Shown in pieces: positions 1 to 40,088 of a stretch of 40,088 nt of DNA. Origin of the DNA: Pseudomonadota bacterium (GTDB lineage: Bacteria > Pseudomonadota > Gammaproteobacteria > Acidiferrobacterales > Acidiferrobacteraceae); the NCBI GenBank assembly GCA_021784845.1, contig JAJYHH010000114.1:1-40088 (forward strand). Direction: 5' to 3'. Position 1 is the stretch's first letter, and each line of letters begins with the position of its first letter. The notes under the pieces were generated by a model, which worked only from the letters and a program-made list of their open reading frames with translations, did not search any database and was not told the DNA's origin. A program made the translations under genes and the position numbers.

Positions 1-594
1 ACCGGCAAATGATCGCCATGCAGAGACTGATGCAGGTTTCGTTTGGCGCGTTTGCGGGGATCCCCGCGATGCCTTATCTGAGCGTGGCCGGGCCCGCGGT
101 GACCGGATCTCTGCCGCAGCCGCGCCCTGCAGCGGCCAGTCCGGCGCCTGTGGCGGGTGCGGCCTCGCCGCGCTACCGGGTGATCCGGTGGACGCAGCCG
201 GCACACCCGCCCGCGAAGCGGGCTGCCTGAAGGGCGGTTTGCGGCCATTATTCCCAGCCGGCGGGGTGTGCCTCGGCTGGGGTCAGAGCGGTGTGGCGGT
301 CTTTGGAAGGTAACCGCTCCCGGGCATTGCACGGCGCGCGCACGGCATTCGCCGCCCGCCTGCTGACGCGTTTTTTTCGTATCCTCAATCAGGCGCCGTT
401 GCCGCCCGTGACCGGTCGCATCGTCGGCGCGTGCCAACGCGCGTGACGGCCGGTCCTGTGTGTCTGCGGCAATCACCCTGCAACCGCCCTTTTGCCAGGG
501 GCCCTAGGGCACAATGTATGGCATGCTCGGGTTTCTGGTCGGCGCCAAGGATGGCGCCCGTCTGCCGAGATTTGCTCCCAAGTGGGGGGTGACT

Positions 595-718
595 ATGCCG
601 CAAGTCCACGGCACGCCGCTTGTCGAAGCCATGCTTTCTCGCCTGAAAGTCACATCCGCCGGTCTTAGTCAGACGGAAGCCGATGAGCGTCTGCGGCGGT
701 ATGGCGCCAATGCCCTTC
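595..718 (+). pseudogene. 5' fragment of a P-type cation-transporting ATPase (N-terminal cation-ATPase domain only)
   Basis: Translation MPQVHGTPLVEAMLSRLKVTSAGLSQTEADERLRRYGANAL matches the start of P-type ATPases (GL(S/T)..EA..RL.RYG.NAL). Similarity stops at about 715 and the frame ends at 747 with no further ATPase domains. Confidence 0.7.
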
Positions 719-1615
719 GTCAAGTACGGCGGCTTGCGCTTTCTTGACGCCGCGCACGTCAAAGACGTGCTCGCAGTGCTGCGCTGGGCGGAAAACCCCC
801 GTGATCGCGTGGCGGGTCTGCGTGTCCTGAAGCTGCTGCCAGGCGTCGGCCACCAGACCGCGGTTCGCCCGCTCGACTGTGTCGTCGCCCGGGCTGACGT
901 GGCAGGCGGCTTGCAGGATCAGCCCCCACCGAGCCGCGGGCAGGCCGCCTGGGGGCGGTTTCTGGCCTTGATGACGGCCCTGCGATGCGCTACGGCGATC
1001 TGGCCCCGGGACATCAGTCTCGTGGTGGCATGGTATGCCGTCCATCTCGGCCGGCTTTATGACGATGCGCCCGCCCGGCAGGCCGATCTCGACCAGTTAA
1101 CGCAGATTGCGGCCGTACATCCCTCGCGCCGCCAGTTCCTCACGGAACTGACCCTCGATCCACCCGCTGCGATCAGCGGTGAATCCGGCGCGCCCGCGCG
1201 GGATGAGGACTACCTGACCCTGTCCACCATTCATTCGGCGAAAGGGCAGGAATGGCGGGCGGTTTATCTCCTGAATGCCGTCGATGGCTGCCTGCCCTCG
1301 GATATGGCGACCGGGCGGCAGGATGAGATTGAGGAGGAACGCCGCCTTTTGTATGTCGCCATGACCCGTGCCCGCGATCACCTGCAGATCGTCGTGCCGC
1401 AGCGTTTCTTCGTCACGCACCAGGCCGCGCGCGGTGATCGCCATGTCTATGCAGGCAGAACACGCTTCATTCCCGAGAGTCTGCTTGGGCTCTTCGATGT
1501 CGTCGCGTGGCCGCCGGCCCCTGTGGCCGATGCACCGCCGGATCCGGGAACGGGCGCCGTGGTGGCGGGCATGCGCGCGCGCATCCGGTCTCTGCTGGAG
1601 CGTGGCGGCGCCTGA
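710..1615 (+). pseudogene. 3' fragment of a UvrD/Rep superfamily 1 DNA helicase
   Basis: PFVKYGGLRFLDAAHVKDVLAVLRWAENPRD, LTLSTIHSAKGQEW (motif V) and EEERRLLYVAMTRARDHL (motif VI) are typical of the C-terminal half. No Walker A or N-terminal helicase motifs occur upstream. Confidence 0.8.
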
Positions 1616-2354
1616 GTTTTCTCTTGGGGGCGAGCAGTTCGATCAGAATCGAATGAAATCCGGTCACTGTGCGCCAATAAGGGGAGATTGGCAGGCATGG
1701 GTGAATCCGTCCCGCCGCAAATCGCCTGCATCCGCGTCTTAAGCCGCGGCCAGCCGCGAGCCCCTTCGGAAAGCATGATCGGGAACGGCAAAAGCGAGCC
1801 TCCGAACTTTCCGGCCGCATAGTCTGGCGATCGTGATCACGGGCGCCAGGATGGGCGCAAGAAGCCTCCCTGCCGGCGGCAAGGGCCCGGCGACGGCCGC
1901 CAAGACCTGGGCGAAGCGGGCAAGATTTTCTGGCGCCTAACCAATAAAGAGCCTGGCGATGCCTTGTGCAGACTCGTCTGCGCCATTGCCAGAGGGCGCC
2001 ATGCCATCGCAGCGGGAAGGCGTGACGGGGACGGGCATCCGGACGCTCCATTGGGGACGTCCGCTTTGACGGGGTCCGTCGGCAACGGGGAATACAGGGC
2101 GCAAACAGCGCAATCGCTGACAGTGGCGGTGACCGGCCCCTGCGCGGCAAAGCGTGCGCGGTCTGCGGTACGGTACAAAAAAGTGATGGCGGTATCGGTG
2201 CGGCAAGGGATTGACCCGCAGTGCAGGCGCCTGTCGCGGCCGGGATAATGCGGCCAGGAATCTCGCTGCATTCGCGGCGAGTTGGGCCGTGTCAGCCGGT
2301 CTTTACGGGGGGCTCTGGGCGAGAGGAAGGCGTGGGCAGGTCCGAGAGCGCCGT

Positions 2355-3299
2355 TCACAACTGTGTCGCGGCATCGGGGATCGGCTGAAGGCACGACACC
2401 AGATGGTCGCGTATGGCCGTGCGCAATGCCGCGATCGCCTGCGGGCGCGGAAAGTGTTCGCGCCAGGCAAGAACGATGCGTCGCGTGGGGGCCGGGGGCG
2501 CAAAAGGGCGCAGGGCCACCAGGGCGGAACCAACGTGGTCACGGGCACTGGCAGAGCAGGGCAAAACCGTGATGCCGACGCCGCTTGCCACCATGTAGCG
2601 GATGGTCTCGAGCGAGCCGCCCTCGAGCGTTTTTTGCCATTCCCCGGGCTTTGTGCGCGCAAGCCCGCCGCAGACCTTCAACACTTGATCGCGGAAGCAG
2701 TTGCCGGTTCCGAGCACGAGGGTCGTTTCTTCCGCGAGCCGCTCGGGCTCGATCTGTGTCCATGCGGTCCATGGGTGATCCGGCGGCAGGGCGACGACGA
2801 AGGGTTCATCGTAGAGCGGCGCGGTGGACAGGCCGCTTTCGGCGAACGGTTCGGAGACGATGATGGCGTCGAGTTCGCCTTGCCGCAGGCGCTCGGCCAG
2901 AACGCGCGTGAAATGTTCCTCGATGATGAGCGGCATCTTCGGTAACTGCGCCCGCAGGGTGGTGATCAGGCGCGGAAACAGGTACGGACCGACTGTGTAG
3001 AGGGCGCCGATCCGCAACGGTGCCGCATAGGGATCGGCGCCCGCCTCGGCCATCGCCTTCAGGGCGCGTGTCTCATCGAGGATGCGCGTGGCCTGGGCGA
3101 CGACCTGCGCGCCAACGGGTGTCAGCGCGATCTCGCCTGCGCGCCGCTCAACGAGGACGACGCCGAGCTCGTCTTCGAACTTCTTGATGGCGACGCTCAG
3201 GGTGGGCTGGCTGACGAAACAGGCCGCTGCCGCCCGCCCAAAATGCCGTTCGCGGGCCAGAGCCACAAGGTATCGCAATTCCGTCAGGGTCATAGCCAA
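2355..3299 (-). CDS. oxyR: LysR-family hydrogen peroxide-sensing regulator OxyR
   Basis: N-terminal LysR HTH (LTELRYLVALARERHFGRAAAACFVSQPTLSVAIKKFEDELG). GNCFRDQVLKVC has the redox cysteine pair at OxyR spacing (C-x8-C). Divergent from a peroxiredoxin gene. Confidence 0.9.
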   Translation of the reverse strand: MAMTLTELRYLVALARERHFGRAAAACFVSQPTLSVAIKKFEDELGVVLVERRAGEIALTPVGAQVVAQATRILDETRALKAMAEAGADPYAAPLRIGALYTVGPYLFPRLITTLRAQLPKMPLIIEEHFTRVLAERLRQGELDAIIVSEPFAESGLSTAPLYDEPFVVALPPDHPWTAWTQIEPERLAEETTLVLGTGNCFRDQVLKVCGGLARTKPGEWQKTLEGGSLETIRYMVASGVGITVLPCSASARDHVGSALVALRPFAPPAPTRRIVLAWREHFPRPQAIAALRTAIRDHLVSCLQPIPDAATQL

Positions 3300-3328
3300 A
3301 TACTATAGCACAGGTAGTCACAATTCAT
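3292..3328. promoter_or_regulatory. Putative OxyR operator (ATAG-N7-CTAT-N7-GTAG-N7-TCAT)
   Basis: Exact 7-nt spacing of four tetranucleotides; 13/16 match to ATAG-N7-CTAT-N7-ATAG-N7-CTAT. Lies at the oxyR start and just upstream of a possible -35 (TTGTAC 3328-3333) and -10 (TATTGT 3352-3357) for the divergent gene. Confidence 0.65.
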
Positions 3329-3412
3329 TGTACCAATGACTTCAGGGTGCGTATTGTGGACCAGACCAGCGGGGAGAGACCCGACTCAGATGACAAAAAA
3401 AGGAGAACACTC

Positions 3413-4150
3413 ATGCAGAACAATCGCGAAGGACAGAAGGTACCGAATGTGGTGTTTCGGACGCGGGTTGACAACGCCTGGGTCGATCGGAGCTGCGTCG
3501 ACATTTTCACCGGTCGCACCGTAGTCGTGTTCGGCCTGCCGGGGGCATACACGCCAACCTGTTCGACAAGCCATGTGCCGCGTTTCCATGAACTGGCGCC
3601 GGTCTTCCGGGCCAACGGAGTCGACGAGATCGTCTGTGTGTCGGTCAACGACGCCTTCGTCATGAACGCCTGGCAGAAGGATCAGGGCGCCTCGCGTATC
3701 ACGTTTCTCCCCGACGGCAACGGCGAGTTCACGGCGGCCATGGGCATGCTCGTCGACAAGTCAGACCTCGGTTTCGGCAAGCGTTCATGGCGTTATGCCA
3801 TGCTCGTGCGCGACGGCGTGATCGAGAAGATGTTCATCGAACCCGAAGTCGAAGGGGACCCCTTCGAGGTTTCGGATGCCGATACGATGCTCCGCTATCT
3901 CAATCCGCAGGCGCGCGAACCGGAATTCGCCTTTCTCTTTACCAAGGCGGGCTGCCCTCACTGCGCGCGCGCCAAGGCGTTGCTGGAGCGCCACGGTCTG
4001 CCGTATGAAGAGGCGGTGGTCGATGGCAGCATTTCGAGCCGTGCCTTGCGGGCTGTCACCAACCGCGCCTCCCTTCCCCAGATCTTCATCCAGGGGCAGC
4101 ACGTGGGCGGCGCAGACGATCTCGACCGCTATCTCAGGGGCCGGCCGTAA
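3413..4150 (+). CDS. Hybrid peroxiredoxin (Prx5-type)-glutaredoxin
   Basis: Prx domain with PGAYTPTCSTSHVPRF, then a Grx domain TKAGCPHCARAKALLERHGLPYEE...SLPQIFIQGQHVGGADDLDRYL. AGGAG ribosome-binding site before the ATG at 3413. Confidence 0.9.
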   Translation: MQNNREGQKVPNVVFRTRVDNAWVDRSCVDIFTGRTVVVFGLPGAYTPTCSTSHVPRFHELAPVFRANGVDEIVCVSVNDAFVMNAWQKDQGASRITFLPDGNGEFTAAMGMLVDKSDLGFGKRSWRYAMLVRDGVIEKMFIEPEVEGDPFEVSDADTMLRYLNPQAREPEFAFLFTKAGCPHCARAKALLERHGLPYEEAVVDGSISSRALRAVTNRASLPQIFIQGQHVGGADDLDRYLRGRP

Positions 4151-4180
4151 GTTCCCTGGCCGCAGGTTCCGGGGCTCCCC

Positions 4181-4810
4181 TCAATGGGGTGCGTGGCGGC
4201 CGGGAGGTGTGACGATCAGACGGCCATACATGTGAAAGGCCCTGGCATGGTCTGCGACCGGGCAGACGTAGTAGTACGTCCCGGGCCGTGTGATACGGAA
4301 TTTCGCACGGCCCACCGCATAACGGGCCTGTTGCTCGTGTGGCGAGGTGCGCGGCGCGAGGATGAGGGTCTGCGCGATGTCGGTCTCACGCGTATCGGGG
4401 ATCACCACGGGGTAGGGCGGCGGCATGGTCGTGACCAGGAAACCGTGCGACATGCCGGGGCCCTTATCCATGTTCAGCAGCGTCACGGTCACTTGCGCGC
4501 CGGCCGTGACGACGAGCTCTGGATTGGTCAGTCCACCCGCTTCAAAGGTCATGTCCGGATGGCGGGGCGCATTGGCGACCAGGATGATGTGGACGCGGCG
4601 CCCGCGAAAGCCTATCTGCGCGCCTGATCTGTGCCCTTCGCGCATCGATTGCTGCCACAGCGAGCGGGCCTCCCGCCAGGGGCGTGTGGCGGCGCGGACC
4701 GGTTGTTGCCCGGACATAAGCATGCCGGACATGGGCATGTGCATGGCGGCGAGCGCGCCCGGACCGGCGAGAAAGCTTGTGGCAACAAACAGGGCGCGAA
4801 CGATACGCAT
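4181..4810 (-). CDS. Exported rusticyanin/sulfocyanin-like cupredoxin
   Basis: Signal peptide (MRIVRALFVATSFLAGPGALA), Met/His-rich mature N-terminus, GMSHGFLV and GTYYYVCPVADHARAFHMYGRLIV copper-site motifs. Confidence 0.75.
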   Translation of the reverse strand: MRIVRALFVATSFLAGPGALAAMHMPMSGMLMSGQQPVRAATRPWREARSLWQQSMREGHRSGAQIGFRGRRVHIILVANAPRHPDMTFEAGGLTNPELVVTAGAQVTVTLLNMDKGPGMSHGFLVTTMPPPYPVVIPDTRETDIAQTLILAPRTSPHEQQARYAVGRAKFRITRPGTYYYVCPVADHARAFHMYGRLIVTPPGRHAPH

Positions 4811-4893
4811 CGGATGCTCCGTCAAAGAGGAGGCACTATAGGGAGGTGGCGCGTGTGCGTCAACGGGGTGCGGGGTCCGGGTGCCGGGCGCTG

Positions 4894-7257
4894 TCATCCC
4901 GCGCGGCGCGCAAGGAGTTCGGTCAAGTCGTCTGCCGGCAACGGGCGACCAAGCAAAAAGCCTTGAGCCACATCGCAATGGTGGTTGCGCAGGAAAAGGA
5001 GCTGGTATTCGGTTTCGACACCTTCGGCAATGACATCCAGCGACAGTTCGTGGGCGAGCGTGATGATGGCCGCCGTGATCGCGCCGCCGTCGCCCTGCTG
5101 CGTGATGTCGGTCACGAAGGACTGGTCGATTTTCAGGGCGTTGATGGGGAAGCGGCGCAGGTAGCTGAGCGATGAGTATCCGGTGCCAAAATCATCGATG
5201 GTCAGGCGTACGCCCATGTCGCTGATGGTCGCCAGCATGTCGATTGCACTCTGGGCGCCTTCCATGACCACGGATTCGGTCAGCTCGAGCTCCAGAACGC
5301 CCTCGCTCTGCGGGTATTGTGCAAGCGCCTCCGACAGCGTGGCCAGGAAGGCGCGCTGGCGGAACTGGCGGGCCGAGATGTTCACGGAGATGCGCGTGTC
5401 GCCAAGTCCGGCATGCCGCCACGCTGCGATCTGCTGCAACGCGGTGCGTACCGCCCATTCGCCTGTCGGGATGATGAGACCTGTTTCTTCAAGAAGCGGC
5501 ACGAACCCCGAAGGCAGGACGATCGCGCCCGATTCCTGCCGCCAGCGCATGAGGGCCTCCACCCCGATTATGGATCCGGTCGTGACGTCGATCTGGGGTT
5601 GATAGAAAAGCGCGAACTCATCGCGCTGCAGGGCGCGGCGCAGGCGCGCTTCGAGGGTCAATCGATCGAGCGAGCGCGCATTCATTTCCGCGACGTAGAA
5701 TTCGTAGGTATTGCCGCCACGCAGCTTCGCCTGATCGAGGGCGCTCCCCGCATTTTTGAGAAGAGACTGGGCGTCCGTTCCGTCTTCCGGGTAGAGGCTG
5801 ATGCCGACGCTTATGGTCAGAAAGAGTTCGTGGCCCAGCACCATGAACGGATCCAGAACGGCCGCCTCCAGGCGATCGGCGAAAACGGCGGCCTCCTCGT
5901 GATCGGCAATCGGCGCCAGCAGCCCGGCAAACTCATCTCCCCCCAGGCGGGCGAGCATCATGCGCGGCGCGGCGAGTGTACGCAGGCGGTTGGCGAATTC
6001 CTGCACCACCTCATCGCTGGCCACCGGTCCAAAGGTGTCGTTGACGCGCTGAAAACGGTCAAGATCGATGATCATGACCGCAAGGGGCGCGCCCGCTTGA
6101 ATAGCCGTGTCGATCTGCTGCAAGAGTCGGGGGCGGATCGCAAGTCCGGTCAGTGCATCATGCTCTGCCAGATGCCGCAACCGCTCTTCCGTGGCAAGAC
6201 GGTCTGTTATGTCGCGTCCGGTCGAGACGAAATAGGAGATGCTGCCCGACTCGTCGCGCAGAGGCGCAATCGTGGCCTGTTCGTAATAGAGGGAACCATC
6301 CTTGCGGCGGTTGATGAAAACATCCCGGTACGTGCGCCCGCCGCAGATCTCATGCCACACGCGCTCATAGAAGCCAGGCTCGTGATGGCCGGAGCGCAGC
6401 ATCCGGGGAGTGTGCCCGATCACCTCATCACGGCTGTAGCCCGTGATGCGTTCGAAGGCCTTGTTCACGTAACGGATCGCGCCTGCCTTGTCGATCAGGA
6501 AGACGGAATCACCCGCCTGTTCGACGGCGACCGTCAACCGCCGCAATTCCTGTTCGGCGCGCCTTCGCGCCGCAATCTCGGCGGCGAGTTCCACACCCCG
6601 TCGTGTCTGCAGATCCTGCAGACGCTTGCGGTGATTTCGCCATTGCTCGCGCGTGAGTGCGTCGCTGATGCTGTGTGCGGCGGCCCTCAGGAGTTCCGGC
6701 CCGATCCCAAGCAAAGCTCCCTGGCAGGCGACAAGCCCCAGGCAACCGAGCACGCGGCTGCCGTCCGTGAGGCGCAACGTCACCCAGTAATCACCAGGCA
6801 GGAGGTGCGCGGGCAGGAGGTGACGGGAGCCGCGGCGGGCCAGGGCCACAGGGGTCTCTTCGCGCCAGGCCGGCAGGGCGTCGTGGCGGCGCGTCAGGCG
6901 GTGTCCGCGTTCGAGTCGAATATGCCCGCTGCGTACGCCCGGGAAGGTGCGCAGGGCGCATTCAGCCCGCGCCAGCACCTGGCTTAGGCCGCGCGCGCCG
7001 GCCAGGGCCGCAATCAGCCGGGGCAAGGCGGAAATCTGGATGCGGGGGTCCGGGCGCCAGATCGTGCGCGCAAGACGAGGCGACACGAGCCGCCTGTGTG
7101 GCGTACGGGTGTACAGGGCGCGTATGCGATGCACGCCATCCACGCTGACGAGCGTGCGCCGTACGGGGCGTCCGTGCGCCTTCAGCCACGGCGCGAGATT
7201 GTGGATGCAGGCATGCTCGTCGAGCATGATGATGTACTCGGGGGTCTCGTCCACCAT
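4894..7257 (-). CDS. PAS-GGDEF-EAL protein (c-di-GMP turnover)
   Basis: PAS (LIDKAGAIRYVNKAFERITGYSRDEVIGHTPRMLRSGHH), ARLGGDEFAGLL, GVEALMRW, DDFGTGYSSLSYLRRFPINALKIDQSFV. Confidence 0.92.
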   Translation of the reverse strand: MVDETPEYIIMLDEHACIHNLAPWLKAHGRPVRRTLVSVDGVHRIRALYTRTPHRRLVSPRLARTIWRPDPRIQISALPRLIAALAGARGLSQVLARAECALRTFPGVRSGHIRLERGHRLTRRHDALPAWREETPVALARRGSRHLLPAHLLPGDYWVTLRLTDGSRVLGCLGLVACQGALLGIGPELLRAAAHSISDALTREQWRNHRKRLQDLQTRRGVELAAEIAARRRAEQELRRLTVAVEQAGDSVFLIDKAGAIRYVNKAFERITGYSRDEVIGHTPRMLRSGHHEPGFYERVWHEICGGRTYRDVFINRRKDGSLYYEQATIAPLRDESGSISYFVSTGRDITDRLATEERLRHLAEHDALTGLAIRPRLLQQIDTAIQAGAPLAVMIIDLDRFQRVNDTFGPVASDEVVQEFANRLRTLAAPRMMLARLGGDEFAGLLAPIADHEEAAVFADRLEAAVLDPFMVLGHELFLTISVGISLYPEDGTDAQSLLKNAGSALDQAKLRGGNTYEFYVAEMNARSLDRLTLEARLRRALQRDEFALFYQPQIDVTTGSIIGVEALMRWRQESGAIVLPSGFVPLLEETGLIIPTGEWAVRTALQQIAAWRHAGLGDTRISVNISARQFRQRAFLATLSEALAQYPQSEGVLELELTESVVMEGAQSAIDMLATISDMGVRLTIDDFGTGYSSLSYLRRFPINALKIDQSFVTDITQQGDGGAITAAIITLAHELSLDVIAEGVETEYQLLFLRNHHCDVAQGFLLGRPLPADDLTELLARRAG

Positions 7258-7336
7258 AGGACCTCCAGGACCCGCGAGTATAAGAAAGCCGGCTGTGTCC
7301 GAGAAGCGCCCTGCGGGTCACGGGGCCCGGCCGGAC

Positions 7337-8173
7337 TCAGCCGCCCGCGGCTTCCCGGGCGCGGCGCCGTTCGAGGCGCTTCTCGAGGGCGCCGGGTTTT
7401 TCGTTCAGCATCTTTTCGCCAAACAGTACCTGTTTCAGGAAGCGAAAGCCAAATCGCATCAGGGTGACATCGTCTGTCCGCAGTTCCTCGAGGACGGCCG
7501 GCTCGATCTCGTAGACCTCCTGGAAGGACGGACTGTTCACAAATTCCCGAAAGCCATCGAGATCGTAGCTTGCGAGGAAAAAGAGTTGCAGGCTGCGGTC
7601 GGAAGGCTTTCCCACCACCGGCCCGCACGAGCGCTTTTTCAAGACAAGCTGGCGCCACTCGCGATTCAGTTCGTCATAGAGCGAAACGCCCTGCTCTTCG
7701 CGGTATTCCCGTACCGTCTGCGTCTTGGTCTCGTTGTGTCCAAGGCAGTGGTCTTCCTTGACGACAAAATAGAAATCCTCATCGACCGGGCTATCTTTCT
7801 TGCGCATCGACACGACGCCGAGCGCGTAGTAGCGGCAGGCTGCCGGCCGATCAGCGTAGACGCCGCAGCCTTCTTCCGTGAGGAAACTGCAGGCAGTCGT
7901 GTCATCGCGCGTCTTCAGCTTCAGGCCTGGCATGCCCTGGCCGTCCATTTCGAAGGGCACGGTGTAGCGAAACAGGAACTCCCGCGACGTGAGGCCGAGA
8001 TGCGTCTTCAGGCGCAGGATGTCATACGGTGTCAACTGGATGTCGATGCTCTGGCAGCACTTGTTGAAGCAGGCAATGCCGCGATGGCAGGCAAACGTAA
8101 AGACGTTGTCCAGGTCGAGCTTCGTTGGCGTGATCGGGTTGGACGGAAACGCAATGTCTGGTTCATCGCTCAT
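7337..8173 (-). CDS. YkgJ family cysteine cluster protein
   Basis: FACHRGIACFNKCCQSIDIQLTPYDILRLKTHLGL ... CSFLTEEGCGVYADRPAACRYY cysteine-cluster pattern. Confidence 0.85.
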   Translation of the reverse strand: MSDEPDIAFPSNPITPTKLDLDNVFTFACHRGIACFNKCCQSIDIQLTPYDILRLKTHLGLTSREFLFRYTVPFEMDGQGMPGLKLKTRDDTTACSFLTEEGCGVYADRPAACRYYALGVVSMRKKDSPVDEDFYFVVKEDHCLGHNETKTQTVREYREEQGVSLYDELNREWRQLVLKKRSCGPVVGKPSDRSLQLFFLASYDLDGFREFVNSPSFQEVYEIEPAVLEELRTDDVTLMRFGFRFLKQVLFGEKMLNEKPGALEKRLERRRAREAAGG

Positions 8174-8221
8174 GGCATCCTCGGGCGCAGCACTGGCGGA
8201 AAAATAAAGAGGCAAAAGAAA

Positions 8222-8241
8222 AGGGGCCCAGAAGGGCCCCT
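8222..8241 (-). terminator. Rho-independent terminator downstream of aprA
   Basis: Perfect 8-bp stem AGGGGCCC/GGGCCCCT with a 4-nt loop. Read on the minus strand it is followed by TTTTCTTTTGCCTCTTTATTTTT. Confidence 0.8.
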
Positions 8242-8273
8242 CAAATACTACTCCAATTTAGCCTTTTAAAGAA

Positions 8274-10196
8274 CTAGTGACCCGCGGTCGGCTTCGACAC
8301 CAGGTCCACATGAGGCCGCTTGAACACCGTCCACTTCTTGGCCTTGCGGTCGTAGGTGGAGTTGACGAAGCACTTCCAGTTCTTTTCGTCGACGATGTTG
8401 AAGTCCATGCGATAGTAAAAGCCCGGGTAGCGGGACTCTTCGCGGAACTGGATATGCTTCATGTGCGCCTCGGCGGCCAGCACGCGGTGGTAGTTTTCCC
8501 ACGCGCGCAGCAGCTCATGAAGGTCCTTGGCGCGCATCTTCAGGGCGTCTTCCTTCAGCATCTCGAGCTTCTCTTCGGCCACCGCCAGCATCTTGGCGTT
8601 GGTCTGGTACCAGGTCGCGACGCCGGCCACATACTCGTCCATGATCTTCTGCAGGCGGAACTGCAGCATCTTGGGGGTGATGTAGTGCGGGTTGACGTCA
8701 ATCGCCGTGGTGTAGTCCTTGTGCTCGAGGTAGGTGCGGACCGGACGGTAGATCTCTTCCACCAGTTCGTTCACCGGGGTATCGAGCTCCGGCTTCCAGT
8801 CCTTGTTGTCCAGCGCGAACTTGACCATGCCCTTGGCGGCGATACGGCCTTCCGCATGCGAGCCCGACGAGAATTTGTGGCCGGAGGCGCCGACGCCATC
8901 GCCTGCCGTGAACAGACCCTTGACCGTGGTCATGGAGCGGTAGCCCCAGTGCCAGTCGTCAGGCGCGCCCAGATCCTCGGGTCCCGACACCCAGATGCCG
9001 GAGCAGCCGGAATGCGAACCGAGCAGGTAGGGTTCGGTCGGCATGAGCTCGGAGGCCTTCTTTTCCGGCTCGATGTTCTCACCGGCCCACACACCGGCCT
9101 GACCGATGCACATGTCGAGGAAGTCTTCCCAGGCTTCCGCTTCCAGGTGCTTGATCTCTTTGGGTGTCATGGTTTCGGCAAGCTTGGCAAGGGCAGTCGG
9201 GGTGTCCATGTAGATCGGACCACGACCTTCCTTCATCTCGTGCAGCATGAGGTGGTTGCGCAGGCAGCTCGCGGGGACCGCGGCCAGACCGTACGGGGGA
9301 TACTGCTTGAGCATCTCCTTGTTGCGGTCCATGTAGACCTCACCGAACGCATTGACGGCCTTGGCCTTGAACAGCAGGAACCAGGCACCCACCGGGCCGT
9401 AACCGTCCTTGAAGCGGGCGGGCACGAAACGGTTTTCCATCATGGTCAGCTCGGCACCGGCCTCGGCGGCCATCGCATAGGTCGAGCCGGCATTCCACAC
9501 CGGGTACCAGGCGCGACCCGTACCTTCACCGACCGACCGCGGGCGGAAGATGTTCACTGCGCCACCGGCGACAAGCAGGCAGGCCTTGAACTTGTAGACA
9601 TAGACCTTGTGCTCGCGAACCGAGAAACCAACCGCACCGGCAACGCGCTTGGGGTCATTCTTGTCATTGACAAGCTTGACGATGAAAACGCGCTCCTGGA
9701 TGTTGTCCATCCCCAGCGCCTTCTTCGCGGCTTCCGCGACGATCACCTTGTAGGATTCGCCGTTGATCATGATCTGCCATTTGCCGGAACGCACGGGCTT
9801 GCCGCCATCCTTCAGCGGCTTGTCCTCGTCGCCTGGCTGCTTCCAGATCGGCAGACCCCATTCTTCGAACAGGTGTACGGAATCGTCGACATGGCGGCCC
9901 ACGTCGTAGGCCAGGTCATCGCGGGTAATGCCCATCAGGTCGTTGGCGACCATGCGCGCATAATCCGCGGGATCCTGTCCACCCAGATAGGTGTTGATCG
10001 CCGACAGACCCTGCGCCACGGCGCCGGAGCGGTCCATGGCGGCCTTGTCGACCAGCTTCACCTTGAGGCCGGTGCCTTCGATCCAGCGCATGATTTCATA
10101 CGCGGCGCCGCAGGCAGCCATACCGCCGCCGATCAGCAGGATATCGACGGTTTCTTCGATGACTTGTGGATTACCGAATGTAGCTTCTGTTGACAT
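8274..10196 (-). CDS. aprA: Adenylylsulfate (APS) reductase alpha subunit
   Basis: Full-length 640 aa flavoprotein (VDILLIGGGMAACGAAYEI, KFSSGSHAEGRIAAKGMVKFALDN); adjacent to aprB and sat. Confidence 0.96.
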   Translation of the reverse strand: MSTEATFGNPQVIEETVDILLIGGGMAACGAAYEIMRWIEGTGLKVKLVDKAAMDRSGAVAQGLSAINTYLGGQDPADYARMVANDLMGITRDDLAYDVGRHVDDSVHLFEEWGLPIWKQPGDEDKPLKDGGKPVRSGKWQIMINGESYKVIVAEAAKKALGMDNIQERVFIVKLVNDKNDPKRVAGAVGFSVREHKVYVYKFKACLLVAGGAVNIFRPRSVGEGTGRAWYPVWNAGSTYAMAAEAGAELTMMENRFVPARFKDGYGPVGAWFLLFKAKAVNAFGEVYMDRNKEMLKQYPPYGLAAVPASCLRNHLMLHEMKEGRGPIYMDTPTALAKLAETMTPKEIKHLEAEAWEDFLDMCIGQAGVWAGENIEPEKKASELMPTEPYLLGSHSGCSGIWVSGPEDLGAPDDWHWGYRSMTTVKGLFTAGDGVGASGHKFSSGSHAEGRIAAKGMVKFALDNKDWKPELDTPVNELVEEIYRPVRTYLEHKDYTTAIDVNPHYITPKMLQFRLQKIMDEYVAGVATWYQTNAKMLAVAEEKLEMLKEDALKMRAKDLHELLRAWENYHRVLAAEAHMKHIQFREESRYPGFYYRMDFNIVDEKNWKCFVNSTYDRKAKKWTVFKRPHVDLVSKPTAGH

Positions 10197-10262
10197 ATTT
10201 CATCCTTTAGACCCCGGCCCGGGATCGCACCCCGTCGCGGCCGGATTGTTTGAAAAAGCGCC

Positions 10263-10739
10263 TTACTTGAGCCGGATCAGCTGGCTACGGTCGGTGGGGT
10301 ACGCTTTCGTTTCCGTAAACAGTGCCGTGCCGCCGATGTCGCCGATCTTCGCCAGATCAGCCTTGGGCTTGTTGCCGTAGGGATTGATCGAGCCCTCGGA
10401 TGTCGTCCGGATGGGGAACTTGAAGCGCTTCATCGTGCCGTTGCGGAACTTGATCGTCCACATGATCGAGTCCGTGCCACGCAGCGGCTGCACCGAGCCG
10501 CCAAGCGGCACGACGTCGGCATAGTGGCGCGCCTCGATGGCGTTTTGCGGGCAGATTTTCACGCAGGAGTAGCACTCCCAGCACTGCTCGGGTTCCTGGT
10601 TGAACGCCTTCATGGCGTGGCCGGTCTTCGAGCCGTCCTTGTCAAGAAGCATCAGGTCGTGAGGGCAGATGTACATGCAGGCGGTCTTGTCCTGACCCTT
10701 GCAGCCATCGCATTTTTCCGTTCGAACAAAAGTTGGCAT
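10263..10739 (-). CDS. aprB: Adenylylsulfate reductase beta subunit (two [4Fe-4S] ferredoxin-like)
   Basis: MPTFVRTEKCDGCKGQDKTACMYICPHDLMLLD ... CWECYSCVKICPQNAIEARHYADVVPLGG. Confidence 0.96.
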   Translation of the reverse strand: MPTFVRTEKCDGCKGQDKTACMYICPHDLMLLDKDGSKTGHAMKAFNQEPEQCWECYSCVKICPQNAIEARHYADVVPLGGSVQPLRGTDSIMWTIKFRNGTMKRFKFPIRTTSEGSINPYGNKPKADLAKIGDIGGTALFTETKAYPTDRSQLIRLK

Positions 10740-10796
10740 ATCTTGACTCCAGTTGTATTGGAACTATGCACCGTACAAAATCACACCCTGCCCGTC

Positions 10797-12014
10797 TTAT
10801 TTGGCGGAGTGTCCACTCAACTTCACTTCTACTTTTTCGTCATCCTTCAGGTTGGCGTAGTACTCGCGGAGAATCGCCAGCACCTCCGGCCTGCTGAATT
10901 CGTTGGGCACATCCTGGCCTTCGGACAGGGCTTTGCGCAGCTTCGTCCCGGAAAGTAACAGGCGGTCCTTTTCCGTGTGCGGACACGTGCGGGTCGAAGC
11001 CATGCCGCCGCACTTGTAGCACCAGAACGTCCAGTCGATCTTGAGCGGCTTGGTCTCCAGGGAGTCCGGCTCGATGTCGTCGAAGATCTTGTGCGCGTCA
11101 AACGGGCCGTAATAGTCGCCCACGCCCGCGTGATCGCGGCCGACGATCAGGTAGGAGCACCCGTAGTTCTGGCGGAACAGCGCGTGCAGGAGCGCCTCGC
11201 GCGGACCGGCGTACCGCATGTCCAGAGGGTATCCGGACTGCACGATGGTATCTTTGACAAATGCCACCTCGATCAGCTTGGCGATGGCGCGCGAACGGAC
11301 TTCCGCCGGGATGTCACCAGGCTTTAGTTTGCCAAGGAGCGAATGAATGAGGACGCCGTCGCAGATCTCGACGGCGATCTTGGCCAGATATTCGTGGGAC
11401 CGATGCATCGGATTGCGGGTCTGGAACGCCGCCACCGTCGACCAGTTCTTGCTTTCGAACAGCGCGCGCGTCTGCGCGGGCGTCATGTATGTGCCGGCGT
11501 ACTTGGTCGGGAAATCACCCTGCGACAGGACCTTGACGGGGCCGGCCAGGTTGACCGCGCCCTGGTCCATGACCATCTTCACGCCCGGGTGGGCGGGGTC
11601 GGTGGTCTTGTATACGGTCTGGCACTCGTGTGCCTTGTCGATGGTGTATTTTTCCGTTACCTGCATGGTCGCCATGATCTCGTTCGACTCTTTGTCGAGG
11701 AGGGCGATTTCACTGCCGGTCTTGATGTTCTGTGCGGTTGTTTCGTCGGTGGAGAGGGTGATGGGGATGGGCCAGAAGACGCCGTTGGTGAGTCGCATAT
11801 TGTCGCATACGCCACGCCAGTCGGCGTGATTCATGAAGCCGGTGAGCGGCGTGAAGCCGCCGATGCCGAGCATCAGGACGTCGCCGACTTCGCGCGAGCT
11901 GAGCGCGACGACAGGCAGTTTTTTGGCGCGTTCCCGCTCCGCCTTGAGAGCCGCGCCCTCCAGCAGAAGAGGCTTGAGCCCGGCACCACCGTGAGGTCTG
12001 ACCAATTTGGACAT
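10797..12014 (-). CDS. sat: Sulfate adenylyltransferase (dissimilatory ATP sulfurylase)
   Basis: [46 protein letters not shown]-terminal zinc-ribbon-like [15 protein letters not shown]. Confidence 0.96.
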
Positions 12015-12323
12015 TACGAAGTTTCCTCAGTTAGGAGAATACGAACACCCCGCGGCTCAGGACGCGAAAACCAATCGGCTGCCCGAATGTAAACGCAAGT
12101 CAAAGCGAAAACTAATCAGTAATCCGCTGATCCGCATAAAGCAAGCTTATTTTAGGTGTACCTTACTTAAGTATCTGCTTATTGAAAATAGAGCTATGTA
12201 AGAAAATACTTAAGGGACGCACGCCCGCACAGGGCACGCCATTGTGCGTGTTTTCCGGGGCTTCGGCAAGATGACGCCCCCCGGGCACACCAGCCCGTAG
12301 ACATATTCTAAATGCAGGCGTCC

Positions 12324-12728
12324 TCAGCGGTAAGATCGCCGCGCCAGCATTTTGATGTGCGTCGTATCGTAGCGGAGCCTGATTTCGATCCGCTCTATCG
12401 CCCGGGCGCGGTGTGTCCGCAAGGGTCCATCGCGCGGGATGGGCGTCGCAAGCAGTGCCCGGAGCGTCTGGCTCCAGCGTTTTTGGTCGGCGCGCAGCCA
12501 GGCGAGGCGGGCTGCGGGCGACGGGCGGATGGAGGCGGCCGTCCGGGGGCGGGCCGCGTGATCGCCCCTGGCGATGACATACAGGCGCCCGCGGCAGTCC
12601 GCCGGCCGGTGATCGCTGTAATGCCAGTGGCCATGGGGCCCGCTGCACTTGAAGATGGCGGCGAACACGGCCGCAGGCACGCAGGCGCCGAACAGGGTCA
12701 GCCGATGGTACCATCGCAGGTTGCGCAT
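12324..12728 (-). CDS. Small exported protein with DUF4124-like segment
   Basis: Hydrophobic N-terminus then IFKCSGPHGHWHYSDHRPADCRGRLYVI, similar to the DUF4124 pattern. Family call by eye only. Confidence 0.45.
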   Translation of the reverse strand: MRNLRWYHRLTLFGACVPAAVFAAIFKCSGPHGHWHYSDHRPADCRGRLYVIARGDHAARPRTAASIRPSPAARLAWLRADQKRWSQTLRALLATPIPRDGPLRTHRARAIERIEIRLRYDTTHIKMLARRSYR

Positions 12729-12752
12729 GACCCAAAAACCTAGGGTAGGACC

Positions 12753-13511
12753 ATGCCCGAGTCAATAACGCACGCGGTCGTTCTCTTTGCCGTGGCTTTC
12801 GTCGCCAACGGATTTGCGGCGATGGCCGGTGGCGGCGTGGGCCTGATCCAGCTGCCGGCCCTCTTGCTGCTGGGGCTGCCGTTTTCGCAGGCGCTTGCGA
12901 CCCACAAGGTCGCCAGTGTGGCGCTTGGCCTCGGTTCTGCGGGACGTTACGCCCGGCGCACCACTTTTGAGCGTACGCTCTTTTTCGTCATGCTGGCGGC
13001 AGGGGTTCCCGGTGCGCTGATCGGCGCCCTGGCGATGCTGGTCATCCCGGGTAACGCGGCACGCTGGGTGCTCGGATTCCTGACCATTTCACTTGGTCTT
13101 TATTCGCTGTCGCGCCGCAACATGGGGCAAGAGTACGAGCCGCGCCACCGCGATGCGGCCGGGCTTGCCATCGGCGCCGCCGTTCTCTTCGGGATCGGCC
13201 TGCTCAATGGCTCGATTACCGCCGGTACCGGACTTTTCTCGACGCTCTGGCTGGTGCGCTGGTTCGGGCTCGATTACAAGCGGGCCGTCGCCTATACGCT
13301 CACGTTCGTTGGCATCGCCTGGAACGCCACCGGTGCGGTCGCGCTGGGCGCGTTTGGCGCCGTGGCATGGTCCTGGCTGCCGCCTCTGCTCGCCGGTGCG
13401 CTCGCAGGCAGCTACACCGGCGCGCATGTGGCGTTGGGAAGGGGCAACAAATGGATCAAGACCGCTTTTGAGATGGTGACCATCGCCGTGGGTGCCCGCC
13501 TGCTCTTTTGA
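12753..13511 (+). CDS. TauE/SafE (TSUP) family permease
   Basis: Polytopic hydrophobic protein with NGFAAMAGGGVGLIQLPALLLLGLPFSQALATHKVASVALG and ITAGTGLFSTLWLVRWFGLDYKRAVAYTL. Confidence 0.87.
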   Translation: MPESITHAVVLFAVAFVANGFAAMAGGGVGLIQLPALLLLGLPFSQALATHKVASVALGLGSAGRYARRTTFERTLFFVMLAAGVPGALIGALAMLVIPGNAARWVLGFLTISLGLYSLSRRNMGQEYEPRHRDAAGLAIGAAVLFGIGLLNGSITAGTGLFSTLWLVRWFGLDYKRAVAYTLTFVGIAWNATGAVALGAFGAVAWSWLPPLLAGALAGSYTGAHVALGRGNKWIKTAFEMVTIAVGARLLF

Positions 13512-13515
13512 GGAG

Positions 13516-14169
13516 TCAGCTCGATACACCATAGCGGGCGCGGTAGGCGCGGATGGCGGGCACATGTTCATCGAGACCGGCGTGCGTCTCCAGATAGTCG
13601 AGCAGACCCCCCAGCCGCCCCAGCCGGATCACCGGCACACCATGGCGCGTCTCGATTTCCTGTACCGCAGAGCGTTCTTCGCGACCGCGTTCTTCGCGAT
13701 CGAGAGCTATGGCGACGCCGGCCAATGTCGCGCCGGCGGCGTCGATGAGCGCCACCGATTCGCCCACGGAGGTTCCCGCCGATATGACGTCATCGACGAC
13801 CAGGATGCGGCCGCGCAAGGGCGGCCCGACAAGGGTGCCGCCTTCGCCGTGATCCTTGGTCTCCTTGCGGTTGAAGGCGAAGGGCCTGTCGATGCCAAAC
13901 TGGCTGGCCGCGCCAATCGCTATGGCCACCGCGAGGGGGATGCCCTTGTAGGCCGGTCCAAAGAGCATGTCGTAGGCCAGTCCGTGGGCCTGAATCGCCC
14001 GCGCGTACAGCTGACCCAGGCGCGCCATTGCCGCTCCGGTGGTGAATGCCGCGGCATTGAAGAAATAGGGGCTTACACGGCCGGATTTCAGGGTGAATGT
14101 GCCAAACCGCAATGCACCGCAGCGAATGGCGAGATCAAAAAATTCCTGCTCGTAGTCATTGGTCGGCAT
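13516..14169 (-). CDS. pyrE: Orotate phosphoribosyltransferase
   Basis: LKSGRVSPYFFNAAAF, FGPAYKGIPLAVAIAIG, RILVVDDVISAGTSVGE. Confidence 0.95.
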   Translation of the reverse strand: MPTNDYEQEFFDLAIRCGALRFGTFTLKSGRVSPYFFNAAAFTTGAAMARLGQLYARAIQAHGLAYDMLFGPAYKGIPLAVAIAIGAASQFGIDRPFAFNRKETKDHGEGGTLVGPPLRGRILVVDDVISAGTSVGESVALIDAAGATLAGVAIALDREERGREERSAVQEIETRHGVPVIRLGRLGGLLDYLETHAGLDEHVPAIRAYRARYGVSS

Positions 14170-14184
14170 GTCGGGCTCTTTTAT

Positions 14185-14970
14185 TTAAGGGTAATCATAG
14201 TCGATGGTAAGCGGGGCGTGATCGGAAAAGCGCTGGTCGCGGTAGACCTGCGCGCGCCGTGCACGGCGTGCCAGCGCAGGTGTTGCCACGTGGTAATCGA
14301 TTCGCCACCCCACATTATTTTCCCACGCCCGCCCCCGGTTGCTCCACCACGTGTAGCCTTCCCCGGTGGCCTCGGGGTGGAGCTCACGATAGACGTCGAC
14401 GAAGCCGATCGGCCCGAATACCTCATCGAGCCACGCCCGCTCTTCCGGCAGGAACCCCGAATTCTTCTGGTTACTGCGCCAGTTTTTGAGATCCTGCCGG
14501 GTGTGCGCGACATTCCAGTCGCCGCACAGCAGAACGTGCCGGCCACTTGCCGAAAGCGTGCGCAGCTGCGGTGTGAATTCGTCGATGAAGCGGAACTTCG
14601 CTGCCTGGCGTTCTGGCGAACTGGAGCCCGATGGCACATAGATGGACACGACCGACAGTTCGCCGAAGTCGGCCTGGATGTAGCGCCCTTCTGCGTCAAA
14701 TTCAGGGACGCCGATACCCTCGATCAGCCTGTCTGGCTGGTGCCTGCGGCGAAAATAGAGTCCTGTGCCGCTGTAACCGGGACGTTCGGCGAAGTGGAAA
14801 GCGCCCTCGTATCCGTCTGGCGCGAGCATCTCCGCCGACAGGTCGGCGCGGCGTGCCTTCAGTTCCTGAACGCAGACGACATCGGCGTCCTGCGCGGCAA
14901 GCCAGACGAAAAAACCCTTGCTCGCGGCGGCGCGGATGCCATTCAGGTTGACGGATATGATGCGCAGCAT
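14185..14970 (-). CDS. xthA: Exodeoxyribonuclease III
   Basis: MLRIISVNLNGIRAAASKGFFVWLAAQDADVVCVQELKA ... GDWNVAHTRQDLKN ... WRIDYHVATPALA ... FSDHAPLTIDYDY. Confidence 0.93.
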   Translation of the reverse strand: MLRIISVNLNGIRAAASKGFFVWLAAQDADVVCVQELKARRADLSAEMLAPDGYEGAFHFAERPGYSGTGLYFRRRHQPDRLIEGIGVPEFDAEGRYIQADFGELSVVSIYVPSGSSSPERQAAKFRFIDEFTPQLRTLSASGRHVLLCGDWNVAHTRQDLKNWRSNQKNSGFLPEERAWLDEVFGPIGFVDVYRELHPEATGEGYTWWSNRGRAWENNVGWRIDYHVATPALARRARRAQVYRDQRFSDHAPLTIDYDYP

Positions 14971-14988
14971 GAAGACCTCAGGTGTGCT

Positions 14989-16464
14989 TTAGCGCGCGGG
15001 TTCCGGATTGCCATTGTCGTCACCGCTTGCCTGGATTTGTGTCAGCATGCGCCGTGCCGCCGGCAGAAACGCATAGGCCGGGAAGGCAAGGAAAAACGTA
15101 AGGAAGAAGTACTCCCCGTAGCCGAGATCCTGCGCGCCAAAGCCACTGACAAAACCCGCCAGTCGCGCGCTGATGCTAAAGAGTGAAGACAGCAGTGCAT
15201 ACTCGGTTGCTGCGCGCCGTTTGCGCACGATGGCCATGAGAAACGCCAGAAATGCCGCCGTGCCGAGGCCTCCGGCGAACGATTCGAGACCGCTTACGCC
15301 GTATATGAGCAGCTGATGGGCAAGCGGAATCGGCAGCCCTTGCGCCTGGCGGGGCAGCCACGCCGCGCAGACGGCGTAACCGATGTTGGGCGCCACCTGC
15401 ACAAGGCCTAGCACCCAGAGTGCCCGGTAGATGCCGAGGCGATCGGTGATGAGTCCGCCGATCAGTCCGCCCAGCACGGACAGGCCGATGCCAAGAATCA
15501 CGGACACGACCCCGATCTGTGCGGCGCTAAAGCCCCGATCCACCCAGAAGGGTTTGATCATGAAGCCAATCGAGCTGTCGCCAAGCTTGTAGAGAAGAAT
15601 GAAGACAAACACCGGCCAGATACCGGGCCGGCCTGTGATCTCAAGGAGGGCCCCAAAGAGCGGGCCGCCGGAGGGACGTGCAGCGGCCGTTGCGGTCGCG
15701 CGCTTGCGTAGCAGACTGACCGTCCACAGGGCGGTGCAGAGCGCGCCTGCGTACAGGAACAGGCGCGGCACGCTGCGTGTCCAGTGCAACCCATCGTTCA
15801 GAAGCCAGAGCGCCCCCATGAGCAGCGCCAGAACCATCGCCAGCGCGCGCGGGCGGTGCATCAGTGAGCGCAGTTCCGCGCCGACCGATTGCTCGCTGGT
15901 GTGCGTGCGGTGTGCTTCGCGGGGGGCGCGCAGGCAGGCGATACCGTCGATGACGAGAAGGGCGGCGGCGAGTATGTAGGCGACCCGCCATCCGACGTAG
16001 GAACTGGCGATCAGCACCACGCCCGCCATGAGCATGCCGGCCCGGTAGAAGCCGATGCGCAGGCCGTTGCCGACGCCCATCTCGCCGATTTTCAGCAGTT
16101 CGAGCGTATAGCCGTCGATGGCGATGTCATTGGTCGATGACAGCATCGTGAAGCAGCCGATCGCGATCAGGGCGCCGTGGCCGATACCGGCGACGAACGC
16201 AAGCTCGCCAAGGGCCAGCGCCATCAGGAGATCGGCGCCGAGCATCCACAGCCGGTGGTGCCGGAAGCGGTCGATGGCCGGTGCCCACAGGAATTTGAGC
16301 GTCCAGGGCAGACCAAGGAGACTGATGAGGCCGATCTGGTCCAGAGAGGCGTGTTGTTCGCGGAAGGCGACGGGGAAGACGTCCGTGAACAGCCCAAACG
16401 GGAGGCCTTCGGCGATGTACAGCACGGCGACCCAAAACAGGCGCCGGCGCATCGGTGCATCCAT
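14989..16464 (-). CDS. AmpG-like MFS transporter
   Basis: VLYIAEGLPFGLFTDVFPVAFREQHASLDQIGLISLLGLPWTLKFLWAPAIDR is typical of AmpG family MFS proteins. Confidence 0.85.
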   Translation of the reverse strand: MDAPMRRRLFWVAVLYIAEGLPFGLFTDVFPVAFREQHASLDQIGLISLLGLPWTLKFLWAPAIDRFRHHRLWMLGADLLMALALGELAFVAGIGHGALIAIGCFTMLSSTNDIAIDGYTLELLKIGEMGVGNGLRIGFYRAGMLMAGVVLIASSYVGWRVAYILAAALLVIDGIACLRAPREAHRTHTSEQSVGAELRSLMHRPRALAMVLALLMGALWLLNDGLHWTRSVPRLFLYAGALCTALWTVSLLRKRATATAAARPSGGPLFGALLEITGRPGIWPVFVFILLYKLGDSSIGFMIKPFWVDRGFSAAQIGVVSVILGIGLSVLGGLIGGLITDRLGIYRALWVLGLVQVAPNIGYAVCAAWLPRQAQGLPIPLAHQLLIYGVSGLESFAGGLGTAAFLAFLMAIVRKRRAATEYALLSSLFSISARLAGFVSGFGAQDLGYGEYFFLTFFLAFPAYAFLPAARRMLTQIQASGDDNGNPEPAR

Positions 16465-16468
16465 GCGC

Positions 16469-17068
16469 TCAGGCACGCCGGAACCGGTACAGTGCAATCT
16501 CGCCCAGCAGGTTCGGGAAGAGGCTCAGGCCCAGCCGGCGGCGGTGTTCGTGATCGACGACCTCCGATTCGAGGATGAGGATCTTTTCCTTGCGGCACAG
16601 ATCCTCGAAATCCTGCAGTGTGCAAAGGTGTATGTTGGGCGTGTCGTACCACTCGTGTGGCAGGGCCCGCGACATCGGCATGCGGCCGCGCAGGAGCCGC
16701 AGCCGGTTTACCCAGTAGCCGAAGTTCGGAAAGGTGACGATCCCTTCGGTGCCCACACGCAGCATCTCGCGTAACAGCTGCTCAGGGTATTTGACCGCCT
16801 GCAGGGTCAGGGACAGGATGACATAGTCAAAAGAATGGTCATCGAATTCCGACAATCCGGCGTCGAGGTCGGTCTGGATGACGTTGACCCCGCGGCGGAT
16901 CGACTCCGTCACCCGCTGATCGTCGAGTTCCAGGCCATAGCCGCTCACCTTCTTGGTCCGGGCCAGTGTGTCGAGCAGGGTGCCGTCACCGCAGCCGAGA
17001 TCAAGAACCCGGCTTTGCGGCCGGATCCAGTCGGCGATGATGCGAAAATCCAGGCGCCTGCTGTTCAT
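16469..17068 (-). CDS. metW: Methionine biosynthesis protein MetW
   Basis: [28 protein letters not shown] ... [41 protein letters not shown]; overlaps metX by 4 nt. Confidence 0.95.
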
Positions 17069-18201
17069 GCGGTGGCTACTCTTTCCATGTACGCACTGAA
17101 GATGTCCACGTAACGGGGCACACGCATGAGGAAGGCATCGTGACCGTGCGGTGCCTTGATTTCTGCATAGCTGACGTCGAGATCGTTGTCATGGAGGGCC
17201 TTGACGATTTCCCGCGAGCGAGCGGGCGGGAATCGCCAGTCGCTGGTAAATGACAAGACGAGACTTGCCGCCTGCACCCGGGAAAGCGCCCGTGACAGAT
17301 CGCCGTCCGTTTCGCCGGCCGGGTCGAAATAATCGAGCGCCTTGGTCATGAGCAGATAGGTGTTGGCGTCGAAACGCCCGACGAAGGTATCAGCCTGGTG
17401 ACGGAGGTAGCTTTCGACCTCGAAGGCTACCTGGTAGTCGAAATTCAACGTGCCGCCGCGGATGTCCCGGCCGAATTTCTGTCGCATGATGTCTTCGGAC
17501 AGGTAGGTGATGTGCCCGAGCATGCGTGCGATGCGCAACCCGCGCCGCGGCTCGGTATTGTGGTCGTAGAACCGGCCGCCATGGAAATCCGGGTCCGTCA
17601 GGATGGCCTGTCGCGCGACCTCGTTGAAGGCGATGTTCTGTGCCGTCAGTTTCGGCGCCGCGGCGATGATGATCGCATGGCGCAGCCGTGTCGGATAATC
17701 GATCGCCCAGCGCAGCGCCTGCATGCCACCCAGGCTGCCGCCGACCACCGCCGCCCACTGCGTGATGCCGAGGGCATCGGCGAGCCGCGCCTGGGTTTCG
17801 ACCCAGTCACGCACGGTCACCATGGGGAAATCCGGGCCATAGGGGCGCCCGGTCGCGGGGTTGACGGATGCGGGCCCCGTGGACCCGTAGCAGCTGCCGA
17901 TGTTGTTGCAGGCCACCACGAAAAAGCGGCGTGTATCAATGCTCTTGCCTGGGCCGATATGCTGTTCCCACCATCCGGGCTTTGCATCCTCGGCGCTGTG
18001 GTAACCGGCCACGTGGTGACTGCCGCTCAAGGCGTGGCAGATCAGCACCGCGTTGCTGTGGTCACTGTTTAGCGTCCCGTAGGTCTCGTAGACGAGTTCG
18101 TATGACGCAAGAACCCCGCCGCTGCTCAGAACGAGCGGCTGTTCGATACGCAGGCGGGCGGGGGTTACAAGTCCCACCGAATCAGGCGGTATGGCTTTCA
18201 C
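17065..18201 (-). CDS. metX: Homoserine O-acyltransferase
   Basis: [79 protein letters not shown]. Confidence 0.95.
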
Positions 18202-18261
18202 GCGCTCTGCAGTCCAGGAAAGTCCCGCAGTGTACTGACTGCCAGATGGGGCTGCAATGCG

Positions 18262-18687
18262 CTAGTGGTGATGCTCGCCATCACCGTGATCATGATCGCA
18301 GCAGCCATTGTGGCCATGATCCTCATGTCCGGACTGTTCGGCGACTTCCCGGCGGATTTCCTCCATGTCGAGCGCCCGTGCCTGGCTGATTACTTCTTCC
18401 AGGGCCTTGCGCGGAAGACTGCCCGGCTGCGAAAAGAGGACGATCTGTTCACGGAAGATCATGAGTGTCGGGATCGAGCGCACCTGAAAATGCGCCGCCA
18501 GTTCCTGTTCCACCTCGGTGTTGATCTTGGCAAAGACGATGTCTTTGTGCTGTTCGGACGCCTCTTCGAAGATGGGGCCGAACGCGCGACAGGGCGCGCA
18601 CCATGGCGCCCAGAAATCGACGATGACGAACGCGTTGCTGTCGATCAGGTTTTCGAAGTTCTCTTTTGTTGCCTCTACCGTAGCCAT
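18262..18687 (-). CDS. Thioredoxin with His-rich C-terminal tail
   Basis: VIVDFWAPWCAPCRAFGPIFEE ... SIPTLMIFREQ; C-terminus SGHEDHGHNGCCDHDHGDGEHHH. Confidence 0.9.
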   Translation of the reverse strand: MATVEATKENFENLIDSNAFVIVDFWAPWCAPCRAFGPIFEEASEQHKDIVFAKINTEVEQELAAHFQVRSIPTLMIFREQIVLFSQPGSLPRKALEEVISQARALDMEEIRREVAEQSGHEDHGHNGCCDHDHGDGEHHH

Positions 18688-18835
18688 GAAGCCCCCTTTG
18701 TGAAGCCGCATTATATCGGAAATCCTGGGGGGGCCCGCAATGCGCAACCACACCCCCGGAAATCAAAGAAAAAGCAGACGGACGGCACAAGTCTTGCTAA
18801 GTTAGCGCACAGGGGGAGAGGTAAGAGGAGAGAGT

Positions 18836-19027
18836 ATGTATCCGAAGCTGGTTTATGAAAGCCTGCCATTTGCGTACTCCTTGGCCGCCTGGTTTAGCCT
18901 GCGCTCGCTGCCATGGCCCTATGCGTTGTTGCCATGCGGCGCATTTGGCGTGGCGGCGGCGCTTGTCGTCGTGCAGCGCTGGCACTATCGGCGGCAACTG
19001 CGCGAGGAGCCCGACGACTCACCATGA
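18836..19027 (+). CDS. Small predicted membrane protein (63 aa)
   Basis: Purine-rich RBS (AAGAGGAGAGAGT) before ATG; hydrophobic helix YALLPCGAFGVAAALVVV followed by a charged tail. Confidence 0.5.
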   Translation: MYPKLVYESLPFAYSLAAWFSLRSLPWPYALLPCGAFGVAAALVVVQRWHYRRQLREEPDDSP

Positions 19028-19504
19028 CGGGGCGTGTTGTGTCCACCACAGGCGGATCCTGAGGCCGGCGGCCGTCGCGTAACCGATTACCGCCGCGCGA
19101 ATGTGACCATGCGCGCCGACTATGACGGCCGTGGGCAGCATATTGGCCCCGTAGCGGCGCGCCAATGATCCATGCGGGTCGAGGATGACAGGTGTGTGCC
19201 AGTGATGCCGGCGGGCAAAGCGGGCCACCGCAGCCGGCGGCGAGCTGGTGGCGATGATCACCGTCGGGTAGTCGCGGGCAAGGGCCTGAATGGTGCCCTG
19301 GTCGGCACGGCAAAACGGGCACCAGCTGGCCCAGAAGTCGACCAGGACCACCTGTCCGCGGCCGAGAGCGGGCGCGTGGCCAAGCCACGCCGGTGGCAGC
19401 GCGGGAGCCATGGCGGGGATGTGGCGCGCGCGGTAGGCATTGACCGTAAAGACCAGGGCCGCCCCGATCAGCGCTTCGCCGAGGAGCCGGCGCAGCCGCA
19501 TCAA
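19019..19504 (-). CDS. TlpA/DsbE-like membrane-anchored thioredoxin-fold protein
   Basis: N-terminal hydrophobic anchor; VVLVDFWASWCPFCRADQGTIQALARDYPTVIIA ... LPTAVIVGAHGHIRAAVIG. Confidence 0.82.
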   Translation of the reverse strand: MMRLRRLLGEALIGAALVFTVNAYRARHIPAMAPALPPAWLGHAPALGRGQVVLVDFWASWCPFCRADQGTIQALARDYPTVIIATSSPPAAVARFARRHHWHTPVILDPHGSLARRYGANMLPTAVIVGAHGHIRAAVIGYATAAGLRIRLWWTQHAPSW

Positions 19505-20070
19505 AGCAAAGCGATGCCCAGCTGGTGCAGCGGCCCCACAACCAGGATATCGACCAGCTCGAAGACGATGACGACAATGATCGGAGAGAGGTCGATGCCG
19601 GAGATCAGCGGCAACAGGCGGCGCGCGGGCCGCATGAAGGGTTCGGTCAGGTGGACCGTGAGGTCGGTCAGCGGGTGCTCGCCGTAGGGGTTGATCCAGC
19701 CGAGCAGTACGCGCACGAAGATCGCCCCGATCAGGACGTAGAGGGTCATGCGGATGAGATCGGCAAAGCTCAGTATGAGCAGGCCCGCCGGATGGGGTAC
19801 CGCACCCTGTACCAGTGCGTCGAGAGCGATCTTTAGCGCTTCGAGCATCAACAGCAGCACGGCCGACGCCAGATCGATACCCATGAATCCGGGAACGAGC
19901 CGCCTAAGCGGCAGAAGCGGCGCGTTCGTCAGCCGTACGACGAACTGGGAAAACGGATTGTAGAAGTCGGCATGGGTCAACTGCAGGAGGAAGCGCAGCA
20001 AGACCAGAAAAATATAGAGCCCAAACAGGGTTTCGATCAGAAACGCCAGCGCCTGACTGAGATAGCTCAT
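19501..20070 (-). CDS. YggT family membrane protein
   Basis: Duplicated hydrophobic units (RFLLQLTHADFYNPFSQFVVRLTNAPLLPLRRLVP; VLLGWINPYGEHPLTDLTVHLTEPFMRPARRLLP). Confidence 0.92.
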   Translation of the reverse strand: MSYLSQALAFLIETLFGLYIFLVLLRFLLQLTHADFYNPFSQFVVRLTNAPLLPLRRLVPGFMGIDLASAVLLLMLEALKIALDALVQGAVPHPAGLLILSFADLIRMTLYVLIGAIFVRVLLGWINPYGEHPLTDLTVHLTEPFMRPARRLLPLISGIDLSPIIVVIVFELVDILVVGPLHQLGIALL

Positions 20071-20885
20071 AGGCCGCCCAGTTCCCGGCCGAGCTCGGCG
20101 GCTCGCACCCGGGCCGCTTCCACCGCCGTGGCGAACATCGTCATGATTCCCTGGTCCATGAAAGACTGTATGGCGCGTTCCGTGGTTCCATTAGGGGAGG
20201 TGACCTGACGGCGCAAAGCCGCCGGCGATTCCGTTCCGGTGCCGGCCATGCGTGCCGCCCCGAGAGCGGTTGCCGTTGCCAGTTCGACCGCGAGGGGCTC
20301 TGGCAGGCCGGCCCGGACAGCGGCCGCCGCCAGTGCCTCGATCACCAGGAAAAAATAGGCCGGCCCGCTGCCTGATACCGCGGTGGCCGCATCCATGAGG
20401 TCCTCGTCGTCCACCCACCAGAGTGCCGATACCGGTCGCAGCAGCGCCTCTACCTGGGCGCGGTCGCCGGCACTGATGTCGGGCGGCGCATACAGCACGG
20501 TCGCGCCCGCCCCGATCAGAGCGGGCGTGTTGGGCATGGCGCGTGCCACCCGGTCGCTGCCAAGCCAGTGGCGCAGGGCGTCTGTGCGGATCCCGGCTGC
20601 CACCGAAACGATGAGAGGGTGACGGGCGGCGACATCGCCGGTGATCTCGCGGGCCAGCGCTGCGATGTGCTGGGGTTTGACCGCCAGCACCAAAACATTC
20701 GCCCAGGCGACGAGTTCCGCCAGGGTTTCTGCCACAGTGAGTCCCTGTTGGGTGGCGCGCTGCCGGGCCTCGCCGGAGTGATCATAGACGAGCGCGTGCG
20801 GCCCCCCGGGGGTCGCCCCAAGGCCTGCCGCGAGCGCGCGCCCCATGTTGCCTGCGCCGATGATGCCAATGGTCATGTTCTGCAT
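20067..20885 (-). CDS. proC: Pyrroline-5-carboxylate reductase
   Basis: TIGIIGAGNMGRALAAGL ... RAMPNTPALIGAGATVLY ... AVSGSGPAYFFLVIEAL. Confidence 0.95.
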   Translation of the reverse strand: MQNMTIGIIGAGNMGRALAAGLGATPGGPHALVYDHSGEARQRATQQGLTVAETLAELVAWANVLVLAVKPQHIAALAREITGDVAARHPLIVSVAAGIRTDALRHWLGSDRVARAMPNTPALIGAGATVLYAPPDISAGDRAQVEALLRPVSALWWVDDEDLMDAATAVSGSGPAYFFLVIEALAAAAVRAGLPEPLAVELATATALGAARMAGTGTESPAALRRQVTSPNGTTERAIQSFMDQGIMTMFATAVEAARVRAAELGRELGGL

Positions 20886-20933
20886 ACGAGCGCTCTAGTG
20901 TAAGGCGCGGCGGCCGGGAGTGAAAGGGCAGCC

Positions 20934-20961
20934 TTGTCTCGGCGGTTGTGCCCGTTATACT
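20934..20961 (+). promoter_or_regulatory. Possible sigma70-type promoter of pilT
   Basis: TTGTCT - 16 nt - TATACT, about 30 nt upstream of the pilT ATG. Confidence 0.4.
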
Positions 20962-20991
20962 TCATGTAGCCCTCTCTCTTGCGAGCCACAC

Positions 20992-22080
20992 ATGGATATC
21001 GCCGAATTACTCGCCTTTGCCTTCAAGCAGAATGCCTCCGATCTGCACTTGTCCTCCGGTTTGCCGCCCCTGATCCGCGTTGACGGCGACGTCAAGCGCA
21101 TCAACGTAGATCCCCTGGACGAGCGGCTCGTCCATAATATGGTCTACGACATCATGAATGATAAGCAGCAAAAGGAGTATGAAGAGCGGCTTGAATGCGA
21201 CTTCTCCTTTGATCTGCCGAACATTGCCCGGTTTCGTGTCAACGCCTTCAACCAGAATCGCGGACCGGCGGCCGTATTCCGTACCATTCCGTCCAAGGTC
21301 CTGACGCTCGAGCAGCTGAACGCGCCGGCGATCTTCAAGCAGATTGCCGACCAGCCGCGTGGCATCGTTCTCGTCACCGGACCGACCGGTTCGGGCAAAT
21401 CGACCACACTCGCGGCGATGATCAATCACATCAACGAGGCGCGTCACGAGCATATCCTGACGATCGAGGACCCGATCGAGTTCGTGCATACGAGCAAGAA
21501 CTGCCTCATCAATCAGCGTGAAGTCAAGCGCGATACGCTCAGTTTCGAGAACGCGCTGCGATCGGCGCTACGCGAAGATCCGGACGTGGTGCTCGTGGGC
21601 GAACTGCGTGATCTGGAAACGATCCGGCTGGCGCTGACGGCGGCAGAGACCGGTCACCTGGTGTTTGGTACTTTGCATACCAGTTCGGCCGCGAAGACCA
21701 TCGACCGCGTGGTCGATGTGTTCCCGGCTGCTGAAAAGGAGATGGTGCGGGCCATGCTGTCGGAGTCGCTGCGCGCCGTTGTGGCACAGACGCTGCTGAA
21801 AAAGACAGGGGGCGGGCGCGTGGCGGCCCACGAGATCATGATCGGTACGCCGGCCATCCGCAACCTGATCCGCGAAAACAAGATTCCGCAGATGTATTCG
21901 GCCATCCAGACAAGCCAGTCCGTCGGCATGCAGACCCTCGACCAGTGTCTGCTCGAACTGGTGCGCAACCGCGTGATCTCGGTCGAGGAAGCGCGCGGCA
22001 AGGCTGCCAACAAGGAGTCTTTCACTACCCAAGCCCAGGCAGCGGGTGCAACAGCGGGCGCGGCGGCGGGCCGGAGGTAG
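20992..22080 (+). CDS. pilT: Type IV pilus retraction ATPase PilT
   Basis: MDIAELLAFAFKQNASDLHLSSGLPPLIRVDGDVKRI, GPTGSGKSTTLAAMI, VLVGELRDLETIRLALTAAETGHLVFGTLHTSSAAKTIDRVVDVFP. Confidence 0.97.
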   Translation: MDIAELLAFAFKQNASDLHLSSGLPPLIRVDGDVKRINVDPLDERLVHNMVYDIMNDKQQKEYEERLECDFSFDLPNIARFRVNAFNQNRGPAAVFRTIPSKVLTLEQLNAPAIFKQIADQPRGIVLVTGPTGSGKSTTLAAMINHINEARHEHILTIEDPIEFVHTSKNCLINQREVKRDTLSFENALRSALREDPDVVLVGELRDLETIRLALTAAETGHLVFGTLHTSSAAKTIDRVVDVFPAAEKEMVRAMLSESLRAVVAQTLLKKTGGGRVAAHEIMIGTPAIRNLIRENKIPQMYSAIQTSQSVGMQTLDQCLLELVRNRVISVEEARGKAANKESFTTQAQAAGATAGAAAGRR

Positions 22081-22083
22081 GGC

Positions 22084-23196
22084 ATGGGCTTCCTGGATCT
22101 GTTGCGATTGATGGCGGAGAAGAACGCTTCCGACCTGTATGTCACCGCCGGTGTGGCCCCCAGCCTGCGCATTGATGGCAAGATGACGCCTGTCAGTCGT
22201 CAGGCGCTGACCGCGGAGCAGTCGCGCCAGTTCGTCTATAGCATCATGAACGAGGAGCAGCGCGCGGAGTTCGAGGAGACGAACGAATGCAATTTCGCCA
22301 TCAGTCCGCAAAACGTGGGGCGCTTCCGTGTCAATGTCTTCCGGCAGCAGCAGCGCGTGGGCATGGTACTGCGCAAGATCGAGACGCGCATTCCGCATTT
22401 TGAAGAGCTCAATCTGCCGCCCATTCTGAAGGACATTGCGCTGACCAAGCGGGGTCTGGTGATCTTCGTCGGCGCCACGGGATCGGGCAAGTCGACGTCA
22501 CTGGCGGCCATGGTGGGCTATCGCAACGAATATTCAAACGGCCACATCATCACCATTGAAGATCCGATCGAATTCGTGCACGAACACAAGAACTGCATCA
22601 TCACGCAGCGCGAGGTGGGCGTCGACACGGATTCGTTTGAAACCGCCCTGAAGAATACTCTGCGCCAGGCGCCGGATGTGATCCTGATCGGCGAAGTGCG
22701 AAGCCGCGAAACCATGGATTATGCGATCGCCTTCGCCGAGACCGGGCATCTGTGCCTGACGACCCTGCATGCCAACAGTGCCAACCAGGCCCTTGATCGC
22801 ATCATCAATTTCTTCCCGGAAGACCGCCGCGGGCAGCTGCTCATGGATTTGTCGCTGAATCTGAAGGCGGTGATCTCGCAGCGCCTCATTCCGCGCAAAG
22901 ACAAGAAAGGGCGGGCGGCCGCCGTCGAGGTCATGCTGAACAGCCCCCTGATTGCCGACCTGATCCTGAAGGGCGAAATTCATGGCATCAAGGAACTGAT
23001 GGCGAAATCGACCGACGCCGGGATGCAGACCTTCGATCAGGCGCTGTTTGCGTTGTACGAAAGCGGCGCGATCGATTACGATGAGGCGATGCGCAACGCG
23101 GATTCGCAAAATGATCTGCGCCTGCGCATCAAGCTGCATGGCAAGGATGCCAAAGAGGGTGCGCTCGGGGAATCGCTGCGCAATATCACGTTCTGA
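22084..23196 (+). CDS. pilU: PilT-like ATPase PilU
   Basis: ASDLYVTAGVAPSLRIDGKMTPV, GATGSGKSTSLAAMVGYRN, ILIGEVRSRETMDYAIAFAETGHLCLTTLHANSANQALDRIINFFP. Confidence 0.96.
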   Translation: MGFLDLLRLMAEKNASDLYVTAGVAPSLRIDGKMTPVSRQALTAEQSRQFVYSIMNEEQRAEFEETNECNFAISPQNVGRFRVNVFRQQQRVGMVLRKIETRIPHFEELNLPPILKDIALTKRGLVIFVGATGSGKSTSLAAMVGYRNEYSNGHIITIEDPIEFVHEHKNCIITQREVGVDTDSFETALKNTLRQAPDVILIGEVRSRETMDYAIAFAETGHLCLTTLHANSANQALDRIINFFPEDRRGQLLMDLSLNLKAVISQRLIPRKDKKGRAAAVEVMLNSPLIADLILKGEIHGIKELMAKSTDAGMQTFDQALFALYESGAIDYDEAMRNADSQNDLRLRIKLHGKDAKEGALGESLRNITF

Positions 23197-23350
23197 TGGG
23201 GAGAGCCTCCCCTCGTCGCCATCCCCACTTGTTTTTTCATGCCAGTTTGTACGAGCCGCCAGGCACCAGGCCAAGGGAAGCCCGGGCGGGCAGCCCGGGT
23301 CCGGATGGCATTGTGTGTCAGGCGGTCGTGGCTTAGGTTTAGGGGTGCTC

Positions 23351-24157
23351 GTGTCCGAGATGCGCAATCGACCGATCGGTGTCTTTGATTCGGGGATAGG
23401 TGGCCTGACGGTGGTCCGCGCCCTGATGGAGGCGCTCCCGCAGGAACAGATCGTCTATTTCGGGGATACGGCGCGTGTGCCCTATGGCGTCAAATCATCG
23501 GCTACCGTGGCAGGCTATGCTGCGCAGATCACGGACTTTCTGCTGAAGCGGGATGTGAAAATGCTCGTGGTTGCCTGTAATACCATGGCGGCCGTGGCCT
23601 TGAATGTCATCGTCGACATGTCCCCTGTGCCGGTCATCAATGTCCTCGATGCTGGTGCTGCGGCAGCGGCCCGGGCAAGCCGCAATGGCCGCGTCGGCGT
23701 GCTCGCCACGCTCACAACCGTCCATTCGGGGGCCTATGTCCGCGCACTCGAATGCTATCGGCAGGATCTTGCGATCGTGTCGCAGGCCTGTCCATTGTTC
23801 GTGCCCCTGGTGGAGGAGGGGTGGGTGGATCATCCGGTCACGACGCTCACGGCGCGGGAGTATCTGACGCCCATGCTGGCAGCCGAAGTCGATACCATCG
23901 TCCTTGGCTGCACCCACTATCCTTTGCTGCGGCCGGTACTGGCGCGGCTCGCGGGCGACGAGGTGGCGCTGGTTGATTCGGCGTCGACGACAGCGGCGCA
24001 GGTGGGCGCCATGCTGCGCGCCTCGGATCTTGCCTGCACGCAGGCGCGCGTCCCCCGCCACGAATTTCATGTCACGGATTTCCCGCAGCGATTCCGCGCG
24101 GTGGGTGAGCTCTGCCTCGGTCGCCCGCTTCCCGACGTGCATCTGGTGCATTGGTGA
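23351..24157 (+). CDS. murI: Glutamate racemase
   Basis: RPIGVFDSGIGGLTVVRALMEALPQEQIVYFGDTARVPYG, VVACNTMAAVAL, IVLGCTHYPLLRP. Start is GTG 23351 or ATG 23360. Confidence 0.94.
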   Translation: MSEMRNRPIGVFDSGIGGLTVVRALMEALPQEQIVYFGDTARVPYGVKSSATVAGYAAQITDFLLKRDVKMLVVACNTMAAVALNVIVDMSPVPVINVLDAGAAAAARASRNGRVGVLATLTTVHSGAYVRALECYRQDLAIVSQACPLFVPLVEEGWVDHPVTTLTAREYLTPMLAAEVDTIVLGCTHYPLLRPVLARLAGDEVALVDSASTTAAQVGAMLRASDLACTQARVPRHEFHVTDFPQRFRAVGELCLGRPLPDVHLVHW

Positions 24158-25215
24158 TGATGGCCCAACAGCTCATGCCGGCCTATCGCTGGTTCTGGCC
24201 CGGCAAAAGTCCGCTGCCCGACGCGCTGTGGGTCGTTGCCACCTCGGCGGCGGCGGCGCAGGCGCGGGATTTCCTGGAGGCGCTGCAGGCGCGCACGCCG
24301 GTTGGCCTGCTATTGCTCGATGATGCGCCCTACGCAGGGCCTGTGCCGTGGTTGCGTATGCCGCGCCTGGGTGCTGTGCGCATTGTGCGTCGTCTGCAGC
24401 CACGCCGCCTGGTGATGCTCGAAGACGATCCGCGTGCGCGCGCACTGGCGGCCGCCTGCCCGGAACGCGCGGTCTGGATCAACGGCGCGAGCTCCGACCT
24501 GCTCGCGCTTGGGCGCGTATTCGTTGCCAGCACGCTGCAGGAGACGCAGATCGGCGGCGGCGAACTGATGGGTGATCCGCTGGTGGCGCCGATCCCGGCC
24601 GTCACGGCGCCCACGACGGATTTTTGCGCGCGGTTTGGGGCGGTGCAGGCGGCAGGCCGCTGGATTTTGTATTTCGCCGCGACAACAGAGGGCGAAGAGC
24701 CGCTGGCCTATGGCGCCTTCCTGCAGATTGCGGCGATGAGCGGCGGGCTGCTTGCTCTGGCGCCCGCCGATCCGGCCCGTCACGAAGGTATCTATCGTGA
24801 GGCAATCAAGTATCACCTGCTCACCACCCGCCAGCGGCGCCTGATGACATCCGAAGTGCCCCCCAAAACCCGTGTTTACTACATTGAGGACGCCCCGGCG
24901 CGGCAGTCCATGTATGACTGCGCGGATCTGATCGTAGTGGGTGGCACCTTCTGCGGAGGCGCGGTGGACATGGGGGCTGCCCTCGCGGCCGCGCGCCCCC
25001 TGGTTATCGGTCCTCATCGGCAGGACCCTCTGGTCCGGGCGGCGGTGCGGGCGCGCCTCGTGGCAACGTGCGAAAGCGAGGCAGACCTGGCGGGCCAGTG
25101 CCGGAGTCTGCTCGGTGACGCCGATGCGCGGGCACAGTACGCACAGGCGATCCGCGCCTGGCTGCGCGAACAGCCGACGGCGCGTCAGCGTGTCCTGGAT
25201 GCGCTTACCGACTGA
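24151..25215 (+). CDS. WaaA/KdtA-like (3-deoxy-D-manno-octulosonic acid transferase-like) protein, divergent
   Basis: C-terminal half resembles WaaA: FAATTEGEEPLAYGAFLQ, LALAPADPARHEGIYREA, VYYIEDAPARQSMYDCADLIVVGGTFCGGAVDMGAALAAARPLVIGPHRQD. Overlaps murI. Confidence 0.55.
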   Translation: MVMMAQQLMPAYRWFWPGKSPLPDALWVVATSAAAAQARDFLEALQARTPVGLLLLDDAPYAGPVPWLRMPRLGAVRIVRRLQPRRLVMLEDDPRARALAAACPERAVWINGASSDLLALGRVFVASTLQETQIGGGELMGDPLVAPIPAVTAPTTDFCARFGAVQAAGRWILYFAATTEGEEPLAYGAFLQIAAMSGGLLALAPADPARHEGIYREAIKYHLLTTRQRRLMTSEVPPKTRVYYIEDAPARQSMYDCADLIVVGGTFCGGAVDMGAALAAARPLVIGPHRQDPLVRAAVRARLVATCESEADLAGQCRSLLGDADARAQYAQAIRAWLREQPTARQRVLDALTD

Positions 25216-26281
25216 GGTCAGACCGGCCGAGAATCTCGCCTAGCTGCTGGAGAAGAGTGTCGCATTGCGCGTCCGTGCCGACAGAGATGCGCAGATAGTG
25301 ATTGATGCGCGGCCTGGCAAAATGGCGCACGAGCACATGGCGCCGCCGCAGTTCGGCCTGGAGCTTTGCCGCATCCTGTCGGGGGTGCGTGGCGAACACG
25401 AAATTGGCCTCTGACGGGATGACCGCAAAGCCGAGCCCCTCAAGCCCTGCCGTCAGACGTGCGCGGCTTTCCATGACCTGACGGCGCATGCGTTCGAAAT
25501 AGTCTTCGTCTTCGATGGCCGCGGCTGCGCCTGCCAGCGCCAGACGGTCGAGCGGGTAGGAGTTGAAGCAGTCCTTGGCAACCCGCAGGGCTTCGATCAG
25601 ATGGCTGTCGCCAAAGGCAAACCCGACGCGCAGCCCGGCCAGCGCGCGGGATTTCGAGAGTGTCTGGATGACCAGAAGCTGCGGAAACTCCCGGATCCAC
25701 GCCACCACGCTGTCGGCACCGAAGTCGACGTACGCCTCATCGACAATGACTGCCGAGTCGGTGTTGTGTTCCAGCAGTTGGCGTAGCTCCGGCAATTCCA
25801 GTGCGCGTCCGGTCGGTGCATTGGGATGGGCCAGAACGATGCCGCCGTTGGCGCGCCGATAATCCTCGGCGTGGATGCGGAACTCCGCGTCCAGTGGCGG
25901 ATTGGTATAGGCGATGCCGTAGAGCTGGCAATAGACGGGATAGAAGCTGTAGGTGATGTCGGGAAACAGGATTGGCCGTGGCTGGCGCAGCAGGGCCAGG
26001 AAGGCGAGGGCCAGCACCTCATCAGAGCCATTGCCCACGAATATCTGGTCGACGTTCAGGCCATGGCGCCTGGCGAGCGCCTGCCGGAGGATCAGCCCCT
26101 CAGGGTCTGGGTACAGGCGCAGATCCGCATTGGCGGCGGCGCGAATCGCCGCCAGGGCCGCTGGCGAAGGCGCGTACGGGTTTTCGTTGGTGTTGAGCTT
26201 GATTAGGCCGGGTACGGCCAGTTGTTCGCCGGCCGTATACGGGTGCAGATCCTGAAAGGCGGGACTCCAGAATTTGTTCAT
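25205..26281 (-). CDS. hisC: Histidinol-phosphate aminotransferase
   Basis: LIKLNTNENPYAPSP, VIVDEAYVDFGADSVV, QTLSKSRALAGLRVGFAFGDSHLIEAL. Confidence 0.93.
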   Translation of the reverse strand: MNKFWSPAFQDLHPYTAGEQLAVPGLIKLNTNENPYAPSPAALAAIRAAANADLRLYPDPEGLILRQALARRHGLNVDQIFVGNGSDEVLALAFLALLRQPRPILFPDITYSFYPVYCQLYGIAYTNPPLDAEFRIHAEDYRRANGGIVLAHPNAPTGRALELPELRQLLEHNTDSAVIVDEAYVDFGADSVVAWIREFPQLLVIQTLSKSRALAGLRVGFAFGDSHLIEALRVAKDCFNSYPLDRLALAGAAAAIEDEDYFERMRRQVMESRARLTAGLEGLGFAVIPSEANFVFATHPRQDAAKLQAELRRRHVLVRHFARPRINHYLRISVGTDAQCDTLLQQLGEILGRSDLSR

Positions 26282-27567
26282 GTCCGCGGACTCCCCGGCA
26301 GACTGCGGCCCTGGTGACGGATCTCGCCGTCGACCAGGGTCAGAACCACGCGTCCGCGTAGCGTCTGGCCAAGAAAGGGCGTGTTGAGGCCCTGGCTTTT
26401 CCAGGTCTGCGCGCAGGGTATCCATTCTTCATCGGGATCGAAGACGCACAGATCCGCCACGGCGCCGGCGGCAAGGCCCCGGTTTGGAAGACCCAGAATG
26501 GCAGCCGGTCCCGCCGTGATCCGGTGCAGGGCGGAGGCTATCGGCAGAATGCCGTCTGTGGCGAGCTGCAGGGTCAACGGCAGCAGTGTTTCGAGAGCGC
26601 TGATGCCCGGTTCGGAATCGCTGAAGACCACCTGTTTCGCGTCGGATTCGTGCGGCTGATGATCCGAGCAGATGGCTCCCAGGGTGCCGTCTCGAACCGC
26701 TTCGCGCAGCGCAGCGCGGTCGGCGGCCCCACGCAGCGGCGGTCGCACATGGCAGTGTGTGTCAAAAAAACCGATATCCTCGTCTATCAGATGGAGCTGG
26801 TGCGCGGCTGTATCCGCCGTTACGGGCACACCGCGCGCCTGCGCCTCGCGCAAAAGCGGCAAGGATCGCGCCGCCGACAGACCCATCATGTGCGCGCGCA
26901 CACCCGTCTGTTCGATCAGCATCAGATCACGCGCAAGCGCGATGGTTTCGGCTGTTGCTGGTATCCCGGCAAGGCCGAGCCTCGTGGCCACTTCGCCTTC
27001 GTGCACCACGCCCTGCTCGGCAAGCCAGGGATCTTCCGGCTGCAGGAAGACCGTGATGCCAAGGCCTGCTGCGTATTCGAGCGCGTGGCGAAGCACGCCT
27101 GTATCCTTTATCGGCCGCCGGCCGTTGGTAACCCCCCCACAGCCGGCCCGCATCAATGCCGCCATGTCCGCGAGGGTCGTTCCGCAAAGACCCTTCGTGA
27201 GTGCGCCAAGCGGCACCACGCGGGCCCCCCCAAGCACCCGTGCCCGGTCATTCAGCCATTGCGCGGAAGCCGGGGTATCGATGGGGGGATCTGTATCGGG
27301 CGGACAGCAGAACGTGGTGATTCCACCAGCGAGCGCGGCGGCCGTTTCGCTCCTGAGCGTGGCCTTGTGTTCCGCGCCAGGTTCGCGTGCCCGCGCGCGC
27401 AGATCGATCAGTCCGGGGCAGACGACAAGGCCGCTGACGTCGATGACGCAATCTACAGCCTGCCCCACGTCACGGACGATTCGTCCGTCGCAGATGATCA
27501 GACTGGCTGTTTCATCACGGCCATTGACGGGATCGATGAGGCGACCATCCTTCAGGCATACGCTCAC
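26278..27567 (-). CDS. Dihydroorotase-like protein (PyrC', likely non-catalytic)
   Basis: DHOase fold signatures ([61 protein letters not shown]), but the HxH of GLIDLHxHxREPG is replaced by R-A-R. Directly follows pyrB. Confidence 0.9.
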
Positions 27568-28538
27568 GGTGTTTTTGGCTCCGATGCAGTAGCGCCGGCC
27601 AGACGGGCAAGAATCGCCATGCGCACGGCGATGCCGTTTGTCACCTGCGGCAGAATCACCGATTGCGGGCCATCCGCGACCGATGAGTCGATTTCGATTC
27701 CCCTGTTCATGGGGCCTGGGTGCATGACGATGGCGTCCGGTTGCGCCTGGCGCAGCCGGACCGGTGTCAGTCCGTACAAGTCGAAGTATTCGCGCGCGCT
27801 CGGAATGAGTGCGCTGTTCATTCGTTCGAGTTGCAGGCGCAACATGATGATCACGTCGACGCCGCGCAGTCCTTCGTCGAGATCGGTAAAAGCCCGAACC
27901 CCGAGCCGGTCCACCGCTGCCGGCAGGAGTGAACGGGGGCCGACCACACGCACTTCCTGTGCGCCAAGTGCCGCCAGGGCATGGATCTGCGATCGCGCCA
28001 CGCGTGAATGCAGGATGTCGCCCACAATGGCTACCTTGAGGCGGGCGAAGTCACCTTTGTAGCGGCGGATCGTAAACATGTCGAGCAGGGCCTGGGTGGG
28101 ATGGGCATGGCGTCCATCGCCGGCGTTTACGACATGCACATGGTCTGGCACCGAGCGGGCAATCAGATCAGCGGCGCCACTTAGCGGATGCCGGACAACG
28201 AAAAGATCGGTGTGCATCGCCTCGAGATTGCGCACGGTATCGAGCAGGCTTTCGCCCTTCTGGGTCGCCGAAACCGACGTATTGATATTGATGACATCGG
28301 CTGACAGCCGCTTCCCGGCGATCTCGAAGGTCGTGCGGGTGCGCGTGCTCGACTCGAAGAACAAATTGACGATGGTCTTGCCGCGCAGCAAGGGCACCTT
28401 CTTGATTTCGCGCTCGCCGACACTGATGAAGGATTCCGCCGTGTCGAGGATGCCGAGGATGGTGTCCGCCGACATGCCTTCCGTGCTCAGAAAATGACGG
28501 CGCCGCCCCTGGGCGTCGACCTGAATGTCTCCGATCAA
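27564..28538 (-). CDS. pyrB: Aspartate carbamoyltransferase catalytic subunit
   Basis: [56 protein letters not shown]. Confidence 0.96.
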
Positions 28539-29026
28539 TCGGTTTTCTCCGTGATCCTGATGCCGAGAGGGTCGGGTCCGGTGAGCTTGACGTGTTCGCC
28601 TGCCGTCAATCGCATCCTGACGCCAACAATGTCCGGCTGGATAGGCAGTTCGCGCCCGTCGCGCTCGATCAGGACGGCGAGGGCAATCGAGGCCGGCCGG
28701 CCGTAATCGAACAGCTCGTTTAGCGCCGCGCGGACCGTGCGGCCGGTGTGGAGAACGTCATCGATCAACACCACATGCCGGTCATCGATGCTGACCGGCA
28801 GATGGGAAGGTCTGACTTGCGGATTCATTCCCACCCGGCTGAAATCATCCCGGTAAAAGGAAATATCCAGGTTACCGAGGGGCTCGGTCAAACCCAGCTG
28901 CCTGTGCAACCGCTCTGCCACCCACGCGCCGCCGGTGTGCACCCCGATCAGCAGAGGCCGCCGTGCGGTGAGCGCGCGCAACCCGTCCGCCATGCGTACC
29001 AGGGCCTCTTCGATATCAACGGTCAT
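28535..29026 (-). CDS. pyrR: PyrR bifunctional pyrimidine regulator / uracil phosphoribosyltransferase
   Basis: [78 protein letters not shown]. Confidence 0.94.
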
Positions 29027-29481
29027 TCGTGTGTCGGGCCTCGAGGATGGTCCAGGCTGGTGCGCGGCAGGTCGTCAAAATACGCCTGCAGTATGGTGAT
29101 TGCGGCGAGGGTGTCGAGGGCCGCCTTGCGGCGTCCCCGCGGGACGCCGGTGGCTTTGACCCGGTCGCGCGCGCTCGCCGTTGTCAGCCGTTCGTCTACC
29201 CAGTATACCGGGATATGATACCGTCCGTCCAAGCGTCGGCCGAAGCGGCGTGCGGCCACCGTCATTTCATTATCCGTGCCGTCCATGTTGAGGGGCAGCC
29301 CCACGACAAGGATGTCTGGTTCCCAGGTCATCAGCAGCTTTTCTACCATGCGCCAGTCCGGACCCCGGGCCAGTCCCGATACGGTACCCGCCCCTTCCGC
29401 GCGACCCGGCGGGTAACGCCCCACGGCCACGCCGATCACCTGGGTGCCATAGTCGAAGGCGAGGTAGGTCAGCGGTTTCAC
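29023..29481 (-). CDS. ruvX: Holliday junction resolvase-like YqgF/RuvX
   Basis: [61 protein letters not shown] start overlaps the yqgE stop by 4 nt. Confidence 0.92.
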
Positions 29482-30041
29482 GCGTGACCAGATTCCCCGG
29501 AAAGATGCGCCAGATCGACACCGAGCACGTGCGCGGCCGACGCCCAGCGGGCGTCTATCGGTGTGCGAAAGAGGACGTCCGTCGAGGCCGGTCCGCTGAG
29601 CCAGGCGTTTTCGGCGATTTCCTTCTCGATCTGACCAGGCCCCCACCCTGCGTAACCGAGGGCGAGCAGACAGTGGTCTGGGCCCTCGTTGCGCGCGATG
29701 GCCGCCAAAATGTCCCGTGATGTCGATACACCGAGGGTTCCGCCGACCACCAGTGTCGATTCCCAGGTGCCGAGCGGTTCGTGCAGAACAAAGCCGCGAT
29801 TGCTCTGTACCGGACCGCCGAGATAAATGGGTTCGTCCAGGCGCGCGCATGAGGCCGCCTCGATGCCGAGTTGGGTAAAGACGTCGCGGAATGTGAGGTC
29901 GGTGGGCCGGTTGATGACGATGCCCATGGCGCCCTCGCTGCCGTGCTCGCAGACCAGAGTCACGGTGCGGAAAAAATTGGGATCGCCAAGGCCGGGCATG
30001 GCGATCAGGAACTGGTTGATGAGACTCGCGGTTTCTAGCAT
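29478..30041 (-). CDS. YqgE/AlgH family protein
   Basis: LINQFLIAMPGLGDPNFFRTVTLVCEHGSEGAMGIVINRPTDLTFRDVF. Confidence 0.95.
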   Translation of the reverse strand: MLETASLINQFLIAMPGLGDPNFFRTVTLVCEHGSEGAMGIVINRPTDLTFRDVFTQLGIEAASCARLDEPIYLGGPVQSNRGFVLHEPLGTWESTLVVGGTLGVSTSRDILAAIARNEGPDHCLLALGYAGWGPGQIEKEIAENAWLSGPASTDVLFRTPIDARWASAAHVLGVDLAHLSGESGHA

Positions 30042-30088
30042 GGGGCTAGTATCGGGTAGGTGCCCCGGCCTTTCAAGGCGACTTGCGT

Positions 30089-30955
30089 CTACGCGCTGCC
30101 CGATACGGCCGGCCGCATGCTGGTCATGTGGCGGCCCCGGAAACGCCAGGTCTCAACGATGTGCAACACGGCCAGCGGCTCATCGGTCACTTTCGGCAGG
30201 GGCGCAAACGGCGCCGCCCTGCGGACGAGGCCCTTGGCGATACGGGCAAGGAGCGGCGAAGAGGCGTTTTGTACGACGCGGACGGACGCGAGCGTCCCGT
30301 TGGCGCGAATGGCGACATCCAGCACGAGCGTGCCCTGTGCATTGGCGGTGAGCAGGACCTGCCTGTAGCGGCCATTGCTGATGTGCTCCATGTAGGCCGT
30401 CCAGCGGCTGATGTAGCTCGCGTAGGCGAACTGTCGCGCCGTGACGCCGCCGCGGCCGGCGCCGGCGGCCCGATAGGCGCGCCAGTCGCGGCGAATCTCC
30501 GCCTTGAGCCGCGCCTCTTCGGCGAGGAAGCGACGATCCATGCCCAGATTGGCGGCGAGCGCGGCATTGATTTGCCAGGGCTCTGTGGCCAGGGTGACTT
30601 GCAGCGGCTGGTGGCGGCTGACGATCAGCCGCCAGTGCGCCTGCCGGCTCGTGCCGTGTCGCTCTGTGCGCGCGGCGAGTTCCCCCCCGGCATGGCGTCT
30701 GGCGCGGAAGGGGCTGCGTGCCATGCGCCGGTGATGCTGGCCGCCACCGCCCCGGACATTCACCTGTGCCAGACGTTGTGCATGGCGTGGTGCGCGGTCG
30801 CTGCGTGCCTGCACGAGGGTCACGTCCAGCGTCCGGCCGTGGCCGGTGGTGACGGGGTCACGGAAGCGCACGCCGAGAACCAGGACGACATGCAGCAGCC
30901 CCGCAAAAAAGAGCGCCACACCGAGGCGGTCGTGATCGGACAAGCGGGTTCGCAT
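30089..30955 (-). CDS. TonB family protein
   Basis: Single N-terminal hydrophobic segment (VALFFAGLLHVVLVLGV), C-terminal ANAQGTLVLDVAIRANGTLASVRVVQNASSPLLARIAKGLVRRAAPFAPLP. Confidence 0.85.
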   Translation of the reverse strand: MRTRLSDHDRLGVALFFAGLLHVVLVLGVRFRDPVTTGHGRTLDVTLVQARSDRAPRHAQRLAQVNVRGGGGQHHRRMARSPFRARRHAGGELAARTERHGTSRQAHWRLIVSRHQPLQVTLATEPWQINAALAANLGMDRRFLAEEARLKAEIRRDWRAYRAAGAGRGGVTARQFAYASYISRWTAYMEHISNGRYRQVLLTANAQGTLVLDVAIRANGTLASVRVVQNASSPLLARIAKGLVRRAAPFAPLPKVTDEPLAVLHIVETWRFRGRHMTSMRPAVSGSA

Positions 30956-30958
30956 GGT

Positions 30959-31915
30959 CTAGGGTTCCGCCTCCAGGCGGGTCTCGATGGCATCGAACAG
31001 CCACGCGGCGATATTGAGTGAAAAGGTTTTGTCGAGTTCCCGCATGCCGGTCGGACTGGTCACGTTGATTTCCGTCAGATGGTCACCGATCACATCGAGA
31101 CCGACGAACAATAGTCCCTTTTCGCGCAGAATGGGCCCGACACGCGTGGCGATCCGTTCATCGGCGGCACTCAAGGGGCGTCCCTCGCCGCGCCCCCCGG
31201 CGGCGAGATTGCCGCGGCTTTCGCCGGGCGCGGGGATGCGCGCGAGCGCATAGGGTACGGCCTTGCCGTCGATGAGGAGGATGCGCTTGTCTCCTGCGGC
31301 AATCTCCGGGAGGTACCGCTGCGCCATGACAAAGCGGGTTTCGCGGGAGGTCATCGTCTCGAAGATCACGGTCGTATTGGAGTCGCCCGCCTTTACGCGA
31401 AAGACCGACGTCCCGCCCATGCCGTCTAGCGGTTTGAGGACGATGTCACCCTGCTCGCCAAGAAATGCACGTAGATCATGGTGTCGCCTGGTCACGAGCG
31501 TGGGCGGTGCCACATCTGCAAACCGGGTCGCGAACAGTTTCTCGTTGGCATCGCGCAGACTTTGTGGCCGGTTGACTACCAGGACGCCATCACGTTCGAG
31601 CTCTTCCAGCAGGTAGGTCGTGTAGACATACTCCATGTCGAACGGCGGATCCTTGCGCATCAATACCACATCGAGATCATGTGCCGTCAGCGTGGCCGAC
31701 GCGCCCAGCGTGTACCAGGCGTAGTCGTCGGTGCCGATTTCCAGGCGTTGCGTGGCGATCCGGACCCGTCCATCACGCAGGCTGAGGTCGCCGGGCTGCG
31801 CATAGTGGATCTCGTAGCCGCGCCGCGCCGCTTCCCGGAGCAGGCCAACCGTTGTGTCTTTCTGGCCCTTGATCCCGGCAAGCGGATCCATGATGACCGC
31901 CAGCCGCCTGTTCAT
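30959..31915 (-). CDS. gshB: Glutathione synthetase
   Basis: LAVIMDPLAGIKGQKDTTVGLLREAARRGYEIHY, LMRKDPPFDMEYVYTTYLLE, KPLDGMGGTSVFRV, EINVTSPTGMRELD. Confidence 0.96.
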   Translation of the reverse strand: MNRRLAVIMDPLAGIKGQKDTTVGLLREAARRGYEIHYAQPGDLSLRDGRVRIATQRLEIGTDDYAWYTLGASATLTAHDLDVVLMRKDPPFDMEYVYTTYLLEELERDGVLVVNRPQSLRDANEKLFATRFADVAPPTLVTRRHHDLRAFLGEQGDIVLKPLDGMGGTSVFRVKAGDSNTTVIFETMTSRETRFVMAQRYLPEIAAGDKRILLIDGKAVPYALARIPAPGESRGNLAAGGRGEGRPLSAADERIATRVGPILREKGLLFVGLDVIGDHLTEINVTSPTGMRELDKTFSLNIAAWLFDAIETRLEAEP

Positions 31916-33216
31916 GAGGTGCCTGCCACCGCCTGCCATTCCCGGGCTGCGGCGAGCGCCGCAAGCCGGCCGATGACGCCGTAGGCGTAGAAACGGTTGG
32001 GACTGGCGTCCGGCTCCCGTTCTCTGTCGGGACTGGAGCAGGAATCGGCGAAGGCAAGTGGCCGGAACTGCATGCCGGGGGCGTTCAGGTTCTCATCTGA
32101 TCCGCGTGTGGTGTGAATGCGGTAGAAGCCGCCGACCACGAACCGGTCGATCATATAAACGACCGGTTCGGCCACCGCCTGTTCGGTGCCGAGCGTCTCG
32201 AACGTATAGACACCCTCCTGGATGAGGACCTGCTCGACGATCTGCCCTTCCTTGATGACAGCCATCTTGTTGCGTTGCTTGCGATTGAGTTGACGGACCT
32301 CACTGGCGTCGTGGACCGTCATGATGCCCATTCCGTAGGTCCCCGTATCGGCCTTGACGATCACGAAGGGCGTCTGCGTGATGTGGTATTCGCGGTATTT
32401 GAGGCGGATGCCCTGCAGCACCGCATCGACATTCTCGGCCAGGCAATCCTCGCCTGTCCGTTTTTGGAAGTCGACGCTCCCGCAGCGGCGGAACAGGGGG
32501 TCAATGAGCCAGGGATCGATGTCGATGAACTCGCCAAACTCGAGCGCGAGCTGCCGGTACTGCGTGAAATGGTCCGATTTCAGGCGGTGCCACCAGCCGA
32601 GGATCGGGGAGGGTACGACCGGTTGTGTGATCCCCGTGAGCAAAGCCGGGGCCCCGGACGAGAGGTCGTTATTCAGCAAAACCAAACAGGGTTTGTAGCC
32701 GGGCAGGGTGACCGAGTCGCCCACGCGCTCGACGGGCTCGACGTCGACGACCCGCCCGTTTTGCAGGGTGAACGACTGGCGGCCGGCCGCTTCGGCAAGC
32801 AGCGAGCCGACCCGCACCTGATAGCCTGCCCGTTCGAGCAACTGCACCAGGGCGCCGACGTTCTCCCAATAATAAGTGTTGCGGCTGTGGTTTTCCGGCA
32901 CCAGCAGGATCCGGCAGGCCTTCGGGCAGAGGCGCTCGACGGCCACCTGCAGCGCCTGCATGCACAGGGGATGGAAGGCGGGGTTCAGATTGTTGAATCC
33001 AGCGGGAAACAGGTTGGTGTCGACCGGCGCCAGCTTGAAGCCTGCATTACGCAGATCCACTGAGGTATAGAAAGGCGCGGGCGTGGCCAGCCATCGTTCG
33101 TGAAACCACTGCTCGATTGCTGTCTGTCGCTCGAGGAGCCGTTTTTCGATCTCGAGAAGCGGGCCGGTGAGGGCGGTGGTCAAGTGCGGTACAGCCTGCA
33201 GGTGTTGAGCGCCCAT
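31912..33216 (-). CDS. gshA: Glutamate-cysteine ligase (proteobacterial type)
   Basis: SVDLRNAGFKLAPVDTNLFPAGFNNL, VPENHSRNTYYWENV, VIVKADTGTYGMGIMTV; overlaps gshB by 4 nt. Confidence 0.92.
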   Translation of the reverse strand: MGAQHLQAVPHLTTALTGPLLEIEKRLLERQTAIEQWFHERWLATPAPFYTSVDLRNAGFKLAPVDTNLFPAGFNNLNPAFHPLCMQALQVAVERLCPKACRILLVPENHSRNTYYWENVGALVQLLERAGYQVRVGSLLAEAAGRQSFTLQNGRVVDVEPVERVGDSVTLPGYKPCLVLLNNDLSSGAPALLTGITQPVVPSPILGWWHRLKSDHFTQYRQLALEFGEFIDIDPWLIDPLFRRCGSVDFQKRTGEDCLAENVDAVLQGIRLKYREYHITQTPFVIVKADTGTYGMGIMTVHDASEVRQLNRKQRNKMAVIKEGQIVEQVLIQEGVYTFETLGTEQAVAEPVVYMIDRFVVGGFYRIHTTRGSDENLNAPGMQFRPLAFADSCSSPDREREPDASPNRFYAYGVIGRLAALAAAREWQAVAGTS

Positions 33217-33482
33217 GGGTTTGGTTCCGTCAGAAAGGCAAGGTTTTTATCCTACCTGTTTGCGGAAAGGTCAAGCAATGCATGGCTGTCTGTCCGGGTG
33301 ACCTCCCCGCTGCGGTTTGGTGAGAGCCCCGTCGTCAGGCTAGAATCCCGATCAGCCTCATCTCCCGGCCGATTTAGGAGGGATTGTGTGCGTGCGCATT
33401 GGCTTTCGCGCCATTCCTATGCTAGTAAATCAAGAGGGTGCAATAATTACGTGCCGGATTCGCTGAACGGCTTTCGAGCGAG

Positions 33483-33854
33483 GTGTCTGTGGGTATCAAG
33501 GTCATGGTTATTGATGACAGCAATACGATTCGTCGTACCGCGGAGGCGCTGCTGAAGAAAGCTGGTTACGAAGTGTTTACGGCGGGCGACGGGTTCGAGG
33601 CCATGTCGGTCATAACCGATCAGCGGCCGGACATCATTTTTGTCGATATCATGATGCCGCGTCTTGATGGGTACCAGACCTGTCTTCTGATCAAGAACAA
33701 CCGGGAGTTCCGCCATATTCCGGTTATCATGCTGTCGAGCAAGGACGGCCTTTTTGACAAGGCCCGTGGCAAGATCGCGGGTTCGGAAGAACACGTCAAC
33801 AAGCCGTTTACCCAAGAAGAACTGATTGATGTAATTAGCAAATATGTTCATTAG
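33483..33854 (+). CDS. pilG: Twitching motility response regulator PilG
   Basis: KVMVIDDSNTIRRTAEALLKKAGYEVFTAGDGFEAMSVITDQRPDIIFVDIMMPRLDGYQTC. Confidence 0.94.
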   Translation: MSVGIKVMVIDDSNTIRRTAEALLKKAGYEVFTAGDGFEAMSVITDQRPDIIFVDIMMPRLDGYQTCLLIKNNREFRHIPVIMLSSKDGLFDKARGKIAGSEEHVNKPFTQEELIDVISKYVH

Positions 33855-33910
33855 ATCGTGTCGTGTCATTGAGGTCACAGGCCGATTCGCATGACCAGGG
33901 GAGTGTTAAC

Positions 33911-34273
33911 GTGGCTATAAAGAATATTCTTGTCGTCGACGATTCGCCTACCGAGCTGCATCTGCTGCAGGAGATGCTGGCGCGTAACGGGTTTACGATC
34001 ACCACGGCCCGTAGCGGTGAAGAAAGCATTGAAAAATTGAAGACATTCCGCCCGGACCTGATCCTGATGGATGTGGTGATGCCGGGCATGAGCGGCTTCG
34101 AGGCGACCCGTACGATCACGAAGAACCCCGCCACCAGCGGCATTCCCGTGATCATCTGCACGACCAAAGGCCAGGAGACGGACAAGGCCTGGGGGCTGCG
34201 GCAGGGCGCGCGTGACTACATTGTCAAGCCGGTTGTGGAAAGCCAGCTGCTGGAAAAGATCAGAGCCCTGTGA
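33911..34273 (+). CDS. pilH: Twitching motility response regulator PilH
   Basis: NILVVDDSPTELHLLQEMLARNGF ... DLILMDVVMPGMSGFEATRTI; GTG start. Confidence 0.92.
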   Translation: MAIKNILVVDDSPTELHLLQEMLARNGFTITTARSGEESIEKLKTFRPDLILMDVVMPGMSGFEATRTITKNPATSGIPVIICTTKGQETDKAWGLRQGARDYIVKPVVESQLLEKIRAL

Positions 34274-34815
34274 CCGACGCCGCGCAAAGCGAAGCCTTCA
34301 ACCTGCTGGTACAGATGCAGGAGCGGGTCCGCGCGCTCGCGCCGCAACTGCCAGAACAGGTCGAGGCCACCCCGTTGTGGACAGGTTTGGGTTTTCGGCT
34401 GGATGATGCGCCGCTGCTCGTTTCCCTGGATCAGATCGCGGAGATTCTGCCTCGCCCGGTCACCACCCGTGTGCCGGGAACCAAGCGCTGGGTCAAGGGT
34501 ATCGCCAACATCCGCGGCACCCTCTTGACGGTCATCGACCTGGCGGAATTTTTCGGCAAGCCCCCGGTGCCTCTCGAGGACAAGGTACGCCTGCTCGTGA
34601 TGCACGTCGGCGACCTGAGCGCCGGCCTGCTTGTGAATGAAGTCTCGGGACTCAAGCATTTTGATGTCGAGCGCGATCGCCGCGACATCGCCGGACTGGA
34701 TAATGCGGTTTTGATGCATGTGCAGACGGCCTATATGGAAAACGGTGTTTTGTGGGGCGTGTTCGATCTGCGCTCCTTGTCGGACAGTCTGACATTCAAG
34801 CACGTCGCGGCCTGA
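34270..34815 (+). CDS. pilI: CheW-like protein PilI
   Basis: GLGFRLDDAPLLVSLDQIAEILPRP ... WVKGIANIRGTLLTVIDLAEFFG; 4-nt overlap with pilH. Confidence 0.93.
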   Translation: MTDAAQSEAFNLLVQMQERVRALAPQLPEQVEATPLWTGLGFRLDDAPLLVSLDQIAEILPRPVTTRVPGTKRWVKGIANIRGTLLTVIDLAEFFGKPPVPLEDKVRLLVMHVGDLSAGLLVNEVSGLKHFDVERDRRDIAGLDNAVLMHVQTAYMENGVLWGVFDLRSLSDSLTFKHVAA

Positions 34816-34892
34816 TTCCGGGTGAGCCAGGCCGCGATCCGAGGGTGGTGCGCGACTTCATAAGGGCGCGCAGTCTATAAGGGGTTGAGACT

Positions 34893-37007
34893 ATGGTGGC
34901 AAGACTATCCAAAAAGAAGGGTGCTGTTTTGGATCAGCCGACCGAGGAAATAGGGGCGGGCGGCGAGCAATACATTGAGGTCCAGCCGAAGGGGCGCGGC
35001 AGGTCGGTACGCAAGAAGTTCTCGCTGAACCTCAAGCTGCAAAACATTCTCGGGATTCCGATAATCCTGGCCTTGCTGGTCTTGTCGCTCGCCGCGGCGG
35101 TATTCCTCTTCTATACCGTGGCCCAGCAGACCAGCCGGGATTCCCGATACATCGAGCAGTCGAGTCAGCTGTTGATGCTGTCGCAGCGGATTGCGAAGGA
35201 CGCCGCCGCCGCGACCCTCGGCGAAGAGAGTGCGTTTAGCGATCTGCGGCACTCGCGCAACGAGTTTCAGCGGATCATCGTTGATCTGAAGAACGGAAAC
35301 AGTTCTCTCGGCATGCCACCGTCGCCGGTAGCCGTGCACCCGGCCCTGGACCGCGTTGACCGCGCCTGGCAGGTGATGCGCCGGCGCGTCAACCACATCC
35401 TGAAGCAGGAAGATGCGGCCCTGCAGATGCATGACTATGTGGCCACGGTCAACCAGACGGCGCCTTTGCTCCTTGCCTTGTGGGACGAGATTGTCACGAC
35501 CGGTGTGCGCACCCATATGCCGCGCCAGACCATGTATCTGGCTGCGCGCCAGGGCATGCTAAGCCAGCGGATCACCATGGAAGTCAACATGTTCGCGCAG
35601 GGTGGCAGCTCCGCTGCCGTTGCGGCGCAGCAGTTTGGTGAAGACGCCAAGCTCTTCCATAAGACCCAGCAGCAGCTGGCTTCCGTGCTGCCATCGGCCG
35701 TGGCCAAGAAATTTGCGCAGGCCCGCGAGGCGTTCAAGGCGATGAATGAAAGTGTGCATGGCATTCTGGCTGATGCCACGCCGCTTTTTGTGGCCCAGCG
35801 CGCCGGTACTTTGGTGTACCGCAAGAGCAATCACAACCTCGCGGACGCACGCAAACTGGTATCGGCATACAACTCCCTGAACCATCGCCGCCGTCTGGAG
35901 AAGTTTATCGGCTACGCGATGACGGGTCTGGCGCTGGTCTTCTTCGCTTTCCTGGTGTCGCGATTGGTGGGTGATGAGCGCGCCCGCGCCCGCGCAAGCG
36001 CTGCGCAAAACCGCGAGACCCAGGACGCCATTCTGAAGCTTCTCGACGAAATGGGCGACCTGGCGGATGGCGATCTGACGATCCAGCCGCAGGTGACCGA
36101 ACAGATCACGGGCGCAATCGCCGACTCGATCAACTACGCCGTCAAGGAAATGCGCAATGTCGTGTACCGAATCAATGCGACTGCGCAGGAGGTGGCGATG
36201 GCATCCGACCGGAGCCGCAAGACGGCCATCGAGCTGAATGAAGCGGCGGACCGCCAGGCCAAGCAGATTCTGGCAACCACCGATCGCATGCGCGCCATGG
36301 CAAAATCGATGGAGGAAATGTCGCAAAGCGCGGGACAGTCCGTGGAGGTGGCGCGCGGTTCGGTGCTGACTGCCAAACGGGGCGCGGAGGCTGTGCAGAA
36401 TACCATCAAGGGCATGGATGAGATGCGCGAGCAGATCCAGGAAACTGCCAAGCGCATCAAGCGGCTGGGTGAGAGCTCACAGCAGATCGGTGAAATCGTC
36501 GAGCTGATCAATGATATCGCCGAACAGACGAACATCCTGTCGCTGAACGCGGCCATCCAGGCGGCCATGGCGGGAGACGCAGGCCGCGGTTTCGCGGTGG
36601 TGGCAGATGAAGTGCAGCGGCTGGCCGAACGGTCGGGTGCGGCCACCAAGCAGATCGCCGATCTGGTGAAGACCATTCAGGCCGACACCAATGAAGCGGT
36701 GGCGTCGATGGAAAAGGCGACGAACGGCGTGGTGGAGGGTACGCGCCTGGCGGACGCGGCGGGGCAGGCTTTGGGACAGATCGAATCGGTGTCGGAGCAG
36801 CTTTCGGGCCTGATCGTGCGGATCGCGAAGGACGCCCATATGCAGTCGGAAACCGCAACGAACGTGTCTCACAACATGGGTGACATTCAGGAGGCGACGG
36901 CGCTGACGTCGGCCGGAACGAAACAGACCGCCGAATCCATCACCAAGCTGTCGGATCTCGTGCGCGAACTGCAGGCATCGGTGGCAGGCTTCAAGTTGCC
37001 GGTTTGA
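34893..37007 (+). CDS. pilJ: Methyl-accepting chemotaxis protein PilJ
   Basis: Two hydrophobic segments and the MCP hairpin [49 protein letters not shown]. Confidence 0.95.
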
Positions 37008-37029
37008 GGCAGGACTCGAGACCGGGGGG

Positions 37030-40000
37030 ATGATGGCCATCACAAGCAGCGTTGATCTGGGCACTCTCGGTTGGGTCAAGGAAGAGATCGACGAGACCCT
37101 GAAGAAGGCCCGCCAGGCGCTGGAGGCCTTCACGGATAATCGGGCCGACGAGGCCCGGCTGCGGCTTTGTGCCACCTATCTGCACCAGATAGGTGGCACC
37201 CTCAAGATGGTCGAATTCGACAATCTGGCCGACCTTGTCGGCGAGGCCGAGGCGCTGGCGGAGGATCTCCTGGCAGGCGCCGAGGCGCCAAGTCCGGAGC
37301 GCCTGGAACCGCTTGTCCGGTTTGTTTTGTCGATGCCCGACGTTTTGGATGCCGCGCAGACGCGGCGCGGCGCGCTGGCGCAGTTGTGCCTGCCTTTGCT
37401 AAACGATCTGCGCGGCGCGCGCGGCTTGCCGCCGGCCGACCTGTTTGCGCTGTTCTCTCCCAGTCTCGATGTCCGCCCGCCGCACTCCAGCGTGACGGAC
37501 GAAAGGGTTCTTGGGCGTATCTTCCTGGAGCAGCGTGCGGCCTTTCAGGCCCTCCTCGTGCAATGGCTAAAGACCAGCGATGCGCTGCTGCTGACGCAGA
37601 TGCGATCCTATCTGGTCGACTGGCGCGAGCAGGCGGCGTTCATGCCCGCAGCGCAGTGCCTGTGGATTGCGGCGGGGTTCGTCGGGGTCGTGCGTGTCGA
37701 GGCACCGCCCCTGCTGGAACACAAGAAACTTTTCGGCCGGCTCGACCAGCAGTTAAAGCGCAGCGCAGACGGGCAGGACAAGGCCAGTGCCCGGGCCACC
37801 TACGAGCGCCTGAGCCGGGAGATGCTCTTTGCCATCAGCCAGAGCGGCACCTCGGACCCCGATACTGATGCCATTCGCGACGCCTTCGGGCTTGTAGTCG
37901 CCGAGGAGGCCTATCCGGTTGCTGCGATCGATGCACTGCGTTCGGTGACAAGCGCCCTTGAGCATGAGGTCGGTCATGCCCAGGAGCTTTTGTCGAGCTA
38001 TTTAGACGCCGCCGATGGCGGACATCAGATCGCTGAAGAGCTGGTGCGCCTGCTCGACAAGATGGCAAAGACGTTTACCACCCTGAACATCGCACCCCTG
38101 GCGGCACTGGCGGCCGATGTGCGGGATCTCTGCCGCGCACTGAACGAGGCCCGTGTCGAAAAATCGCCCGTGGCAGCCATGACCCTTGCCCAGGCCCTTC
38201 TTCAGGTCGAATCGGCAATTCACGAGATTCCCACGGGACGCATGGAATGGTGCACGCTCGTGGATGAGCGCCGGCGCAGCCTGCAGTCGCTTTATGCTGT
38301 TGCCGGTGATACCAGCGGCATCGAGATTTCCGAAGGTACGCTCAGTGAATATGAGACGCGCCGCCTTGTCAGTTCGGTTGGCGCGGAGATTCACGTCAAT
38401 CTCCAGCACATGGAGACCCAGTTCACGACCTTCGTTGCCGATAGTGGACAGCGTGTGCTGCTGGAGGGTTTGCCCAAACTCGCAGACCAGGTGGCGGCAG
38501 CCTTTCGCGTTCTGGGTGATGAGGCGGCAGCGGATCTGGCCCGCCACCTGAGCCATCTCCTTGAACAGCTGGCAATCGGAGCGCTACCGCCCTCGGCTGC
38601 GCGTTTTGAGGCTGTGGCGATCGGTGTGGGTGCCCTGGAGGCACAGGTAACCGGGCTCGAGCGCGGGCATGCGCTGCCGCCCGAACGTCTCGGCGTGGTC
38701 AGTGCGGGTCTGCAGCGCGCGCTGCAGGCCGAAGAGGTTCCGGCCGGATCCGGGCCATCCGTGGTTGTGGCATTGTCTGGAGCCGGCGCGCCACGGCCTG
38801 CGATTGATCCTGAGATTTTGCCGGTTTTTCTGGAAGATGCACACGAGGCGCTGCGCCAGTTGGCTGAACATATGCCCCGTTGGCGCAACCAGCGCGAGGA
38901 TGAGGAGGCGCTGACCGTCATACGGCGCGCCTTCCATACCCTGAAGGGAAGCGGTCGTATGGTCGAGGCCGGCGAGATTGCAGAACTTGCCTTCGACGCC
39001 GAGGCTCTGATGAATCGCGTGCGCGCCCGGCAGCTTACGTCCACCGACGACATCGTTCATTGGATCGGCCTTGCTCATGACGCTGTAGAGCGCTGGGTCG
39101 CTGCCATCGAACAGGATGGCGCGTTACCCGAAATGGCCGACATCCGGGCCGCACTGCAGGCGCTCGCCGATAACAGGCCGGTGCCGGCTGCGGCGCCAGC
39201 TCCCATGCCCGCCGCGCAATCTGGTCTTGCGGATGAAGCGCCCGCTGGCGGCGAGCCGCCACCACGGCCGCAGAGTGACCCGGCGCGTCGGGCGTCCCCC
39301 GGTGTGACCGGATCGCAGGATGAGCCCGTCCGCCAGGACGCCGCGGACACGGGCGCGGGTACCGGAGGAGAGCGGGATGGGATGGATCGGGTGGCCGCCG
39401 ATGACGCGGGATCCGTGCCGGCTGCGTCGGCTTCCATCTTCGACAAGGATCCGCTTTTGCGTGACATCTTCGTCACCGAGATGCGCGATCATTTGCAGGT
39501 CCTGCAGGCGGCCGCGCTCCAGGGTGTCGGCACTCCGGTGTCAGCGGCCTTGTTGCGGGCGGCGCATACGTTGCACGGGAGCGCGCGGTCGGTCTCCTTG
39601 CTTGCCATGGCAGACAGCGGTGCTGCGCTCGAGCGCTATCTGCAGGCCATGGTATCGCAAGACGCGGCACTGGATGCCGACGCGGTGACCACGCTGGCGG
39701 CGTTTACGGATCTCATGGCGCGCTTTTTGGTTGATCTGCGGGAACCGCCGCTGCGCACCGAGATGGCCGCACTCCAGGAGACGCTCGAGCATCTCGTCGC
39801 CGCGCGCGCTCCGGACCAATCGTTCACATGGTGGCAGCGGAAAGACTCCGGCGTGTCGGCGGCCGACGGCGGCGACGGGGAGAGTGCAGCCACCGAGGAG
39901 ACGGTGCCCTCGGTGGTGGCCTCCCCATCCCCGCCCCCGTTAATGCCCGAAATCGCGGTCAGTGCGCAGGATGCACAGGACATCGATCCGGAGCTGCGCG

Positions 40001-40088
40001 AGATTTTCCGTGATGAGGCGCGCGATCTGCTCGAGGCCCTCGGCGCCGCGCTGACCATGTGGCGGAGCGAACCGTCCAACGATCAGCA
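37030..40088 (+). CDS. chpA: Hybrid chemotaxis histidine kinase ChpA/PilL, 3' end outside window
   Basis: Open frame from ATG 37030 to the window end (not in the ORF track because it has no stop). N-terminus DLGTLGWVKEEIDETLKKARQALEAFTDN...LCATYLHQIGGTLKMVEF; Hpt motifs HTLKGSGRMVE and HTLHGSARSV. Confidence 0.93.
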   Translation, partial: MMAITSSVDLGTLGWVKEEIDETLKKARQALEAFTDNRADEARLRLCATYLHQIGGTLKMVEFDNLADLVGEAEALAEDLLAGAEAPSPERLEPLVRFVLSMPDVLDAAQTRRGALAQLCLPLLNDLRGARGLPPADLFALFSPSLDVRPPHSSVTDERVLGRIFLEQRAAFQALLVQWLKTSDALLLTQMRSYLVDWREQAAFMPAAQCLWIAAGFVGVVRVEAPPLLEHKKLFGRLDQQLKRSADGQDKASARATYERLSREMLFAISQSGTSDPDTDAIRDAFGLVVAEEAYPVAAIDALRSVTSALEHEVGHAQELLSSYLDAADGGHQIAEELVRLLDKMAKTFTTLNIAPLAALAADVRDLCRALNEARVEKSPVAAMTLAQALLQVESAIHEIPTGRMEWCTLVDERRRSLQSLYAVAGDTSGIEISEGTLSEYETRRLVSSVGAEIHVNLQHMETQFTTFVADSGQRVLLEGLPKLADQVAAAFRVLGDEAAADLARHLSHLLEQLAIGALPPSAARFEAVAIGVGALEAQVTGLERGHALPPERLGVVSAGLQRALQAEEVPAGSGPSVVVALSGAGAPRPAIDPEILPVFLEDAHEALRQLAEHMPRWRNQREDEEALTVIRRAFHTLKGSGRMVEAGEIAELAFDAEALMNRVRARQLTSTDDIVHWIGLAHDAVERWVAAIEQDGALPEMADIRAALQALADNRPVPAAAPAPMPAAQSGLADEAPAGGEPPPRPQSDPARRASPGVTGSQDEPVRQDAADTGAGTGGERDGMDRVAADDAGSVPAASASIFDKDPLLRDIFVTEMRDHLQVLQAAALQGVGTPVSAALLRAAHTLHGSARSVSLLAMADSGAALERYLQAMVSQDAALDADAVTTLAAFTDLMARFLVDLREPPLRTEMAALQETLEHLVAARAPDQSFTWWQRKDSGVSAADGGDGESAATEETVPSVVASPSPPPLMPEIAVSAQDAQDIDPELREIFRDEARDLLEALGAALTMWRSEPSNDQ
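37169..37199. repeat. Perfect 14-bp inverted repeat with 3-nt loop inside chpA
   Basis: GTGCCACCTATCTG-CAC-CAGATAGGTGGCAC; arms are exact reverse complements. Confidence 0.95.

Follow-up and report, generated by a model that had tools for sequence, protein, structure and literature searches.

The window, meaning the whole stretch of 40,088 nucleotides that was analysed, forms the start of contig C10 of a draft genome made up of 117 contigs and 80% complete. Close to its left end, between a small gene designated gene X and a gene for a LysR-family regulator, lie the beginning of a P-type cation ATPase gene, the end of a UvrD-like helicase gene that follows it directly on the same strand, and a decayed piece of tnpB (Table 1).

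Table 1. Features near the left end of the window, with the evidence for each
Feature	Position	Strand	Basis
Gene X, 3' end; small exported-looking protein, continues from contig C51	3..230	+	exact 127-bp overlap with C51
P-type cation ATPase, 5' fragment, ~42 codons	595..720	+	Pfam PF00690; open frame to stop 745-747
Junction zone ATGCCCTTCGT	710..720	+	helicase homology from 710, ATPase-like residues to ~720; possible microhomology
UvrD/PcrA-like accessory helicase, 3' fragment, 301 codons + stop	710..1615	+	UvrD_C, alignment
Decayed tnpB 3' remnant, IS605/IS607-type	2156..2300	+	72% DNA identity with indels
LysR-family regulator, start of the conserved right flank	2355..3299	-	Pfam HTH_1 and LysR_substrate

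Two gene fragments in different frames

The frame of ATG 595, which lies inside an ORF spanning 514-747 (frame 1), reads as the N-terminus of a P-type cation ATPase. A Pfam search with this ORF returned Cation_ATPase_N with an E-value of 1.5e-6 and 28.2 bits against a cut-off of 20.4, in a partial alignment that covers profile positions 6-43 of 69, and the N-termini of the ATPases of relatives, whose open frames comprise 833-1298 aa, are 42-53% identical to the fragment. The E1-E2 ATPase core and the phosphorylation domain are absent from it, since the frame ends at the TGA at 745-747 and leaves a product of 50 aa counted from ATG 595. When positions 1-4300 of the window were searched, no part of the ATPase was found beyond the N-terminal match, and none downstream of the helicase; nor was a close intact parent of the ATPase found. 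The region upstream of the ATPase start was also considered for an RNA element or riboswitch, and no credible Rfam match was obtained.

The helicase is read from the ORF at 683-1615 (frame 2), offset by one base from the frame of the ATPase. This ORF matches UvrD_C (E=5.3e-26) and UvrD_C_2 (E=1.3e-12) in Pfam; the C-terminal helicase domain is present, with motifs V and VI aligned with those of relatives, and over the last ~270-300 codons the fragment is 45-66% identical to full-length relatives of ~700 aa. The helicase terminates at its natural stop, at 1615. In the relatives, ~403-494 open codons precede the point equivalent to the start of the fragment and mostly about 290-300 follow it, so that about 400-450 N-terminal codons, including the ATP-binding part with the Walker A region, are missing from the window copy; before base 710 the ATPase coding sequence stands in place of the helicase N-terminal domain.

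The transition between the two homologies is abrupt. A DNA match to another genome (G021), obtained with positions 1-4300 as query, begins at base 710 on the helicase side, and the plasmid matches listed for a query starting at 710 extend to its first base. In helicase relatives this point is preceded by a 'LEIELTRRN'-like stretch, to which the window codons before 710, being those of the ATPase, show no match. ATPase-like residues extend to ~717-720, so that ATPase-like and helicase-like sequence overlap by ~10 bases. The initial annotation had described an out-of-frame chimera of an ATPase 5' end and a helicase 3' end, and this description is borne out by the Pfam domains on both sides and the one-base difference in frame, neither the domain matches nor the frame switch being at chance level. 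It had placed the switch at about 710-720; the position is near, and at the DNA level the switch falls at 710, slightly to the left of that range. A microhomology at the junction (approximately ATGCCCTTCG, also given as CCCTTCGT) is plausible; the helicase side of the break point resembles AT(C/T)CC(C/G)TTCGT in relatives, the ATPase side having no close parent to compare. Repeats flanking the junction were sought as well, and only short pairs of low identity were seen.

Both remnants are probably pseudogenes, judging from the early stop of the product of ATG 595 and from the lack of a start region and of the N-terminal part in the helicase. The helicase fragment does retain an open frame of 301 codons with the motifs HSAKGQEW and YVAMTRA and a coding-like codon-position composition, as would be expected if the C-terminal fragment, or a frameshifted fusion, were expressed and functional, but a recent deletion would also be expected to leave the frame open. 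The N-terminal ATP-binding part is gone, no ribosome-binding site is evident at 683 or 710 on reading the sequence, the frames differ across the junction, and no relative with an equally truncated helicase was found; a functional product is thus extremely improbable. The same very low probability is given to a reading in which the helicase remnant is translated from an internal start and, driven by the ATPase promoter, is kept as a free-standing protein consisting of the C-terminal helicase domain. The earlier judgement that a functional fusion is unlikely is upheld by the change of frame and by the 50-aa product.

A variable locus between conserved flanks

Gene X is completed by contigs C51 and C10 together: the first 127 bases of C10 are exactly the last 127 of C51, with no longer overlap, and the gene X homologue of a sister species (G001) aligns to C51 over residues 9-189 and then to C10 over residues 158-234. 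The LysR gene is 84% and 78% identical to its same-genus homologues. A single contig of the sister species carries both gene X and the LysR gene, arranged and oriented as in the window and separated by 8.8 kb versus 2.15 kb here, and the interval (L061:6516-14777, on G001:C66) holds other genes, namely LysR, DoxX and a pair of proteins bearing ATP-synthase alpha/beta domains (ATP-synt_ab). On the upstream side of gene X the sister-species contig does not resemble C51, so that the synteny of the left flank rests on one gene; gene X is absent from the second same-genus genome (G002). The contents of this locus, from gene X to the LysR gene, seem to be swapped between species.

On the far side of the LysR gene, a peroxiredoxin-glutaredoxin fusion at 3413-4147 of the window adjoins it, in an order kept in both same-genus genomes. 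Just upstream of gene X (L063, G000:C51:8000-25038), there appear to be, from the translations, the end of a carboxysome-type cluster, a CbbQ-like ATPase and a DabA/DabB-like inorganic-carbon pair; these predicted carboxysome-type and inorganic-carbon genes suggest an autotroph. A tRNA-associated island was considered and set aside, there being no tRNA in the window.

The tnpB remnant sits between the helicase remnant and the LysR gene, away from the junction. It matches the 3' part of a tnpB gene on a Geoalkalibacter plasmid (L178), in which TnpB Pfam domains were confirmed, and a tnpB-like stretch in a further genome (L177, from G007). Such a remnant represents further decay, as expected of a degrading locus. 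It would also suit an insertion, in which illegitimate recombination placed foreign DNA with the helicase 3' end, and perhaps tnpB, inside the ATPase gene, whose remaining part disappeared simultaneously or afterwards. The helicase is indeed a patchy accessory gene, with strong homologues in 8 other genomes among the 369 of the class and further ones in many Rhizobiales, Thiobacillus and others (top identity 66%), and in other groups it is carried on plasmids; moreover, the two same-genus genomes yielded neither the ATPase nor the helicase gene. Against such an insertion stand the failure to find the ATPase remainder downstream of the helicase and the continuation of the helicase to its natural stop, and loss of the ATPase body would still be required, which adds steps; we regard it as quite improbable.

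Deletion or misassembly

The two gene fragments were probably joined out of frame by illegitimate recombination, through a genuine deletion in the chromosome or through decay in several steps. The parent state would have been a P-type cation ATPase gene with a UvrD-like accessory helicase gene downstream on the same strand; illegitimate recombination would have removed everything between about codon 42 of the ATPase and about codon 400-450 of the helicase, and the ends would have joined out of frame, possibly through a microhomology of ~7-11 bases around ATGCCCTTCGT. This agrees with the initial annotation, which had proposed that a deletion or rearrangement joined two genes, and it is the best-supported reading in view of the domain matches on both sides, the 127-bp contig-end overlaps, the conserved order of the flanks, the failure to find the missing gene parts in the genome, the patchy distribution of the helicase and the tnpB remnant. 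It is weakened by the search for a relative with an intact ATPase gene followed by a same-strand helicase gene, in which none was found. In G021 (L064:2993-8267) an 852 aa P-type ATPase and a UvrD-like helicase are adjacent but divergent, and the N-terminus of that ATPase is different; among 80 other helicase loci an ATPase match within the flank occurs only in one (L127). A conserved ATPase-helicase pair was accordingly rejected as the ancestral state.

An assembly misjoin had been named as the main alternative. The join could stem from a chimeric read or molecule, or two contig tips could have been linked in gap closing by way of the ~10 overlapping bases at ATGCCCTTCGT. The gap closers of some assemblers can connect tips via short overlaps. 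In its favour, the short overlap of both homologies falls exactly at the switch, the draft is fragmented and incomplete, and the junction lies less than 1 kb from the contig end, at a fork of the assembly graph. Exact 127-bp shared contig ends, however, are what a de Bruijn assembly at k=127 leaves behind, and the other end of C10 shows the same pattern, its last 127 bases being identical to the first 127 of contig C91. In such an assembly an internal join via a 10-base repeat is unexpected, ordinary misjoins needing far longer repeats, but gap closing or a chimeric molecule could still produce one; a short repeat alone should therefore not have joined two loci, and the reads should carry the junction. 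Furthermore, the flanks form one locus in the sister species with order and orientation kept, which a random misjoin would not reproduce; since this locus varies and contains both sides of the junction, deletion in place fits better. The decayed tnpB remnant nearby likewise argues against a simple misjoin, being what a degrading locus would be expected to hold.

The genome itself was also searched for the counterparts that a misjoin would have separated. No second Cation_ATPase_N domain was found in the rest of it, its three other E1-E2 ATPases being separate frames of 706-812 aa on other contigs, and matches to the helicase N-terminal part occur only in separate frames of 663-1249 aa. Neither the body of the ATPase nor the N-terminal half of the helicase was thus found as an orphan, and nothing was seen that points to a misjoin, with the caveat that at 80% completeness the missing parts could be unbinned. 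A misjoin is thus weakened by the 127-bp end overlaps and the conserved flank order, and is considered unlikely.

Relation to known gene families and deletion junctions

The N-terminal ~40 residues of the ATPase match the P-type cation ATPases with a Cation_ATPase_N domain, from which the window gene differs in that its remainder is missing. The helicase shares its level of identity and its C-terminal motifs with UvrD/PcrA-like accessory helicases of Thiobacillus, Rhizobiales and others (e.g. L087-L089 and L064), and differs from them in its truncated N-terminus. For annotation purposes both ORFs should be labelled pseudogene fragments, with no fusion gene called; beyond this, the junction has little importance, and it serves as a minor illustration of an accessory locus that changes quickly and has turned over from one sister species to the other. 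Illegitimate, microhomology-associated deletion yields junctions of gene remnants in bacterial chromosomes. No evident difference separates the present case from such junctions, the microhomology here being a candidate one. As in those junctions, two truncated same-strand genes abut with a few bases possibly common to both, no repeat or IS end is seen at the junction in the window, and both halves are apparently non-functional; the junction is very probably the commonplace scar of a deletion, in a part of the chromosome that is decaying.
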